From assembly GCA_015180985.1 (NCBI GenBank), contig CP054185.1, positions 1,481,001-1,545,000 of the forward strand: 64,000 bases of DNA, in the 5' to 3' direction. Below, piece by piece: positions 1-64,000 of the stretch (position 1 is the stretch's first letter; the number at the start of each line of letters is the position of its first letter). The translations under genes and the position numbers were made by a program. The DNA comes from Flammeovirgaceae bacterium. GTDB taxonomy: Bacteria; Bacteroidota; Bacteroidia; Cytophagales; Cyclobacteriaceae. The notes under the pieces were generated by a model. It was not told the origin of the DNA. It saw only the letters and a program-made list of their open reading frames with translations, and made no database searches.

Positions 1-35
1 TTACTGAACTTAATAACCTTCGGTTAGTTTTGAAC

Positions 36-557
36 ATGCTGTTTAAAATGTTATTGCCGGTGGTTTTGCTGGTTGGTTCGCTTGTGGCAGGCATGTTTTT
101 TTCAGGGAATCAAAAGCCGGCCATGGAGCAGCCTGAGTTACCGGAAGGCACGATATACGCTGAGCATTCGCTGGCGTATGTACTCAACAATGAACAATTT
201 ATTTCTTCACCGTTGCAAACACAGGTACATTATTTCGATCAATCAGTTTGCTTATCGTTTAGATCAGGTGCTGACGCTGCCGAAAGGCTTTCGTTTGTTG
301 TTAACACAACTGCCCTAAAGCCGGGTACTTACCTGCTTAATGAGCCCGGAGAAGCCTATGTGCATTTTCAATTACACCGAGCTAACTGCCTGTACACGTC
401 AGATGAGTTTTATCAGGGTGTCCTCACAATCACGGGGCATGATGAGGAGCAAAGCATTATTTCGGGTATGTTTGAATTTCTTGCTTATTCGCAAACCTGC
501 AACACCGCTATCCGGTGCACAAACGGCCGGTTTACTGCTTCGTATAGCGTGTACTAA
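36..557 (+). CDS. Hypothetical exported/membrane-anchored protein (DUF6252-like)
   Basis: A protein of about 173 residues. It opens with a hydrophobic N-terminal segment (roughly residues 3-22) that could be a signal peptide or membrane anchor; there is no clear lipobox. The rest is beta-rich with four Cys in the last two thirds. The C-terminal pattern (GTY, then GxLTIT, then SGMFEF, then TNGRFTASY) resembles the small Bacteroidota DUF6252-type exported proteins, by memory of the family only. An upstream in-frame TTG at 30 is possible, but ATG at 36 places the hydrophobic stretch better. It is convergent with gatC, whose stop lies 3 bp away. No function is assigned. Confidence 0.6.
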   Translation: MLFKMLLPVVLLVGSLVAGMFFSGNQKPAMEQPELPEGTIYAEHSLAYVLNNEQFISSPLQTQVHYFDQSVCLSFRSGADAAERLSFVVNTTALKPGTYLLNEPGEAYVHFQLHRANCLYTSDEFYQGVLTITGHDEEQSIISGMFEFLAYSQTCNTAIRCTNGRFTASYSVY

Positions 558-559
558 GG

Positions 560-847
560 TTACTCAATAACTTTGGGCACTTTGAAGAAGGTTCCATTGG
601 TAGCGGGGGCCTGGCTAAGTGCTTCGCTGCGGTCGAGATGTTTACCAACTTCATCTTCGCGAAAGGCATTAATTTCATGGCTCATGGAGGTGAGCGGCTC
701 TACGCCTGTGGTGTCAACTTCGTGTAATTTCTCAACCCAGGCCAAAATGGCGTTCATATCAGCAAGCATGGTGTCAGCCTCTTCCGGCTTAAGTTCAAGC
801 CGGGCCAGGTGAGCCAGTTTATCCAGCAAGTTGCTATCAAGTTGCAT
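560..847 (-). CDS. gatC: Aspartyl/glutamyl-tRNA(Asn/Gln) amidotransferase subunit C
   Basis: A 95-residue protein of typical GatC length. GatC stabilises the GatCAB complex that converts Glu-tRNA(Gln) or Asp-tRNA(Asn) to the amidated forms. Family hallmarks are visible: an N-terminal helix with LAHLARLEL, a middle segment ILAWVEKLHEVDTTGVEPLTS, and a C-terminal FFKVPKVIE tail. The start codon overlaps the end of the downstream acyltransferase gene by 11 bp, so the two are probably co-transcribed. gatA and gatB are not in this window, which is common in Bacteroidota. Confidence 0.93.
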   Translation of the reverse strand: MQLDSNLLDKLAHLARLELKPEEADTMLADMNAILAWVEKLHEVDTTGVEPLTSMSHEINAFREDEVGKHLDRSEALSQAPATNGTFFKVPKVIE

Positions 848-1565
848 AGTGCCTGTTCAGTTCGGTTTGAATAACAGAATAGAGTTGCTGCTTCAATGCG
901 GGCATGTCTTCCAGCGTTTTTCCTGAAGTTTCTAAAGGTTCATGAAATATCAGTTTTACCTTGCCCCAGCGAAGCAGAAACTCATCCGGGGGCAAAATTA
1001 CCCGGTTAAACGGAATGGTTACCGGAACTAATGGAATTTGTTTTTCGATGGCTACGCGAAAGGCTCCGTCTTTTAACCGGGCCATTACCGGTTCTTTTTC
1101 TGAAATGATTCCCCCTTCGGGGTAAATAACAAGGCTTTTACCTTCATCAACAGCCTGGCATGAGCGGATGAAGGTGTTGAATTTGCTTTTCAGTTTTGAG
1201 CGGTCAACCGTAATGTGGAGCTTGCGGTACATAAATCCGAACAGCGGAATATTTTCCATATCGTTCTTACCTACAAAAATGGTGTTGTGTTTGTTCAGGC
1301 CCATCGCGGGAATATCCAGGTAAGAGAAATGGTTTGGACAAAAAATATATTGCTTTCGCGGGTCGGGTTTAAACCGCCACTCAATTTTTACCGGCAGAAA
1401 GGTGAGGAAGAATAACGAACGGGCCCACCACCGGTTAAGAACGCCCACCAGGTGATGCTTACGCTGAAAGAAAATGGGTATCAGCAGCAGAAAAAAGAAA
1501 ATTAAAAAAAGGATACTGAACACCAACAGGGCATATCCGGTGTAGAGTACCCTTATCATTTTCAT
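837..1565 (-). CDS. plsC: 1-acyl-sn-glycerol-3-phosphate acyltransferase (PlsC/LPLAT family)
   Basis: A 242-residue inner-membrane acyltransferase that would make phosphatidic acid from lysophosphatidic acid. An N-terminal hydrophobic helix (residues 5-32) precedes the acyltransferase domain. The catalytic NHxxxxD motif is NHFSYLD (about residue 78), and the acceptor-binding motif is YPEGG (about residue 150). The gene overlaps gatC at its 3' end and begins 4 bp after the stop of the upstream M24 peptidase gene. All three run on the minus strand and probably form one transcription unit. The exact acyl acceptor is inferred from the family. Confidence 0.88.
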   Translation of the reverse strand: MKMIRVLYTGYALLVFSILFLIFFFLLLIPIFFQRKHHLVGVLNRWWARSLFFLTFLPVKIEWRFKPDPRKQYIFCPNHFSYLDIPAMGLNKHNTIFVGKNDMENIPLFGFMYRKLHITVDRSKLKSKFNTFIRSCQAVDEGKSLVIYPEGGIISEKEPVMARLKDGAFRVAIEKQIPLVPVTIPFNRVILPPDEFLLRWGKVKLIFHEPLETSGKTLEDMPALKQQLYSVIQTELNRHYAT

Positions 1566-1569
1566 GTTC

Positions 1570-2898
1570 TTAATTTCCGTTAATACCCTGTTGTGCTGAA
1601 ATGAGTATCAGTTCCCGTTGCCGGCCGTCAATATACCGGAAACCGGTTTCATCAAAATAGCCGTCTTCCTCCAGTTGTATGCGGATGTCTTTTTTCCATT
1701 CCGGGAGGTTAACGGTGCAGTTCAGTTCAATAGAATAGGCTGTATTGTAGTGCATCGGGTAATCACCGGTGTGGGGCACACCACCCTGCATATCCCACAT
1801 GCCGATGGTAGTACCGGCCGCATGGCCGTGAAAGCCGATGGGGTGCGTGTAAATTGATGGTGTAATACCTTGTTCAATGGCTTGCCTGCGCGTATCGGCC
1901 AGTATCTGGTTGCCTGTTTTGCCTTCTTTGAAATTACCGGTTAGGATATCCTGTAATTTATTGCCGGTGGCGAGCGCTTTCTTCAGGTAGTCGGGGGCAT
2001 CGGTTTCACCCGGTTTGAGTATGTATGCATGCTGCTGCGTGTCGGTATTCAGGCGCAGGTAGGTAATGCCGAAATCAACATGCAGTAAATCGCCCGGCAG
2101 GATAACATAGGGTTGTGGCCGCCTGCTGAAGATGGCTTCCGGTTCGTTTCGCTGGATGGAAACCGAGGGTTGAAACCAGGTGTCGAGTTTCAGTTCTTTA
2201 ATTTTTTCGCGGTACCACCACACCACATCATCGGTAGTGGTTATACCGGGATGAATAACCTTGTCGGAAAAACCTTCTTTAATAATATCGTGTGCGATAC
2301 GGCAAATCTGGTTGTAGATGGTCATCTCGCGTTCGGTGCGGGTTTCCAGCCAGCCCACGGCCAGTTTTTCGGCCGATGTTACATTGCTCTGCAGTTTTTT
2401 AGGCAGGGCGTTCATCAGTTTGTTGTAATGCGAATGGGTTAAGCCATCGGCATGGCCGTAGTGGTCTGATATGTTAACTCCTATTTTTTTCGGATTCCGT
2501 TCGGCAATAATTTTTCCCAGTTGTGCCCACTGGTCGGGTTGGGCGTCAGGGTCCCACGAGCGTTTGAAAATTTTACCAACATCGTACCGCGAAACGGCCA
2601 GGCATTCCGGTTCTTTATCGGCTCCGCGATCGAACATTACCAGCATGGTGGTTCTGCGGGCCGCAAACCAGGTGGCCGGCAGAAAGGTGCGGATAACCGG
2701 GTCTTCGTTGTATTCGCTGCTCATCACCACCCACAGGTCAATACCTTCTCTGCGCATGAGTTTCGGCAGCACCGTGCGGATGCGCTCTTCCAGCAACTCA
2801 TCCACAACCCGCGCCTGCTCGCGCTGTGAGAGAATTAAAGGATACTGGGCATAGGTTGATAAGGCAACCAGGAACAGGAGGTATCGAAATAGTTTCAT
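1570..2898 (-). CDS. Exported M24 family metallopeptidase (Xaa-Pro aminopeptidase-like)
   Basis: A 442-residue protein with a short Sec-type signal peptide (hydrophobic residues 4-17, YAQ cleavage region), a creatinase-like N-terminal domain and a C-terminal pita-bread M24 domain. The dinuclear metal ligands can be followed: Asp in HVDFG, Asp in LNTDTQ, His in GFHGHAAG, Glu in YSIELN and Glu in IQLEED. M24B enzymes remove N-terminal residues preceding proline. The signal peptide implies a periplasmic or surface role in peptide use. It lies directly upstream of plsC with 4 bp between them. Confidence 0.88.
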   Translation of the reverse strand: MKLFRYLLFLVALSTYAQYPLILSQREQARVVDELLEERIRTVLPKLMRREGIDLWVVMSSEYNEDPVIRTFLPATWFAARRTTMLVMFDRGADKEPECLAVSRYDVGKIFKRSWDPDAQPDQWAQLGKIIAERNPKKIGVNISDHYGHADGLTHSHYNKLMNALPKKLQSNVTSAEKLAVGWLETRTEREMTIYNQICRIAHDIIKEGFSDKVIHPGITTTDDVVWWYREKIKELKLDTWFQPSVSIQRNEPEAIFSRRPQPYVILPGDLLHVDFGITYLRLNTDTQQHAYILKPGETDAPDYLKKALATGNKLQDILTGNFKEGKTGNQILADTRRQAIEQGITPSIYTHPIGFHGHAAGTTIGMWDMQGGVPHTGDYPMHYNTAYSIELNCTVNLPEWKKDIRIQLEEDGYFDETGFRYIDGRQRELILISAQQGINGN

Positions 2899-2950
2899 GG
2901 AGTGATGATTAGTACTGAGCGATTTAAATCTACAAGCCGAAATCTACAAT

Positions 2951-3502
2951 CTAAAATTGCAGAATGCATCGTTCGTTTTTAAGCAGTTCGCTGGCCCGTT
3001 CTACCTCAATGTGCGACCGGGCATCGTCCATCTGTTTACGTACCGACCCGATAATCTGCTTCATCTGCATCGATTCAATAAAGCGCTTTACATCCTCTTT
3101 GGTTTCAAGAATCAGCCTGGGCACCGGTGTGGGTTTATCGTCTTCGCCTTTGGCCACCATGGTAAAAAACGAGGAGTTGGTGTGTTTAACGGTATTGGTT
3201 TTCACATTCATGGCTTCAACCCGAATGCCCACAATCAGCGAAGTAGTGCCTACATAATTTACCGAAGCGTGCATGGATACCAGTTCGCCCACTTCAACGG
3301 GCTGCAGAAACTCCACCCGGTTAACGGTTACCGTTACGCAATAGGTGCCCGCATGTTTGCTGGCGCAGGCATAGGCTACTTTATCCATTAATGAAAGCAA
3401 AATACCGCCATGAATTTTTCCGCCAAAGTTGGCGTAAGCGGGTATCATCAGTTCGGTAATGGTAGTTTGCGAGTAGCGCACCGGTAATGCTTCGGCAGCC
3501 AT
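2951..3502 (-). CDS. Acyl-CoA thioesterase, hotdog fold (YciA/ACOT type)
   Basis: A 183-residue cytosolic enzyme predicted to hydrolyse acyl-CoA to free fatty acid and CoA. The hotdog core is clear: an N-terminal strand, then NFGGKIHGGILLSLMDKVAYACA (the long central helix with the conserved HGG...MD), then beta strands containing VEFLQPVEVGELV. After the single domain is a charged C-terminal helix of about 50 residues, often seen in Bacteroidota homologues. It stands alone between the MATE gene (33 bp upstream) and the M24 gene. Confidence 0.85.
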   Translation of the reverse strand: MAAEALPVRYSQTTITELMIPAYANFGGKIHGGILLSLMDKVAYACASKHAGTYCVTVTVNRVEFLQPVEVGELVSMHASVNYVGTTSLIVGIRVEAMNVKTNTVKHTNSSFFTMVAKGEDDKPTPVPRLILETKEDVKRFIESMQMKQIIGSVRKQMDDARSHIEVERASELLKNERCILQF

Positions 3503-3535
3503 AGGCGTGGGTTAGGTTTATACCACCAAAATACA

Positions 3536-4882
3536 CTAATCTGCCGACTTGCCGCCAGCCAGCTTTTGGGTAAGCCCGTTAAACCGGAAAAACATGGCCA
3601 GGGCCGTTATGGTAAGGCCGATAAGTAATCCGATCCAGATTCCGTTTGCACCGAGGCCAAACAAAAAGCCGAGCAGATAACCCAGGGGCAACCCGATGAT
3701 CCAGTAGGCAACAAAAATGAGCAGGGATGGTATTTTAACATCCTGAATGCCGCGCAGCGCACCGATACAAACCACCTGCATGCCATCTGAAAGTTGAAAC
3801 AATCCGGCAATGATCAGCAGCGGTCCGGCCATAGCAATTACCTCCGGATTGTCTATGTAGAGTGCAGGCAGTTGATATCGCGCCACAACAAAAACAATTC
3901 CCCACACGGTCATCAATACGGCACCCATGCCCATTAACGTAAAGCCTGCATGGCGAAGCAGGGTGAAATTTTTCTGGCCCAGGTAACTGCCCACCCGAAT
4001 GGTAGCGGCTGCGCCCAAACCGGAGGTGGTCATATAACTGATGGTGGCCAGGTTAATGGCAATCTGATGAGCGGCCAGTGCTGTGGTTCCCAGCCAGCCC
4101 ATCATGATAGCGGAAAAACCAAAAGCGCTTACTTCAAATATAAACTGGATGCCGGCCGGAATGCCGATGTGCAACATGCGGTTGATGAGTTTGCGCGAAT
4201 AATTTCCAAACGCAAAACCCGGGCGGTAGCTGCGAAAACTTTTGCCTAAGTAAATGTACAGGGCCATCCACGTGCCCATTAGGGTACGGGCAATCAGCGT
4301 GGCCCAGCCTGCACCGTTTAAACCAAGTTCAGGAAATCCAAACTCACCGTAGATGAGTACGTAGTTGAGAAAAATATTTACCAGATTACTGGTAATTACA
4401 ATAATCATGGCCATGCGGGTGCGATGGAGCCCTTCGCCAAACTGGCGGAAGGTTTGAAATACCATGGTTGGAAAGATGGAGCTCAGAATGATCTGCAGGT
4501 ACGGAATAGTCAGTTCAACCACATCAGCCGGCTGGTTAAGATAATGCAATACCGGTGTTGACAGGAACCCGATGGCCACCAATATAAAACCACATGCCAG
4601 GTTGATGATAAATCCGTGGCGCAATGATTCAATAACCTGGTGTTTGTCTTTTCGGCCATCAGCCTCCGCTACCAGCGGGGTAATGGCATACGACACGCCA
4701 ATGCCGAACGTGAGCAACAGAATAAATACAACATTGGCCAGTGAAGCGGCTGCCAGCGGGGTGGCACCGGTTTGCCCGATCATCACACTGTCGGCCACAC
4801 CCGTCATCACCTGGCCCAGCATGCTGAGCATAACCGGGTAGGCCAGAAAGAAGTTTGTTTTCAGGTGCTCACGGATGGTCAT
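3536..4882 (-). CDS. MATE family efflux transporter
   Basis: A 448-residue polytopic membrane protein with about twelve hydrophobic segments in two homologous halves. Family features include the N-terminal LAYPVMLSMLGQVMTGVADSVMIGQ stretch with the helix-1/2 Gly-Asp region, and the cognate IPAGIQFIFEVSAFGFSAIMMGWLG stretch at the start of the second half. MATE proteins export cationic drugs or metabolites using a Na+ or H+ gradient. The substrate cannot be read from sequence. The NUDIX gene lies 32 bp upstream on the same strand. Confidence 0.9.
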   Translation of the reverse strand: MTIREHLKTNFFLAYPVMLSMLGQVMTGVADSVMIGQTGATPLAAASLANVVFILLLTFGIGVSYAITPLVAEADGRKDKHQVIESLRHGFIINLACGFILVAIGFLSTPVLHYLNQPADVVELTIPYLQIILSSIFPTMVFQTFRQFGEGLHRTRMAMIIVITSNLVNIFLNYVLIYGEFGFPELGLNGAGWATLIARTLMGTWMALYIYLGKSFRSYRPGFAFGNYSRKLINRMLHIGIPAGIQFIFEVSAFGFSAIMMGWLGTTALAAHQIAINLATISYMTTSGLGAAATIRVGSYLGQKNFTLLRHAGFTLMGMGAVLMTVWGIVFVVARYQLPALYIDNPEVIAMAGPLLIIAGLFQLSDGMQVVCIGALRGIQDVKIPSLLIFVAYWIIGLPLGYLLGFLFGLGANGIWIGLLIGLTITALAMFFRFNGLTQKLAGGKSAD

Positions 4883-4914
4883 CCTGCAGATTTAATTAAT
4901 GGGGTGAGTGATGG

Positions 4915-5454
4915 TTATATTTTTCTCAGGCGAGCCAGTTTAAGTAAACCGGCAACACTCATGCTGTCGGTAATCTCACCGTTCATTACCAACGTGATAG
5001 CCTCGTGTAACGGAAGTTTTTTCACTTTTAAATCGCCTTCGGTTTCTTCAGGTTCTGAAGCACCTTCGGTAAGTTCTTCTGCCAGAAAAATAAATCCTTC
5101 CTCATCGGTTACCGAGTTGGATGTATGAATGCGCATGAGCACCTGCCACCGGTTAGCCGTTAAGCCGGTTTCTTCTTTCAGTTCGCGTTTGGCCGATTCC
5201 AGTATGTCGGCTCCCAACGGGCTACCACCTTCAGGTATTTCCCAGGAGTGTTCATTTAGTGTGTAACGGTGCTGCCCCACCAGCCAGGTATTTCCTTTGC
5301 GGTCAACCGGAATAATACCGATGGCTTTGTTTTTGAAGTGTACTTTGCCGTAAATTCCTTTTCCGCCCGATGGATTTAAAACTTCATGTTCCGTCAGTTG
5401 AATCCATTTATTATCATAAACTTCACGTGCAGAAAGGGTTGTCCAGGGATTCAT
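4915..5454 (-). CDS. NUDIX hydrolase (ADP-ribose pyrophosphatase-like)
   Basis: About 179 residues starting at ATG 5454; an in-frame TTG lies nine bases earlier. The Nudix region reads PEGGSPLGADILESAKREL followed by KEETGL, so the catalytic REL-x-EE-x-G core is intact. The conserved first Glu of the box (G-x5-E) is Ala here. The length and the WEIPEGG lead-in resemble ADP-ribose pyrophosphatase-type house-cleaning enzymes. The 5' side abuts a stretch of repeated GTTCAA/TTGAAC words. Substrate is inferred from family resemblance only. Confidence 0.85.
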   Translation of the reverse strand: MNPWTTLSAREVYDNKWIQLTEHEVLNPSGGKGIYGKVHFKNKAIGIIPVDRKGNTWLVGQHRYTLNEHSWEIPEGGSPLGADILESAKRELKEETGLTANRWQVLMRIHTSNSVTDEEGFIFLAEELTEGASEPEETEGDLKVKKLPLHEAITLVMNGEITDSMSVAGLLKLARLRKI

Positions 5455-5458
5455 GGAG

Positions 5459-5545
5459 TTCAAAGTTCAGGGTTTAAAGTTCAAGATTAATCAAATCCTG
5501 CCATTTTGAACCTTGAATTTTGAATTTTGAATCGTGAACTTTGAA
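5459..5545. repeat. AT-rich intergenic block of GTTCAAAG / TTGAACTTT words
   Basis: Between the divergent NUDIX and rnhB genes the DNA is built from short words of one family: GTTCAAAGTTCAGGG, then TTTAAAGTTCAAG on the left half, and TTGAACCTTGAATTTTGAA and CGTGAACTTTGAAC on the right half. The left and right halves are inverted relative to each other. This looks like a low-complexity, cruciform-capable repeat in the shared promoter region of the two genes. Confidence 0.55.
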
Positions 5546-5548
5546 CGC

Positions 5549-6151
5549 ATGCTGCGCTCCTCTTTTACCCATACCCTGATTGAAGCCGGATGTGACGAGG
5601 TGGGCAGGGGTTGTCTGGCCGGACCGGTGGTGGCTGCTGCGGTTATTTTACCCAACGATTACAGGCATGAATTGTTAAATGACTCCAAGCAACTATCGTA
5701 TGATGAGCGTATTGGGGTGAAAGAAGACATTCTGCGCGATGCGCTGGCCTGGGCTGTTGCCGAAGTAGACAATGAAGAGATTGACCGTATTAACATTTTA
5801 AACGCTTCCTTTAAAGCAATGCATCTTGCCATTGAAAAGCTTACGATCAAGCCCGACCTGCTGTTGATTGACGGCAACCGGTTTAAGCCGTTTGGCGACT
5901 TGCCCTTTCAGTGCATTGTGAAAGGCGATGCCACCTACCTCTCTATTGCAGCGGCCAGTGTACTGGCCAAAACCTACCGCGATGAACTGATGGTAAAACA
6001 AGCCTCCGAATTTCCAGGATATGGCTGGGAGACCAACGTGGGTTACCCTACCGAAGAACACCGCGAGGGAATAAAGAAGTTAGGTATTACTCCGCTGCAT
6101 CGAAAAAGTTTTCAACTGTTACCCGCGCAACTAGAACTTTTCGGGAAATAG
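5549..6151 (+). CDS. rnhB: Ribonuclease HII
   Basis: A 200-residue RNase HII, which cleaves RNA in RNA/DNA hybrids and removes single ribonucleotides from DNA. ATG 5549 gives MLRSSFTHTLIEAGCDE, matching the usual start of Bacteroidota RNase HII; an in-frame GTG at 5534 is less likely. The first motif DEVGRGCLAGPV carries the catalytic Asp-Glu pair. LLIDGNR and the ASVLAKTYRDELM segment carry the later acidic residues. The last residues (LELFGK) are similar to PIP-like tails but I do not claim a clamp-binding site. The NRDE gene follows after 16 bp. Confidence 0.94.
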   Translation: MLRSSFTHTLIEAGCDEVGRGCLAGPVVAAAVILPNDYRHELLNDSKQLSYDERIGVKEDILRDALAWAVAEVDNEEIDRINILNASFKAMHLAIEKLTIKPDLLLIDGNRFKPFGDLPFQCIVKGDATYLSIAAASVLAKTYRDELMVKQASEFPGYGWETNVGYPTEEHREGIKKLGITPLHRKSFQLLPAQLELFGK

Positions 6152-6167
6152 AACGTGTTTGTAACGC

Positions 6168-6935
6168 ATGTGCCTGATTTTTATATCCCTCAACAATCAT
6201 CCCCGTTATAAATTAATCCTGGCGGGCAACCGCGATGAATTTTATAAACGCAAAACAGCTGCGGCTCACTTTTGGGAAGATCATCCGCACATTGTGGGCG
6301 GGCGCGACCTGGAAGCCAACGGCTCCTGGCTGGCCATGTCGAAGCAAGGTAAACTTAGCATGGTTACCAACTACCGTGATCTTAAAAACCTGAAACCGGT
6401 GGCGCCCTCGCGCGGTGAACTGGTTTCGGAGTACCTCGTGAATGGCGACAAACCGGAAGATTATTTGAATGCAGTAGCAGAAAAAGCAAATGCCTATAAC
6501 GGCTTTAACCTGCTGGTGGGCTACCCCGATGCATTGTATTACTATTCGAACTACCAGGGCAACATACAGAAACTCACCGAAGGGGTGCATGGCTTAAGCA
6601 ACCACCTGCTCAATACCCCCTGGCCTAAAGTAACACGCGGTAAAGAAAAATTCAGCCAGGCTATTGCCACACATAAAGTTGATCCCGAAAACCTTTTTAG
6701 CCTGCTGTATGACGAAGAACGTGCACCGGATAATAAGTTGCCGGATACCGGCATCGGGCTGGATCGGGAGCGGGTGCTTTCCAGCATGTTTATTAAGAGT
6801 CCGGATTATGGTTCACGCTGTTCTACAGTTATTCTGGTCGACCATAATAACCGGGTGTTGTTTACCGAACGGGTTTATAACACCAACACCTTTGATTACC
6901 AGGATGCTGTTTTTGAATTTACCATTCCGGGGTAA
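6168..6935 (+). CDS. NRDE family protein (TANGO2-like)
   Basis: A 255-residue protein beginning MCLIFIS and carrying the signature NRDE (AGNRDEFYKR) near residue 22. Cys2 at the extreme N-terminus is typical and may become the N-terminal nucleophile after Met removal, as in Ntn-hydrolase-like proteins. The rest (GSWLAMSKQGKLSMVTNYRD, then SRGELV) fits the TANGO2/NRDE fold. The biochemical role of bacterial NRDE proteins is not settled; TANGO2 homologues have been linked to haem or lipid handling. It follows rnhB closely and precedes an alpha/beta hydrolase by 16 bp. Confidence 0.85.
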   Translation: MCLIFISLNNHPRYKLILAGNRDEFYKRKTAAAHFWEDHPHIVGGRDLEANGSWLAMSKQGKLSMVTNYRDLKNLKPVAPSRGELVSEYLVNGDKPEDYLNAVAEKANAYNGFNLLVGYPDALYYYSNYQGNIQKLTEGVHGLSNHLLNTPWPKVTRGKEKFSQAIATHKVDPENLFSLLYDEERAPDNKLPDTGIGLDRERVLSSMFIKSPDYGSRCSTVILVDHNNRVLFTERVYNTNTFDYQDAVFEFTIPG

Positions 6936-6951
6936 AGGTTGAAGTTTCAGC

Positions 6952-7815
6952 ATGGGTAAGAAGAAAGATAAAACGCCCCCGGCATTAAAAGTTATTCGCT
7001 GGGTTTATCCGAAATTGGAAAAGGTAATTCCGTTTTTAGCTTACCGCCTGTTTGTTTATATTTTTTTTGCACCGCTGCGCTATAAGCCAACCGAAAAAGA
7101 AATCAAGGCTGAATCGTTCAGCGAAAAATTTTCAATAACCGCAGCCGGAAAAAGAATACAATGTTACCGGTGGGGCAGTTTTTCAAAAGTTGTTTTGGTG
7201 GTACACGGGTGGGCCGGCCGGGCTACGCAGTTCAGGCGGTTTATTAAGCCGCTCCTGCAGGCAGGTTATGCCGTAGTTGGTTTTGATGGCCCGGCACACG
7301 GAAAATCGGAAGGTCGCAGTACTGACATACGTGAATATGAAGTTGTATTAAAAACTTTATTTGAGCAACACGGCACACCCGATGCTGTTATTACACACTC
7401 ATTTGGCGGTGCAGCCGTGATCGTTGCGGCAGCTCACGGGTTGCCGGTAAAAAAACTGATTAACATTGCCAGCCCCACCATAGGTGATGAGATTATCGAT
7501 ACCTACCTTCGGGCAATAAACGGATCGGAAAAAACGAAACAGTTTTTTAAGAAGCATGTAGTACAAAAAACCGGAAAGCCGTTTGATGCCTTTACAGCCA
7601 GCTATAAAATTAAAGAAGTAAAGCAACCGATGGAACTGCTTTTGGTGCACGATGAAGACGATCGCGATGTAAGCATGAACCACCCGCTGGCCATACAAAA
7701 AGCCTATCCGAAAGCAGAACTGCTTCGCACCACCGGCCTGGGGCATACCCGTATTTTAAAAGACAATGAGGTTATCCGGCAGATCGTAACATTTATCAAG
7801 CGGCCATCGTCCTAA
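6952..7815 (+). CDS. Alpha/beta hydrolase
   Basis: A 287-residue single-domain hydrolase with a hydrophobic segment near residues 26-43 that may be a membrane anchor. The oxyanion region is VVHGWAGR, the strand-turn FDGPAHGKSEG follows, and the nucleophile elbow is THSFGG (Ser about residue 151). An acidic residue in LLVHDEDDRDV and His in GLGHTRIL complete a plausible Ser-Asp-His triad. Substrate is unknown. Its stop codon overlaps the start of the DoxX gene (TAATG), which implies translational coupling. Confidence 0.85.
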   Translation: MGKKKDKTPPALKVIRWVYPKLEKVIPFLAYRLFVYIFFAPLRYKPTEKEIKAESFSEKFSITAAGKRIQCYRWGSFSKVVLVVHGWAGRATQFRRFIKPLLQAGYAVVGFDGPAHGKSEGRSTDIREYEVVLKTLFEQHGTPDAVITHSFGGAAVIVAAAHGLPVKKLINIASPTIGDEIIDTYLRAINGSEKTKQFFKKHVVQKTGKPFDAFTASYKIKEVKQPMELLLVHDEDDRDVSMNHPLAIQKAYPKAELLRTTGLGHTRILKDNEVIRQIVTFIKRPSS

Positions 7816-8411
7816 TGCACATGAATAGCAAAAGCCGGCTTCTTCAATTCAGTATTACAGGTATTCGTTTGTTCCTCGGGCTGATCTTCTTTACAGCAGG
7901 GATGGCGAAGCTTACGCAAAATTTTCCGGGCATCATCGGCCCGGTGTGGCTTGAGGAAAAACTTGCTCCGTATGGATTGGGGCTCTACGCCCGGTTCATC
8001 GCCTGGTCGCAGGTAGTTGTTGGAGTGCTGTTACTTTCGCACCGGTTTGCCACGATAGGTGCGGTACTGTTGTTCCCCATTGTGCTCAATATATGGGTAG
8101 TAACCATTTCGCTGGAGTGGCGGGGAACGCCCTATGTAAACTTGGTATTGCTCATCTTAAATCTCGCCCTGTTGGCCTGGGATTACCATAAACTGAAGTT
8201 CCTTTTTACGGATTCTGTGGAAGGGCTGAAAGCTGCCCCAGTTCAAAGAAAAAGCCCCCTGTTGGATGTAATTTGGGCCTTAGGTTTTATACTAATAGCT
8301 GCCAGCGTACCACTTATCCGAAATCATCATCCTTTTGGCTATGGCTTTGGTTATAACCGGATTTACCGTGTTTATTTTGGTTCCGGCTTTAGCGTGGGTG
8401 AAACAAAATAG
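7815..8411 (+). CDS. DoxX/MauE-like integral membrane protein
   Basis: A 198-residue protein with four to five hydrophobic helices. The first carries the DoxX-like pattern RLFLGLIFFTAGMAKL, followed by a loop and further helices with LSHRFATIGAVLLFPIVLNIW. DoxX-family proteins are small membrane partners in redox or thiosulfate-related processes, but most are uncharacterised. The ATG overlaps the stop codon of the upstream hydrolase; a second ATG two codons later is possible. Confidence 0.72.
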   Translation: MHMNSKSRLLQFSITGIRLFLGLIFFTAGMAKLTQNFPGIIGPVWLEEKLAPYGLGLYARFIAWSQVVVGVLLLSHRFATIGAVLLFPIVLNIWVVTISLEWRGTPYVNLVLLILNLALLAWDYHKLKFLFTDSVEGLKAAPVQRKSPLLDVIWALGFILIAASVPLIRNHHPFGYGFGYNRIYRVYFGSGFSVGETK

Positions 8412-8450
8412 AAGATCTTCAGTTTAACAATCAGGCAAACTGCACCGCAT

Positions 8451-9170
8451 ATGAAAATCATCGAAACGCACAATATTTCAAAGGTTTATAAAATGGGCAA
8501 CAACGAGGTGCGTGCCCTGCAATCCATCTCCATCAGTATTAATAAAGGAGAGTATGTTGCCTTTATGGGGCCCTCGGGCTCCGGAAAATCAACCCTGATG
8601 AATATTGTAGGCTGTCTTGATTCACCCACTTCCGGCACCTACATCCTCAATAACCACGTGGTGAGTGAGATGACTGAAAACGAATTGGCCGAAGTGAGGA
8701 ATAAGGAAATAGGGTTTGTATTTCAAACGTTTAACCTGCTTCCTCGTGCCACAGCGCTCGAAAATGTGGCGCTACCGCTGATCTATGCCGGCTACAGCCG
8801 CAGCGAACGCGAAGACAAAGCCATGGAAACCCTTGAAAGCGTAGGCCTGGGCGACCGGTGGCATCACAAGCCCAATGAACTTTCGGGTGGGCAGCGCCAG
8901 CGTGTGGCTATTGCCCGTGCCCTGGTGAATAACCCCTCCATCATTCTGGCCGATGAACCCACCGGTAACCTTGATACCAAAACCTCGTACGACATCATGA
9001 ACCTCTTTCAGGAACTTCATGATAAAGGCAACACCATCATCATGGTTACCCACGAAGATGACATCGCCCATTATGCCCACCGCATTGTTCGCTTGCGTGA
9101 CGGACTGGTGGAGTGGGATCGTAAAAACGAACACGTTACACGCGGCAAGCCGGTGGCAGCAGCACACTAA
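8451..9170 (+). CDS. ABC transporter ATP-binding protein (MacB/LolD type)
   Basis: A 239-residue ABC ATPase of the MacB/LolD/FtsE group. It shows Walker [10 protein letters not shown] (about residue 39), Q-loop [18 protein letters not shown], signature LSGGQRQR, Walker [13 protein letters not shown] and H-loop MVTHE. In this group the ATPase powers mechanotransmission by a FtsX/MacB-like permease, for example in lipoprotein release or peptide export. No permease gene is adjacent, so the partner must be encoded elsewhere. Confidence 0.92.
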
Positions 9171-9220
9171 GCCCCGCGCTTGACCTTGATGGTTATCCGG
9201 TAAATCATCACCTTCGTAGC

Positions 9221-9769
9221 ATGAAGATCTACACCAAAACAGGCGATACCGGCACCACCGCTTTATTTGGCGGTAAGCGGGTTTCAAAAGCTGACCTTCG
9301 CATAGAAACGTACGGAACTGTTGATGAGTTGAATTCCTGCATCGGCCTGGTGCGTGATCAGCCGGTGAATAAGGCGCGAAAAGATGTACTGATAGAAATT
9401 CAGGACCGGCTTTTTACTGTTGGTTCCATTCTCGCCACCGAACCCGGTAACACAAAAGTTAAAATTCCGGCATTGTCAGAATTGGATGTTCGGTTTCTTG
9501 AACAGCAGATTGATGAAATGGAAACCACGTTACCACCCATGAAATCATTTGTACTGCCGGGTGGCCACCAGTCGGTTTCATTTTGCCACGTTGCCCGCAC
9601 GGTGTGCCGTAGGGCCGAACGCCTTGTTACAGCACTCAATGCCGTTGAACCGGTAGAAGCGGTTGTAATAAAATACCTGAACCGGCTTTCGGATTATTTG
9701 TTCGTGCTGGCCCGCAAAATGGCCCATGAACTGGGTGCCGAAGAAACCCCCTGGAAACCAAGAATGTAG
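9221..9769 (+). CDS. Cob(I)alamin adenosyltransferase (PduO type)
   Basis: A 182-residue ATP:corrinoid adenosyltransferase that makes adenosylcobalamin from cob(I)alamin and ATP. The N-terminal KIYTKTGDTGTTALFGGKRVSK is the PduO-type ATP-binding signature. The GTVDELNSCIG segment and the C-terminal CRRAERLV/YLNRLSDYLFVLAR helices complete the five-helix bundle pattern. It lies 50 bp after the ABC ATPase gene. No cobalamin riboswitch was recognised upstream. Confidence 0.92.
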   Translation: MKIYTKTGDTGTTALFGGKRVSKADLRIETYGTVDELNSCIGLVRDQPVNKARKDVLIEIQDRLFTVGSILATEPGNTKVKIPALSELDVRFLEQQIDEMETTLPPMKSFVLPGGHQSVSFCHVARTVCRRAERLVTALNAVEPVEAVVIKYLNRLSDYLFVLARKMAHELGAEETPWKPRM

Positions 9770-9870
9770 GTTTGATTTTCAAAAGCCTCAACCGTTTGCC
9801 CTAACAGCCGTTAGTCGGTTCAGAAATATCTTTTAACTTGCGGGCGCAACAACCGCAAAACCCCTTAAAA

Positions 9871-10935
9871 ATGGTCGCTACGCAGAACATCAGCATCCAC
9901 CGTGTAAAGGAGTCGAGGCTGGCCGAAGTTGATTTTGCCAACATTCCCTTTGGCAAGATTTACACCGACCACATGTTTATGGCCGATTACCGCAACGGTG
10001 AATGGAAGAATTTCCGCATCGTTCCGTATGGCTATATGCCCATTAGCCCGGCAACCCCGGCCCTGCATTACGGCCAGGCTATTTTTGAGGGCATGAAGGC
10101 CTTTCGCGGACCCGATGGCGAAGCACTTGTATTTCGGCCGCACGATAACTGGATGCGCATGAACATTTCGGGCGAACGCATGTGCATGCCGCACATACCT
10201 GAAGAGCTGTTCATGGATAGTTTGATTGCATTAATTGATCTGGACCGCAACTGGATACCGGCTATTGATGGTTCATCGCTCTACATACGGCCGTTTATGT
10301 TTTCGGCCGATGAATACATCGGCATCAAGGCTTCATCCGATTTCACGTTTATGATCATTCTTTGTCCGGTTGGTGCGTATTATTCCACACCGGTGAAAGT
10401 ACGGATTGAAACCCACTATACCCGCGCCATCGATGGCGGCACCGGTTACGCCAAAGCAGGCGGAAACTATGGGGGTGCCATTTACCCGGCCAAGCTGGCG
10501 CAGGATAAGGGCTACCATCAACTGATTTGGACCGATGGCAAGAACCATGAGTTTATTGAAGAATCCGGAACCATGAACGTGATGTTCGTGATAAACGATA
10601 CGCTGGTAACTCCGGCATTAACCGATACCATTTTAGCAGGCATTACCCGCGACAGCGTGTTGAAACTTGCACGGCACTGGGGCTGGAAAGTTGAGGAGCG
10701 AAGAATTTCCGTTAAAGAGCTTATCGAAGGTCTGGAAAAGGGTACGGTAACCGAAGCGTTCGGTGCCGGCACGGCAGCTACCATCGCCCCGATTGAACTC
10801 ATTGGTTATAACGATAAGGATTATTATTTACCTCCGGTAAGCGAGCGCAAATACTCCACACGCATCTTAAAAGAACTGGATAACATCAAGCGCGGCCTGG
10901 CCTCTGATCCGTTTAACTGGATTGTGAAGATGTAG
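9871..10935 (+). CDS. ilvE: Branched-chain amino acid aminotransferase
   Basis: A class IV PLP aminotransferase of about 354 residues catalysing the last step of Val/Leu/Ile synthesis and the first of their breakdown. ATG 9871 is chosen; an in-frame TTG at 9838 would add an unlikely Gln/Pro-rich leader. Family features include ALHYGQAIFEGMKAFRG, RMCMP, the SSLYIRPFMF stretch, the YAKAGGNYGGA segment with the PLP-binding Lys shortly after (AKLAQDKGY), and the EESGTMNVMFV and TEAFGAGTAATIAPI segments near the cofactor phosphate. This is the long eukaryote-like BCAT subtype common in Bacteroidota. Confidence 0.93.
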   Translation: MVATQNISIHRVKESRLAEVDFANIPFGKIYTDHMFMADYRNGEWKNFRIVPYGYMPISPATPALHYGQAIFEGMKAFRGPDGEALVFRPHDNWMRMNISGERMCMPHIPEELFMDSLIALIDLDRNWIPAIDGSSLYIRPFMFSADEYIGIKASSDFTFMIILCPVGAYYSTPVKVRIETHYTRAIDGGTGYAKAGGNYGGAIYPAKLAQDKGYHQLIWTDGKNHEFIEESGTMNVMFVINDTLVTPALTDTILAGITRDSVLKLARHWGWKVEERRISVKELIEGLEKGTVTEAFGAGTAATIAPIELIGYNDKDYYLPPVSERKYSTRILKELDNIKRGLASDPFNWIVKM

Positions 10936-10968
10936 CCGAATGCCTATTTTCGGGCAGTTCCGGTTTTA

Positions 10969-11454
10969 ATGAAAGAGGTTAGTCTGATTTTCTTTCTGCT
11001 GTTGCCTTTGTGGGGTAGTGCTCAATACCGGTTGATTCTGCTGAAACGCGACAATACCATTTTTTCATTTAAAGAAGGCGATTACATCCGGTTTAAGCGT
11101 AAGGATCGGAATCACTTTACACGCGGATTTATTGCCGGCATTCATCAGGATTACTTCCGGATTGGCGAGGACACAACCTATACGCACCAGTTACAAAAAA
11201 TTGATCTGACTGACCTGCCTAATTCCGGTTTTCGAACGGCATCCATTGGTAAGGGATTAATAGCTGCCGGCTTAATGATTTTTCTGGGTGATTTGGTAAA
11301 CACCACTTTGGTTCGCGATGATCCGTACACCGTACACAGCGGGGTGTTGATTTCTTCCGCTTTGCTGGTTGGTGCAGGTACAGCTATGCAGGTTGTCAAT
11401 AACGACTACTTTGTATTGGGCAGAAAGAAAAAGGCTGTGATTGTAGATTGGTAA
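10969..11454 (+). CDS. Hypothetical exported protein
   Basis: A 161-residue protein with a clear Sec signal peptide (MKEVSLIFFLLLPLWGSAQ, likely cut after SAQ). A beta-rich middle follows (FSFKEGDYIRFKRKDRNHFTRGFI) and then two hydrophobic stretches in the C-terminal half (SIGKGLIAAGLMIFLGDLV and ISSALLVGAGTAMQV), ending in a basic tail. It may be a small periplasmic or membrane protein. I do not recognise a family. Its stop is 3 bp before the RNA methyltransferase gene, so the two are probably co-transcribed. Confidence 0.7.
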   Translation: MKEVSLIFFLLLPLWGSAQYRLILLKRDNTIFSFKEGDYIRFKRKDRNHFTRGFIAGIHQDYFRIGEDTTYTHQLQKIDLTDLPNSGFRTASIGKGLIAAGLMIFLGDLVNTTLVRDDPYTVHSGVLISSALLVGAGTAMQVVNNDYFVLGRKKKAVIVDW

Positions 11455-11457
11455 CTT

Positions 11458-12633
11458 ATGGATGTAACCTCCAACCGTTCGCGCATCATCGTTACCTGTA
11501 ACAGCCGCCTTTCGCCATGGCTGAAGCAGGAGATTGAAGAACTGGGTTTTGAACCAGCCCGCGTTTTTAAAACCGGTGTTGAGCTTCGCGGCACCATTAA
11601 TGATTGCATCCGGCTTAACCTCAACCTGCGGTGTGCCAGCCAGGTGTTGTATTCATTGCGCGAGTTTCAGGCTAACCATCCTGATCATATTTATGAGCAG
11701 GTAAAAAAATTTCCATGGGAAGTCGTTATTCCGGCAGGCGGATTTTTTTCAGTAACCTGTAATGTAAATCATCCATCTGTAAACAACGAGTTGTTTGTTA
11801 ATGTTAAGGTAAAGGATGCCATTGCCGACCGGTTCAGAGAAAAAACCGGCAAACGTCCGGATTCCGGGCCGGAACTTGATCACGTGGTTATTCACCTGTT
11901 CTGGAAGGAAAAATATGCCGAGTTGTTTCTCGATACATCCGGTCACACACTTTCAAAACACGGTTACCGTAAAATTCCGGGAAAGGCCCCGATGCTGGAA
12001 GCGCTTGCTGCTGCAACTATTCTTGCCGGTAAATGGAACAGAGTTTCGCCTTTCATCAACCCCATGTGTGGTTCGGGCACGCTGGCCATCGAAGCGGCCT
12101 TGCTGGCTGCCAATCGCAAACCCGGCTTGTACAGGAAAAATTATTCCTTTATGCACATTGTCGGGTATGATGAGGTTGTTTACCAAAATGAACTTCGTAA
12201 ACTTCAGAACGCAATTAAAGTAATTCCTAATCTGAAAATAATAGCCACCGACATCAGTGGCGATGCCGTTGCGATTTCAAAAGTAAATGCTGCGCATGCA
12301 GGCGTTGAAAACCTGATCCATTTTGAACAATGCGATTTTGAGCAAACACCAATCCCGGAAGGGGAGGGTGGCGTGGTTTTTTTTAACCCCGAATATGGCG
12401 AGCGGCTGGGCGAGCAGGCAAAACTCGAAGGGACCTATAAACGTATCGGTGACTTTCTGAAACAAAAATGCCGGGGCTATACCGGTTATATTTTTACCGG
12501 TAACCCTGAGTTGGCAAAAAAAATCGGTTTACGCACAAGCCGCAGAATTGAGTTTTACTCGGCCAAACTCGATTGCCGGCTGCTGGAGTATGAATTGTAT
12601 GAAGGCAGTATGAGGAACCGAAAGAGCAACTAA
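11458..12633 (+). CDS. THUMP domain class I SAM-dependent RNA methyltransferase (RlmL/YpsC-like)
   Basis: A 391-residue protein with an N-terminal ferredoxin-like/THUMP module (residues about 10-160) and a C-terminal Rossmann methyltransferase domain. The SAM site is NPMCGSGTLAIEAAL and the acidic loop IIATDISGDAV follows. The catalytic motif reads FFNPEYGERLG, an NPEY variant of the usual NPPY. The RlmL/YpsC group makes N2-methylguanosine in 23S rRNA, so a large-subunit rRNA guanine is the likely target. The 3' end overlaps the convergent WD40 lipoprotein gene by 4 bp. Confidence 0.88.
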   Translation: MDVTSNRSRIIVTCNSRLSPWLKQEIEELGFEPARVFKTGVELRGTINDCIRLNLNLRCASQVLYSLREFQANHPDHIYEQVKKFPWEVVIPAGGFFSVTCNVNHPSVNNELFVNVKVKDAIADRFREKTGKRPDSGPELDHVVIHLFWKEKYAELFLDTSGHTLSKHGYRKIPGKAPMLEALAAATILAGKWNRVSPFINPMCGSGTLAIEAALLAANRKPGLYRKNYSFMHIVGYDEVVYQNELRKLQNAIKVIPNLKIIATDISGDAVAISKVNAAHAGVENLIHFEQCDFEQTPIPEGEGGVVFFNPEYGERLGEQAKLEGTYKRIGDFLKQKCRGYTGYIFTGNPELAKKIGLRTSRRIEFYSAKLDCRLLEYELYEGSMRNRKSN

Positions 12634-13589
12634 CGTGCTTTCAACAACGTGCCTTTGTCATTCCAAATTGAAACTGAATTTTCCCAACCTCCGGTTACCA
12701 ATAGATTATCGTTCCAATCAATTCCCCAGATGGCACCATAGCCGTTGTTGGCTGTAACCAGTAGTTTGCCGTTCAATGCCCAGATGCGAAGTGAATCGCT
12801 TGCTGTGGCAAGTTTGGTTCCATCTTTGTTCCATTCCATGCCACGGTAGGGCCCGTTACTACCGGTCATGGTAAGCACGTGTTCACCTTCTTCACTGAAG
12901 AATTTCAAATAAGAAGGTTCGGTTTCTCCTTCGTGGCCATAGTCACCTGTCGCGAAAAATTTTCCGGAAGGATGCCATCGGACACACAGGATGGCCTTGT
13001 TGATATTGCTAATCTTAACCGAACGTATTTCTTCACCTGTTTCGGTATCGAACAATCGAACGTCATTATCAGCAGCAGCAATAATGTTTTTGGCAGGGTG
13101 CCAGGAAACGGAGAAAAGACTCCTGCCTGATGGATGTTTGATGTCTCTGATCTTTTTTCCGTCAATCGAAAAAATGGTAATGAAACCATCTCTTCCTAAA
13201 GCAAGGTAGCTCCCATCCGGACTCCAATCGAGTCCCCGTCCGGCATATTTTCCCAATTCCATCAATTTGCCGGTTTCCATGTTCAAAAGTTGAAGTGTTT
13301 GTGTTTCCAACCTCCTGTTATGGGGATAAGCGCTAAATGCTAACAGATTTTGCGTAGGGTGCCAGGCAACGGCTGGAATTGTCATGCTGTCGAATGAAAG
13401 TGTTTTTACAACCGATAGATGAATTCCGTTAAGAATAACCAGTTTTCCGTTGTCGCCTCCTACGGCAATGTAGGTTCCATCTGTACTCCATCCGGCTGTC
13501 CACAGAAACCTAAATTCATGTTGAGCAGGAGGCTGCTTAATCGCACATGAAGCGGTTAGGGCAAGGAGTGTGAGTAGCGTTTTTTGCAT
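12630..13589 (-). CDS. WD40-repeat lipoprotein
   Basis: A 319-residue protein with a lipoprotein signal sequence (MQKTLLTLLALTASC, lipobox LTASC, Cys15). The remainder is WD40-like beta-propeller repeats: recurring units such as AVAWHPTQNLLAFSA, GLDWSPDGSYLALG, SVSWHPAKNIIAAAD, CVRWHPSGKFFATGD, GMEWNKDGTKLATASD and GIDWNDNLLVTGGWENSVSIW. Roughly seven blades fit a complete propeller. Such proteins are binding scaffolds at the outer membrane; no partner is evident. It is convergent with the methyltransferase gene. Confidence 0.82.
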   Translation of the reverse strand: MQKTLLTLLALTASCAIKQPPAQHEFRFLWTAGWSTDGTYIAVGGDNGKLVILNGIHLSVVKTLSFDSMTIPAVAWHPTQNLLAFSAYPHNRRLETQTLQLLNMETGKLMELGKYAGRGLDWSPDGSYLALGRDGFITIFSIDGKKIRDIKHPSGRSLFSVSWHPAKNIIAAADNDVRLFDTETGEEIRSVKISNINKAILCVRWHPSGKFFATGDYGHEGETEPSYLKFFSEEGEHVLTMTGSNGPYRGMEWNKDGTKLATASDSLRIWALNGKLLVTANNGYGAIWGIDWNDNLLVTGGWENSVSIWNDKGTLLKAR

Positions 13590-13673
13590 TAAAATTGTTG
13601 ATTGTGGATTCTATTTAGTAAGTCTGAAATGGCGAACGGAGTTATGAAGGTAAGAAGGAATTACTAAACCATT

Positions 13674-13681
13674 TATATTTG
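13674..13681 (+). promoter_or_regulatory. Bacteroidota -7 promoter box (TATATTTG) for prfB
   Basis: This is an exact match to the Bacteroidota primary sigma -7 consensus TAnnTTTG, 17 bp upstream of the prfB ATG. A -33 TTTG at the expected distance is not clear. Transcription would start only about 10 nt before the start codon, giving a very short leader. Confidence 0.45.
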
Positions 13682-13698
13682 CCACATAACTACTAATC

Positions 13699-14794
13699 AT
13701 GACCACCGAACAACTGAAAGATTTAAAAGGCCGCGTACAGGCTTTGAGGAGGTATCTTTGACTACGATCGCAAAATCGTTGAAGTAAAAGACGAGGAGGC
13801 TATTACCCACCAGGCCGATTTCTGGAATAACCCCAGGCAAGCCGAAACCACTTTAAAGAGTCTGCGCACCAAAAAGGTGTGGACGGATGCTTTTGAAAAG
13901 GTAAACAAGCTGCTTGAAGACCTTGATGTACTCCATGAGTTTCATGAAGCGGGTGATGTAGGAGAGGAAGAACTCGACCGTGAATACCAAAAAACGGCTA
14001 AGGCGGTGGAGGAGCTTGAGTTCAAAAAAATGCTGAGCCGCGAAGAAGACCAGCTCAGTGCCGTACTCGAAATTAACCCGGGTGCCGGTGGCACCGAGAG
14101 TAACGACTGGGCCGAGATGCTGAACCGCATGTACATTATGTGGGGTGAAAAAAACGGCTACAAGGTAACGCAGGTGGATTACCAGGCTGGTGAAGTGGCC
14201 GGCATCAAATCGGCTACGCTCGAAATTGAAGGACCGTTTGCCTACGGCAAACTCAAATCCGAAATCGGGGTGCACCGGCTGGTGCGCATCTCACCGTTTG
14301 ATTCGAACCAGCGCAGGCACACCTCGTTTGCTTCGGTGTTTGTGTATCCAAAAGTAGATGACACCATAAATATTGAGGTGAACCCTGCTGATGTGGAAAT
14401 CCAAACCTCCCGTTCGGGCGGTGCCGGTGGCCAGAATGTAAATAAAGTAGAAACAAAAGTGCAGCTTACGCACAAGCCTACCGGCATTGTTATCGTGTGC
14501 CAGGTGGAGCGTTCGCAGCACGCCAACCGCGAGCGCGCCATGCAAATGCTGAAATCAAAGTTGTACCAACTGGAACTGGAAAAGCGAAATGCCGAACGCG
14601 ACAAGATTGAGGCGGGCAAAATGAAAATTGATTTCGGTTCGCAAATCCGGAATTACGTGCTGCATCCCTACAAACTGGTGAAGGATGCCCGCACCGGTGT
14701 GGAGCGCACCGATGCACAAAACGTGCTGGATGGCGATCTGGATGATTTTATAAAGGCGTATTTGCTGGAGTTGCAGGAGGGAGTAAAGAAGTAA
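13699..14794 (+). CDS. prfB: Peptide chain release factor 2, programmed +1 frameshift
   Basis: RF2 ends translation at UGA and UAA. The gene is in two frames: ATG 13699 to CTT 13758 (20 codons), then an in-frame TGA at 13759, then continuing in the +1 frame from GAC at 13760 to 14794, giving 364 residues, the normal RF2 length. The catalytic GGQ motif is in [11 protein letters not shown]. The tripeptide that reads the stop codon lies earlier, in the [17 protein letters not shown] region (SPF, the RF2 type). Low RF2 slows termination at the UGA and favours the shift, so the protein autoregulates. Confidence 0.96.
13747..13763 (+). promoter_or_regulatory. prfB +1 recoding site (AGGAGG TAT CTT TGA C)
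   Basis: The slippery CTT is followed by TGA C (a weak stop context), and an internal Shine-Dalgarno-like AGGAGG lies one codon before CTT. This is the canonical RF2 frameshift signal. Such an SD-like hexamer is rare in front of genes in this window, so its survival here suggests that anti-SD pairing still drives the shift. Confidence 0.93.
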
Positions 14795-14851
14795 TATAAT
14801 GCAAACCGGTTACCGGTGACTTGAAACCGGCACGTTCACGAATTATTGTAA

Positions 14852-16093
14852 TTGAACTTGACTAAAAATTCGTCTAAACAAAAAGTTTACACCCGCCAGT
14901 TCTGGCTGCTTTGCCTCAGTTCGCTGTTGTTCTTTGCCAGCTTTAACATGCTTATACCCGAACTGCCCGCGTACCTGAGCAGCCTGGGCGGAGCCGAATA
15001 CAAAGGCCTCATCATTTCGCTGTTTACCATTACCGCCATGCTCTCGCGTCCGTTCAGTGGAAAAATTGCCGATAAAGTCGGGCGTATTCCGGTAATGGTC
15101 ATCGGCACATCCGTCTGTTTTATCAGCAGTTTGTTGTACCCGGTTGTTTCAAGTGTGGCAGGCTTTTTACTGCTTCGGCTGGTGCATGGCTTTTCAACAG
15201 GCTTTACACCCACCGGATTAACCGCCTACCTTTCTGACATCATACCGGCTCAGAAGCGCGGAGAAGCCATGGGTTTACTTGGTACGGCCGGCACAGTGGG
15301 CATGGCGGCCGGTCCGGCCATTGGTGGGGCGGTGGCCAACAACCTGGGGCTGAACTTCATGTTTTATACCTCATCCGGCTTTGCCATCGTCTCCATTTTG
15401 ATACTGATGGGCATTAAAGAAACACTGCAACAACGCAATCGCTTCACACACGAGGTATTAAAAATTCACAAACGCGATTTATTCGAGCCACGGGTGCTGG
15501 TTACGTGCATTGTGATGGTACTTACTGCCTATTCATACGGAACGGTTTATACCGTCATCCCCGACTTTGGCGAATTTGTGGGCATCCGTAATAAAGGGTT
15601 GCTGTTTACTTTTTTAACGGTAGCGTCCCTCTCGGTACGGTTAATAGCCGGTAAGGCTTCCGACTATTACGGCAGGCGTAACGTGCTGATTTTTTCAACC
15701 GGCCTGGCGGTGGTGGCTATGGTGCTCCTCGGCTTTGGCAGTACACCACGCGACCTGATGATTGGCGTTACACTTTATGGTTTTGCTCAAGGCATTACTT
15801 CGCCAACGCTGTTTGCCTGGGCAACTGACTTGAGCGATGAGAAACACAAAGGCCGGGGCATTTCGAGCCTGTATATTTTTATGGAGATGGGCATAGGCGT
15901 GGGTGCTTTTGCTTCAGGATGGATTTACGGTAACCGGTCAGAAAACTTTATCACTACGTTTGTAATCTGTGCTGTGCTGGCGGGCCTGGCTTTTTTATAT
16001 CTGGTTACACTGCGTAAACCAACCGTTGCGCCCCAACCTGTTTCGGTTACCAATCCTTCCGAAAGTGTAGGAAGTGAATTAGATCAATTATAA
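14852..16093 (+). CDS. MFS transporter
   Basis: A major facilitator protein of about 413 residues with twelve predicted helices. The A-motif is present between helices 2 and 3 (GKIADKVGRIPVMV) and in degenerate form after helix 8 (GKASDYYGRRNVLI). The helix 5 motif (GLLGTAGTVGMAAGPAIGG) suggests a drug/H+ antiporter-like subgroup. The start is a TTG (14852 or 14858); no better ATG lies upstream. The C-terminal tail is hydrophilic. The substrate is unknown. A YhhN-family gene follows after 3 bp. Confidence 0.85.
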   Translation: MNLTKNSSKQKVYTRQFWLLCLSSLLFFASFNMLIPELPAYLSSLGGAEYKGLIISLFTITAMLSRPFSGKIADKVGRIPVMVIGTSVCFISSLLYPVVSSVAGFLLLRLVHGFSTGFTPTGLTAYLSDIIPAQKRGEAMGLLGTAGTVGMAAGPAIGGAVANNLGLNFMFYTSSGFAIVSILILMGIKETLQQRNRFTHEVLKIHKRDLFEPRVLVTCIVMVLTAYSYGTVYTVIPDFGEFVGIRNKGLLFTFLTVASLSVRLIAGKASDYYGRRNVLIFSTGLAVVAMVLLGFGSTPRDLMIGVTLYGFAQGITSPTLFAWATDLSDEKHKGRGISSLYIFMEMGIGVGAFASGWIYGNRSENFITTFVICAVLAGLAFLYLVTLRKPTVAPQPVSVTNPSESVGSELDQL

Positions 16094-16096
16094 CCT

Positions 16097-16801
16097 ATGA
16101 AAAGATATTTCCTGAGCCTGTTTCTTTTAGCCGGTGGCGCAGAACTTTACTCCACGCTTACCGGTGCCTCGTTGGTTCACCGGTTTGCCAAGCCGTTTTT
16201 GCTGCTCACGCTGATTGGCTACTATGTGTTTTCGCGTGCCGGTCAGCCGTTGGCCATTACCTTTTTACTCGCACTTTTTTTCAGTTGGGCAGGCGATGTG
16301 TTGCTGATGTTTCAGCAGGAGGATGCTTCGTTTTTTATCTACGGCCTGGCCGCCTTTCTGCTGGCCCATGTGCTGTTTATTTTTTCGTACCGGCAGCACC
16401 GGTGGGAGGATGAAACCAATACATTACAAGGTTTGCAACGGGTGCGCTTTGCCTTTCCGTTAATACTTTCCGGCAGCGGACTGGTGGTGATTCTTTACCC
16501 TTATTTGGGTGATATGAAATGGCCGGTTTTAGTTTACGCGTTAGTGATAACGCTGATGAGCATCCAGGCTCTGTTTCGCTATGGCCGCACCGGCCAGGGG
16601 AGTTTTGTAATGGTGTTTGGCGGCTCTATCCTGTTTATGATTTCCGACTCCCTGCTGGCCATCAATAAATTTATTGAATCACTTCCCCTTGCCGATTTCT
16701 GGATTATGCTAACCTACATAGCTGCACAACTGCTTATTGTGCAGGGAATAATTATTCATACTGAAAAATCCCCCCTTGAGGGGGGACAACGGGGGGTGTA
16801 G
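16097..16801 (+). CDS. YhhN family membrane protein (lysoplasmalogenase-like)
   Basis: A 234-residue polytopic protein with about eight hydrophobic helices. The hallmark FFSWAGDVLLMF (an aspartate in helix 3) and the second conserved Asp in MISDSLLAINKF match the YhhN/TMEM86 family, whose animal member is an alkenyl-ether hydrolase (lysoplasmalogenase). The bacterial function is less certain. The last residues (KSPLEGGQRGV) are encoded by a C/G-run repeat (CCCCCCTTGAGGGGGG and a further G-run), so the native C-terminus was probably replaced by a repeat. The stop codon abuts the stop of the convergent DUF2807 gene. Confidence 0.8.
   Translation: MKRYFLSLFLLAGGAELYSTLTGASLVHRFAKPFLLLTLIGYYVFSRAGQPLAITFLLALFFSWAGDVLLMFQQEDASFFIYGLAAFLLAHVLFIFSYRQHRWEDETNTLQGLQRVRFAFPLILSGSGLVVILYPYLGDMKWPVLVYALVITLMSIQALFRYGRTGQGSFVMVFGGSILFMISDSLLAINKFIESLPLADFWIMLTYIAAQLLIVQGIIIHTEKSPLEGGQRGV
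16770..16798. repeat. C/G-run inverted repeat forming the 3' end of the YhhN gene
   Basis: The run CCCCCCTTGAGGGGGG is a perfect hairpin (six C, four-nt loop, six G) followed shortly by another G-run. It lies at the convergent junction of two genes and could act as a bidirectional transcription barrier while also encoding SPLEGGQRG. Similar C-run/G-run units are common interspersed repeats in Bacteroidota. Confidence 0.6.
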
Positions 16802-17614
16802 TTACATAGTTAACTTCTTTACCGATCCGCTGCCGCTGCTGTGTGCATTTACATGTGCAGGATTGCCGCGGTAACGAACATCACCGCTGCCCGATATTTT
16901 GGCATCCAGTTCATCTTTCACATTGATCTCGACCGAGCCGGAGCCGGATATGCGCACCCGGCATTTACTGGTTTCCAGGTCGGCCGCCAGTACTTTGCCC
17001 GAACCGGAAATATCCACATCCACACCCGAGGATTTGCCACTGGCAACTGCCTTACCCGATCCGGAAATTTCAAAAGCCGCGTTACCGGAAACAGCAGCAT
17101 TCATTTCGATTTTTCCGGAGCCGCTGATGTCGCCAGTAAATGAGGCAAGGCTACCCCTCACAATCATATCACCTGATCCGCTCACATTGACTTCGGTATC
17201 GCCTGCATCGGTTTCGACTTTCAGCGAGCCCGAACCACTAACACTGAGTTTTAAAGCGTTGCACCGGATGCGGTTTTCAACAATCATATCGCCTGAGCCG
17301 CTAACACTCAGGCCTTCAATATCTTTAACCGTTATGTACGCGTTTATTCTGTCGGTATCGGTCCAGTTCCAGTTAAACCATTTTTCCTTCGAGCGGATAA
17401 CCAGTTTGTTGCCTTCCACCCGTACTTCCACTTTGTCGATGGCGTCACGGGTGCCTTCCAGTTCAACTTTTTGTGTATTACCCTGGCGCACATAGGCTTT
17501 GCCCGGAACCCCAAACCCGATTTTGGTAAAGGCAGGTACCGTTACCGTTTCGCGTTGCTGTGCGGCCAGCGGTAAAGAAATGAGCAAGAGGAAGAAAATG
17601 GTAAGGTTTTTCAT
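16802..17614 (-). CDS. DUF2807 (head GIN domain) exported protein
   Basis: A 270-residue protein with a Sec signal peptide (MKNLTIFFLLLISLPLAAQ). The N-terminal part, with FTKIGFGVPGKAYVRQGNTQKVELEG, is the conserved start of DUF2807. It is followed by a right-handed beta-helix-like array of short units built around SGSGD, SGSGSL and SGSGK, with about eight recurrences. DUF2807 proteins are abundant in Bacteroidota and are annotated as putative auto-transporter adhesin heads, but no function is proven. The SGSG-coding DNA is itself repetitive. Confidence 0.85.
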   Translation of the reverse strand: MKNLTIFFLLLISLPLAAQQRETVTVPAFTKIGFGVPGKAYVRQGNTQKVELEGTRDAIDKVEVRVEGNKLVIRSKEKWFNWNWTDTDRINAYITVKDIEGLSVSGSGDMIVENRIRCNALKLSVSGSGSLKVETDAGDTEVNVSGSGDMIVRGSLASFTGDISGSGKIEMNAAVSGNAAFEISGSGKAVASGKSSGVDVDISGSGKVLAADLETSKCRVRISGSGSVEINVKDELDAKISGSGDVRYRGNPAHVNAHSSGSGSVKKLTM

Positions 17615-17718
17615 GGCGATAATCGTTTATGCATCTACAGACTACCCGGCACTGCCGTAGGTTGCACGTCAGCCTGATTTTACTTTTCTTAAAACGCTGA
17701 ACGTCATTTCTTCGTTAC

Positions 17719-18250
17719 GTGCCTGAATTGTCATTTTTTACCATTAAAGAACCCGCGCAGGGTGTTTACCGCGAAAGTGGCAGCAAATTTCTCGCTTTTG
17801 CCTATCCTGTAAAAGGATGAAGTGCAGATTAAGGAAAAACTGGAAAACCTGAAAAAAGAATATTCCGATGCCCGTCTCCATTGCTACGCCTGGGTGCTGG
17901 GCGCTGAAAAAGATCGGTTTCGGGCGTTTGATGATGGCGAACCCGGCCATTCGGCAGGCGACCCGATTTTGGGGCAGATCCGGTCGCGTAATCTCTCCAA
18001 TGTACTTGTGGTGGTGGTTCGGTATTTTGGAGGGATTAAACTGGGTGTGGGTAGGTTGATAGCGGCTTATCGTGCGGCTGCCGCGCAGGCCCTGGATAAT
18101 GCTACCCGTGTGGATATGGAGGTAATGCGGAGATTCAGGCTTAAATATCCCTACCAACAAACTGCTGACATCATGCGGAAGGTAAAACAGGTACGTGCCC
18201 GTGTTATTGCGCAGCGGCATGAAACCGATTGCCTGTTGGAATTGAAATAG
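17719..18250 (+). pseudogene. YigZ/IMPACT family protein, reading frame broken by one nucleotide
   Basis: The 142-residue frame from 17822 encodes most of an IMPACT-family protein (LHCYAWVLG, DDGEPGHSAGDPIL, VVVRYFGGIKLGVGRLI) but lacks the N-terminus. The missing start lies in another frame: GTG 17719 encodes MPELSFFTIKEPAQGVYRE then SGSKFLAFAYPVK and meets TGA at 17818. Reading one base fewer in the AAAAGG at about 17812-17817 joins the halves as AYPVK-DEVQIKEKL, exactly the family pattern. So either one G was inserted (pseudogene or sequencing error) or a +1 shift is used. IMPACT/YigZ proteins are linked to translation control. Confidence 0.8.
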
Positions 18251-18351
18251 CTTTTTGTGATGCAGGCCGGTTTATGGAGCAGGACAAACGTTTAATGCAT
18301 AAGCATGTTGAAGTGGAAGAAATTCCGTTAACTTGAAATAAATTTTTTTCC

Positions 18352-19581
18352 ATGCCACTATCCCGGAAGCCCGCCCTCGGCTTCATTTTCGTTACGCTGT
18401 TAATTGATGTAACCGGCTGGGGCATCATCATCCCGGTAATGCCCCGGCTCATCCAGGAACTTTCGGGTGGTTCGTTAAGCGAGGCCTCGAAATACGGGGG
18501 CTGGCTGATATCGACTTATGCCATTATGCAGTTTGCCTGTGCGCCCATCGTGGGTGCGTTGAGCGATCGGTTTGGCCGCAGGCCGGTGCTGCTGGCTTCT
18601 CTATTTGGTTTTGGTATTGATTACCTGTTTCTGGCATTTGCTCCCACGCTGGGCTGGTTGTTTGTGGGCCGTGCTATTGCCGGCATTATGGGCGCCAGTT
18701 TCACCACGGCAGGTGCCTACATTGCCGACATCAGCACACCGGAAAAGCGATCGCAGAATTTCGGCATGATTGGTGCTGCCTTCGGGCTGGGCTTTATCAT
18801 CGGGCCGGTAATTGGCGGATTGCTGGGCGGCCTTGGTACGCGGGTGCCTTTTTTAGTTACCGCGGGCTTAACCTTCCTTAACTGGCTGTATGGTTTCTTC
18901 ATTTTACCGGAGTCGCTCCAACCCGAAAACCGCAGGGCGTTCAGCTGGCAGCGCGCCAACCCATTGGGTACGCTTAGGAGTTTATTCCGTTTTCCGGTTA
19001 TCAGAGGGTTGTTCGTAGCGCTGGCTTTCCTCTACATTGCGGCACACGCAGTACAAAGCAACTGGTCGTACTACACGATAGAAAAGTTTGGGTGGAAGGA
19101 ATCCGATATAGGCATATCGCTTGGGGTTGTCGGTTTTGTGTATGCCATTGTTTCGGGGTGGCTTATCCGGTTGATCATCCCGGCCCTGGGCCAGCAACGC
19201 AGCGTGTACGTTGGCCTGGGCTTGCAGGCAGCTGGTTTTATTTTATATGCCGCGTCTTCGCAGGGCTGGATGATGTATGCCTTTACGGTGGTGTACTGCT
19301 TGGGCGGCATTGCCGGCCCTGCTTTGCAGGGCATTATGTCATCCATTATACCGCCCAACGAGCAGGGCGAACTGCAGGGCGGCTTCACCAGCCTGATGAG
19401 TTTGTGTTCCATCATCGGGCCGTTTGTAATGAACAGCGTATTGTTTGCCTGGTTTACCGGGCCCGGGGCACCGGTTTATCTGCCGGAAGTGGCGATGGTG
19501 TTTGGTGCCCTGCTGGCGGTTATCAGCACGGTGTTGGCGCGGAGGAGTTTGAAGCGCAGCGCCAGCCCCACAGATGCCTGA
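18352..19581 (+). CDS. MFS transporter, TCR/Tet (tetracycline-efflux-like) family
   Basis: A 409-residue, twelve-helix transporter. The N-terminal [27 protein letters not shown] resembles TetA-type antiporters, including the helix 1 Asp. The A-motif is [14 protein letters not shown], and the helix 4-5 region contains [23 protein letters not shown]. The Bacteroidota members of this family are numerous and do not by themselves prove tetracycline resistance. The TGA stop at 19579-19581 lies inside an inverted half-copy of the CRISPR repeat, so the gene runs directly into the array boundary. Confidence 0.87.
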
Positions 19582-19637
19582 AAGCAAATCACAACGCTCC
19601 ATTGAAAATGGAGGTACGCGTTGTGATTTGCTTTCAG
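19578..19637. repeat. Inverted half-repeat capping the CRISPR array, with internal hairpin
   Basis: Bases 19578-19596 are the exact reverse complement of 19619-19637, that is, of the first 18 bases of the first CRISPR repeat plus one. The 22-nt interval contains a second perfect hairpin, CTCCATT-GAA-AATGGAG (19597-19613). The left arm covers the stop codon of the MFS gene. It may be a transcription barrier for the MFS gene, a remnant of an inverted repeat unit, or an anti-repeat able to pair with crRNA. It has no T-run. Confidence 0.85.
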
Positions 19638-21040
19638 TAAACGATCTTTGACATGGAACGAGGAGAAATCAAACCGGTTCTTGAGGTTGTGATTTGCTTT
19701 CAGTAAACGATCTTTGACATGAGCCACAACCGGGGCAATTCAGCTGGCGGTGTTGTGATTTGCTTTCAGTAAACGATCTTTGACATGAGTACTAACATTT
19801 TTACCAATCCAACCTAAGTTGTGATTTGCTTTCAGTAAACGATCTTTGACATGTAAGCCAAGAGGAATTTATCCAAGCAATAAGTTGTGATTTGCTTTCA
19901 GTAAACGATCTTTGACATGTCGTGCCGAGAGCTTGAGTACAACCGAGTGGTTGTGATTTGCTTTCAGTAAACGATCTTTGACATGGCAGACTCATTAGCC
20001 TTGAATTATGAGTTGGTTGTGATTTGCTTTCAGTAAACGATCTTTGACATGAAGCACGTCAAACGGGTTAGGCGTAGAGCCGTTGTGATTTGCTTTCAGT
20101 AAACGATCTTTGACATGTGCAACGATCATTTATACGAAGCCTTTATAGTTGTGATTTGCTTTCAGTAAACGATCTTTGACATGAATTCATTGCAGCCATT
20201 GCAGCCCTAAACAGTTGTGATTTGCTTTCAGTAAACGATCTTTGACATGTGTAATATCTCTGGTACCTCATAGCCAGCAGTTGTGATTTGCTTTCAGTAA
20301 ACGATCTTTGACATGGACCGCATTGCGATCAATTCGGAAGCAAGGGTTGTGATTTGCTTTCAGTAAACGATCTTTGACATGTGATCTTTCGTTAGTCGTG
20401 GTTGGTACTAAGTTGTGATTTGCTTTCAGTAAACGATCTTTGACATGGTTCGGGTTTAGTCCATTCGTGCCCGCGTGGTTGTGATTTGCTTTCAGTAAAC
20501 GATCTTTGACATGAACGGGAGCAGCCGTTGTCACAACTTTTAAGTTGTGATTTGCTTTCAGTAAACGATCTTTGACATGGTTGCCGCGCTATCCGTTCCT
20601 GTTGTTGGGTTGTGATTTGCTTTCAGTAAACGATCTTTGACATGTGACAGCGATGGCGGTTTGCCATTCATAAGGTTGTGATTTGCTTTCAGTAAACGAT
20701 CTTTGACATGTATCCTTCCTGTGGATACTTTTAACATCAAGTTGTGATTTGCTTTCAGTAAACGATCTTTGACATGTTGATTTTCTGTTATATGTTTCAA
20801 TAGTTTGTTGTGATTTGCTTTCAGTAAACGATCTTTGACATGGAAAAAGTGTTTATAATCTGATTCGTATTAGTTGTGATTTGCTTTCAGTAAACGATCT
20901 TTGACATGGTTCTCGCGGTTGGCGTTGCGGTCTTCCTTGTTGTGATTTGCTTTCAGTAAACGATCTTTGACATGCGATTGTTTCGAAGGCAAAAGCGAAG
21001 AGAGGTTGTGATTTGCTTTCAGTAAACGATCTTTGACATG
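19620..21040 (+). CRISPR. CRISPR array, type II-C, 22 repeats and 21 spacers
   Basis: There are twenty-two repeats of 36 nt, identical by eye, each starting GTTGTGATTTGC and ending TTTGACATG. Repeat starts run from 19620 in 66-bp steps, with one 65-bp step at 20544 to 20609. Spacers are 30 nt except spacer 15 (20580-20608), which is 29 nt. The GTTGTGATTTGCTTTC start matches Bacteroidota type II-C repeats in the plus orientation, opposite to the cas genes. The tracrRNA anti-repeat confirms this strand. No degenerate repeat is seen inside the array and all spacers look different. By eye I found no spacer match elsewhere in the window. Confidence 0.99.
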
Positions 21041-21133
21041 TCATTTATAGCAAGCCTGCTGTAAACCAGCCGGTTGCAGCCGGTTAAGGATTTAAAAAAT
21101 GGCCTGTCGCATGTCGAAGAAGCCTCCGTGGCC
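21041..21133. other. Array-cas2 spacer, candidate leader/anchor
   Basis: Ninety-three bases separate the last repeat from the cas2 stop codon. They contain a tandem GCCGGTTGCAGCCGGTT (a direct repeat with hairpin potential) and an A-rich run (GGATTTAAAAAATGG). The other array end abuts the MFS gene with only an inverted half-repeat, so this is the more plausible site for a leader used in spacer insertion. That is an inference from position only. Confidence 0.3.
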
Positions 21134-21466
<333 letters not shown>

Positions 21467-22399
21467 TTACGGCAGTTCGGGGTATACTATCTTTTTGGCG
21501 TTGCCGCCAAAGCAGCGGGCCAGCGAGGCCGTGGTGTGCTGGGCGGCCACCATCAGCGGGCTGCGTTCACCGTTCAGTATCACATCCACCGAAGCAAGGG
21601 CCAGCAGTTTCTTTTTTACATCGGGCGAAAGCTGGCTGTAGTCACCGCCCTGAGCAACCAACCCTTTTACCAGCGCATCGGCAAACGGGCGGTAAGGTTC
21701 CATCACATCATCGGCCAGGCAATAATGGTTGTACTGGTTGTGGTGGTGGATGCCCAGCGTGGGCAGCAGGCCCGAGCCCACCAGGCTGCGGGCAATAATG
21801 GCGCGCAGGATGGCATAGGCATAGTTTAGCAAATTGTTTGGCGGCAGGCCTTCGCGTTCGCGTTTGAAGTTGGGTACTTCGGGGAAAAGATTTTTCCAGT
21901 AGTAGGTGGCTGCGCGGGCTTCGAGGTTTTCGGTATCGCCCGAAAGTACATCCCTGCTCCACTTCATCAGGTTGCCCGCTTCGATGCCGTGGCGCTGAAG
22001 CAGCAGCGCCTGGTTTTTGATTTTGGCTTTTACGGTTTGTTGCCATAATTGTTTAAGCAGGGGTTGGGAGGCGTTTATTTGATCACTAAACCGGGACGCC
22101 TGCAGCGTATGGCCTGAGAGGTTAAGCATAAGCCCGGTAGGCAGGTGGGTGTTATCGCAGGTAATGAAGGCCACATTATTGTTCAGCAGTTTGGCCATGA
22201 GGGCCTGCGATATAATGATTTGCGGGTGGTCAAGGATGACCACGCCAACGTCTTCAATGGGTATGGTAGCCTGGGCTTCTTTTTTAAAGGCTTCGGGCAG
22301 GGTAGGGTTCTTTTCCACCTCGGGAAGGCGCACCACCAGCTGCTCGAGGTGGGTACTCAGGTAGGCCGGGTTGCCGAAGTAGAGAGTGCGTTTGATCAT
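21467..22399 (-). CDS. cas1: CRISPR-associated integrase Cas1 (type II)
   Basis: A 310-residue Cas1 starting at ATG 22399 (MIKRTLYFGNPAYLS), the standard type II start; a TTG frame further upstream would read through the palindromic spacer. Family features include the N-terminal beta domain with VVILDHPQIIIS, the helical domain with the active-site Glu in TENLEARAATYYW, and the His and Glu in GIHHHNQYNHYCLADDVMEPYRP. It integrates new spacers with Cas2. There is no csn2 or cas4, which sets the subtype as II-C. Confidence 0.97.
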   Translation of the reverse strand: MIKRTLYFGNPAYLSTHLEQLVVRLPEVEKNPTLPEAFKKEAQATIPIEDVGVVILDHPQIIISQALMAKLLNNNVAFITCDNTHLPTGLMLNLSGHTLQASRFSDQINASQPLLKQLWQQTVKAKIKNQALLLQRHGIEAGNLMKWSRDVLSGDTENLEARAATYYWKNLFPEVPNFKREREGLPPNNLLNYAYAILRAIIARSLVGSGLLPTLGIHHHNQYNHYCLADDVMEPYRPFADALVKGLVAQGGDYSQLSPDVKKKLLALASVDVILNGERSPLMVAAQHTTASLARCFGGNAKKIVYPELP

Positions 22400-22431
22400 G
22401 GCCGGCAAAAGACATACTGAATGTAACCCAA

Positions 22432-22472
22432 TACCGAGAAAATCCAAAATCGTATTTTAGAATTTCACGCTT
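22432..22472. repeat. 41-bp near-palindrome, downstream copy (cas1 side)
   Basis: An AT-rich imperfect palindrome centred on CGT (ACCGAGAAAATCCAAAAT, CGT, ATTTTAGAATTTCACGC), located 7 bp beyond the ATPase stop codon and upstream of cas1. It matches the copy at 23669-23709 at 34 of 41 positions, in the same orientation. It is a less perfect palindrome than its partner. Confidence 0.85.
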
Positions 22473-22478
22473 TTGTTT

Positions 22479-23648
22479 TTACAAGGCCTTAATAACCTCA
22501 TGTAGAAATTGAACAAGGCTGCCCGATTGTACGCGTTTATCCTGCTGAAAGGACGGGTTGCCGGGTGTAACAATATACCCGTGTTTAATTTTTAGATCAT
22601 CCAATACGGTATAGAATCCTCTTGATACCGAGGGTGTGGATGAATGTTTGATCTCAACGGCAAGAACAGGTTTTATGCCGTCTGCCAGCAATACATCGCA
22701 TTCGGCACCATGGTGGGTGCGGTAATAATACAAGTCGATAGAGGCTGGTTTGCATTGATGTATCTGTTCGATTACATAACCTTCCCAGGAGTTGCCCACA
22801 CTTAAATGCAGGGGCAGATCATCGGCTGAATGAATGCGATTCAGCGTATGCAGTAAACCGCTGTCGCGCAAATATACTTTTGGCGCTTTTACCAGGCGTT
22901 TGCCTGAGTTTATATGCCAGGCGGGCAACTGCCTGACCAGGAATGCACCTTCTAAAAAATCGAGGTACCGTTTTACGGTAGGGCTGGTAACGCCCAGGGC
23001 CCGGGCAAATGTTTCACCATTCCAGATGGAACCATTATGTGTAGCCAACATGTACCAGAAACTGCGCATAATTTTTTCTGAAAGCGTTACACCAAACAGC
23101 AATGACAGGTCGCGCTCAATATAGGTTCGGATAAAATTTTCCAACCAGCGCGTAGCGGTTGTATCGTGGCTTGCTGTAAGGGCTGGCGGGAAGCCGCCAC
23201 GAAACCAATGCCGGTGCTGACTGATGCGGCTTTTTTTTGCTTCGAGTAGATTTACCGGAGCCAGTTCGGCAAAAGCAATGCGGCCTGCCAACGATTCGGA
23301 TACGCCTTTCATCAGGTCGGGCGAAGCCGACCCGGTGAGGATGAACCGCCCGGGTTTTCTGTTTTTGTCAATCACCGGGCGCAGCTTGGCAAAGAGCGAA
23401 GGCATACGCTGCACTTCGTCAATTACAATGCAATGGTCGGGGTACTGTTCAAATACAAAAGTGGCATCGTTGAGCCGCGCCAGGTCGGCATCGCTTTCCA
23501 GGTCAAAATACAGCCTCTTTTTTTTGCCCTTTTTCAGCTGGTTTTTAACGAGCGTGGTTTTACCCACTTGCCGGGGCCCAAGCAGCGCAACTACCGGAAA
23601 CTCTTTCAGTAAAGTTTCTACGTAACCGGTAATGGCGCGGGTAATCAT
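22479..23648 (-). CDS. AAA ATPase with C-terminal DUF4143 (archaeal-type ATPase) inserted in the cas operon
   Basis: A 389-residue protein of the AAA_14-DUF4143 group. It has Walker A GPRQVGKTT (about residue 24), Walker B HCIVIDEVQRMP and sensor FILTGSAS. The C-terminal domain carries a nuclease-like AECDVLLADGI...AVEIKHSS segment (E-C-D and E-x-K spacing) that resembles restriction-type PD-(D/E)XK folds. The family is widespread and multicopy in Bacteroidota; its role is unknown. It separates cas9 from cas1 on the same strand and is bracketed by two copies of a 41-bp palindrome, suggesting a mobile or self-regulated cassette, not a CRISPR component. Confidence 0.88.
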   Translation of the reverse strand: MITRAITGYVETLLKEFPVVALLGPRQVGKTTLVKNQLKKGKKKRLYFDLESDADLARLNDATFVFEQYPDHCIVIDEVQRMPSLFAKLRPVIDKNRKPGRFILTGSASPDLMKGVSESLAGRIAFAELAPVNLLEAKKSRISQHRHWFRGGFPPALTASHDTTATRWLENFIRTYIERDLSLLFGVTLSEKIMRSFWYMLATHNGSIWNGETFARALGVTSPTVKRYLDFLEGAFLVRQLPAWHINSGKRLVKAPKVYLRDSGLLHTLNRIHSADDLPLHLSVGNSWEGYVIEQIHQCKPASIDLYYYRTHHGAECDVLLADGIKPVLAVEIKHSSTPSVSRGFYTVLDDLKIKHGYIVTPGNPSFQQDKRVQSGSLVQFLHEVIKAL

Positions 23649-23668
23649 GCCGCAAACCTACAGAATTT

Positions 23669-23709
23669 AACCGTGAAAATCTAAAATTGTATTTTTGATT
23701 TTCACGGTT
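23669..23709. repeat. 41-bp near-palindrome, upstream copy (cas9 side)
   Basis: A palindrome with 19-nt arms, one mismatch and a TGT centre (AACCGTGAAAATCTAAAAT, TGT, then the complement), ending 21 bp upstream of the ATPase start codon. The second copy lies just past the ATPase stop at 22432-22472. Possible readings are an operator for the ATPase gene, a transcriptional hairpin, or the end of an inserted cassette. Confidence 0.9.
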
Positions 23710-23771
23710 GCTGATTGTGAAACCGGTAAAAATCCTGAGCTTCTTAAGGGTATATTTAAAATTTTATCAGG

Positions 23772-26700
23772 CTATTTCCATTTTATTGTTCCATCCCTTT
23801 TTACTTCAAAGTCATAACCTTCAACAACAAAATTCAAATTATCTTTTGAGAGTTTTAATTTTGGATATGGGGTTTTCAAATTTACATTTGAAAACCCTTG
23901 CCAGATTGCTTTACCGAAGGTTTTCTCCAGTTTTTTTAAATCATTATCAGCTCTGCTATCTATATGATGCCTGAATCTGATACGACCGTCTTTTTCGAAG
24001 CCTTCAATCACGTACAGACGATTAGAGATTTCTTTTTCAATGATACCCAGCTCTTTAAGTTCAGCTAAATTTTCTTTAAAGAAAATCACCTTTATTCCTG
24101 AGGTAAGCACATACTTTAATTGAACTTTTGTTTTGGGTTTTTGTATTTCTATTTCCTGTTCAAACATTTCTTCTAGAATTTTTGATGTCTTTTTTATTTG
24201 AGCAGTGTCAAATAGACTAAGTATTCTATACCCTCTTTGTTTTTGGTCATTTTCGTAAAGCCCGTATGCGAAATTTTCTCCATTAGCTGCATAGTAGCTT
24301 TGCTTATACTCTTTACTAGAAAGATTGGTTTGCTTTTTAATTGCCATGGGTTCCGAAACACTTGCATATACCCGTATGTGTCGGATTTTATTTCCGTGTG
24401 GCTTGCCATTTTTGTCTAACAGATAGACTCCTTTTTCAAACGCTTCTTTCAGGCCACCGGCTTCGATTATTTGTTTTTCAATTTGTGATTTCAGGCCTTC
24501 ATCTACTACAAGTTTCCTTACGTCATCCAAGGTTTTAAATCCAGGTGTGTTAGCATCTTTCTTGTATTGAAGGGGAATTCTTACTACATATTTTACTTCT
24601 TCTTCCTGAATGAATTCTCCGTTCTCGTCTTTCAATAAATTTCCTTTGTCACCTTTTTTGGCAGGTTTTATTGCTCCATAGAAAGTTTCCTGATGCAGTT
24701 GTCCGCGAATACTATCTCCGGTTGCCCACTTGTTCACTTTCGTCCCATCGGGTTTCTCAATAAATACTTCTTTACCGCGCTTGCGCACTTTTCGTCTGGC
24801 AGGCGTTAATTCCTGATTGTTGGTAATGTTGTTTATCAAAATAGTATCGTCAATACTCCAAACAAACTCTCGCTTAAAGCCTTTATAGGGCTCTTCTGTG
24901 AATGTAGCTTTTGGATTTTTTTCTTTTGCTTCATAGTATCTTTCCAGAATAGCATCGCGTTGGGCGGCTACGGGAATGAGCGTTAATACTGCCGCATCTT
25001 TGGCGTGATGCGAATGCTTGCTGCGGTCTTTCTTCTCATCGGCAGCTTGTAATTGGTATATTTTTCTGAATTCTGCTGTAATGCTACCTTTTTGTACATC
25101 AACTTTGTCAAAATAGGTTTTCAAATAATGGAATGCATATTTTGAAATAAGCTGTGTGTCCACCTTTTGGCTGTTTTTGAAACCACTGGTGATTTCTGTA
25201 ATGGTAAAACGGTCCAACTTATTTTGCCAGTAATCCAATTCCATTTGCCACAGGTGTCGTTGCTGAATGGCATCATCTTTCCATTTTTTAATTACCGCTT
25301 TTTTGGATTTTGTCTTCCAAAAATCAATTTGCTGCTTGATGCGTTTAACTTTTTCTTCCCACGCTACTAACCTTGTTTTTATTGCTGAACATTTTCCAAT
25401 GTTCGCGCCAAAGTCATATTCTTTATCATAATTGGGAAGCTGGGTAGGGATTTGATTTCTTTTAATACTACGATTGTAGTCTGCATAACAAACGGTAAGG
25501 TTCGCCAACGAATTATCAAAGGATTTACTTCGTGGTAGAGTGTGTTCAAAATCAATGACGTTTTCATTGAACAAATCCGTTAATTTGATAAACCTGCCTG
25601 TATATATGCACTGGTATCCCTGTTCTTTCCAAAGGCGAAACTTATCGATTAAGTTTTTACCATGTCCACTCCAACGAATGGCTTCATCTTTTTGATTAGA
25701 TTTTTTTCTTTTCTTTTTTCCTTTCTCGTCCACTTCTGCTTCTGCAACTTCCGGCAGTGTTTGCTCAGCATTTTGTTCATAAAACAAGCGCACCTTATCA
25801 ATGTCGTCATTACTAGACGCGTTTGCTTTAATGCTTCCATCTTCATTTAGAAGCTGCTTAATAGCTTCAGCGAACTCCTGATTTTCAGCTTCGCGCTGGC
25901 GTTGCCAGGCTTCAATGGCCCAACGTTTATTTGCATCATTTAGCTCTCGTGCAACCTCTACCACAACCCTTGTTTCACTATCAATCTGATTGGTTTCGAT
26001 CATATAATTCATCAGCTTGCGCAATTCGTGCAACGTGCGCATAGCCATTGGGTTTTTGAACGAACCTGTTTTGGGGCTACCGAGTTTTAGCACTCCGTTT
26101 TTATCGGGTTTAGCAGGCGGATAAATATTGATTTCGGAAGGATGATAAATTTTTGAGAGCTTCTTCTCGTCCAGATTTTCAAAGTTGTCCAGTAGAAACT
26201 CTTTTAACGTATCAATTAATTTGGGCAACTGGTAATAGCCCGATTCGGTCTTGAAATATTTTTTACCGTTCGATTGAATGGTAACAATTCGTTCTTTACT
26301 TCCGGAATCCCTCACAATTCCTTGTTTAGCAAAATAAGCTTGATAACAGTCTTTAACGGTATCAAATATGGGTTTCTTGTTCTCTTCAGTAAAGCTGTTC
26401 CATTTACTTTTTCCGATAGTTTCTTCAATGGTGATTTGAATATGCTTTAAATCACCCTCATCGATCACATAATTCTTGCCACCAAACTTTTCATTTGCTT
26501 CCAAATTTTTATGTTTTGAAATAAGGTTATTTACGGTGTTGAGAATTGTTTTTTGCTGTCGATTTTCATCAATAACCTCGCTAATGCTATCCAACAGCAT
26601 TTTTTCGTTTTGTGACCATAAATCTTTACCAAGAATTTCAGGAATATTGGCCAACAAAACCGCCTCCGTGTAAATTAATCCTTTCTGTAAAAACACATTT

Positions 26701-28136
26701 ATTTTGTTGATAGCATTCAGGCTCAACATGCCGTAACCAACGGGTAAAGTGTTCCATGCAATTAAAAATTGTTTAACTTTTTCTGGTTCAAGTTTCAATT
26801 TGTTTTCCGCGAATTCAGCAACATACTCCTGGTCTTCATAGCTAAATAAAACGTGCCAAATGTCTTCGATATCGTAATAGTCTTTTCCGGATTTTGATTT
26901 TTGGTCTTTTTTGATTTTTACATTCAAATAATCATCGCCAAAAATGTCTTTTAACCGAGCCGAGACAGGGCAGCCGGTTACAGTGGTTTTAGGTGAGTAA
27001 TTGAGTTGCCAATTTTTTCCTGCTTGCTTTACGAAGTCCTCTATTTCAGAAAACGGAAAATAGACTTTTGATTTTCTAAAGAATAGTTCTGAATAAATCG
27101 CGTACTTCAACTCAAGCGGCAATTTTTTCAGCTTTTCGCCTTCTTTGTATTTGATGTTATTCAAAAATGCCCACGCTCGAAAAGTTTCAAAAGCCGGGTG
27201 GCTGATAGGTGCACGGTACTTGCTGGGTTCTAATGTACATTTTCCAATTAATCCTTTTTGTGAACGTAAAGGTCGCTTGTAAAAAATGCTTCCGTCATTC
27301 TTGTTTTTGGAAGTTTCAACCAATTTGGAATAAAGAGAATCTTCAAACTTTAATCCTTGAAATTGGAAGATGAACTTGATTTCATCTTTATAATTTTCAC
27401 GAACAAGGTATTGAGCAATATCAAGTCTAATTCTTTTTCCTTCATTTTCTTTGTTTGCCAGGAAGACCCCAACAGGTACTGACAAATCATAATCAGGAAA
27501 TAATTCTTTCAGTTTGGTTGTTTTCTTTTGTTCTGATTTTTGAAGAGTGGTTACATTATCATCAATACCATCCACTTCTTCTTTTACATCATCTGCAGCT
27601 TTGCGGCTGCTTTTAAATCCTCTTCGTTGCGCAATGTGATATAGGGCTCTGCCTAATTTGAAACGGTTTATTACTTGTGTAAAGTCCAGCTTCTTTTCTG
27701 CTAATTCTTTGCGCAATTGGTATGGACTTTTGTAATCTGGTTTGCCGTCATTATCAAAATCTAATTTTATCCATGCGTCAAATGCTGTATTCCAGGTTGG
27801 ATAAACACGTCCTGCATTGTTGTTTTTACGCGCTTCTTCTTTACTGTAATGTCGCCATTTGTTTAAGTCTTCCATTGATAGTGGGCAATAACCTTCTGTT
27901 ATCAAAACTTCAAGAGTTGCCCAGAGCCGGTATTTTCGGGCTTGATATAGTCTTCTTATGGAGCGTTTTTTTGTACGCTCGGCCGCATAGGAGTATTCGC
28001 CAGTTTTTCCAACACCCACACCTTTTTTAAAAGTGATTACTCCGAATTTCTCAATTTGGTTTTCTACAGCATTCGGGTTTCTCAGTGCCCAACCGATTGA
28101 ATTTGTTCCTAAGTCAAGTCCTAAAATCTTGCTCAT
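23772..28136 (-). CDS. cas9: CRISPR-associated endonuclease Cas9 (type II-C, large form)
   Basis: A 1454-residue Cas9, at the long end for II-C and typical of Bacteroidota. RuvC-I is ILGLDLGTNSIGWA (Asp8), followed by the arginine-rich bridge helix RSIRRLYQARKYRLW. RuvC-II is VVVEVARELND (Glu727). HNH is VIDFEHTLPRSKSFDNS with His865 and a later YNRSIKRNQ. RuvC-III is HSHHAKDAAVLT (His1044, Asp1047). All catalytic residues are present, so an active dual nickase is expected. The gene is visibly AT-richer than the flanking core genes. It leads the operon cas9-[ATPase]-cas1-cas2, and the tracrRNA gene lies upstream on the other strand. Confidence 0.99.
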   Translation of the reverse strand: MSKILGLDLGTNSIGWALRNPNAVENQIEKFGVITFKKGVGVGKTGEYSYAAERTKKRSIRRLYQARKYRLWATLEVLITEGYCPLSMEDLNKWRHYSKEEARKNNNAGRVYPTWNTAFDAWIKLDFDNDGKPDYKSPYQLRKELAEKKLDFTQVINRFKLGRALYHIAQRRGFKSSRKAADDVKEEVDGIDDNVTTLQKSEQKKTTKLKELFPDYDLSVPVGVFLANKENEGKRIRLDIAQYLVRENYKDEIKFIFQFQGLKFEDSLYSKLVETSKNKNDGSIFYKRPLRSQKGLIGKCTLEPSKYRAPISHPAFETFRAWAFLNNIKYKEGEKLKKLPLELKYAIYSELFFRKSKVYFPFSEIEDFVKQAGKNWQLNYSPKTTVTGCPVSARLKDIFGDDYLNVKIKKDQKSKSGKDYYDIEDIWHVLFSYEDQEYVAEFAENKLKLEPEKVKQFLIAWNTLPVGYGMLSLNAINKINVFLQKGLIYTEAVLLANIPEILGKDLWSQNEKMLLDSISEVIDENRQQKTILNTVNNLISKHKNLEANEKFGGKNYVIDEGDLKHIQITIEETIGKSKWNSFTEENKKPIFDTVKDCYQAYFAKQGIVRDSGSKERIVTIQSNGKKYFKTESGYYQLPKLIDTLKEFLLDNFENLDEKKLSKIYHPSEINIYPPAKPDKNGVLKLGSPKTGSFKNPMAMRTLHELRKLMNYMIETNQIDSETRVVVEVARELNDANKRWAIEAWQRQREAENQEFAEAIKQLLNEDGSIKANASSNDDIDKVRLFYEQNAEQTLPEVAEAEVDEKGKKKRKKSNQKDEAIRWSGHGKNLIDKFRLWKEQGYQCIYTGRFIKLTDLFNENVIDFEHTLPRSKSFDNSLANLTVCYADYNRSIKRNQIPTQLPNYDKEYDFGANIGKCSAIKTRLVAWEEKVKRIKQQIDFWKTKSKKAVIKKWKDDAIQQRHLWQMELDYWQNKLDRFTITEITSGFKNSQKVDTQLISKYAFHYLKTYFDKVDVQKGSITAEFRKIYQLQAADEKKDRSKHSHHAKDAAVLTLIPVAAQRDAILERYYEAKEKNPKATFTEEPYKGFKREFVWSIDDTILINNITNNQELTPARRKVRKRGKEVFIEKPDGTKVNKWATGDSIRGQLHQETFYGAIKPAKKGDKGNLLKDENGEFIQEEEVKYVVRIPLQYKKDANTPGFKTLDDVRKLVVDEGLKSQIEKQIIEAGGLKEAFEKGVYLLDKNGKPHGNKIRHIRVYASVSEPMAIKKQTNLSSKEYKQSYYAANGENFAYGLYENDQKQRGYRILSLFDTAQIKKTSKILEEMFEQEIEIQKPKTKVQLKYVLTSGIKVIFFKENLAELKELGIIEKEISNRLYVIEGFEKDGRIRFRHHIDSRADNDLKKLEKTFGKAIWQGFSNVNLKTPYPKLKLSKDNLNFVVEGYDFEVKRDGTIKWK

Positions 28137-28140
28137 ATAG

Positions 28141-28170
28141 TTGCTGATTTAGTTTCTATTACTATTTTTA
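28141..28170 (+). promoter_or_regulatory. Candidate tracrRNA promoter (TTG-N19-TATTTTTA)
   Basis: TTG at 28141-28143 and TATTTTTA at 28163-28170 (7 of 8 to TAnnTTTG) are separated by 19 nt. The same spacing is found between TTG and GATCTTTG inside the CRISPR repeat. A start a few bases after the -7 box would give a short tracrRNA beginning near the GCAAATCACAA anti-repeat. A longer transcript from another promoter cannot be excluded. Confidence 0.4.
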
Positions 28171-28237
28171 CTCTTGCAAATCACAATAAGGCTATAAGCC
28201 GAAGAATTTCTCAGCCCTGCCTCGGTGGGGCTTTTTT
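28160..28237 (+). ncRNA. tracrRNA
   Basis: The plus strand just upstream of cas9 carries TTTACT-CTT-GCAAATCACAA (28167-28186), which pairs with the CRISPR repeat 5' region as an 11-bp lower stem, a bulge and a 6-bp upper stem (AGTAAA with TTTACT). It continues TAAGGCTATAAGCC, giving the nexus-type hairpin GGCT-ATA-AGCC (28190-28200). It ends in the hairpin AGCCC...GGGCT (28213-28232) with TTTTTT, a clear intrinsic terminator. The CAATAAGGC order is the hallmark of II-C tracrRNAs such as that of Neisseria. The 5' end is uncertain. Confidence 0.9.
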
Positions 28238-28345
28238 ATTTCCAACCGAATTTACAGCAATTTCCAAGACAGTTTGTGGCAGCGGCAGGGAAAAGTAACC
28301 CCTGGTGTGGGGCAAAATCCTGCAAAAAATGGATTTTTTAAGGCT

Positions 28346-28933
28346 TTAGCCCTTCAGCCGCTTATACATCTCCAAACACACCCATGCATCGGTGGCGGCA
28401 TACTGCAGTTGTTTTTGGGTAAGGGTGGGGGCCTCCCAGTTGCTGGTTTGGGCGCTCTTGCTGATGCGGAAACCCAGCAGCAGGGCGGTTAGTTTTTTTA
28501 TACTCTCCGCTTCGTAGCCGGCCTGGCGGGTAAGGTGGGTAAGTTCCAGAAAGCCTTCGGGTTTAAACCGCTTCAGGCGTTGCAAGGCGGCCAGGTCATC
28601 GCGTAACGCAAGACCAACTTTTAATTTGTCTTTATCCTGCAGGTAGTCGAGCAGTTCGGGGGTAAGCCCGGTGGCCTGAACGCGGATGAGAAAAGCCTTG
28701 TGCGGCAGGGCCAGTTGCATAAGCGCCACGTTGTACCGCTGACCTTTTACAAAGGCCGGCCGGGTTTCTGTGTCAAAGCCTGCGGCATCGTGTTCTTTAA
28801 TTTCATCGAGTGCGCGCACCAGTTTGGTGTGTTCCTGCACCACCACAATTTTTCCTTCAAAGGCTTTCAGCGGCAGGGATTGTATCTCGCTGTGCTCGAT
28901 GGTGGCTTTATGGTTGTTCTTTCTCTCCGTCAT
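28346..28933 (-). CDS. 3'-5' exonuclease domain protein (DEDDy, RNase D/WRN-like)
   Basis: A 195-residue single-domain exonuclease from ATG 28933. The DEDD motifs are visible: AAGFDTETRPAF (Exo I, Asp and Glu), KVGLALRDDLAAL (Exo II) and QLQYAATDAWVCLEMY (Exo III, Tyr and Asp). Stand-alone proteins of this kind trim RNA or DNA 3' ends; the substrate is not evident. It overlaps the end of the nhaC-like gene by 26 bp on the same strand. It lies next to the CRISPR locus, but this group is common without CRISPR and I regard the proximity as incidental. Confidence 0.85.
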   Translation of the reverse strand: MTERKNNHKATIEHSEIQSLPLKAFEGKIVVVQEHTKLVRALDEIKEHDAAGFDTETRPAFVKGQRYNVALMQLALPHKAFLIRVQATGLTPELLDYLQDKDKLKVGLALRDDLAALQRLKRFKPEGFLELTHLTRQAGYEAESIKKLTALLLGFRISKSAQTSNWEAPTLTQKQLQYAATDAWVCLEMYKRLKG

Positions 28934-30365
28934 CCGCAAGTCGTCTGATTTTAATGTTGGCGTATGCCATGAACACCGTCATAAACGGACTGATGATATT
29001 AAAGAAACAATAGGGTGCGAACGTGAAGGTGGAAATGCCCAGCACAGTAGCCTGGGTGGCTCCGCAGGTGTTCCACGGAATAAGCACGGAAGTAACCGTG
29101 CCGCTGTCTTCCAGGGTGCGGCTCAGTACTTCAGGTTTTAACCCCCTCTTCTTATAGGTATCGGCATACATGCGGCCGGGCACGGCAATGGCCATGTACT
29201 GGTCGGATGCAGTAAGATTAAAGAACACGCAAGTGGCTGCTGTTGAGGCTACCAGCGAGCCTACCGATTTGGCAAAGCGGATAATCTCATCGGCAATGCG
29301 TTTGAGCAGGCCCCCCGCCTCCATTACGCCCCCAAAAACCATGGCGCACAAAATCAGCCACACGGTGTTGAGCATGCCGGCCATGCCGCGCGCTTTCAGT
29401 AGTTCAGAAACCATGTCGTTATCGGTGGTAAGTTGTACGCCAGTGCTCATGGCGTTCATCACGGCCAGGAATGACGACTTCAAAAAGTTATCATGAATGC
29501 CCGATACCTGGTTGACAACATGGGGCTGAAAGATAACGGCACACACACCGCCCAGCAGGGCGCCAACCAGCAGGGCCGGGGTGGCAGGCACTTTGCGCAC
29601 AATCATGATGATGACCAGTGCGGGAACGACAAACAACACCGGGTTCAGGTTAAAGGCATCGTCAATGGCTTTCAATACAACCGCATCCTGGGTAGCGGAT
29701 TGGGTCTTGTCAAGCGTAAAGCCCCACACCAGAAAAATAAGTAACGTGATGATAAGGGTGGGTATGGTTGTGTACATCAGGTAGCGGATGTGTGTAAACA
29801 AATCTGTTCCGGCCATGGCCGGTGCCAGGTTGGTGGTATCGGATAAGGGCGAAATCTTATCGCCAAAATAAGCGCCTGAGATAATGGCTCCGCCAATCAC
29901 TCCCTCATGAATACCCAACGCCTGGCCGATGCCCAGCAATGCAATACCAATGGTGGCGATGGTGCCCCATGAACTGCCCGTAGCCACCGATACGATGCAG
30001 CACACTACGCAGGCGGCAAACAGAAAGATGGTGGGATTAAGAATTTTCAATCCGTAATAAATCATAGCCGGCACAATGCCGCTCAGCAGCCAGGTGCCCG
30101 AAAGCGAACCGATGATCAGCAGAATGAGGATGGCGCCCATGGCCATACTGATGCTTTTTACAATGCTGTGTTCAATTTCCTTCCAGGTGCGCCCAAGGCG
30201 CCAGGCCACCACCCCGGCCACGGCTGCACCCAGCAACAGAGCAATCTGGTTCGGGCCACCAGTTGCATTTGCTCTATATATAATAACGTTGATAGCCAGC
30301 AAAGCTGTTAAGATGGCAATGGGAATGAATGCCTGAGCCAGCGTAGGCTCTTTGTGGTGTGTCAT
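28908..30365 (-). CDS. nhaC: Na+/H+ antiporter NhaC family
   Basis: A 485-residue protein with about twelve membrane helices. ATG 30365 (MTHHKEPTLAQAFIPIAIL) is preferred over an upstream in-frame start that would add a Cys-rich leader. Family features include LIIGSLSGTWLLSGIVPAMIYYGLKIL, VATGSSWGTIATIGIALLGIG, ISGAYFGDKISPLSDTTNLAPAM and the late TSVLIPWNTCGATQATVLG. NhaC-type carriers exchange Na+ for H+, sometimes coupled to malate or lactate. It lies just downstream of the Rieske-FAD-GcvT operon and may share its transcript. Confidence 0.88.
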   Translation of the reverse strand: MTHHKEPTLAQAFIPIAILTALLAINVIIYRANATGGPNQIALLLGAAVAGVVAWRLGRTWKEIEHSIVKSISMAMGAILILLIIGSLSGTWLLSGIVPAMIYYGLKILNPTIFLFAACVVCCIVSVATGSSWGTIATIGIALLGIGQALGIHEGVIGGAIISGAYFGDKISPLSDTTNLAPAMAGTDLFTHIRYLMYTTIPTLIITLLIFLVWGFTLDKTQSATQDAVVLKAIDDAFNLNPVLFVVPALVIIMIVRKVPATPALLVGALLGGVCAVIFQPHVVNQVSGIHDNFLKSSFLAVMNAMSTGVQLTTDNDMVSELLKARGMAGMLNTVWLILCAMVFGGVMEAGGLLKRIADEIIRFAKSVGSLVASTAATCVFFNLTASDQYMAIAVPGRMYADTYKKRGLKPEVLSRTLEDSGTVTSVLIPWNTCGATQATVLGISTFTFAPYCFFNIISPFMTVFMAYANIKIRRLADDGEKEQP

Positions 30366-30423
30366 CCGGTTACAATTATTCGGGCAAGATAGGAATTCTG
30401 CCCAAAGCAAAAACCATGTGCGG

Positions 30424-31578
30424 TCAGGCTTCCGGGTCGGGATGGCCCAGGGCTTTTAGCACCTCGCGGTCGAGTTGATACAAAATGTCTTCGCGCCCTG
30501 AGTAGTAGCCGCGGGTAAACCGTTTTGATTTGGTGCCGATTTGCATCTGCTCGCACACCTGCCAGTCTTGCCGGTTGGTCAAGTCCCAGAATTCAACAGC
30601 GGAGTTGATGCCGGCCTGTGCGGATGGATCATGGATTACTTCCGGGCGGAACAGCCAGTAACAATCGTTAATGATTTTACCGGGACCAAGCGGGGTAATG
30701 TGGTGATACATTACAAAATCGGGGTGGGGGGTAAGGAGCATGTTTGGAAATACGGAATAGTAGTACACGCGTTGCAGGTCATCGCCATGCACGTTGCAAA
30801 TGGGCGGTGCGGCTGCTTCACCGGTCATGGTCATGCTGCCGCGTTTGCGGGGCAGGTCCATAAATCCGCCAATCACAGCGCCCTTGCTGGCATCGTGCCG
30901 GGCCGAATTAACCGGTGTGAGTTGGCTAAGCAGCGGATGCACCCCCGGGCAATGGTAGCACTCCTGGTAGTTTTGTAAGATCAGTTTCCAGTTGCAGCTC
31001 AGTTCGTAGCGGATGTGGCGGGCTATTTGCAACTCGGCAATCTTCCAGTCGGCAAATTTCCCGATAAGCGCTACCATCTGCACACCAAACGGTTCGGGAT
31101 TTTCGGACAGGTTAATGAAGATGAATCCTTCCCATACGTGTACATGGGCGCGGGGCAGAGCGCATTTTTCTTTTTCAAAGCCATGGCCTTCCTGCATCAG
31201 CGGGGCAGCAATCAGCTTGCCATCAAGCGCGTACGTCCAGGCGTGGTAGGGGCACAGGATGGTTTTGGATTTGAAATTTCCTTTCGGCTCAGTACACAAT
31301 TGTGTGCCGCGGTGACTGCAAACATTGAAGAGCGCTTTTATTTCATTGGATTTATCACGTACCAGGATGATGCTTTCATCGGCTACCTGGAGCAATTTAT
31401 AATCTCCGGGGTTTGGAATTTCTTCTTCGCGACAGGCAAGCAGCCAGAATTTGTAAAAGATCTTTTCAACTTCTTCCTGGTATATTTCCGGGCTGTGGTA
31501 ATATTTTCCGGGCAAGGTTCGTGCTCCATCAATAATGGGATAGTCAACTCCCCGTTTTTTGAATTGCCGCTGCTCCAT
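30424..31578 (-). CDS. Rieske non-haem iron oxygenase, alpha subunit (GbcA/choline monooxygenase-like)
   Basis: A 384-residue ring-hydroxylating-type oxygenase. The N-terminal Rieske [2Fe-2S] motif is CSHRGTQLC...CPYHAW (Cys-x-His, then Cys-x2-His). The catalytic mononuclear iron site lies in NWKLILQNYQECYHCPGVHPLL, with two His and a bridging Asp/Glu region, plus a later acidic residue. The C-terminal half resembles choline or glycine-betaine monooxygenases, which demethylate quaternary amines to give formaldehyde. It is the last gene of an operon with a GcvT-like protein and two FAD oxidoreductases, which supports an N-methyl substrate. No separate reductase gene is adjacent. Confidence 0.87.
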   Translation of the reverse strand: MEQRQFKKRGVDYPIIDGARTLPGKYYHSPEIYQEEVEKIFYKFWLLACREEEIPNPGDYKLLQVADESIILVRDKSNEIKALFNVCSHRGTQLCTEPKGNFKSKTILCPYHAWTYALDGKLIAAPLMQEGHGFEKEKCALPRAHVHVWEGFIFINLSENPEPFGVQMVALIGKFADWKIAELQIARHIRYELSCNWKLILQNYQECYHCPGVHPLLSQLTPVNSARHDASKGAVIGGFMDLPRKRGSMTMTGEAAAPPICNVHGDDLQRVYYYSVFPNMLLTPHPDFVMYHHITPLGPGKIINDCYWLFRPEVIHDPSAQAGINSAVEFWDLTNRQDWQVCEQMQIGTKSKRFTRGYYSGREDILYQLDREVLKALGHPDPEA

Positions 31579-31612
31579 GGTACCGAATTTAATAGTTTTC
31601 CTGCCTGTTCAT

Positions 31613-33157
31613 TCAACAATTTTTCAATATCGTTTGTGCTCCCAGGTAGCCCGGCATGCACGTAATGCCGCCACCGGGATGTGAGCCGCTGCCGCACAGG
31701 TAAAGTCCGCTAACCGGAGTTGCATATTGCGCACACAGCGGGAACGGCCGGGTGATAATCTGATCAACGGCTTCTTCACCATGATAGATGTGCCCGTGGG
31801 TAAGGCTGTACCGGGATTCCAAATCAGCCGGTGATAGTACCTCGCTGCCGACAACCGAATTGGCAATACCCGGGCTGTAAATCTCCAGCGCACTGAGAAC
31901 ATTATCTCTTAATTTATTTTTTGGTGCTTCACTCCAACCCTCCTGCAGGTTGTACGGAGCAAAATGAACCAATATGGAAATTACCGAATGACCGGCAGGG
32001 GCAAGCGTTGGATTGGAAACGGTTGGTACATGGATGTCGAGTACGGGTTCTGCCGAAACCTGTTTATACTTGGCTGGATCGAACGCCCGCTCCATGTCAT
32101 CGAATGAATTGCCTGTGCGGTAAAATTCCAATCCGCCAACACCGTTAAAGGTTACGGCTTTGTTTACGGCCAGGTTTACTTTGGCTGTGGTGCCCCGTGC
32201 GCGGTAATGTTTCACGGCATGCTCCAGCGCATAACTGATTTGGTTGGGTTGCAGCAATTCATAAAATGTTACCTGCGGTGTGCAGGACGAGGCAACTACC
32301 GGGGCTGCAAACGTTTCGCCATCTGATACTTTTACTCCATTTACTTTCCGGCCGGCATCCAGCACAATCTTATTAACCGGTGCATTGGTTTTGATGTCAA
32401 CGCCTGCATTTTTTGCTGCCTGTTCGAGCGCAGTGATGAGTGCCTGCGGCCCTCCGATAATGTGATCACCGGCCATACACTCCAGCATCAGCAGGTTAAG
32501 CGTAGTGTACGATGACCACGGCCCGGTAAAGGAGCCATATAGTGCCGGTGCAGCAATGCCTGCTTTTATGAAATCGGTTTCGAATTTTTCGTTCAGAAAA
32601 TCGGCCACACTCATCGGGGCTACCTTCAGAAACTCCATCATGGTTTTTTTACCCAGCCGCTTCAGTGCCAACCCTTTTTTGAGCAACCCCCATAGTTGTT
32701 TGGTGCCGAGTGCCGAAAGGTCGGGCGGGTGTTCATCGAGCAGGTTTTTCATAAACGGCCGGATGGCTGAAATAAAGGCCGCATAATCCCGGTAACCGGC
32801 AGCATCTTTCGCAGAAAATTTTGAAATAGCCGATGCCGTTGCTTCAACATCGTGACTGAGCGTCAGGCAGTCGCCCCGTTTGCTTAGCAGGCCCACCGTT
32901 GGCTTGCCTTGTTTGATTTTTAGTCCAAACTTTTCAAGATTAAATTCTTTGATAACCCGGTTGCGAACACCGCTGGTATCGTGCAATAAACCGGTTGTTG
33001 AATAGCCCGGATGAAATTCTTCACCGGCCGCGATGCCACCAAGCAGGGGGCGTTTTTCAAGCACCAGTACTTTTTTGTTTTTTTTCGCCAGCGATATGGC
33101 TGCGGTCAGTCCGTTGTGCCCACCGCCAATAACAATAATATCGTATGCGTTGCTCAT
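31613..33157 (-). CDS. Phytoene-desaturase-like FAD/NAD(P)-dependent oxidoreductase (COG1233), copy 1
   Basis: A 514-residue flavoprotein from ATG 33157. The dinucleotide-binding motif is IIVIGGGHNGLTAAISLAKK followed by VLVLEKRPLLGG. The C-terminal GSGSHPGGGITCMPGYLGA is the FAD-contacting end motif seen in phytoene desaturase and PYROXD2-like proteins. It is a diverged relative of the next gene. No carotenoid synthesis genes are nearby, so a role in amine or methyl-group oxidation with the neighbouring Rieske and GcvT proteins is more plausible. Only 34 bp separate it from the Rieske gene. Confidence 0.85.
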   Translation of the reverse strand: MSNAYDIIVIGGGHNGLTAAISLAKKNKKVLVLEKRPLLGGIAAGEEFHPGYSTTGLLHDTSGVRNRVIKEFNLEKFGLKIKQGKPTVGLLSKRGDCLTLSHDVEATASAISKFSAKDAAGYRDYAAFISAIRPFMKNLLDEHPPDLSALGTKQLWGLLKKGLALKRLGKKTMMEFLKVAPMSVADFLNEKFETDFIKAGIAAPALYGSFTGPWSSYTTLNLLMLECMAGDHIIGGPQALITALEQAAKNAGVDIKTNAPVNKIVLDAGRKVNGVKVSDGETFAAPVVASSCTPQVTFYELLQPNQISYALEHAVKHYRARGTTAKVNLAVNKAVTFNGVGGLEFYRTGNSFDDMERAFDPAKYKQVSAEPVLDIHVPTVSNPTLAPAGHSVISILVHFAPYNLQEGWSEAPKNKLRDNVLSALEIYSPGIANSVVGSEVLSPADLESRYSLTHGHIYHGEEAVDQIITRPFPLCAQYATPVSGLYLCGSGSHPGGGITCMPGYLGAQTILKNC

Positions 33158-33168
33158 TTTTTTCGGTG

Positions 33169-34758
33169 TTAGATGGCCCGTGATGTTAACATGGTTTTGG
33201 CGCACAGTTCACCACTGGCGCCCATTATGCCTCCGCCCGGGTGTGTGCCCGATCCGCACATCCATAATTTGGGTATGGATGTTTTGTAGCCGGAGTAGTT
33301 GGCCACCGGCCGTTGAAAGAGCAGTTGCTCCAAACTCAGTTCGCCCTGGAAGATATTTCCTTCGGTAAGCCCCATGGTTTGTTCAAGATCCCACGGGGTG
33401 AGCACCTGCCGGAATAAAATTTTATCCTTCAAACCCGGAATGTATTCGGCCAGCGTATCCACCACCGTATCGCCAAAGGCTTCGCGATACCTGGGCCAGT
33501 TTTCGGCACCTTCTTTAATGTGGTACGGTGCATACTGAACAAAGCACGACAGGATGTGCTTGCCCGGAGGCGCCAGGCTTGGATCAGTTAATGTTGGAAT
33601 AACCGCGTTGATGTATGGCCGTGTACTGAACTCGCCATACTTGGCCTGATCATAGGCTTTTTCCAGGTAATCAATGCCGGGTGCAATAGCAATGTCACCC
33701 CGGATGTGGTCGCCATCGCCCGGGCGGCAACTGAATTCGGGCACGCTGTCGAGGGCCAGGTTTACTTTGCCGGAACTGCCGCGCAGTTTGAACCGCTTAA
33801 TGTCTTTCAGTACATCCGGATCAAGGTGGTTTTCGCCTACCATCTTCAGGTACGTGCGGTTGGGGTCCAGGTTGGAGATGACGGTTTTGGCATACAGTTC
33901 ATCTCCGTTTTCCAGTACAACGCCTGTGGCCACACCGTTTTTGATGATGACTTGTTTAACGGGTGCTTCGGTTCTGATTTCAGCGCCATAACTCATGGCT
34001 GCACGCGCACACGCCATGCTTACGCCACCCGTGCCGCCTTTGGAAAATCCCCACGAGCGGAAAACTCCGTCAAGCTGGCCCATGTAGTGGTGTAACAGTA
34101 CGTAAGCGGTGCCCGGTGAACGGATGCCCTGGAACGTGCCGATGATACCGCTTACCGACATGGGCGCTTTGAGCACATCGGACTCAAACCACAGGTCGAG
34201 GAAGTCTAGCGCGCTCATCGTCACCAGTTTGATGTTCAGGTGCAGCAGGTCGGGGCCAAGGTCTCTGAACGCTTTTCCTAACCGGAGCAGGTTGGCAATT
34301 TCTTTTGGATTTATTGAGTTTATGTTTGGTGCGGGGTGATCGATTACGGCCTTGGCCAGTTTGCCCATGTGCGTCATTACGCGGCTGAACTCCGGATATA
34401 CTTCCGAATCTTTTTTGCTGAAGCGCGCAATTTCCCTGCGCGATCGCTGCGAATCGGCCCAGCGTGCCAGCGAGTCGCCATCGGGCAACGGCAGGAAGGA
34501 GCAGTCCATCGGAATTACTTCGTAGCCGTGTTTGGCCAGTTCCAGTTCGCGGATGATGTGCGGGCGGAATAAGCTCACCACATACGAGGCGACAGAGAAG
34601 GTAAATCCCGGATACAATTCTTCCGATACGGCTGCGCCTCCGAGTACATGGCGTTTTTCCAGCACCAGCACTTGTCTCCCGGCTTTGGCCAGGTAGGCGG
34701 CACAGATGAGGCCGTTGTGGCCGCCACCAATGATGATGGCATCGTATTTTTTACTCAT
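33169..34758 (-). CDS. Phytoene-desaturase-like FAD/NAD(P)-dependent oxidoreductase (COG1233), copy 2
   Basis: A 529-residue flavoprotein with IIIGGGHNGLICAAYLAKAG and VLVLEKRHVLGGAA at the N-terminus and MCGSGTHPGGGIMGASGELCA at the C-terminus. It is similar in layout to copy 1 but clearly diverged, which suggests an old duplication and possibly a heterodimer. The N-terminal ATG overlaps the stop of the upstream GcvT-like gene by 4 bp, and copy 1 follows 11 bp after its stop, so all three are translated from one operon. Confidence 0.86.
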   Translation of the reverse strand: MSKKYDAIIIGGGHNGLICAAYLAKAGRQVLVLEKRHVLGGAAVSEELYPGFTFSVASYVVSLFRPHIIRELELAKHGYEVIPMDCSFLPLPDGDSLARWADSQRSRREIARFSKKDSEVYPEFSRVMTHMGKLAKAVIDHPAPNINSINPKEIANLLRLGKAFRDLGPDLLHLNIKLVTMSALDFLDLWFESDVLKAPMSVSGIIGTFQGIRSPGTAYVLLHHYMGQLDGVFRSWGFSKGGTGGVSMACARAAMSYGAEIRTEAPVKQVIIKNGVATGVVLENGDELYAKTVISNLDPNRTYLKMVGENHLDPDVLKDIKRFKLRGSSGKVNLALDSVPEFSCRPGDGDHIRGDIAIAPGIDYLEKAYDQAKYGEFSTRPYINAVIPTLTDPSLAPPGKHILSCFVQYAPYHIKEGAENWPRYREAFGDTVVDTLAEYIPGLKDKILFRQVLTPWDLEQTMGLTEGNIFQGELSLEQLLFQRPVANYSGYKTSIPKLWMCGSGTHPGGGIMGASGELCAKTMLTSRAI

Positions 34759-35972
34759 GATTCAGAACGTTTTGGTGTATATGTTTTGCGCTCCGGGTTA
34801 TAGAACTGGGTTTTGCATACAGTAGCTGAAACAGTGTGCCGCACGTGTTCAACGGTTACTTCAAACTGCAATTTCATCCCGATTTTATCATACTGTTTCT
34901 GAACGGTGGCCAGGGCAATGTTTTTTTTCAGAATGGGCGACCACGTGCCGCTGGTGGCATAGCCGGCCTGGAGGCGTTTGTCTTTTGCAGTATAAATAGG
35001 AATAGAACTGCGCCAGGCGTGGTTGCTGAGCACAGGCGGAAGCCCTCGTTTATAATAGAGTTCTTCCAGCTCGGGCCAATTAATATCCAACCCTACTATC
35101 GCCCATTTGGATCCTTGCTCCTTCTCCATCTGTAAAGCGGCTTGTCCGTTAAAGGGTGTTCGATTAAGATCGACCGTCCAGCCTAATGAGATTTCATAGG
35201 GAGAGGATTTGCGATCATCAATTAACGCGTGCAGGGCGTTGAAGTAATCAACATCTTTTAAAATAAGTCCGGCTTCAACGCGGGTAACATCCAGTGCATC
35301 GAGCCCGGCCGGGCGGATATCATAGTTTCTGCCGGCCGCCATGATGGTATCCCACAATTCAAGCGCATGGTTGTTTTCAACCCACAGTTCATACCCCAGG
35401 TCACCGGTGTAGCCGGTGCGCGAAATATAAATTTCAACTCTGTTAACGCGGGCTTTGCAGGTGGCGAAATATTTCAGCGCATCGAGGTCGGCATCACAAA
35501 TTTGTTTCAGAATGTCGCGCGAAGTGGGCCCCTGCAGTGCAAGCCCTGCAACCTGGTCGGAGATGTCCGTAAGTTCAACGCGGTAGCCACGCAGAAACCG
35601 GGAGAACCAGGAGTAACACGGGTCGGCCGAGGTAACAAAAAATTCCTGCTCGCCACGTCTCATCACGGTGCCATCGTCAACCACTTTTCCGTAATCATCG
35701 CACCAGCAGCAGTACGAAACACGGCCTACGGCAAGTTTTTCGATGTTCCGAACCATGATGCGTGAAAGAAAAGCAGCCGCATCGGGGCCGGTTACCCGGT
35801 ACTTAAATAAAGGAGAAACATCCAGCAGGCCGGCTGAATTACGGAAAGCGTAATACTCCGAATCGTGCAGGGTTTCGTACGAACAGACGGCATAATAGCC
35901 GGCCCATTCCTTCCACTTCATGCTGTGGCACAGCGCGGAGGTACGCGGAAAAAAAGGTGTTTTTACTGGCAT
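34755..35972 (-). CDS. Aminomethyltransferase-like folate-dependent protein (GcvT family)
   Basis: A 405-residue protein of the GcvT/dimethylglycine-oxidase C-domain family. It has VTGPDAAAFLSRIMVRNIEKL, VMRRGEQEFFVTSADP, LALQGPTSRDIL, ISRTGYTGDLGYELWV and RPAGLDALDVTRVEAGLIL, the folate-binding signature region with the conserved Asp/Glu. It is not the glycine-cleavage GcvT context (no gcvH/gcvP). In demethylation pathways such proteins transfer one-carbon units to tetrahydrofolate. It is the first gene of the operon GcvT-FAD-FAD-Rieske. Confidence 0.87.
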   Translation of the reverse strand: MPVKTPFFPRTSALCHSMKWKEWAGYYAVCSYETLHDSEYYAFRNSAGLLDVSPLFKYRVTGPDAAAFLSRIMVRNIEKLAVGRVSYCCWCDDYGKVVDDGTVMRRGEQEFFVTSADPCYSWFSRFLRGYRVELTDISDQVAGLALQGPTSRDILKQICDADLDALKYFATCKARVNRVEIYISRTGYTGDLGYELWVENNHALELWDTIMAAGRNYDIRPAGLDALDVTRVEAGLILKDVDYFNALHALIDDRKSSPYEISLGWTVDLNRTPFNGQAALQMEKEQGSKWAIVGLDINWPELEELYYKRGLPPVLSNHAWRSSIPIYTAKDKRLQAGYATSGTWSPILKKNIALATVQKQYDKIGMKLQFEVTVEHVRHTVSATVCKTQFYNPERKTYTPKRSES

Positions 35973-36250
35973 ATACTTGCAATTAAAATCCGGTTATAGT
36001 TACCGGCTAACGATTAATTCAGAGAAATTTTGACGGTGTGGAATTGAGCGAATCACAACCCGGGCTCAAGTACCCAGGGAAATTTGGCGGTATCGGTGAT
36101 GCTCATGTTCATGCGTTGCGTAAATGTATGGATTTGAAAGTGAATTTGAGTAGTATTCGAAAAAATGATTTTTCATCGCTCCTTCCCTTCTCCTTTCAGA
36201 AAGGGGTATCCACAGGACGGGTGAGGGAAGGAATTAAAACGTATTCAATC
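35973..36250. other. Intergenic region without a convincing gene; contains an AAAGGGG/CCCTTCTCC repeat
   Basis: About 278 bp lie between divergent genes. It can be read in frame with the downstream gene from 36038, but that leader has no family character. The segment CCCTTCTCCTTTCAGAAAGG followed by GGTATCCACAGGACGGGTGAGGGA (about 36183-36232) looks like a common interspersed repeat of genomic DNA. I see no RNA gene or clear promoter here. Confidence 0.4.
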
Positions 36251-36760
36251 ATGCTTAACCAAAACGACATACTTAAACGTGCCCGTACTTCCTCATTCTG
36301 GCGGTCGGTGCTCAACTGGTCGCTCGATCGGATGATACCCTTTAACAGACCGCATGGTTTTGCCATCTGTGAAATTGAGGAGTACCGGATTAAGGTTTTG
36401 ATTCCGTATAAGCGGAGTAATTTCAATCACATTAACGGCTTGCATGCCTGTGCGCTGGCTACCGTTTCGGAATTTACTACCGGGTTTTTATTGGTCTCCA
36501 GGTTGGATTCAAAGAAGTACCGGCTTATTATGAAGCGGTTGCAAATGGATTACCATTACCAGGGTAAAATGAATGCGTATGCCGAGTTTTCCATTTCGGA
36601 AGAATGGCTGACCGAACAGGTGTACAGGCCGTTGGCAAGTGCTGATGCGGTGGAGGTAAATTGTGTGGTTAAAATTCATGATGAAAAAGGCAATCACCTC
36701 ACTACCGGAACAATTTGCTGGCAGATAAAGGATTGGGCCAGCGTGCGAACTACAACTTGA
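36251..36760 (+). CDS. DUF4442 hotdog-fold protein (putative thioesterase)
   Basis: A 169-residue protein starting at ATG 36251 (MLNQNDILKRARTSSFWRS). The pattern RMIPFNRPHGFAICEIEEYRIKVLIPYKRSNFNHINGLHACALATVSEFTTGFLL fits the DUF4442 family, a hotdog fold related to acyl-CoA thioesterases, with the conserved N-H-x-NG-x-H. Longer in-frame starts exist from 36038 but cover repeat-like DNA. Its stop codon lies inside the palindrome that probably controls the next toxin-antitoxin pair. Confidence 0.8.
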   Translation: MLNQNDILKRARTSSFWRSVLNWSLDRMIPFNRPHGFAICEIEEYRIKVLIPYKRSNFNHINGLHACALATVSEFTTGFLLVSRLDSKKYRLIMKRLQMDYHYQGKMNAYAEFSISEEWLTEQVYRPLASADAVEVNCVVKIHDEKGNHLTTGTICWQIKDWASVRTTT

Positions 36761-36774
36761 CAAGTTGTCAAGTT
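36754..36774. promoter_or_regulatory. Palindromic operator candidate of the toxin-antitoxin operon
   Basis: This is a perfect palindrome of 10-nt arms with a single central G (AACTTGACAA, G, TTGTCAAGTT), 18 bp before the antitoxin ATG. Phd-family antitoxins bind such palindromes to repress their own operon. It overlaps the stop codon of the upstream DUF4442 gene. Confidence 0.7.
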
Positions 36775-36792
36775 TGATTTAGTTTTACTTTT

Positions 36793-37029
36793 ATGAAAGT
36801 AATTTCGGTTGGAGAGTTTAAAGAAAAAATGGCCTTTTTTATCGAAAGGATTTTAAAGGGCGAGGAATTTATTGTTTCCTATGGGCGCAAGAAGAATAAG
36901 ATTTTCAAAATTTCTCCGATCAGCAAATCAAGGCAGTTCAAACGTAAATTGGGTTCTTTGGAAGGTAAGGCTACGTTGGTTATTGGAAAGGATTGGAAGA
37001 TTACCGATGAGGAGTTGCTCAAGTTATGA
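36793..37029 (+). CDS. Type II antitoxin, Phd/YefM family
   Basis: A 78-residue protein: MKVISVGEFKEKMAFFIERILKG is the Phd/YefM N-terminal DNA-binding and dimerisation element, followed by EEFIVSYGRKKNKIFKISPI and a basic/acidic C-terminal tail that would wrap the toxin. It overlaps the PIN-domain toxin start by 4 bp (ATGA), the standard coupling of such pairs. It probably represses the operon through the palindrome at 36754-36774. Confidence 0.85.
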   Translation: MKVISVGEFKEKMAFFIERILKGEEFIVSYGRKKNKIFKISPISKSRQFKRKLGSLEGKATLVIGKDWKITDEELLKL

Positions 37030-37418
37030 ACTACCTCCTTGACACGCACATTTTTTTATGGGCGCTTATAAGTCCCGCCAAATTATCGGAACGGTGTAAG
37101 GAAATACTAATGCACTATGAAGAAGTTTACATTAGCCCGATAGTTTTCTGGGAGATTTCATTAAAATATGCATTGGGTAAAATTACGTTGAAAGGAGTTA
37201 AACCGGAGGATCTTTTATCGAAAACGAACGATTTAAAACTTAAAACGTTGGATTTTAAAAGCGAAGATGCTTTAAGTTTTTATAAACTACCAAAGCACCA
37301 CACCGATCCGTTTGACCGGATGTTGGTGTGGCAGGCTATCCGTAATAATTTGGCACTTATATCTCATAACAGCCAGTTGCAGCATTATGAATCTGAAGGG
37401 CTTAAACTTATATGGTAA
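37026..37418 (+). CDS. PIN-domain toxin (VapC-like)
   Basis: A 130-residue PIN-domain ribonuclease toxin. The first acidic residue is in MNYLLDTHIFLWAL, the second in FWEISLKYALGK and the third in HTDPFDRMLVWQAI. The usual fourth acidic position (commonly a D in LVSxD) reads ALISHNSQ here, so it is Asn. VapC toxins cut tRNA or rRNA when the antitoxin is degraded. It is coupled to the preceding Phd-like antitoxin. Confidence 0.87.
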   Translation: MNYLLDTHIFLWALISPAKLSERCKEILMHYEEVYISPIVFWEISLKYALGKITLKGVKPEDLLSKTNDLKLKTLDFKSEDALSFYKLPKHHTDPFDRMLVWQAIRNNLALISHNSQLQHYESEGLKLIW

Positions 37419-37447
37419 TAAGCAGCATTGGTTAGGCAAAAACAAGG

Positions 37448-38440
37448 TTGTATTTAAAAGTGCTAACTTCCTCTTTAGGATTAATTTTCCAAAGACTTGT
37501 ATTGAGTACTTATTCATTTCATACTATTGAGCCGTGCGGATATTTCGGTCGCGAATACCCCGTAAGTCTTTTCCATTTGCGGGAGCACCTCGCTTTACAA
37601 AGTCTGAATAATCGCTACTCATTTTTTGTCCTTCATGAAAAAAGTAAAAAACTGTTTGCCGAAGTACATTTTCATGGTGATGGCCCGGCAGCCATAAGCC
37701 CGATGCGGGCGCCTTTCGGTTCCTGTGTTTTTTCGGAAAAACTGCCTCCTGAAGTTTTGTTTGATTTCATCCTCTTTGCCGAAGAGGAACTCAGAAAGGA
37801 TAAAATCAACACCATCATCCTCAAGCCGGCCCCTGCCGGATATTTTCCTGAGCAGCATAATTTACTTGTACCCGTTCTGCTAAACCTTAATTACGGTATT
37901 CAACAAGCAGAGGTGAGCGCAATTGTTCCTGTAACGGAAAGGCCATTTCCGGAAATTATCGACTCATGGGAAAACCGGAAACTGCGCCAGGCCCGCGAAG
38001 CCGAATTGGTTGCGCGGCTCATTCATGATGAAAACCTGGAGATGGTCTATTCCTTTATACTGGAATGCCGCCAGCAAAAGCACTATTCGCTTTCAATGAC
38101 ATTCGAAGAGGTGAAGCTGGTAGTAAGTAAGTTTCCTGAGCGGTTTGTATTGTTTGGTGTGTTCGACCAGGATAACCTGGCGGCAGCAGCCATCACGGTC
38201 CGGGTTACGGATGATGTTCTGTACAACTTTTATTCTGATCATCACACTAATTACGATCATTTCAGTCCGGTTGTGATGCTCATTGAAAGTGAATATGAAT
38301 ACTGCCGCCACCAGGGGTTACGCCTGCTCGACCTGGGCACATCTTCTGCAGGAGGCAAACTGAATTTTCCGTTGCTTGATTTTAAGATGCGGTTAGGAGG
38401 AATGCCTTCGCCTAAATTCACATTTGTAAAAACTATCTGA
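37448..38440 (+). CDS. GNAT/FemAB-like acyltransferase domain protein
   Basis: A protein of about 330 residues. It resembles the double-GNAT-like FemAB/BioF2 architecture: FFVLHEKSKKLFAEVHFHG, then FERFVLFGVFD-type strands, and a C-terminal LRLLDLGTSSAGGKLNFPLLDFKMRLGG stretch typical of CelD/FemAB-like acetyltransferases of polysaccharide clusters. It precedes a glycosyltransferase by 1 bp, which fits surface-polysaccharide modification. The start is uncertain: TTG 37448 is listed, and TTG 37502 (MSTYSFHT) is also reasonable. I am not sure of the substrate. Confidence 0.65.
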   Translation: MYLKVLTSSLGLIFQRLVLSTYSFHTIEPCGYFGREYPVSLFHLREHLALQSLNNRYSFFVLHEKSKKLFAEVHFHGDGPAAISPMRAPFGSCVFSEKLPPEVLFDFILFAEEELRKDKINTIILKPAPAGYFPEQHNLLVPVLLNLNYGIQQAEVSAIVPVTERPFPEIIDSWENRKLRQAREAELVARLIHDENLEMVYSFILECRQQKHYSLSMTFEEVKLVVSKFPERFVLFGVFDQDNLAAAAITVRVTDDVLYNFYSDHHTNYDHFSPVVMLIESEYEYCRHQGLRLLDLGTSSAGGKLNFPLLDFKMRLGGMPSPKFTFVKTI

Positions 38441-38441
38441 T

Positions 38442-39308
38442 ATGTCCGGCCCGCTGGTTTCCATCGTTTGCCTGTGTAATAACCAGGGCAGGTTTGTTGA
38501 AGAGGCTGTTCAATCGGTGTTAAACCAGACCTATTCCCACATCGAATTACTTATTGTTGATGATGCCAGTACGGATGACAGCGTACAGCGCATTAAAGCA
38601 ATAGCTGCCAATCAGCCTTCAGTTAAAACACTTTTTTTAAAAACCAATCATGGCCATTGCCGGGCCTTTAACAAAGGATACGGCATGGTTACCGGTGACT
38701 TTATTATTGATTTGGCTGCTGACGATGTGCTGCTGCCGGAACGTGTGGCGATTGGTGTTACAGAATTGGAAAAGGCTGGCCCCGGGTATGGGGTTCATTT
38801 CAGCGATGCCGAATACATTAATGCATCGGGGGAACATCTTTTTAACCATTCGGAGAACTATCCGCACGAAACCATTCCTTCGGGTTATATATATAGAGAG
38901 TTGATCAGGCGGTATTTTATATGCCCGCCTACTATGCTGTTCAGACGCAGTGTACTGGAGGCGCTGGGTGGGTATGACGAGTCGCTCAGGTTTGAAGATT
39001 TTGATTTCTGGATACGGTCATCGCGTCAGTTCAGCTATGTATATTCTCCGAAGGTACTGGTTAAAAAGCGCGTGGTTACTTCAGCACAAAGCCGCAGGCA
39101 GTTCAGGTTATTCAGCCGCGAATCGGCCACGACTTACAAGGTTTGTGAGAAAATTATGAAGCTGAACCGAACCCGGGTCGAGCAGGAAGCCTTATCGAAA
39201 CGGATTTTGTATGAGATAAGACTAAACACGCGGTTGCTGAATTTCGGCTTAGTAAAGAGGTATTTTCAGCTGTGGAATAAAAACAGGGACCTTGTTTACC
39301 CGGAGTAG
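38442..39308 (+). CDS. Glycosyltransferase family 2
   Basis: A 288-residue GT-A glycosyltransferase. It shows the nucleotide-binding start VSIVCLCNNQGRFVEEAVQSVLNQTYSHIELLIVDDASTDDS, the second acidic motif DFIIDLAADDVLLPER (DxD equivalent) and RYFICPPTMLFRRSVLEALGGYDESLRFEDFDFWIRSS, with the acceptor-region ED. The sugar donor cannot be read. It follows the FemAB-like gene immediately, suggesting a small cell-surface glycan operon. Confidence 0.9.
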   Translation: MSGPLVSIVCLCNNQGRFVEEAVQSVLNQTYSHIELLIVDDASTDDSVQRIKAIAANQPSVKTLFLKTNHGHCRAFNKGYGMVTGDFIIDLAADDVLLPERVAIGVTELEKAGPGYGVHFSDAEYINASGEHLFNHSENYPHETIPSGYIYRELIRRYFICPPTMLFRRSVLEALGGYDESLRFEDFDFWIRSSRQFSYVYSPKVLVKKRVVTSAQSRRQFRLFSRESATTYKVCEKIMKLNRTRVEQEALSKRILYEIRLNTRLLNFGLVKRYFQLWNKNRDLVYPE

Positions 39309-39320
39309 AAGCCATATTAA

Positions 39321-39432
39321 AAATAACCACAAAGTAGCACAGAGAAAGCACAAAGGTCACAAAGAAAGAGGTCAGTATATTGTATTTCTCCGTGCTCTTT
39401 GTGTGTACTTAGTGGCCTTTGTGGTTAAGTTT
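39321..39432. repeat. Imperfect inverted repeat with CACAAAG words
   Basis: The left arm (AAATAACCACAAAGTAGCACAGAG, then AGCACAAAGGTCACAAAG) and the right arm (CTCTTTGTGTGTACTTAGTGG, then CCTTTGTGGTTAAG) are largely complementary. Together they make a roughly 110-bp hairpin-capable element between two convergent genes. CACAAAG-rich inverted elements recur in Bacteroidota genomes. Confidence 0.7.
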
Positions 39433-39452
39433 ATTTTTGAGATGGCTTCTAG

Positions 39453-40367
39453 TTATTTCCGGTTGTCTTCATTCAGCAGCATGCTCAGGTAATTTTCGTA
39501 CCGGCTCAGAGCAATGGTTCCTTTTTCTACAGCATCCTTAATGGCGCATTTAGGTTCATTAACATGAAGACACCGGGAACCGAACTTACAATTCAGCCGC
39601 AGGCCGCGCATCTCCGGAAAATAATCCGATAATTCTTCAGGAGTCATATCGATTAACCCAAACTCCTTTATGCCAGGTGTATCGATGATAAATGTCGAAT
39701 CGTTAAGTTGAAACATCTCGGCAAATGTGGTGGTGTGTGTTCCTTTTTCGGTATAATCTGACACTTCACTTACCTTTTGGTTGATGGCGGGAGAGAGTTG
39801 GTTGATCAGCGTGGATTTTCCTACGCCTGAGTGCCCGGCAATTAATGTAGTCTTACCTGAAAGCACCTCTTCCGCCTCAGGCTGTTCTGTTACCAGGGCA
39901 CTGGTTACAATGCATTTCACGCCCAGTGGTTCATAGATTTTAATGATGTTGCTTTGATAAGCGAGCGAATCGGTATCGAGTAAGTCTTTTTTATTGAAAA
40001 CAATCACCTGCGGAATGCGAAACGATTCGGCCGCTACGAGGAAGCGATCGATAAACCCGGTGGAGGTGCGGGGCATCATCATGGTAGCCATCACCAACGC
40101 CTGATCAATGTTGGCAGCAATCACATGGGCATGCCCTGTTTTTTTTACGGATTGGCGAACAATGTAATTTGTACGCGGAAGAATTGCTGTGATTACTCCT
40201 TCATTGTTTTCTGGACTCACGTCAACCAAATCGCCTACCGCCACCGGGTTGGTTTCCTTGATGCCCTCCAGCCGGATTTTTCCGCGAATGCGGCATTGTA
40301 ATTTTGTGCCGTCATCCAGCAGCACATCGTACCACGAACCGGTTGAACGCATCACGCGGCCTTTCAT
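39453..40367 (-). CDS. rsgA: Small ribosomal subunit biogenesis GTPase RsgA
   Basis: A 304-residue circularly permuted GTPase that checks 30S maturation. An OB-fold N-terminus (RVMRSTGSWYDVLLDDGT) is followed by the GTPase motifs in permuted order: G4 FNKKDLL, then G1 GHSGVGKST and G3 DTPGIKEFG. The C-terminal zinc site is LNCKFGSRCLHVNEPKCA (Cys, Cys, His, Cys). It overlaps the start side of waaA by 4 bp, so the two are probably one operon. Confidence 0.95.
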   Translation of the reverse strand: MKGRVMRSTGSWYDVLLDDGTKLQCRIRGKIRLEGIKETNPVAVGDLVDVSPENNEGVITAILPRTNYIVRQSVKKTGHAHVIAANIDQALVMATMMMPRTSTGFIDRFLVAAESFRIPQVIVFNKKDLLDTDSLAYQSNIIKIYEPLGVKCIVTSALVTEQPEAEEVLSGKTTLIAGHSGVGKSTLINQLSPAINQKVSEVSDYTEKGTHTTTFAEMFQLNDSTFIIDTPGIKEFGLIDMTPEELSDYFPEMRGLRLNCKFGSRCLHVNEPKCAIKDAVEKGTIALSRYENYLSMLLNEDNRK

Positions 40368-41608
40368 GAATTGAGCAGGTTGCGGCAGTACGCCATAATT
40401 TTTTCAGTAGCGCCCAGGTTTTCTTCCACGTAAAGGCGGGTTACTTCACAGGCCAGTAAGAAATTCTGCGGCAGGTTTACCATTTCATATTTGGTTTTTA
40501 AGTCGCGGTAATCGGCAACCTCAAATGCTCCGCCCCGGTTAATCAGATCAACCGCTTCCTGAAATTTCTGATAATTTTTGTTACCAAAGAAAATCGGGAT
40601 GCCGTAACAGGCGGCTTCCAGTATGTTATGCAACCCTTTGCCGAAAGCTCCACCCACAAAAGCAAACTCTCCGTAGCGATAGAGTTTTCCAAGCATACCA
40701 ATATTATCTATCATCAGTACGTGATAGTCATCTGTGTTTTCTGTTGCTTTAGAATAGCGTATGGTTTTGGCATTCACCGCTTTTTCAAAATTACTCATGA
40801 AAGCTTCTGTAATTTCATGTGGAGCAATGATAAATTTCAGGTGGAAATAGTTCTCATTAATAAAGGGAATGAGTACCTCCAAATCCTCGGCCCAGCAACT
40901 GCCGATAACCATGAGTTTGTCAGTGCCCTTGAATTTTCTGGCAATCGGAACATCTTCTCCCTGTTTAACCAGTTGATTAACCCGATCAAAACGGGTATCA
41001 CCAGCGCGTGTAACGTTGGTCAGGCCGATGGATTTCAGTAAGCGTACAGATTCATCGTTTTGTACAAAGAAATGGATAAAATTTTTTAGTATGCCGCGGT
41101 AAAATTTACCAGGTGTTTTAAAGAAAAACTGATCCGGTCGGAATATGGCGGAAATGGAAAGTAAAGGAATATTGCGTTGCCTGGTTTGCCTGGTATAATG
41201 GTACCAGAATTCATATTTCACAAACAGTACCAGGTTGGGTTTACTGATGTCGAGAAAGCGTTTGGCATTGGCTTGGGTATCCCAGGGCAGGTAAAAAACG
41301 TAGTCGGCTTTTGGGTAATTTTTTCGTACTTCATATCCTGATGGAGAAAAAAATGTTAGCAGGATTTTATAATCCGGAAATTCTTCTTTGAGCTTTTCAA
41401 TTACCGGCCGGCCCTGTTCAAATTCGCCCAGCGAGGCACAGTGTATCCATACCAGCGGTTTCGGGTTGGCTCCCAGTGCAGCGGTAAAGCGAGTGAAAAA
41501 ATTTTTACGGCCGTAGTTGAAGGCATCCGCTTTTACGTTAAAAAAACCGGCAAGGTAGTAGAGCGCCCGGAGCAGCAATATGCTGAGGTTGTACAGAAAG
41601 GTGGCCAT
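40364..41608 (-). CDS. waaA: 3-deoxy-D-manno-octulosonic acid (Kdo) transferase
   Basis: A 414-residue GT30 enzyme adding Kdo to lipid A precursor on the inner membrane. It has an N-terminal membrane segment (LYNLSILLLRALYYLAGFF), an acceptor domain with VWIHCASLGEFEQGRPVIEKL, and the donor-binding domain with MVIGSCWAEDLEVLIPFI, the FVGGAFGKGLHNILEAACYG motif and FGNKNYQKFQEAVDLI. The presence of this gene supports an LPS-bearing Gram-negative. It ends overlapping rsgA by 4 bp. Confidence 0.94.
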   Translation of the reverse strand: MATFLYNLSILLLRALYYLAGFFNVKADAFNYGRKNFFTRFTAALGANPKPLVWIHCASLGEFEQGRPVIEKLKEEFPDYKILLTFFSPSGYEVRKNYPKADYVFYLPWDTQANAKRFLDISKPNLVLFVKYEFWYHYTRQTRQRNIPLLSISAIFRPDQFFFKTPGKFYRGILKNFIHFFVQNDESVRLLKSIGLTNVTRAGDTRFDRVNQLVKQGEDVPIARKFKGTDKLMVIGSCWAEDLEVLIPFINENYFHLKFIIAPHEITEAFMSNFEKAVNAKTIRYSKATENTDDYHVLMIDNIGMLGKLYRYGEFAFVGGAFGKGLHNILEAACYGIPIFFGNKNYQKFQEAVDLINRGGAFEVADYRDLKTKYEMVNLPQNFLLACEVTRLYVEENLGATEKIMAYCRNLLNS

Positions 41609-41739
41609 GAGCGCTCAAAAATAGGAATAGTAAGGCCATTACCCTGTGCCAAAAGATAATTTTAAGTTTTTATCGTATTGTAGTTTACCAAAATTCTAAA
41701 TTTGGCATCAAGGATATTGATAAACTGAAATTAACAGCT

Positions 41740-42831
41740 ATGAACCGGAAAATAAAGTCCATAATCATTGTAATGACAATAGCAGGCTTACTGCCGGTGA
41801 CTTTACCAGCCCAAAATGAAGATGACATTGTTCGATTTTTACAGGCCAACCAGCAGGATGGAAATAAACTGATCACTGCTTACATCAATCCGTTTGTGGA
41901 GGGATTTTCCTACGCATTAAACGGTGGGTGGTTTCATACCGCTAAACCGCATAAGTTGGGTGGTTTTGATATTAATATTTCGCTGACCCCTGTTTTCATA
42001 CCCTCCTCACAAGACCGCTTTAATCCTGCTAATCTCCAGTTTGAGAATATAGCCGGCTTTACCAACACCACTAACCCGGGTAAAAATGCACCAACGTTTA
42101 TTGGCCCTAAAGATCGTACAACTTATTATTTCAACTATGATTTGGATGGAGATGGAAACGTAAATACCCCTGGAAACATTATCGATCCGGATGACTCGTT
42201 TAGCGGCCCGGAAGGTTTGGGTTTACGTGAATCCATTAAAGTTGCACCGGTAGGTTCCCCCATGTTGCAAGTGGGAATTGGATTAATAAAGGGAACCGAT
42301 GTGATGATACGGTTTGTTCCGAAAACTACTCTGGGAAGTACGGAAACAAAGTTGCTGGGTTTTGGCTTACGTCACGACATAAAACAGCACATACCCGCAA
42401 TTAAAATGTTGCCGTTTGATTTATCGGTGATGGCCGCTTACACATCCTTTGAAGGAGTTACCGATTTATCGGGCCTGGCCACCGAGTTCCCTCCGGCAAC
42501 GGCCGGAACTACCCAGGAAGCTATTTATAAGTTTAATGCTTTTTTGTTTCAAGCACTGGCTTCCAAAAAAATAGCATTCTTAACGGTGTTTGGCGGAGTT
42601 GGCTATAACGGCATAAAAACTACGGCTGATGTACGTGGCAGTTATACTTTTTTTAACAACACTGCAGCTGAATTTGATCTGACAAATCCCTATTCAGCAA
42701 CATTTAAAAACAGCAGCATGCGTTTTGATGTGGGCTTCAGGCTTAACTTATTGGCCTTCTATATTTATGGTGATTATACCATACAGGAGTATAGCTCGGT
42801 TACGGCAGGCTTAGGCTTTACGTTCCGCTAA
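41740..42831 (+). CDS. Exported DUF6588-like outer membrane protein
   Basis: A 363-residue protein with a Sec signal peptide (MNRKIKSIIIVMTIAGLLPVTLPAQ). It continues YINPFVEGFSYALNGGWFHTAKPHKLGGFDINISL, typical of the Bacteroidota family (DUF6588) of secreted proteins with a beta-barrel-like body. A short DLDGDGNVN (about residue 135) resembles a calcium-binding loop. The C-terminus ends in a Phe/Arg strand (LGFTFR) compatible with outer-membrane barrels. No function is known. A strong hairpin terminator follows at 42855. Confidence 0.72.
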   Translation: MNRKIKSIIIVMTIAGLLPVTLPAQNEDDIVRFLQANQQDGNKLITAYINPFVEGFSYALNGGWFHTAKPHKLGGFDINISLTPVFIPSSQDRFNPANLQFENIAGFTNTTNPGKNAPTFIGPKDRTTYYFNYDLDGDGNVNTPGNIIDPDDSFSGPEGLGLRESIKVAPVGSPMLQVGIGLIKGTDVMIRFVPKTTLGSTETKLLGFGLRHDIKQHIPAIKMLPFDLSVMAAYTSFEGVTDLSGLATEFPPATAGTTQEAIYKFNAFLFQALASKKIAFLTVFGGVGYNGIKTTADVRGSYTFFNNTAAEFDLTNPYSATFKNSSMRFDVGFRLNLLAFYIYGDYTIQEYSSVTAGLGFTFR

Positions 42832-42854
42832 CGGCACTATTGATAAGGCGCGTT

Positions 42855-42886
42855 AATCAAGGCTGTTCTTACAGCCTTGATTTTTT
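42855..42886. terminator. Bidirectional hairpin terminator
   Basis: A perfect 12-bp stem (AATCAAGGCTGT, loop TCTT, ACAGCCTTGATT) with flanking T-run on the plus strand (TTTTTT) and a weaker A-run on the other side. It lies between the convergent DUF6588-like and AI-2E genes. Confidence 0.9.
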
Positions 42887-42897
42887 AACCTCCCTTG

Positions 42898-43965
42898 TTA
42901 TGTCAGTTCAACCTCTCCGGTTTCCGACAGCCAGATGGCAATAAATTTGGTTTGCTCAAACCGCGCACAGGTAATTACAATTACCGAAGTAATGGGCACC
43001 GACAGGATCATGCCTAATACGCCCCAGATGATTCCCCAAAAAGTAAGCGCTAACAATACACCTAACGGACTAAGATTAAGCGTGCGGCCCATTACCTTCG
43101 GTTCCAACACATTACCAACCAACAGCTGAACAACCTGGATGGCCAGAAATACCCAAAGAAAAATCCAGAAGGATTGAAACTGAAACATGGCAAAGGCAGC
43201 CGGTAACAGGGTTGCAAAGAATGACCCGATATAGGGAATATAATTCAACAAAAAGATCAGAAAAGCCCACCACACCGGAAAATCAACATCAAACACCAAC
43301 AGAATAAAATAACTCAGCAAGCCGGTTAATAAACTCATTTGTGTTTTTATTGAAACGTATTTTCGCGTGGCCGTGGCAACCTGATCGATTATAGTGGTTA
43401 TGTTTTCAAGCCGGACAGGATTTTTTATCCACAACTTTAGTTTCTTATCGAAAAATTTTTCTTCAACTAACAAGAAGGCAACGTAAATGATAATGATGAA
43501 AATATTACCGGCAATGTTGGTCAGGCTGTTCAATAAAGCGGTTAATACGGGCTGTATGTTAAACGAGGAGACTACCGTTAACATCCGCTCCTGAATAACT
43601 TCAAATCCCTCCAGTGTTTTGAGGTTGGCTATCATCGCCCTGAAGTTGGCAATGTACTGAGGTGATTTTTCGATTATCAGGTTAAGATTGATGACCACAA
43701 TTTCATAAATGCCAATCGTAACCAGAAAAATAATTACGAAGGCCAGTATTGTTAGCAGCCAGTTGGGGAGTCTTCGGTTTTTAATCGAGACTTTACCGAA
43801 TAAGCGTTTAAGTTCATAAACAGCGTACCAAATCATGCCGGCTATAACAATGGGCTGCAAAAAATTGCTGAAGTACACCAGGCAGAAAACAACAATAGCC
43901 AGGACAATCAGCCAGGCCGCGGCCCGCTCAACACGAAATCCGTGAGCTGCTGTGTTTTGATCCAT
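42898..43965 (-). CDS. AI-2E family transporter (PerM-like membrane protein)
   Basis: A 355-residue protein with about eight hydrophobic helices and the conserved C-terminal half typical of the family: WWAFLIFLLNYIPYIGSFFATLLPAAFA, the VLEPKVMGRTLNLSPLGVLLAL motif and FWGIIWGVLGMILSVPITSVI. Members include the AI-2 exporter TqsA and Na+/H+ antiporter-like proteins; the specific substrate is unknown. It starts 3 bp after the enoyl-CoA hydratase gene stop, so the two form an operon. Confidence 0.88.
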   Translation of the reverse strand: MDQNTAAHGFRVERAAAWLIVLAIVVFCLVYFSNFLQPIVIAGMIWYAVYELKRLFGKVSIKNRRLPNWLLTILAFVIIFLVTIGIYEIVVINLNLIIEKSPQYIANFRAMIANLKTLEGFEVIQERMLTVVSSFNIQPVLTALLNSLTNIAGNIFIIIIYVAFLLVEEKFFDKKLKLWIKNPVRLENITTIIDQVATATRKYVSIKTQMSLLTGLLSYFILLVFDVDFPVWWAFLIFLLNYIPYIGSFFATLLPAAFAMFQFQSFWIFLWVFLAIQVVQLLVGNVLEPKVMGRTLNLSPLGVLLALTFWGIIWGVLGMILSVPITSVIVITCARFEQTKFIAIWLSETGEVELT

Positions 43966-43968
43966 ATA

Positions 43969-44742
43969 TTATTTGCCGGTGTAGGTGGGTTTTCGCTTTT
44001 CAATAAATGCCTGCATGCCTTCTTTCTGATCGGCCGAAGCGAACGTGAGGTAAAAGTTTTTGCGCTCAAAGGCAAGTCCTTCATCAAGCTGGGTTTCGAA
44101 CGACCGGTTAATCGCCTCCTTGGCCAGTTGCACCGCCACCGGTGACATTTGTGCGATTTCTTTTGCCAGTTCCACCGCCTCGTGCATCAGCATCTCCACC
44201 GGTACTACTTTATTTACCAGCCCGTAAAAGTGAGCCTCTTCGGCCGACAGGAACCGGCCGGTTAAAATCAGTTCCATCGCCTTGGCCTTGCCGATTGCTT
44301 TGGTTAACCGTTGTGTTCCGCCCGCTCCGGGTATGGTTCCGATTTTTATTTCCGGCTGACCGAATTTGGCGGTTTCCGAAGCGATGATCATATCGCACAT
44401 CATGGTAAACTCGCAGCCTCCGCCAAGCGCAAAACCCGAAACCGCTGCAATAATAGGTTTCTTGGTTCTGCGTATCTGGTCCCAGGTGCTGAACTGATCA
44501 ATCAGTAACATATCGATGGCTGATTTATCGGCCATTTGCTTTATGTCGGCCCCGGCTGCAAAGGCCTGTTCGTTACCGGTGATGATGATAACCCGCACGC
44601 CCTCGTTTTTATCCAGGGCCTGTAAGGCATCGCGCACTTCCTCCATCAGTTTTCGGTTAAGTGCGTTAAGTTCTTTAGGGCGGTTTAACTGAATGAGGGC
44701 AATACCCGGGTAGTATTGTTCGGTTACAATGATGAATTCCAT
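43969..44742 (-). CDS. Enoyl-CoA hydratase/isomerase (crotonase family)
   Basis: A 257-residue crotonase-fold protein. The oxyanion-hole segments are AFAAGADIKQMADKS and SGFALGGGCEFTMMCDM, and the Glu-containing active-site regions are KFGQPEIKIGTIPGAGGTQRL (both catalytic Glu-type positions) followed by GLVNKVVP. It is predicted to hydrate trans-2-enoyl-CoA to 3-hydroxyacyl-CoA in fatty acid beta-oxidation. The 3' end is 3 bp from the AI-2E transporter gene. Confidence 0.92.
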   Translation of the reverse strand: MEFIIVTEQYYPGIALIQLNRPKELNALNRKLMEEVRDALQALDKNEGVRVIIITGNEQAFAAGADIKQMADKSAIDMLLIDQFSTWDQIRRTKKPIIAAVSGFALGGGCEFTMMCDMIIASETAKFGQPEIKIGTIPGAGGTQRLTKAIGKAKAMELILTGRFLSAEEAHFYGLVNKVVPVEMLMHEAVELAKEIAQMSPVAVQLAKEAINRSFETQLDEGLAFERKNFYLTFASADQKEGMQAFIEKRKPTYTGK

Positions 44743-44839
44743 GTCTTAAATCAATTATTGGTTGAGCGCCTTAATTTCGTTCAAAAAAATGGGTCAGCGA
44801 AAGGATATAGGCGAAAGGACTCTAAAAAGACTAAAAAAG

Positions 44840-44870
44840 AAAAGCCCCTCTGAGCAGGAGGGGACTTTTC
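44840..44870 (-). terminator. Hairpin terminator on the minus strand without an obvious upstream gene
   Basis: On the minus strand AAAAGTCCCCTC, loop, GAGGGGCTTTT is followed by CTTTTTT, a good intrinsic terminator with one stem mismatch. It lies about 100 bp upstream of the enoyl-CoA hydratase start, in the region between divergent genes. It could end a short untranslated transcript or act as an attenuator for the hydratase operon. Confidence 0.6.
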
Positions 44871-44927
44871 AAACCAAAAGGCGGTAAAAAGTGTGCTATG
44901 CGTCCATAAATACGCGGGCGGTAGTCG

Positions 44928-44955
44928 TTTGTAACCTGCTGCCTTGCTATTTTTG
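44928..44955 (+). promoter_or_regulatory. Candidate Bacteroidota promoter for the LMW-PTP gene
   Basis: TTTG at 44928-44931 and an exact -7 box TATTTTTG at 44948-44955 are separated by 16 nt. The next start codon is at 45014. The spacer is somewhat short compared with the usual Bacteroidota spacing, so this is a moderate call. Confidence 0.45.
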
Positions 44956-45013
44956 ACCTCTTTATCCGGCTGTTCAACCGGGCTTTACGCTGTTGGCCGG
45001 TAGCAGAACTGCA

Positions 45014-45520
45014 ATGAAAAATGTAAAAGTGTTGTTTGTGTGCCTCGGTAACATTTGCCGGTCACCGCTTGCCGAAGCCCTGTTTAAACATAAACTAAAA
45101 CAGCTGGGATTACAGGATACTATTGAGGCCGATAGCTGTGGCACCTCCAATTATCATATTGGTGAACTACCGGATAGCCGAACGATGGCCAACGCCAGGA
45201 AGAATGGTATCGTTATTGAGCACCGGGGGCGCCAGCTTTCAAAAGATGACCTGAACTTTTTCGATTACATCCTGGCAATGGATGAAAGCAATTACGAAAA
45301 CATTCTTTACCTGGGGCGCAATCAAACTATTCTTCACAAGGTTTCGCTGATGCGCAGCTATGACCCGGTAGGGAACTGTCGTGATGTACCCGATCCGTAT
45401 TATGGTGGCGAACGCGGCTTCCAGGAGGTGTTTGAAATACTCGACCGATCGCTGGATGGATTCCTTCAGTTTCTGATACAAAAAGAAGGAATTACGGTTT
45501 CACCAAAACCTGCAGGGTAG
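45014..45520 (+). CDS. Low molecular weight protein-tyrosine phosphatase
   Basis: A 168-residue phosphatase starting at ATG 45014. The P-loop is FVCLGNICRSPLAEA (C-x5-R-S, nucleophile Cys near residue 11). The catalytic acid Asp is in VPDPYYGG. This is the full-length family size. Such enzymes act on tyrosine-phosphorylated kinases or sugar-nucleotide pathway proteins. Its 3' end overlaps the convergent aspartate kinase gene by 29 bp. Confidence 0.92.
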   Translation: MKNVKVLFVCLGNICRSPLAEALFKHKLKQLGLQDTIEADSCGTSNYHIGELPDSRTMANARKNGIVIEHRGRQLSKDDLNFFDYILAMDESNYENILYLGRNQTILHKVSLMRSYDPVGNCRDVPDPYYGGERGFQEVFEILDRSLDGFLQFLIQKEGITVSPKPAG

Positions 45521-46730
45521 AACGCGAAGATTGCTCCAGCAGGAGATTGTTTTGTTTCCGGTAGGTTTCAAAGGTTTGCGAATCGTAGTTTTTTACTGTA
45601 ATCAGCACCAGCCCGGTGTTGTAATACACTTCGAAGTGATGGCGCAATTTTTCAAGCAGAGCTGCCAGCTTGCTCTCGCGGTAATCAATGCAAAATGAAA
45701 ATGAGATAGCCGAGTTTTGCATCACGTTAATTTTGATGTCCAGTTCGGATAGGGCCTGAAATAGTAAACTGAGTTGTTGCTCATTAATAAAGGTATAATC
45801 GGTTACACGGCACGATACCAGGCACTGATTTTCTTTAAACACAATAAGCGGAGGAAGTTTGTCAACATGGCATTCGTGGATGCGCGTACCGGGCAGGTGG
45901 GGGTTATCAAAACTTTTAACCAGTAACGGAATGCCTTTAACGGCCAGCGGTTTTATGGTTTTCGGGTGGATAACCGAGGCCCCGTAGTACGTCATCTCGG
46001 CTGCCTCTTTGTAGGGAAGTTCGGCAAACACAACGGCCTCAGGAATTCGCTTCGGGTCGGCACTCATTACACCCGGCACATCCTTCCAGATAGTTACGGC
46101 ATCCGCATCAAGGCACGAAGCAAAAATAGCTGCTGTATAGTCTGAGCCTTCGCGTCCCAGGGTAGTAGTTAATCCATCAGCCGTACCACCGATAAAACCC
46201 TGTGTAAGGATAATTTTATTTTCAAGTTCAGGTACAAGCGATTGAATTTTTTTTCGGGTGATTTCCCAGTTTACTTTTCCTTCGCGGAAACAATCATCCG
46301 TCAGAATATACTGGCGGGCATCTTTCCAGGAGCAGGCCACACCGGATTGTGCCAGAAAATCGCACACGATAACCGATGAAATAATTTCTCCGAAACTAAC
46401 CACCTGGTCATACACCTGATCTTCCGGTCCGGGTTTTAGCTGTTCAACAAGCCGTTCAAAAAGGTCGTCTATCTTTTGCTCAACAGATTTTTCAGTAAAC
46501 AGATCCCGGGCAAGATTTATATGGTACGTTTTAAGTTCGGTTAGTTCTTTCCGGAACGACAGCCCCTGACGATACAGGTTAACAATATGTTCGAGTGCGT
46601 TGGTGGTTTTGCCCATAGCCGAAACCACCACCACCAGCGGTTTTTGCTGATGGGTTTTAACAATGCCAGCCATGTTGCGCACGGCCGAACTGGTTTTAAG
46701 TGAGGCACCCCCGAATTTAAAAACGTTCAT
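45492..46730 (-). CDS. lysC: Aspartate kinase
   Basis: A 412-residue monofunctional aspartokinase (first step of Lys/Thr/Met synthesis). It has the N-terminal KFGGASLKTSSAVRNMAGIV phosphate-binding motif, VVVVSAMGKTTNALEHIV, FIGGTADGLTTTLGREGSDYTAA with the kinase signature GREGSD, and a C-terminal ACT regulatory region (YTFINEQQLSLLFQALSELDIKINVMQNSAISF). The ACT part implies allosteric control by amino acids; which end product controls it is not clear. It is convergent with the LMW-PTP gene. Confidence 0.93.
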   Translation of the reverse strand: MNVFKFGGASLKTSSAVRNMAGIVKTHQQKPLVVVVSAMGKTTNALEHIVNLYRQGLSFRKELTELKTYHINLARDLFTEKSVEQKIDDLFERLVEQLKPGPEDQVYDQVVSFGEIISSVIVCDFLAQSGVACSWKDARQYILTDDCFREGKVNWEITRKKIQSLVPELENKIILTQGFIGGTADGLTTTLGREGSDYTAAIFASCLDADAVTIWKDVPGVMSADPKRIPEAVVFAELPYKEAAEMTYYGASVIHPKTIKPLAVKGIPLLVKSFDNPHLPGTRIHECHVDKLPPLIVFKENQCLVSCRVTDYTFINEQQLSLLFQALSELDIKINVMQNSAISFSFCIDYRESKLAALLEKLRHHFEVYYNTGLVLITVKNYDSQTFETYRKQNNLLLEQSSRSTLQVLVKP

Positions 46731-46810
46731 TTTGGTTGTTCTAAATCGTTTGCAACTTAAATTTGCTTTTCAATAAATCACCGAAGTTGGCAAAAGAATT
46801 TTCAACGGCC

Positions 46811-47797
46811 ATGGAAGAATCGCGGATAGCAGCCCCAATCGGCAGTGCGCTTGACCGGTTTATAAAGAGTAAGCAGGACCAGTTTGCCTATGCCAGCGGT
46901 GAACTTTCGCAGTTGCTGCGCGACATCGCCCTGGCCTCCAAGGTGGTTAACCGTGAGGTAAATAAAGCCGGCCTGATTGACATTATGGGTGCGATGGGCT
47001 CCACCAACACGGCCGGAGATGCACAACAAAAGCTGGATGTGCTCGCCAACATCCGCTTTTCGCGGGCCCTGATGAAGGGGGGAGAAGCCTGCGCCTTGAT
47101 TTCGGAAGAATCTGAATCGTATGTTGATCTGAACAACTCCGGTAAATATGTTATTGCTATTGATCCGCTGGATGGGTCGTCAAATATTGATGTCAACGTT
47201 TCCATCGGTACTATTTTTTCAATCTATCGCAGAAAGAGTAAAGAAGGAACGCCTATCCAGGATCAGGATATTCTGCAAAAAGGATCGGAGCAGGTGGCAG
47301 CCGGTTATATTTTGTATGGTTCTTCCACCATGCTGGTGTATACCACCGGGCACGGTGTTAACGGGTTTACCTACGAACCCACCTTGGGTGAATACTTTCT
47401 TTCCCACCCGGACATGAGGATGCCGGAGGATGGAAAAATTTATTCCGTTAATGAAGGTTCGTACAATTCTTTCTCGCAACCTGTAAAGGAGTACATCGCC
47501 TATTGCAAGGAAAAAAATTATACCGGGCGCTACATTGGGTCGCTCGTGGCCGATTTTCACCGCAACCTGCTTAAAGGCGGCATTTACATTTACCCGGCAA
47601 CGGCTAAAGACCCAAACGGCAAACTCCGGTTAATGTACGAGTGCAACGCGCTGGCGTTTGTTGCCGAGCAGGCAGGTGGTAAAGCTTCGGATGGACAAGG
47701 ACGAATTTTGGATATCCAGCCAACATCGCTTCACCAGCGCACCCCGTTTTATGTGGGATCAAAAAATATGGTAGAAAAAGCGGAAAGCTTCGTTTAA
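46811..47797 (+). CDS. fbp: Fructose-1,6-bisphosphatase, class I
   Basis: A protein of about 328 residues from ATG 46811 ([18 protein letters not shown]); a TTG 16 codons upstream is possible but not needed. It shows [26 protein letters not shown]-type SEESE, the metal-binding [22 protein letters not shown] and the sugar-phosphate site [19 protein letters not shown]. This is the class I FBPase of gluconeogenesis. Its 3' end overlaps the convergent DUF5606 gene by 4 bp. Confidence 0.96.
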
Positions 47798-48216
47798 CCT
47801 TCGCTGGTTTCTTCTTTCTTTTCAGTAAAAAATTCCGGGCAGTATTTATTCAATATGGCGTACCACTTTACCAGTTTTTTAATATCAGAAACGTAAACCC
47901 GGTTTTCGTCATACTCCGGTAAAACAGATTTAAGGAAAGCCTTTAATTCTGCAGGGTCGGCTTCTGCATCAATGCCCAAATCAGAATTATATTCCGAATA
48001 TATTTTTAGAAGCACGTGCTCCAGCGGAACGGTGCCTTCTTTAGTGGTTGTGTATATCGAAATTTCACTGAGTACCGACATGCGGTGATTGGGCGTTGCC
48101 ACCAGCTTTATTTTCTGATCATCTAATGACTCTAAAATAACACCTGATTTAGCAGGTCTCAGCACTTTAAACAATCCGCCTTTACCCGATACCGTAGCAA
48201 TTTCGTCTAATTTCAT
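47794..48216 (-). CDS. DUF5606 domain protein
   Basis: A 140-residue protein starting at ATG 48216 ([19 protein letters not shown]). The conserved start [25 protein letters not shown] and the [22 protein letters not shown] segment are typical of the Bacteroidota-restricted DUF5606 family. The C-terminus is acidic. No function is established. It is convergent with fbp and lies upstream of nothing obvious in its direction. Confidence 0.82.
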
Positions 48217-48244
48217 AAGCACTATTTATCGGGCGCAAAGCTAA

Positions 48245-48850
48245 CTAATTTTGGGCGGGCGTTTTTAGTGCAGAGGCAATGAAGGCGAGAATTTCTTTAC
48301 CGCCTGTTTTATTTAACGATGAGGTAATAAATACGGGAGGCAGCGATTCCCATTGCTTGAGCAGTTCGGTTTCAAATAACTTCAGCGTTTCTTTCAACTG
48401 ACTTTTGGTAACCTTATCGGCCTTGGTAAAAACAAGCGCCAGCGGAATACCGGCTTTGCCTGCCCACGTTATAAAATCCAGGTCAATGGGTTGCGGCTTG
48501 AGCCGGCAGTCGAGCAATACGAAGAGGCAAAACAGGGTGCTGCTCTTAGTGAGGTACATCTCAATGAGTTTGCCGAAGCCCTGTTGTTGCTGCTTGCTTA
48601 CGCGGGCGTAACCGTAACCGGGCAAGTCAACCAGGTACCAACTCTCATTAATCAGATAGTGGTTAATGGTTTGGGTTTTGCCCGGGGTGGCCGAAATTTT
48701 GGCTAACTGCTTTCGGCCGGTAAGCAGGTTAATAAGCGAAGACTTGCCTACATTGGAGCGGCCGATAACCGCAAATTCGGGCAGGCCATCCTTTGGTAAG
48801 GCCGCCATCGAGGTGGCGCTGCAACTAAATTCGGCCTCAGTAACCCTCAT
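48245..48850 (-). CDS. engB: Ribosome biogenesis GTP-binding protein YihA/YsxC
   Basis: A 201-residue TrmE-Era-EngA-like GTPase required for 50S assembly. The nucleotide motifs are in normal order: G1 GRSNVGKSSLINLLTG, G3 DLPGYGYARV, G4 FTKADKV and the later TSSLNKTG (G5-like). This is the full single-domain length. It lies 28 bp upstream of the DUF5606 gene on the same strand. Confidence 0.94.
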   Translation of the reverse strand: MRVTEAEFSCSATSMAALPKDGLPEFAVIGRSNVGKSSLINLLTGRKQLAKISATPGKTQTINHYLINESWYLVDLPGYGYARVSKQQQQGFGKLIEMYLTKSSTLFCLFVLLDCRLKPQPIDLDFITWAGKAGIPLALVFTKADKVTKSQLKETLKLFETELLKQWESLPPVFITSSLNKTGGKEILAFIASALKTPAQN

Positions 48851-49014
48851 GATTAGGCAGTTGAAGTAATGCTTTCACCCCAAAATACTAATAATGTAAG
48901 ATATGGGTACTTTATGAGCCTAAATTTGCACGATTTAAACATCAGTTTTTCCTATATTGGCAGGCTTTGTTGATGGTTTTATTTCTAACTTTAATTGTTA
49001 ACCCACTTTAAGAC

Positions 49015-51021
49015 ATGTACAGTATGCGCAGTATACTGATTTTTTTAGCTGTCGCGGGAACTATCCTAACCGGTTACAGCCAAACCGAAAAAGAGCAGGC
49101 AAAGGTTTACATGGAACAGGCCGAATTAATTATGGCCGAAACCCGTGCTATTGACGATGCCCGCGACCTGATGGTAACGGCTGCAAACCTCGATCCCACC
49201 AACATCAAGGCAAACTTTGAGGCCGGCCATTACCATATTAAAACCATTGGTAAAGATCTGGCCGTAAAGTATTTTCTGCGCGTGTATGAACTTGATCCCA
49301 ATTACCGGTTCGACCTGGAATTCTGGATTGGCCAGAGCTATCAGTACGGTCTTGAATTTGATAAAGCCATTGATTTCTACAATCGGTATAAACAGCGGTT
49401 GGCGAAACGGCCCAATTACCTGGGTAACGATCGGGTAAGCCCTGCAGTAGTTGACCGCGCTATTTATGAATGCGAAAACGGAAAAGAGTATGTGGCTAAT
49501 CCGAAAAATTTTTCCATTGTAAACATTGGTCGGGAAATTAACTCCGAATGGGACGACTATGCGCCCGTGTTCAACGAAAGCGAAGACCAGGTCATCTTCA
49601 CCTCCCGAAGGCGCGATGGCAACATGAACCAGAACGTGGATCTGGACAACAAACCCTTTGAAGATATTTTTATCGCACGCAAAGTAAATGGGCAGTGGAC
49701 GGCCGCAGAGAACATTGGCTCTCCAATTAATACACCTTACCACGACTCCAATCTTGCCCTTTCGGCTGATGGTCAGACGCTGTTCATCTATACCGATGAG
49801 GGCGGTGGCGACATTTATTACAGCGACCGCCAGCCTAACGGCACCTGGGGCGCACCGGTTCCGCTGCCCGGAATCATCAACTCATCGTACGAAGAAAAGT
49901 CCATTACGATTTCATCGGATGAAAAAACCTTGTACTTCTCTAGTAACCGGCCGGGTGGCTACGGTGGGCTTGATATTTACCGGGCCACAAAGGATGCGAA
50001 AGGAGAGTGGTCAAACGTGAAAAATATGGGGCCTAAAATAAATACGGAGTACGATGATGACGGCCCCTTTATTGATTACGATAGCAAAACGCTCTACTTC
50101 AGTTCGAAAGGAAGGAAGGGTATGGGCGGCTTTGATATTTACAAATCGGTGTTTGATGAGGCCACCAACGAGTGGAGCGAACCCGAAAATCTGGGTTACC
50201 CCATCAATACACCCGATAACGACATCTACTTTGTCAGTACCAAGGATGGAAAGCGGGCATACTATTCATCGGTGCGCGAAGACGGCCTGGGCTATGATGA
50301 TATTTTTATGATTACCATTCCGCAACCCGTGATTGCCGCAAAAGAACCTGAAAAACTGCCGGAACCCGAACCGGAAATTGAAAAGCAAAAATTCCCGTTG
50401 CGGTACCAGGTTAAAGTGGTGGAAGCAGGCTCGGGCCGGCCGCTGGATGCCAGGGTGAGGTTGCAGGGCCTGCGCGACAACCTGGTGGTACCCGGTGTTT
50501 CGGGCGAATTGGGAACAATGGAGTTTATGATACGTGCGGAAGAGCCTAAAGATTACCGGTTATCGGTTGAACTGGAAGGCTATGCCTTTGTAAATCAAAA
50601 TCTGAAGTTAGAAGGGGCCTCGGAAAAGGAACGCACCATTACCCGTACGGTTGAATTGCGTAAGTTAACAACGGGCGTTGTTTCGGTTTTACGCAACATT
50701 TATTTTGATTTTGATAAAGCCACGTTCAGAACCGAATCGTACACCGAATTAAACAAACTGGAGCGCATGATGGCCGAGAATCCCAACCTGAAAGTAGAAA
50801 TTGCCGGCCATACCGATGCCATTGGTACAGCAGCGTATAACAAACTGCTTTCGCAGCGCAGGGCCGAGGCAGTAAAAGACTTTTTAACGAAAAAGGGCAT
50901 TGACCCCCGAAGAATAACGGCTGTTGGTTACGGTAAAACCCGCCCGCTGGCCAGCAATGATGACGAAGAAGAAGGGCGCGAACTTAACCGCAGGGTTGAG
51001 TTTAAAGTGCTCGGAAATTAA
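49015..51021 (+). CDS. PorE-like OmpA family protein (TPR + PD40 propeller + CRD + OmpA)
   Basis: A 668-residue exported protein. After a short signal peptide come tetratricopeptide-like repeats (residues about 30-140), then a PD40/WD40-type propeller (about 155-430) with recurring ALSADGQTLFIYTD, TISSDEKTLYFSSNRPGGYGG and FIDYDSKTLYFSSKGRKGMGG units. A carboxypeptidase-regulatory-like beta domain (about 455-560) follows, and a C-terminal OmpA domain (FDFDKATFRTES, AGHTDAIGTAAYN, GYGKTRPLASNDDEEEGRELNRRVEF) that binds peptidoglycan. This exact order matches PorE of type IX secretion. Paralogues with the same layout exist, so a T9SS role is likely but not certain. Confidence 0.87.
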   Translation: MYSMRSILIFLAVAGTILTGYSQTEKEQAKVYMEQAELIMAETRAIDDARDLMVTAANLDPTNIKANFEAGHYHIKTIGKDLAVKYFLRVYELDPNYRFDLEFWIGQSYQYGLEFDKAIDFYNRYKQRLAKRPNYLGNDRVSPAVVDRAIYECENGKEYVANPKNFSIVNIGREINSEWDDYAPVFNESEDQVIFTSRRRDGNMNQNVDLDNKPFEDIFIARKVNGQWTAAENIGSPINTPYHDSNLALSADGQTLFIYTDEGGGDIYYSDRQPNGTWGAPVPLPGIINSSYEEKSITISSDEKTLYFSSNRPGGYGGLDIYRATKDAKGEWSNVKNMGPKINTEYDDDGPFIDYDSKTLYFSSKGRKGMGGFDIYKSVFDEATNEWSEPENLGYPINTPDNDIYFVSTKDGKRAYYSSVREDGLGYDDIFMITIPQPVIAAKEPEKLPEPEPEIEKQKFPLRYQVKVVEAGSGRPLDARVRLQGLRDNLVVPGVSGELGTMEFMIRAEEPKDYRLSVELEGYAFVNQNLKLEGASEKERTITRTVELRKLTTGVVSVLRNIYFDFDKATFRTESYTELNKLERMMAENPNLKVEIAGHTDAIGTAAYNKLLSQRRAEAVKDFLTKKGIDPRRITAVGYGKTRPLASNDDEEEGRELNRRVEFKVLGN

Positions 51022-51120
51022 ACAGCCGGTTGCCCGGTACTACGAATCATCGTTTTTTTTATTCCTGCAGATTATTAGCAACTTGCCCCGCTTTATTGGT
51101 AAGCTAAGCTATTGCGTGTA

Positions 51121-51843
51121 ATGGAAGTTGTTCCGTACAAGGAAGAGAAATCAACTAAAAAGGAGCAGGTTGCCCGGATGTTTGATAACATCAGCCACCG
51201 GTACGATTTCCTTAATCATTTTCTGAGCCTGGGTATTGATAACGGTTGGCGGAGGAAGGCAGTTAATTTGTTAAAACCATTAAAGCCCCGGCTGATACTG
51301 GATGTTGCCACCGGCACAGGCGATTTTGCCGTTGCAGCATTGCGCCTGAATCCGGATAAGATTATTGGGGTGGATATTTCGGAAGGCATGCTTGAAATTG
51401 GCCGTAAGAAGATGCAGAACAGGGGCCTCGATAAAAAAATTGACTTGATAAGCGGAGATTCTGAAAATCTTCCCTTCGAAGAAAATAAGTTTGATGCCGT
51501 AACCGTTGGATTTGGAGTGAGAAACTTTGAAGATGTTAACCGGGGCCTGGCGGAAATCAGGCGGGTACTGCGGCCGGGCGGCATGCTGGTTGTACTTGAA
51601 TTTTCACGGCCGAAACAGTTTCCGTTTAAACAATTGTACAATTTTTATTTCAAATTCATCCTTCCGAAACTCGGCCGCCTGATATCGCGCGATAAAGCCG
51701 CTTATACCTATTTACCCGAATCGGTAGAGGCCTTCCCGGATGGTGACGATTTTCTGACTATCTTGACAAACCTTGGATATAAAGAACCCGCATGCAAGCC
51801 GTTAACTCTGGGTATCAGTTCAATTTACACCGCACGAAAATAA
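51121..51843 (+). CDS. ubiE: Demethylmenaquinone/ubiquinone methyltransferase
   Basis: A 240-residue SAM-dependent methyltransferase starting at ATG 51121. It contains RMFDNISHRYDFLNHFLSLGIDNGWRR (family signature 1), SAM motif LDVATGTGDFAVAAL, GVDISEGMLEIGRKK, and signature 2 VTVGFGVRNFEDVNRGLAEIRRVLRPGGML. In Bacteroidota the product is menaquinone. The end overlaps the porT start by 52 bp. The ubiE-porT order is conserved in this phylum. Confidence 0.94.
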   Translation: MEVVPYKEEKSTKKEQVARMFDNISHRYDFLNHFLSLGIDNGWRRKAVNLLKPLKPRLILDVATGTGDFAVAALRLNPDKIIGVDISEGMLEIGRKKMQNRGLDKKIDLISGDSENLPFEENKFDAVTVGFGVRNFEDVNRGLAEIRRVLRPGGMLVVLEFSRPKQFPFKQLYNFYFKFILPKLGRLISRDKAAYTYLPESVEAFPDGDDFLTILTNLGYKEPACKPLTLGISSIYTARK

Positions 51844-52529
51844 TTCTCCTGGCAGCGCTGCTTGTACCGGGTTCGCTTGCTGCACAGAGTTTTTTGTGGG
51901 CGCGTAAAAACAATCCGAACTACGATGAGAGCCGCAAAATCAGTTACGGGTTTCTTATCGGCCTGCACACCACCACCTACCAACTTAACTATTCCGATGC
52001 GTTTGTTACACCGGCATTTGATACGCTGCATTCCGTTGAGCCCGACTGGAAGCCGGGCTTTTCACTGGGCTTTATCGTTAACTACCGGGCACACGAATTT
52101 CTGGATTTACGGATAATGCCCACCGTGGCGTTTTATGAGCATGCGCTTACCTACCGGTTTACCGATGGCCAGTCGATCAATCAGTTGGTTGAAACTACCA
52201 TGGTGGAGTTTCCTTTGTTGGTTAAATACAAATCCATGCGCAGAGGGAACATCCGGATGTACATGGTGGGCGGTGTGAGGCCCGGTATTGAAGCCTCGGG
52301 CAAAAAGGAGATTGAAAATGTTACCAACAGCCTTGAAGTGGCTGCCTTCAACATGAGCCTGGAGGCCGGTATCGGTTTTGATTTGTACTTTCCGCTGTTT
52401 AAACTTTCGCCTGAAATCCGGTTTTCCCGTGGTATTTATAATGTGTTGGATAATCCGGATAACATTTACGGAAAACCCCTGAAGCACCTTACAACCAATA
52501 CCGTTCACGTGTATTTTCTTTTCCAATAA
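51792..52529 (+). CDS. porT: Type IX secretion system outer membrane protein PorT
   Basis: A 245-residue outer membrane protein: signal sequence around residues 15-31 (TKIILLAALLVPGSLAAQ), then the PorT-type LWARKNNPNYDESRKISYGFLIGLHTTTYQLNYSD, LGFIVNYRAHEFLDLRIMPTVAFYEHALTYRF and a terminal VHVYFLFQ strand. PorT is needed for assembly of the T9SS that exports C-terminal-domain proteins and adhesins. Its start lies inside ubiE (52-bp overlap), and the SDR gene start overlaps its stop by 1 bp, implying translational coupling across three genes. Confidence 0.88.
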   Translation: MQAVNSGYQFNLHRTKIILLAALLVPGSLAAQSFLWARKNNPNYDESRKISYGFLIGLHTTTYQLNYSDAFVTPAFDTLHSVEPDWKPGFSLGFIVNYRAHEFLDLRIMPTVAFYEHALTYRFTDGQSINQLVETTMVEFPLLVKYKSMRRGNIRMYMVGGVRPGIEASGKKEIENVTNSLEVAAFNMSLEAGIGFDLYFPLFKLSPEIRFSRGIYNVLDNPDNIYGKPLKHLTTNTVHVYFLFQ

Positions 52530-53284
52530 TGAAACGAACTGTTTTAATAACCGGGGCAACTTCCGGCATCGGACTGGCAACGGCAAAACTGCTGTCCCGG
52601 CATCCGTTCAGGCTGATTCTTTGCGGCAGGAGGCTTGACAGGCTTCAGGCGTTGCAAACGAAATTGACTGGCTTAACTGAGTGCAGGATTCTTTCGTTTG
52701 ATGTTCGAGAACCGGAGGAGGTACAGGCAGCCATACAGTCGTTACCGGGCAACTGGAAGGATATTGATGTACTCATTAACAATGCAGGCAATGCCCACGG
52801 GCTCGACCCTATTCAAACCGGCAAGCAATACGATTGGGACGCGATGATTGATATTAATGTAAAAGGGTTGCTCTATGTTTCGCAGCATGTTCTACCGGGT
52901 ATGACCGGGCGTAAAAGCGGCCACATCATCAACATCGGTTCCATTGCCGGCAAAGAGGTTTACCCGAATGGCAACGTGTATTGTGCCAGCAAGTTTGCCG
53001 TAGATGCGATTACCAGGGGTATGCGCATGGACCTAAACCCCTATGGTATTAAAGTAACGGGTATTCATCCGGGGCTGGTTGAAACGGAGTTTTCGTTGGT
53101 TCGGTTTAAAGGCGATGAGGCCAGGGCTTCGCAGGTTTATAAAGGCTATGACCCGCTAAAGCCCGAAGACATTGCCGAGTTAATTCTCTTTACATTAACC
53201 CGCCCACCTCATGTGGTGCTGGCCGATGTGGTTGTTTTGCCGACTGCCCAGGCCTCGGCCACGTTGGTTAAAAAGGATCTTTAA
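52529..53284 (+). CDS. Short-chain dehydrogenase/reductase (YdfG-like)
   Basis: A 251-residue SDR. The cofactor motif is TGATSGIGLATAKLL, with CGRRLDRLQ suggesting NADP preference. Structural NNAGNAHGLDP, the catalytic Ser in INIGSIAGKEVYPNGNVYCASKFAVDAI (Ser, Tyr-x3-Lys) and PGLVETEF are all present. It resembles YdfG (3-hydroxy acid dehydrogenase) but the substrate is open. It starts 1 bp before the end of porT. Confidence 0.9.
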   Translation: MKRTVLITGATSGIGLATAKLLSRHPFRLILCGRRLDRLQALQTKLTGLTECRILSFDVREPEEVQAAIQSLPGNWKDIDVLINNAGNAHGLDPIQTGKQYDWDAMIDINVKGLLYVSQHVLPGMTGRKSGHIINIGSIAGKEVYPNGNVYCASKFAVDAITRGMRMDLNPYGIKVTGIHPGLVETEFSLVRFKGDEARASQVYKGYDPLKPEDIAELILFTLTRPPHVVLADVVVLPTAQASATLVKKDL

Positions 53285-53408
53285 ACTTAAGCAACGTCCA
53301 CCGGCAACTTAAGGGATCTTTTTGGTATACAACTGCCACTCTACTTTAATTCCGTGTGTGCTGCTGCGGTGACATCATTGTCGGTGAAGATAAAATTTTA
53401 AAACAAGC

Positions 53409-54791
53409 TCATTTTTCCCTTTGTTGGATGGGTTTCTTCCTGATCCTATACTCAACACCAAATCGTGCATTGAGTCTGTCGACATAGGGGCTCTTATGGT
53501 TTGGATCAAAAATATTGTACAACAGATAGGCTGTCCCTTTTAGTTTTTTGGTCAGCCGGTATTCTTTTTTAAGTCCGGTCATCATGCTGCAAACCCATTC
53601 CCATTGCCCGGCTTGCGGGTCAGTCAATGAGTAGTGTATAAACGTCCGCATGGTCTCACCTTCAATATGCGCTATAAATCCTCGTCCTAAATTATAACTG
53701 GAATAAACCCTGGGACCGTATAGGTATGATAATTGATTCCATTGGTTGAGGTCAGCATCAAAGGCTACACGCTGGTTCCAGCCTGCACCGGCTGTTAGCT
53801 TGCTGGTAAACCGATAGCCAGTATACAAATTCATGTCAAGGAAATGCTCATTCCAGCGCTGGTATTGTAAAGTTAAGCCTGGAACAAGTCGCTCAACAAA
53901 TGCTTTTTTCTTAATAGGGTCTGGCGCTTTTTTGGGCAGGTCACCCAGACTTTGTACATCCGGAAATTTTTGCTTGTACTCACTTACCTGCTCCATGGAC
54001 TTTTTTAAAATCTCCTGCTTGCCCCCAAAATAATCCATGGCTTGCTCTTTCATTTCATTCAGCACCTGCTGCTGTGCTTCTTCACCTGATTGAGGAAGCT
54101 CCGGTATGCCTGGCATTTCACCCAGTCTGTCACTGGCAAAGGCCGAGGCTTCTTCTTCAACTTTTGCTGCCATTTTTTCCTTCTCCGGTAATTTCATTTC
54201 CGGCAGACCGTCTTTCAATTCTTCTACCTGACTGGCTAAATCTTTTATCTTACTAAGGCCATCCAGGTTTAGCTCCGGTATTTTAGGTGATGAAAGATTT
54301 AATCCTTTTAGCTCCGGCACGTTCAACTCAGGAATAGCAAACGCGGTACCCGGCAACGATACATCTACATGATCTAAGGCAGAGGTGTACTCCGTTGTTT
54401 TGCCGCTCAACTCAGGCGGCAGGTTGAGGCTGTTCAGTTTTTCGCGGACTTCATTTTTAAGTTTCTCGCTTTTTGACTTAAGGGCGTAAAGCTTTTCTTC
54501 TTTTACGGCAGTGAGGCTGTCTGTTTTATGGATTAAATCATCAGCCGGTTGACCAAGATGTTGAAGGCTGTCAATTTTCTGTTGTAACCTTTTTGCTATA
54601 CCTATGTAAGCCTGACCGATGGAATCATATTGGCTGTTTAATTTATTTAATGTGGTATTGGTGGTTAATTTAATTGAATCAATTTTTTGCATTTGGACGG
54701 TGATTATTGAATCGCTCAACAGAGAAAATCCTATTGTGTGGAAGGGGACTCCGAGAACTAAAAAAATCAATATAATCCAGGCTTTGCGCAT
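53409..54791 (-). CDS. Hypothetical exported protein, coiled-coil N-terminus and barrel-like C-terminus
   Basis: A 460-residue protein starting at ATG 54791 with a signal sequence (MRKAWIILIFLVLGVPFHTIGF). Residues about 35-290 are Lys/Glu/Leu/Ser-rich with heptad-like spacing (coiled coil) and include pro-Glu-rich units (PELNVPELKGLNLSSPKIPELNLDGL in the middle). The last 150 residues are Tyr/Gly/Asn-rich alternating strands (LYTGYRFTSKLTAGAGW, YLYGPRVYSSYNLG) ending in FGVEYRIRKK, compatible with an outer-membrane barrel. No family is recognised. It lies next to the RHS cassettes on the same strand but has no toxin-like features. Confidence 0.6.
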   Translation of the reverse strand: MRKAWIILIFLVLGVPFHTIGFSLLSDSIITVQMQKIDSIKLTTNTTLNKLNSQYDSIGQAYIGIAKRLQQKIDSLQHLGQPADDLIHKTDSLTAVKEEKLYALKSKSEKLKNEVREKLNSLNLPPELSGKTTEYTSALDHVDVSLPGTAFAIPELNVPELKGLNLSSPKIPELNLDGLSKIKDLASQVEELKDGLPEMKLPEKEKMAAKVEEEASAFASDRLGEMPGIPELPQSGEEAQQQVLNEMKEQAMDYFGGKQEILKKSMEQVSEYKQKFPDVQSLGDLPKKAPDPIKKKAFVERLVPGLTLQYQRWNEHFLDMNLYTGYRFTSKLTAGAGWNQRVAFDADLNQWNQLSYLYGPRVYSSYNLGRGFIAHIEGETMRTFIHYSLTDPQAGQWEWVCSMMTGLKKEYRLTKKLKGTAYLLYNIFDPNHKSPYVDRLNARFGVEYRIRKKPIQQREK

Positions 54792-54816
54792 TTCGAGGGC
54801 TTTTGTCAAAGAAATT

Positions 54817-55449
54817 TCATTCCCAGATTGACTTCAGTTCCCTCCAGTAAACAAGTTCAAAAGCCCTAATTACGTCCTCGGGTGTTTGAACAGTTTTATA
54901 GTCCTCTAAAAGGAAGAAGTCGAATTCATCAAACTGATTTTGGAGATCACGGGTTCGATCAAAAAGTAAATTGCCGATCGCCTTACTGTCTGCGAGGAAC
55001 CGAATCCAAGTCCCTTCGATATGAGCTATCTGATAAACATGCCTATTATTACCTTTCGATTTATAAATCTTATTCGAAAAAAGTTTGTCAGTTGAGCAAT
55101 CAATACTGTCGATACAAAAATGTAATTGAAAGGCATGCTTAAATCTATTAAAACACGGAAGATAAATTTGATTTGATTTTTCAGAAATAATGCTTTCTAT
55201 TGGAACGACAGAATTATCTATAATGAAGTAATAGTGATCATTTGGATTATCAATAAATACTTTAAAGGGCTTTCCCTTTTTCCTTCTTTTTTGACTTTTT
55301 AATTGCTGTTTTATTACCTTTTTATCTATTGCGCGTATAAGGTAGCCATTAGCAGAAACTAGATTTTTCAAGCAATTGATCTTTTGTAATTCCTGTGCAT
55401 TGACAGAAGTATATAAAATTGTAAAAAATATAACGATTGAACTTTTCAT
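54817..55449 (-). CDS. Hypothetical exported protein, candidate immunity partner of RHS cassette A
   Basis: A 210-residue protein with a Sec signal (MKSSIVIFFTILYTSVNAQ). The mature part is Lys/Asp/Phe-rich with no recognised motif. It overlaps the end of RHS cassette A by 4 bp, so it is translated right behind it. The position and small size are those expected of a toxin-immunity gene; because the toxin tip is a metalloprotease, a periplasmic partner would fit. The base composition is AT-rich like the cassette and unlike core genes. Confidence 0.55.
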   Translation of the reverse strand: MKSSIVIFFTILYTSVNAQELQKINCLKNLVSANGYLIRAIDKKVIKQQLKSQKRRKKGKPFKVFIDNPNDHYYFIIDNSVVPIESIISEKSNQIYLPCFNRFKHAFQLHFCIDSIDCSTDKLFSNKIYKSKGNNRHVYQIAHIEGTWIRFLADSKAIGNLLFDRTRDLQNQFDEFDFFLLEDYKTVQTPEDVIRAFELVYWRELKSIWE

Positions 55450-56492
55450 TCTTGTTTTTTCTTGTTTAAATAAGAAACATCTTTCGGCTCCTCGATTCGT
55501 CTGATGATTGTTTCCCCAAATTTGGGTGTAACCTTTGTTTTTTCGACATAAGGTTCTGAGCAGCCGTTTCCATAGCAGTTTGGTTTTGTTCTATAACCTA
55601 AATAAATATGATCTTTATTAACTGGATTTGGATCACCATGCTCACCTCCAAGATTATGCCCGATCTCGTGGTTAATTGTGCTAACAATAATATCAAATTC
55701 ATTAAATCCGTTAGTAACGGCTTTTTGAATGTTATCATCATATATTTCAATCAAATTTGAACCACCATTAATGCTGGATCCTCCAACGTCCGCTCCAAAG
55801 CGGGACGTTGAGTTATCTGAATTGGTATTTACAATTTTATTACCGTAGGAGCTTTTACCTCCGAATTCATTGGTAAATTTATCGTTGTTCACAGCCTCAT
55901 TTACAGCTTCATCATTGTCAAAACCTTTTGCCGATAAATCATATTTGACTGAAACGTGGTTTCCAGCTTTATCCTTAAAATTAGATGTAGTGCTATTAAA
56001 ATTGGAGATCGATTGCTTTATGGCTGCGGCCTGAGATTTTGTTAAGTTATTTGTGTTGTAGTAGTAGTTAGCTTTTATTGTATAAGTTATTGGATCGGTC
56101 TTGGAACCACTTCCTGAAACAGTAACCATTCCATCACGTCCATCTTTATCAACAAAAAGGATCGGATTATTAAAGGTATAGTTGTAAGGATTCCAGCTAA
56201 AGTACTTTTCAGTCAGAGGGTCAACATGCCACCAACGTCCAACTTCAGGAGAATAAAATCTCGCTCCATAATCGTAAATACCCAGACTCAACTCATCCTG
56301 CAACTCCTTCCCATTGTAAAGATACCGCTGCTCATATACCCCTGCCCGTTCACCGGTAGTATGCTGCAACCCAAACGCAAAGTAATCGCTGGAGCTTACG
56401 ATGGGCGAGGGTGTGTGAGTAACGGTAATGTCATTCCCGCCTTTGGCGGGACAGGCAAAACGCACATCCACGTAAGTCACAGAGGACTTCAT
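55446..56492 (-). CDS. RHS-core fragment with metzincin-like protease tip (cassette A)
   Basis: A 348-residue ORF with ATG 56492 directly behind an in-frame TAA (TAA-ATG), so it cannot be the end of a longer RHS gene. Residues about 35-120 are RHS core (SSSDYFAFGLQHTTGERAGVYEQRYLYNGKELQDELSL, then GRWWHVDPLTEKYFSWNPYNYTFNNP and DGRD). The C-terminal tip has the zinc motif NHEIGHNLGGEHGD (HExxHxxGxxH), a metzincin-type metallopeptidase. It has no signal peptide. It resembles a toxin tip stored as an orphan module, followed by a candidate immunity gene. Confidence 0.8.
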   Translation of the reverse strand: MKSSVTYVDVRFACPAKGGNDITVTHTPSPIVSSSDYFAFGLQHTTGERAGVYEQRYLYNGKELQDELSLGIYDYGARFYSPEVGRWWHVDPLTEKYFSWNPYNYTFNNPILFVDKDGRDGMVTVSGSGSKTDPITYTIKANYYYNTNNLTKSQAAAIKQSISNFNSTTSNFKDKAGNHVSVKYDLSAKGFDNDEAVNEAVNNDKFTNEFGGKSSYGNKIVNTNSDNSTSRFGADVGGSSINGGSNLIEIYDDNIQKAVTNGFNEFDIIVSTINHEIGHNLGGEHGDPNPVNKDHIYLGYRTKPNCYGNGCSEPYVEKTKVTPKFGETIIRRIEEPKDVSYLNKKKQE

Positions 56493-56520
56493 TTATAACC
56501 TAATTTACCGAATACCTTCG
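56283..56520. repeat. RHS-core repeat block, copy A
   Basis: This DNA segment (RHS core of cassette A plus its upstream leader to the CCGAATACCTTCG end) is nearly identical to 62345-62587, including the palindrome CCCGCCTTTGGCGGG and the TTTATAACC leader. Shorter homologous pieces occur at about 59395-59470, 60785-60945 and 63915-64000. The repeats could recombine. Confidence 0.85.
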
Positions 56521-56621
56521 TTCCACCAAAAGTATTCCGCAGATACTATGTTTGAAAGAGCATAAGCCCCAGTGTACTAACTTTAATAAGTTATTGTATT
56601 AAAACAAAACACTCGAGGCTT

Positions 56622-57701
56622 ATGCAAAAACAAGTTAACAAAAAATTGGATTTCAGTGGACAAAACATTTACGTTGGTTTAGACACGCACAAGAAACAGA
56701 TCACGGTAACCATCATGGGCGAGAATTTGCATCTTAAAACTTTTAGTCAGCCTCCGGATGTCGATGTGTTGGTAAAATATCTAAATCGGAATTTTCCGGG
56801 TGCAACCTACCATGCTGCTTATGAAGCTGGGTATTCAGGATTTTGGTTGCAAGAAAGACTGCAGGCAAGTGGCGTTAACTGCATGGTTGTTCATGCAGCC
56901 GATGTGCCGACCAAAGACAAAGAGAAAAAACAAAAACGCGATCCCTTAGACAGTCGAAAAATTGCCAGGTCGTTAAAAAGTGGTGAGCTGGAGGCCATCT
57001 ATGTACCCAGCAAAAATTGTCAGCAAGACCGCAGCCTGTTACGGGCTCGTCAGCGGATTGTAGGCAATCAAACACGATGTCGTAATCGCATCAAAGCCTT
57101 ATTGAGTTATTTTGGGATTAATTACCCCGAACAATTCACCAGGTCGGGCACACATTGGTCTAAGCGATTCATGGAGTGGCTTAAGAAAGTGGACATCGGG
57201 AAAAGTGGGAACAACACATTAGCTACTTACCTGGCTGAAGCAGAATTCTGGAGAAGCACACTAACTACCATCCTCAAACAGATAAACACTCTGTCTGGTG
57301 AAGAGAAATATGCTAAGCCGGTAGAACTGCTGATCAGTGTGCCTGGCATAGGCCGGTTAACAGCCATGATGGTGTTGACTGAGTTAGAAGATATCAAACG
57401 ATTTAAAAGTCGTGATTCATTATGTAACTACATTGGCTTGGTGCCCAATGTTTCCTCATCGAGCGACCGTGAACATGTGGGCGACATCACACAACGAGGC
57501 AATAAAACGTTAAGGAAGTGCTTCATCGAAAGTGCCTGGGTTGCAGTACGTACCGATCCGGCATTGACTATGAAGTATAACCAACTATGCAGCCGAATGA
57601 AGGGTAATAAAGCCATCATTCGTATTGCCCGGATGTTGGTGAGCCGACTGCGTTATGTGTTGATTAACAAAACGGAATACGAACTTGGCGTAGCCGCTTA
57701 A
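56622..57701 (+). CDS. IS110 family transposase (DEDD RuvC-like plus Transposase_20)
   Basis: A 359-residue recombinase. The N-terminal DEDD/RuvC-like domain begins YVGLDTHKKQITVTIMG (first catalytic Asp), with a second acidic motif at AYEAGYSGFWLQERL and a third around KRDPLDSRKIARSL. The C-terminal Tnp domain contains LISVPGIGRLTAMMVLTELEDIKRFKSRDSLCNYIGLVP and the conserved Ser in NVSSSSDREHVGDITQRGN(K)TLRKCF. It is full length, with no frameshift. IS110 enzymes are RNA-guided recombinases that cut and join through the serine. Confidence 0.93.
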   Translation: MQKQVNKKLDFSGQNIYVGLDTHKKQITVTIMGENLHLKTFSQPPDVDVLVKYLNRNFPGATYHAAYEAGYSGFWLQERLQASGVNCMVVHAADVPTKDKEKKQKRDPLDSRKIARSLKSGELEAIYVPSKNCQQDRSLLRARQRIVGNQTRCRNRIKALLSYFGINYPEQFTRSGTHWSKRFMEWLKKVDIGKSGNNTLATYLAEAEFWRSTLTTILKQINTLSGEEKYAKPVELLISVPGIGRLTAMMVLTELEDIKRFKSRDSLCNYIGLVPNVSSSSDREHVGDITQRGNKTLRKCFIESAWVAVRTDPALTMKYNQLCSRMKGNKAIIRIARMLVSRLRYVLINKTEYELGVAA

Positions 57702-57712
57702 CCATATAAAAG

Positions 57713-57870
57713 TTATAAACGGTGGGCACAATGTAAGGGGACTCTTGCAGCCTCTGGATTTCAGAGTGACTGCTTTCCGCAGATTACAGCCCACCTTTAT
57801 AAAAATATAAAAGGTATCGTGCAGCTTCCGAAAAGGAATGACTGCTTATAGAAGATTGATTTTATACTTG
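57713..57870 (+). ncRNA. Predicted bridge RNA of the IS110-family element
   Basis: Two consecutive stem-loops share the inner stem GCAG...TGACTGC (57747-57773 and 57820-57845). Loop 1 is closed by TTATAAA-GGTGGGC with GCCCACC-TTTATAA (57713-57727 with 57789-57802). Its left strand GGGGACTCTT (57737-57746) is the exact complement of the right terminus AAGAGTCCCC (58066-58075). Loop 2 is closed by TATAAAA with TTTTATA (57806-57812 and 57860-57866). Its left strand AAGGTAT (57811-57817) complements the target flank ATACCTT (56512-56518). So loop 1 looks donor-binding and loop 2 target-binding. The right-hand guides are not resolved. Confidence 0.7.
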
Positions 57871-58096
57871 GTAAAGGGTAAAGCCAGGGCTATGTTGGAA
57901 ACTCTTTTTCGGTTTTCCTAAAAAAGAAAGGACTGCCAATTTTGCCTATTAACAGTCCAAATCTTTTTCAGTGTAAACCCTGCTTGTTCGCTGAGGTTTC
58001 CAATCGCAGCCACGCAGGTAAAACAATAACAAAATTAGTGCATCAGGACTTGACTTTCAACATAGAAGAGTCCCCGGAGGGAGACTCTGCGGGGAG

Positions 58097-58567
58097 CTAT
58101 TTTTTTCTTATTCGCTTCATTTGATACTCCGGGGTCTCAACTTCAAAGACATAGTCGGAATCTGAGGAAAATAGTCTGCGATACTTTCTAGTGCTCAGAT
58201 TATAAAGCCACAAAATGATATAGTCTTGGCGTATCCAGCCTGGCTCGAATTTTATAGTATACTCATGTACTTCTCTTTCATTTCTGATATTATTTGTTGA
58301 GTAATTAAAGCTGAATATTAACGATTCATTTTCAACCGATAGTATCTTTAAGTAGTCAGATTGATTTGGCAAAATAATTCTACCAGGAAGATATTCAACT
58401 TTAATTGTATCGTATGTTCCGTCTTTTTTATTAACAAAAAATTCCACATTATAATAATTGTTAGTAATTAACTGTTCATCGATAAAAATAATAACATGTA
58501 TTTCATTTGATTGTGAATTGGCTATGAAGCTACAAATAGATAAAATGAAGAATATAATAGTTTTCAT
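58097..58567 (-). CDS. Hypothetical exported protein, candidate immunity partner of RHS cassette B
   Basis: A 156-residue protein with a signal sequence (MKTIIFFILSICSFIANSQ). The mature region is beta-rich (IIFIDEQLITNNYYNVEFFVNKKDG) and ends with a basic YQMKRIRKK tail. It starts 7 bp after the stop of RHS cassette B on the same strand. No homologous family is recognised; the immunity role is inferred from position only. The right end of the IS110 element lies just beyond its stop codon. Confidence 0.5.
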   Translation of the reverse strand: MKTIIFFILSICSFIANSQSNEIHVIIFIDEQLITNNYYNVEFFVNKKDGTYDTIKVEYLPGRIILPNQSDYLKILSVENESLIFSFNYSTNNIRNEREVHEYTIKFEPGWIRQDYIILWLYNLSTRKYRRLFSSDSDYVFEVETPEYQMKRIRKK

Positions 58568-58574
58568 AGTTTAG

Positions 58575-59453
58575 TTATTTCGTAATTCTTTTCATTGCTG
58601 TAACAGTCAATCTTAACTGTTCTATGGATCGATTGTTATAGAATACAGCACCTAATGGAGTCTTCGTGGTTTTGTAGCTACCATCTGTGTTAATAGTGAC
58701 AGTTGACCTACCCAGTCTTCCAACAATAATATTTTTTTCGTAAAACTTGAAGGCTGTTTGGTCGCTAAACATCCCCTTTGATGGCTCTGTTGCGGTCATC
58801 GGATAATATACGCCATCAGCAATTAGAATCCCTGTTGCGTGGGAATGAATAGCTGCTTCAACATCTTCATATGTACTACCTTCGGGTAATTTAGGAAGCG
58901 AAGCTTTACCGATTAGCTCTCCATTTTTGACTTGCACCTTATCACCAGACTCACCTCTGATTACTTTGTTGTTTTTCATCACTAGCGATGACTCTTCGTG
59001 AAATCCACCTTCAGGGTCTTTTGGAGTCTTTTTTAGCGTTCTATCCAAAACATTAAGTGATTCAGTTAATGTCGTTTTTGTAGTTTCATAGCCAGTTTTA
59101 ATTGAACTCGACTCAGTAGGAGTATTGTTCTTATAATTTTGCTTAATTCTTTTAATCTCAGATTTATCGGTAACTATTCTTACTTTACCGTCAATTCCTT
59201 TCTCATCTTCACCAATTTTTTTACCATTAGATTTAAATAGCTCAGTAAACATTCCCGATGGATCAATGAAAATAAGCGGATTGTTTTTAACGTAAGTGTA
59301 TGGCGACCAATTGAAATAATGTTCTAAGGCTATGTCTTGCGATAGAAATCTACCTATTGAAGCATCGTAATGCCTGGTATTATAATCCAGCCATCCAATG
59401 TTCAACTCATCCTGCAACTCCTTCCCATTGTAAAGATGCCGCTGCTCATACAC
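58575..59453 (-). CDS. RHS-core fragment with putative JAB/MPN-like hydrolase tip (cassette B)
   Basis: A 292-residue ORF beginning within the RHS core (YEQRHLYNGKELQDELNIGWLDY, then GRFLSQDIALEHYFNWSPYTYVKNNPLIFIDPSG). The upstream core is cut at GERAG, where unrelated DNA starts. The tip contains GGFHEESSLV (Glu) and AAIHSHATGILIADG, with MFSDQTAF later: an E...H-S-H...S-D order like JAB/MPN metalloproteases. That assignment is moderate. A candidate immunity gene follows. Confidence 0.65.
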   Translation of the reverse strand: MYEQRHLYNGKELQDELNIGWLDYNTRHYDASIGRFLSQDIALEHYFNWSPYTYVKNNPLIFIDPSGMFTELFKSNGKKIGEDEKGIDGKVRIVTDKSEIKRIKQNYKNNTPTESSSIKTGYETTKTTLTESLNVLDRTLKKTPKDPEGGFHEESSLVMKNNKVIRGESGDKVQVKNGELIGKASLPKLPEGSTYEDVEAAIHSHATGILIADGVYYPMTATEPSKGMFSDQTAFKFYEKNIIVGRLGRSTVTINTDGSYKTTKTPLGAVFYNNRSIEQLRLTVTAMKRITK

Positions 59454-59533
59454 CCCTGCCCGCTCACCGAACTGAAGGACGCCCTCTCGAACGTCCTTTC
59501 TGATACCAAGTAAACATCATCCAGTTAAGTACT

Positions 59534-59887
59534 TTAACCCTTAACTCTCCTCAAAACAACTTGCTGGAGTTTTATCTTTTTTCTACTTAACACCGTTGCT
59601 CTCTTTTCCCGTTCAGACATGTAACCACTTGTCAATTTCTCGATAACGTCTTTGACTTCAGAACACTTCAACAAAAGCAGACCATCAGATAAGGACTCCC
59701 ACGTACCTTGGCATTTTGAAGTTACTTCAAGCTGCTTTTGCGTTAGAATGAATGTGCTGTCAGCATTCAATTCTAACTCATAGAAAAAGTCCTTTCCTTT
59801 ATTTGAATACTTACCTATTAACTTCTCTTGTGCTGAGCAAGCCGAAAACCCAACCATGAAAAGCAGGAAGAATATTTTTTGAATCAT
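59534..59887 (-). CDS. Small lipoprotein, candidate immunity partner of RHS cassette C
   Basis: About 117 residues from ATG 59887 (an alternative ATG five codons earlier overlaps the RHS stop). The lipoprotein signal is FFLLFMVGFSAC (lipobox FSAC). The mature part has KLIGKYSNKGKDFFYELELNADSTFILTQ and a charged C-terminus, similar to lipocalin-like small proteins. It follows RHS cassette C within 7 bp. If the cassette C tip acts in the periplasm, a membrane-anchored inhibitor would be sensible. Confidence 0.6.
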   Translation of the reverse strand: MIQKIFFLLFMVGFSACSAQEKLIGKYSNKGKDFFYELELNADSTFILTQKQLEVTSKCQGTWESLSDGLLLLKCSEVKDVIEKLTSGYMSEREKRATVLSRKKIKLQQVVLRRVKG

Positions 59888-59894
59888 TGCTCTT

Positions 59895-61073
59895 CTACTC
59901 ATGGCATGGATTACTATACGAAGACCTGTGATAATACGTAGTGGGTGACGATATCAAAGAATAGTTAGCCGGAACGCCCATAAGAGCACTTCTTACACCT
60001 GGATAAGCTTGCATTAATGTACTCCTTGTGGAGCTAATATTAACCGGAACTATTCCCGTATTGGCAGAACCACCAACTGAATATGGTCTACTTCCATCAG
60101 ATGCGGTTATCCCTTGAACCCAAGTCGCAGTTATAGCTCCATACGAATCAGCTACAGACGTGGATTTAAGTCGAGATACAGACGAAGGGTCATAAGCCCA
60201 TTGAGCTCTGTACGCATCCATTTCGTCATATACATCTTGGCCTAATGATTGACCATTTGTGGTACTAAAGGCTACATCGCCATGCTCAAACTGGACAGCA
60301 TGGGTTGACTCATGTACGAAACTTGAGGTTGAACCAAAGCTGATTACAACATTTCCAGTTCCTGGATCATACGTAGTCCCACCAAGTTCATCATTTGTCT
60401 TTTGCAATTGATACACTTGGCTGCTACTTTCCAGTCTATCAAGTCCTGCAATAGTTGTGTTTAAACCGTCTACTCTGCCTTGCAAATTGTTGGTCTTGCT
60501 TGCAATTTTCTCCGCACTCCATCCCTTCTTTTCAGCTTTGGCTTCAAGTTTATCAATTCTCTTTTGAAGTTTGTCACGCCTATTTTCAACCGATTTCCTT
60601 TGCTTATCCCATTCCTTACGGCTTCCTTCTTCAATCTCTCGTCCGTCTGGATCGATAAAATTGATCGGATTGTTAGCTACAAAAGTATAAGGTGAAGATG
60701 GATAATACTTCTCAGCTAATTGATCTATGACACTCCATCTCCCTATGGTTGGATCATATTGACGCCAACCGAAATCGTAGGTTGCAAGGGATAGCTCATC
60801 CTGCAACTCCTTGCCATTATAAAGATGGCGCTGCTCATACACTCCTGCCCTTTCTCCTGTCGAATGCTGCAACCCAAACGCAAAGTAATCGCTGGAGCTT
60901 ACAATGGGTGAGGGGGTGTGCGTAACCGTTACATCGTCAAAGTAAATGTCAACGTATGTGGGATGTTCGTTGCTTACAAATACATAGGCAAAGCCCGGCT
61001 CGCGCACGGTTACTTCTTTAAACAAATAATCGTGGGGCGGTTGTTTTACGGTGGGGCTGCTTTGTTGCCACAT
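59895..61073 (-). CDS. RHS-core fragment with HExxH peptidase tip (cassette C)
   Basis: A 392-residue ORF. Residues about 20-75 are an RHS core with the undisturbed version SNEHPTYVDIYFDDVTVTHTPSPIVSSSDYFAFGLQ, then HLYNGKELQDEL and GRWSVIDQLAEKYYPSSPYTFVANNPINFIDPDGRE. A coiled-coil spacer (KRKSVENRRDKLQKRIDKLEAKAEKK) leads to a tip with FVHESTHAVQFEHG, a HExxH zinc motif. The long C-terminal domain is otherwise unrecognised. This copy is the reference for the intact core, because copies A and D carry an inserted palindrome. Confidence 0.75.
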   Translation of the reverse strand: MWQQSSPTVKQPPHDYLFKEVTVREPGFAYVFVSNEHPTYVDIYFDDVTVTHTPSPIVSSSDYFAFGLQHSTGERAGVYEQRHLYNGKELQDELSLATYDFGWRQYDPTIGRWSVIDQLAEKYYPSSPYTFVANNPINFIDPDGREIEEGSRKEWDKQRKSVENRRDKLQKRIDKLEAKAEKKGWSAEKIASKTNNLQGRVDGLNTTIAGLDRLESSSQVYQLQKTNDELGGTTYDPGTGNVVISFGSTSSFVHESTHAVQFEHGDVAFSTTNGQSLGQDVYDEMDAYRAQWAYDPSSVSRLKSTSVADSYGAITATWVQGITASDGSRPYSVGGSANTGIVPVNISSTRSTLMQAYPGVRSALMGVPANYSLISSPTTYYHRSSYSNPCHE

Positions 61074-61102
61074 AATACCTCTAATAGAATTTCGAAATGC
61101 CG

Positions 61103-61591
61103 TTAATCAGGGCTACTGTCCAAAACAATTTTAAACAGCATATTATTCTTAAAATAAAATGTATGGTAAAAATATTCTGACGAATCAACTATTATGAGCG
61201 GATTATTATCCCATAGATCCTTATTGATTTTTAGTTTTTTAATAAACTCAGTTTTGGATAAGCCAATTTTTATTCCAGATTCAAGAACTACATTGCAATC
61301 GGTGATAATAGCCTTTACAAAGAGCACCTTATCAGTTGTTTTCAGCAACACAACTTCATTATTCTTTGAATTATAAATTAAAAGTGTGTCAATTGCTTCT
61401 GAGTGCTTATTCTTGGTTGGTTTCTTTTCGATGCTAAAAGGATCCTTTAAAATACTTGAAATATTATCAGGACTGGGATTAGTTTTAAACGGTTTATGCG
61501 CAAATCCATCATTTATTGTAACATTGAGTTGTTGACCATTAACACATATTACAACTGAAATGATGAATGAAATCAGAATAAATGTTTTCAT
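61103..61591 (-). CDS. Hypothetical exported protein, candidate immunity partner of RHS cassette D
   Basis: A 162-residue protein with a signal sequence (MKTFILISFIISVVICVNG). The mature part is Lys/Ile/Asp-rich with no recognised motif. It overlaps the stop of RHS cassette D by 4 bp, implying coupled translation. The signal peptide places it in the periplasm, where the M23 tip of cassette D would act on peptidoglycan. Confidence 0.55.
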   Translation of the reverse strand: MKTFILISFIISVVICVNGQQLNVTINDGFAHKPFKTNPSPDNISSILKDPFSIEKKPTKNKHSEAIDTLLIYNSKNNEVVLLKTTDKVLFVKAIITDCNVVLESGIKIGLSKTEFIKKLKINKDLWDNNPLIIVDSSEYFYHTFYFKNNMLFKIVLDSSPD

Positions 61592-62559
61592 TGCCTTACG
61601 TTTAGTTGAGTACTAAATTTTAAACTTGAGGTGTTGTCTTCTACAGGCGTTCTAATAACACTTTTTGTGCTTGATGAACCATTTTTCAAGCCAGGATTCT
61701 CATTTATTGGGTTCAGTACAGCACCATTCTTAGATCTAACTTCATAGTGTAAATGATTGCCAGTTGAATGCCCAGTATTACCGATTTTTCCTATCTCATC
61801 TCCTCTACTAATGTTATCTCCGGTCTTTACGTTATCAGTAGACCCATCCTGCATATGATAAAATCTGTGAATTTTACTATCCTTATTGGCAGTCAAGTGG
61901 ACATAATTACCTCTCCCTGAATCTGATCCCTTTTCAGAAATCTTACCGTTTAAAGGCGCTGATACTTTGGCTCCTCCTGTTGGACCTTCTGATTTAACAA
62001 TATCAACTCCAGTATGGGGTCTAATTTTGTCTTGGGTTACGGGATCAAGTCGGGCTGAAGATATGCCCGATGTTATTTTAGGATCTTTTACAGGAGAAAT
62101 GATTAGCTGATCATCGGCAAAGGTCTCAGCAGCATTTTGATCTTTAAATGGACCATATACTTTTCTGGCTGAACCATCTGAGTATTTAATGTCCCAAGCC
62201 TCAAGCCCTTCCAATTCAATATGAGCAGTCACCTTATTCTCACTAAACGCATAAGTCGAGTTGTAATAGTACTTTTCCGCAATTGGATCCACATTAAAAA
62301 ACCTGCCAATACCCGGATCATGGTTTCGCCACTTAAACTGAACCCAGCGAATGTTGAGTTCATCTTGCAGTTCCTGGGATTGAAAGAGTGTACGCTGCTC
62401 ATACACTCCCGCCCGCTCCCCGGTAGTGTGTTGTAACCCAAAAGCAAAATAATCGCTGGAGCTTACTATGGGCGAGGGGGTGTGGGTAACGGTAATGTCA
62501 TTCCCGCCTTTGGCGGGACAGGCAAAATGCACATCCACGTAAGTCACAGAGTACTTCAT
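61588..62559 (-). CDS. RHS-core fragment with M23 peptidase tip (cassette D)
   Basis: A 323-residue ORF with ATG 62559 directly behind TAA, as in cassette A. The core (SSSDYFAFGLQHTTGERAGVYEQR, then TLFQSQELQDELNIRWVQFKWRNHDPGIGRFF) leads to a tip with the LytM/M23 zinc pattern: HTGVDIV, HRFYHM and HLHYEVRSKNGAVLNP, with GKIGNTGHSTGNHLH. M23 enzymes cleave peptidoglycan cross-links, so an anti-bacterial toxin is plausible. It is followed by a small exported protein (candidate immunity). Confidence 0.85.
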   Translation of the reverse strand: MKYSVTYVDVHFACPAKGGNDITVTHTPSPIVSSSDYFAFGLQHTTGERAGVYEQRTLFQSQELQDELNIRWVQFKWRNHDPGIGRFFNVDPIAEKYYYNSTYAFSENKVTAHIELEGLEAWDIKYSDGSARKVYGPFKDQNAAETFADDQLIISPVKDPKITSGISSARLDPVTQDKIRPHTGVDIVKSEGPTGGAKVSAPLNGKISEKGSDSGRGNYVHLTANKDSKIHRFYHMQDGSTDNVKTGDNISRGDEIGKIGNTGHSTGNHLHYEVRSKNGAVLNPINENPGLKNGSSSTKSVIRTPVEDNTSSLKFSTQLNVRQ

Positions 62560-62587
62560 TTATAACCTAATTTACCGAATACCTTCG
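62345..62587. repeat. RHS-core repeat block, copy D (uninterrupted IS target)
   Basis: This segment is nearly identical to the copy A block at 56283-56520. It continues CCTTCGGAGGGAGACTCTGCGGGG at 62582-62605, which in copy A is split by the IS110 element. The pair therefore gives the pre-insertion sequence. Confidence 0.85.
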
Positions 62588-62689
62588 GAGGGAGACTCTG
62601 CGGGGAAGGAAAAATAATCATCTGTGCCTGTGTTTCCGATAATGATTCCTGTAGTGGTATCCCAAAGTGGGAACAAGGACTGAGGTTGC

Positions 62690-63154
62690 TTAGTAATACG
62701 ATGGATAGCCCTCAATAAACTCCACAACCAACAATTTTCTATCCACGAGATAAACTCCTATAACATTATCAGTTGGTTTGATCTCGATATATGCTAAACT
62801 TCCATTATTTAATCTGATCCCTAAATTTTTAACTTCTTTTTTCTTACCAACATTAATGTACTCTGCTAACCCCAAAGCCTCGTCTGTTGAAATAGTCTTG
62901 TTAATGATTACTTCATTGTTGATAATTAAGGTTATTTTATCTTTAAGGAAACCGGTTTCGAAAAACAAATGTATATCGTCCTCCAATTTTTTACTTACCT
63001 CCTTATCCTTAAAAGATGATCTCGTCTCTACTCTACGTTTTTCAGAATAATTAATTCTGATATCATAAGATATTTTCTGTTGCTCTTGGGCATAAGAACA
63101 ACTATTAAAATATATTGCCAGTGCAATTAGCAACTGCGGATTTGCCTTTATCAT
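62690..63154 (-). CDS. Hypothetical exported protein, candidate immunity partner of RHS cassette E
   Basis: A 154-residue protein with a probable signal sequence (MIKANPQLLIALAIYFNSCSYAQ). The mature part is Lys/Glu/Ile/Asn-rich. It lies 5 bp downstream of the stop of cassette E. No family is recognised. Its position and size parallel the other small exported genes following each RHS fragment. Confidence 0.55.
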   Translation of the reverse strand: MIKANPQLLIALAIYFNSCSYAQEQQKISYDIRINYSEKRRVETRSSFKDKEVSKKLEDDIHLFFETGFLKDKITLIINNEVIINKTISTDEALGLAEYINVGKKKEVKNLGIRLNNGSLAYIEIKPTDNVIGVYLVDRKLLVVEFIEGYPSYY

Positions 63155-63159
63155 AATTA

Positions 63160-64000
63160 TTACTGCTTTTGTTGTTTCTTGACGTTTGAATAAATGTGTT
63201 TGAGTTGCCTGCTGTTGATGTTTGTTCTCTTGCTAACGTCATCATGAGTTCCAACAACTCCAGTTTGTCTCATGAGATTGTTTGGTCCAACCGGTAAGCC
63301 GTTTCTATCAACATTTTTCCCTGGTTCATTATGGTGCAATCCACCAGTATGACCTATTTCGTGAGCGCCAGTTCTATTGATTTCATCGGGAGTATCTCCG
63401 CTTCCAACACTAACCTGAATTCTGTTTTTTTGAGTGTCTCCAATTTCATCAACTTTACCCGGAACCCAGGAACCCAATTTTTTCCCTTCTTTATCTTCAA
63501 CCTCCTTAACCATATCAAGATAAAAATCAGAATTTGGATCAATATCAGATTCAAAGTTTAAAACGACTACGGTTTTAAAATGAGTATTACTTTCACTATC
63601 AAATCCAGAAAAGCTCTTTTCAGTCTGCCTCGCTATTCCAAAGGCTACTTCTTTTACCTTTGATTGATCAAGCTCCGCAGAGTTTTTGACTTTCAATGTA
63701 ATGGTAAAATTGATCTGGTTTGAGCCATCCTTATTTTTATCTTGAATAGATTCCCATTCCAATCCCTCCAATTCTCTTCCGTCTATTACTCGATTCTCAC
63801 TAAACGCATAAGTCGAGTTGTAATAGTATTTTTCCGCAATTGGATCTACATTAAAAAACCTCCCAATGCTTGGATCATGGTTTCGCCATTTAAATTGAAC
63901 CCAGCCAATGTTAAGTTCATCTTGCAGTTCCTGAGTTTGAAAGAGTGTCCGCTGCTCATACACTCCCGCCCGCTCCCCGGTAGTGTGTTGCAGGCCAAAC
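63160..64000 (-). CDS. RHS protein C-terminus with metzincin-like protease tip (cassette E, cut by window edge)
   Basis: The reading frame is open to the right edge: FGLQHTTGERAGVYEQR continues upstream past 63963. So this may be the end of a longer, possibly full-length, RHS gene. The core (TLFQTQELQDELNIGWVQFKWRNHDPSIGRFFNVDPIAEKYYYNSTYAFSENRVIDGRELEG) is closest to cassette D. The tip holds AHEIGHTGGLHHNEPG (HExxHxxGxxH), a metzincin motif like that in cassette A, but the rest of the tip differs. Confidence 0.8.
   Translation of the reverse strand, partial: FGLQHTTGERAGVYEQRTLFQTQELQDELNIGWVQFKWRNHDPSIGRFFNVDPIAEKYYYNSTYAFSENRVIDGRELEGLEWESIQDKNKDGSNQINFTITLKVKNSAELDQSKVKEVAFGIARQTEKSFSGFDSESNTHFKTVVVLNFESDIDPNSDFYLDMVKEVEDKEGKKLGSWVPGKVDEIGDTQKNRIQVSVGSGDTPDEINRTGAHEIGHTGGLHHNEPGKNVDRNGLPVGPNNLMRQTGVVGTHDDVSKRTNINSRQLKHIYSNVKKQQKQ

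What the first reader, a model, noticed from the sequence alone, without database searches (positions are those of the whole stretch)
57713..57870. IS110-family right end encodes a bridge RNA with recognisable donor and target guides
The noncoding right end has two stem-loops with the same inner stem GCAG...TGACTGC. In the first, the left loop strand GGGGACTCTT is a perfect 10-nt complement of the element's right terminus AAGAGTCCCC (58066-58075). In the equivalent position of the second, AAGGTAT is a 7-nt complement of ATACCTT just before the insertion point (56512-56518). Bridge RNAs of IS110 elements carry one donor-binding and one target-binding loop, so the layout, order and complementarity agree. 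It lies downstream of the transposase, as in IS1111-type members. The right target guide is not evident by eye.
Basis: partly seen in the sequence, partly recalled or inferred. Interest (0 to 1): 0.85.

Follow-up and report, generated by a model that had tools for sequence, protein, structure and literature searches.

The report
IS110 bridge RNA, loops swapped

Summary
Two stem-loops with a GCAG...TGACTGC inner stem lie downstream of an IS110-family transposase, and the 10-nt complementarity is real. Four copies in the genome, 14 relatives and one held-out relative fix the ends. The core dinucleotide is AG; the element spans 56541-58068. Of 'AAGAGTCCCC' only AAG belongs to the element; AGTCCCC is target. 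Loop 1 is the target loop: its 5' strand pairs with the right flank (98 of 118 positions in 15 elements) and its 3' strand matches the left flank (last four nt, 50 of 60). Loop 2 is the donor loop: its 5' strand pairs with the left end (59 of 70) and its 3' strand equals the right end (89 of 91). No permutation reached these values. Rejoining flanks at AG restores hairpins in several elements and an open frame in one host gene. RNA position and guide order are IS1111-like, left-end spacing is not. There is no transcript evidence.

The parts
56541..58068 (+). the IS110-family element, core AG to core AG (1528 bp)
   Evidence: junctions of 4 copies in the genome; sTIR and core in 14 relatives
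56541..56542 (+). left core dinucleotide AG (shared with the target)
   Evidence: rejoining at AG gives the longest hairpin arm in L001, L023, L031, L050 of 13 elements tested
56543..56558 (+). left end: ATA, then subterminal inverted repeat CTATGTTTGAAAG; holds TATGTTTG, one half of a possible circle-junction promoter
56622..57701 (+). transposase, 359 aa, DEDD_Tnp_IS110 + Transposase_20
   Evidence: Pfam and NCBIfam; D21, E68, D107, D110, S280 invariant in a 6-member alignment; the acidic residues lie opposite IS621 D11, E60, D102, D105
57721..57795 (+). [quoted passage not shown]
   Evidence: folds; inner-stem pairs change type and stay standard in 13 elements (segments picked by eye); outer stems differ in sequence between elements
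57737..57745 (+). 5' target guide GGGGACT plus core-pairing CT; [quoted passage not shown]
   Evidence: 98 of 118 positions in 15 elements, 0 of 100,000 permutations
57775..57782 (+). 3' target guide TTCCGC plus core AG; same sense as left flank + core (56535-56542)
   Evidence: last 4 nt match at 50 of 60 positions in 15 elements, 0 of 100,000 permutations
57783..57784 (+). two post-core bases matching the left end (handshake-like)
   Evidence: 22 of 30 positions, 5 of 100,000 permutations
57806..57866 (+). [quoted passage not shown]
   Evidence: comparative alignment and stem table; the minimum-energy fold shows the inner stem but pairs the outer strands otherwise, that (longer stretch) pairs them
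57813..57817 (+). 5' donor guide GGTAT; pairs with left end ATACT (56543-56547) with one G.T wobble
   Evidence: 59 of 70 positions in 14 elements, 0 of 100,000 permutations
57848..57854 (+). 3' donor guide ATAGAAG; same sense as right end ATAGAAG (58062-58068)
   Evidence: 89 of 91 positions in 13 elements (cross-pair mean 76.3), 0 of 50,000 permutations
58054..58068 (+). right end: sTIR CTTTCAACATAG, A, core AG
58069..58092 (+). right half of the target; with 56537-56540 and the core it forms a hairpin CCGCAGAGTC...GACTCTGCGG
   Evidence: 10-bp arms when joined at AG; 7 or 0 at the other 16 shifts tested

Best explanation
This is an IS110-family insertion sequence whose downstream noncoding region encodes a two-loop bridge RNA (seekRNA). 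[quoted passage not shown] Recombination occurs at an AG core. Shown by sequence comparison: ends, core, guide-flank and guide-end covariation, restored hairpins and reading frame. Inferred: transcription of the RNA, binding to the transposase, the circular intermediate, strand-exchange chemistry, and expression from a promoter made at the circle junction.
For: Fixed-register permutation tests (15 elements, 14 for the donor guide): target 5' guide 98/118 (33.7 expected from cross pairs), target 3' guide last four 50/60 (16.9), donor 5' guide 59/70 (28.7), each 0 of 100,000 permutations. Donor 3' guide 89/91 (76.3), 0 of 50,000, 13 elements. Blind scan without a chosen register, 15 elements: right flank 0/20,000, right end 0/20,000, left end 274/20,000; opposite-strand controls not significant. 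All four genomic copies match the right-flank guide at 6-7 of 8 and the left-flank guide at 5-6 of 8 positions. Joining flanks at AG gives the longest hairpin arm in L001 (10 bp), L023 (19), L031 (13), L050 (9). In L003 the AG join reads LGTLQDAGSPHIGC in an open frame, the same length as 12 intact homologues. Held-out element L057: 7/8, 3/4, 2/2, 5/5.
Against: No RNA-seq or biochemistry. The fixed registers were set by eye on the same 15 elements (inner-stem and TRCRR anchors), and by eye again in L057; the blind scan supports three of four pairings, but not the left-flank guide (3620/20,000, n = 14). L055 matches its right flank at only 3 of 8 positions; L003 and L004 match the left-flank guide at 5 of 8. 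Of 13 elements tested for hairpins, 7 have none, L027 ties at several shifts and L030 is longer at other shifts (6 against 5). L030 and L057 have AG at the left core but AA at the right. Blind scans of three more distant relatives and L057 were weak: 28 (L052), 126 (L013), 458 (L015) and 86 (L057) of 500 shuffles did as well (the L057 window there was one base off).
Confidence: 0.9

Rival explanations
1. One reading: loop 1 is the donor loop (AAGAGTCCC is the element's right end) and loop 2 is the target loop with left guide AAGGTAT.
For: All four copies have AGTCCC after AAG, so the loop-1 guides could be read as matching an RE-LE junction; a 7-nt loop-2 match exists left of L001 and L002.
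Against: The sequence after AAG is not conserved among relatives but tracks loop 1; loop 2 tracks the ends; hairpins would have to be split by chance at the element boundary; L003 and L004 lack ATACCTT; the L003 join under this model gives no open frame through the interrupted gene.
Confidence: 0.03
2. One loop does everything, as in a short seekRNA: loop 1 reads target and ends, and loop 2 is only a transposase-binding structure whose resemblance to the right end is coincidence or a processing feature.
For: Siddiquee et al. report 70-100-nt seekRNAs, of which the 82-nt one was enough for transposition of ISEc11 (PMC11187229).
Against: Loop 2 strands co-vary with both element ends (59/70 and 89/91).
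Confidence: 0.05
3. The stem-loops are only a terminator or mRNA-stability structure of the transposase gene.
For: They lie directly downstream of the ORF and fold well.
Against: Does not predict covariation with host flanks.
Confidence: 0.01

Closest known systems
IS1111-group seekRNA elements (ISEc11, ISPa11, ISKpn4; Siddiquee et al. 2024, PMC11187229)
   Same: noncoding region downstream of tnp; subterminal inverted repeats; in the RNA the top-strand complement of the target precedes the bottom-strand match; some targets are potentially folded (REP, attC); 3 bp between the right sTIR and the target
   Different: 3-4 bp rather than 6-7 bp between target and left sTIR; transposase 359 aa against 330-350; two simple internal loops, whereas Durrant et al. 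[quoted passage not shown]
IS621 / IS110-group bridge RNA (Durrant et al. 2024, PMC11208160; structural companion PMC11208158)
   Same: target loop then donor loop, each an internal loop with two guides overlapping at a core dinucleotide; post-core bases of the target loop match the other DNA, as in handshake pairing
   Different: RNA downstream, not upstream, of tnp; strand order of the guides reversed; core AG, not CT; long sTIR
IS4321 (locus L065; IS1111-group membership recalled)
   Same: 12-bp inverted repeat near the ends and a noncoding region downstream
   Different: transposase about 22% identical by tblastn

Membership tests
IS110 family (DEDD transposase) | DEDD RuvC-like N-terminal domain plus Transposase_20 C-terminal domain | tested here: met
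   PF01548 E 3.4e-14, PF02371 E 1.9e-21, NF033542 201 bits over cut-off 140
IS110 family (DEDD transposase) | catalytic D, E, D, D and S | tested here: met
   D21, E68, D107, D110, S280 invariant in 6 members; the four acidic residues align with IS621; the serine assignment rests on the G--P----S motif
Bridge RNA / seekRNA | noncoding RNA with target and donor guides that co-vary with target and ends | tested here: met
Bridge RNA / seekRNA | RNA is transcribed, binds the transposase and is needed for transposition | not testable with these tools
   needs RNP purification and assays
IS1111 group | long noncoding region downstream of tnp | tested here: met
   in L001 and the 14 relatives (lengths 234-461 nt)
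IS1111 group | sTIR of 7-17 bp | tested here: met
   CTATGTTTGAAAG / CTTTCAACATAG, one 1-bp indel
IS1111 group | top-strand complement precedes bottom-strand match in the target loop | tested here: met
IS1111 group | terminal extensions of 7 (or 6) bp left and 3 bp right of the sTIR | tested here: not met
   right 3 bp (AAG) fits; left 3-4 bp in the 15 elements
IS1111 group | transposase clusters with IS1111-group transposases | not tested
   no reference set of ISfinder proteins; only pairwise matches
IS110 group (IS621-like) | noncoding region upstream of tnp, bottom-strand match first | tested here: not met
   RNA is downstream and the order is reversed

The most novel reading that the evidence does not exclude
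Elements of this clade represent a third layout of bridge-RNA recombination: IS1111 guide order and RNA position, an IS621-like pair of simple internal loops in target-donor order, an AG core, short left-end spacing, handshake-like pairing in the reversed strand order, and a promoter assembled only at the circle junction; several target one arm of a hairpin (5 of 14 sites with arms of 9 bp or more, one of them with only 4 nt of left flank, against 0.46% of 2824 background points).
Probability: 0.3. Interest if true: 0.5.

Novelty: new member of a known kind. Interest (0 to 1): 0.42.

Why it matters
It gives a complete, testable guide map, including the donor guides, for a downstream-RNA IS110-family element with four near-identical copies in one genome (three with an intact, identical transposase). 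Covariation suggests that a donor loop and handshake-like pairing, worked out for IS621, also exist in the reversed strand order. It also shows how easily donor and target loops are swapped when element ends are judged from one copy, since bases required in the target look like element ends.

Tried and rejected
Rejected: core CC or CT with AAGAGTCC as right end (my own first model, note), because the two ends disagreed in L004 and hairpins were split. Rejected: 6+3 boundaries without a shared core, because the L003 gene is then one codon shorter than its homologues. Tried without result: repeats of the target hairpin elsewhere in the genome (only L001, L002 and one paralogue without the element; none); relatives in viral contigs (none; one truncated locus), phages (none at E 1e-40) and plasmids (two at 32% identity); Rfam (none; one sub-threshold microRNA match); wider searches (no new member in 86 genomes; one in 199). 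MAFFT alignment of the whole RNA aligned loop 2 but not the 5' part of loop 1, so no covariance model was built. Stems were compared as segments picked by eye; an unguided search for the outer stem of loop 1 found the expected helix in 7 of 15 elements (L050, L025, L026, L028, L023, L029, L032) and another, or a shifted one, in 8.

Rows dropped before the counts: of 26 loci encoding relatives 14 were used. Not used: L018 and L020 (copies of the L012 element), L013, L015, L052 (distant, other right end), L014, L016, L054, L024, L053 (ends not assigned), L056 (truncated), L057 (held out). L031 has no donor-guide entry; one search used 13 elements, leaving out L031 and L055.

Full report
What is there. 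The window holds one copy of an IS110-family insertion sequence. Its 359-aa transposase (56622-57701) matches DEDD_Tnp_IS110, Transposase_20 and NCBIfam's IS110 RNA-guided transposase. The genome (3.38 Mb, one contig, unnamed) holds four near-identical copies, L001 (the window), L002, L003 and L004. The transposase of L004 is broken; the other three encode identical proteins. The last 370 nt, with the RNA, are identical in all four.

Ends. All copies share the left end CAGATACTATG, preceded by G, and CATAGAAGAGTCCC at the right, which tempts one to include AGTCCC and GC in the element. Relatives show otherwise. In L001 and 14 relatives (transposases 39-52% identical to the window's) the conserved parts are AG-NNN-NTATG at the left and CATA-N-N-AG at the right (AA in L030), next to a subterminal inverted repeat; bases further out are not conserved. 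Joining the two flanks with a single AG was tested in 13 elements with shifts of -8 to +8. The longest hairpin arm falls exactly at AG in L001 (10 bp), L023 (19), L031 (13) and L050 (9). L027 ties at several shifts, its left flank being 4 nt long; L030 has 5 bp at AG and 6 at two other shifts; the other seven have no hairpin. For L003 the AG join reads LGTLQDAGSPHIGC in an open frame through an interrupted host gene (I call it a metallo-beta-lactamase-fold protein from recall of its HAHIGHY motif). Of 13 homologue loci from other genomes, 12 cover the position and read LG or MG, two residues, Q, then DAG or DGG, the same length; the 13th (L049) starts later. The core is therefore AG, at 56541-56542 and 58067-58068.

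Loop 1 reads the target. With the register fixed by the inner stem, the eight bases 5' of the core-pairing CU are complementary to the eight bases right of the core: 98 of 118 positions in 15 elements, 33.7 expected from cross pairs, 0 of 100,000 permutations. The 3' strand, with the register fixed by a TRCRR motif two bases after AG, matches the last four left-flank bases at 50 of 60 positions (16.9 expected; 0 of 100,000) and shows nothing at positions 5-8 (18 of 56). Swapped controls (5' strand with left flank, 22 of 112; 3' strand with right flank, 28 of 118) are at chance. A blind scan of the whole noncoding region supports the right-flank pairing (0 of 20,000) but not the left-flank one (3620 of 20,000), which is short. 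The right flank is host DNA, so shared ancestry of the elements is an unlikely source of the signal. The four copies in this genome match at 7, 7, 6 and 7 of 8 right-flank positions (one further wobble each in L003 and L004) and at 6, 6, 5 and 5 of 8 left-flank positions (one further wobble in L003).

Loop 2 reads the donor. Five bases of its 5' strand pair with the five bases after the left core: 59 of 70 in 14 elements, 28.7 expected. Its 3' strand equals the last seven bases of the right end: 89 of 91 in 13 elements, 76.3 expected, including co-variants ATAGGAG, ATAAAAG and ATAACAG. Relatedness inflates these two tests, since ends and RNA are inherited together, but paired changes in several elements remain.

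Handshake-like bases. The two bases after AG in the 3' strand of loop 1 match the first two of the left end at 22 of 30 positions (5 of 100,000 permutations). In loop 2 the first post-core base matches the right flank in 8 of 13 (3.9 expected; 1023 of 50,000), two bases do not (8 of 26; 17,197 of 50,000). In IS621 such handshake guides pair with the incoming DNA after strand exchange (PMC11208158, passages seen).

Held-out check. L057, found after the model was fixed, gives 7/8, 3/4, 2/2 and 5/5, with anchors again placed by eye. Its right core is AA and its guide UU, as in L030; the left core is AG in both. I cannot say whether this is mutation or heteroduplex resolution. Blind scans of L057 and three distant relatives were weak.

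Expression. If the ends are abutted, TTG stands exactly 17 nt before TATG in 12 of 18 elements examined, including the three distant ones, which lack it (base rate 27 of 1404). TATGTTTG fits the Bacteroidota -7 element TAnnTTTG (recalled). A promoter made at the circle junction is reported for both groups (PMC11187229). For this element it is inferred.

Comparison with the known. I read parts 1-3 of the text and sections 12-14 of Siddiquee et al. 2024 (PMC11187229), passages and one section of Durrant et al. 2024 (PMC11208160) and passages of the structural companion (PMC11208158); figures are not held. RNA position, sTIR and guide order are as in IS1111; loop order, simple internal loops and core-overlapping guides are as in IS621. 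The left spacing (3-4 nt) differs from the 7 (or 6) nt stated for IS1111. Siddiquee et al. mention IS110-type groups with a downstream region, so this clade may already be represented in ISfinder, which I could not search. Six paper searches listed no title on elements of this clade, but some lists were capped and the library is partial.

Confidence. That this is a bridge RNA with loop 1 for the target and loop 2 for the donor: 0.9. That it works is not shown: no transcript or assay was available.

Noticed in passing
window 57897-58034: A stretch between the bridge RNA and the right end is 82% identical, over about 138 bases, to the right-end region of four copies (L005-L008) of what looks to me like an IS3-family element (not tested by a family search) in the same genome: two IS types share a noncoding 3' module. 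In one search (196 genomes, own included) only two other genomes had short matches.
   Followed up: partly
window 62517-62605 (L009) against 56450-56520 and 58076-58094: A paralogous RHS-like site has the same outer flanks but lacks about 30 bp of the target hairpin region, so it is not a simple empty site.
   Followed up: partly
window 55446-56492, 58575-59453, 59895-61073: ORFs that share RHS-like stretches; the name is from recall, no family search was made.
   Followed up: no
L004: The fourth copy has a broken transposase but the same ends and an identical RNA region, so it might be moved in trans.
   Followed up: no
L030, L057: Right core AA with guide UU, left core AG: the core may be exchangeable.
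   Followed up: partly
L013, L015, L052: A more distant group (37-40% identity) ends in CATAGCAC and may keep the loop-1 guide for the right flank: best match 8 of 8 in L052 and 7 of 8 in L013, but only 6 of 8 at another place in L015.
   Followed up: partly
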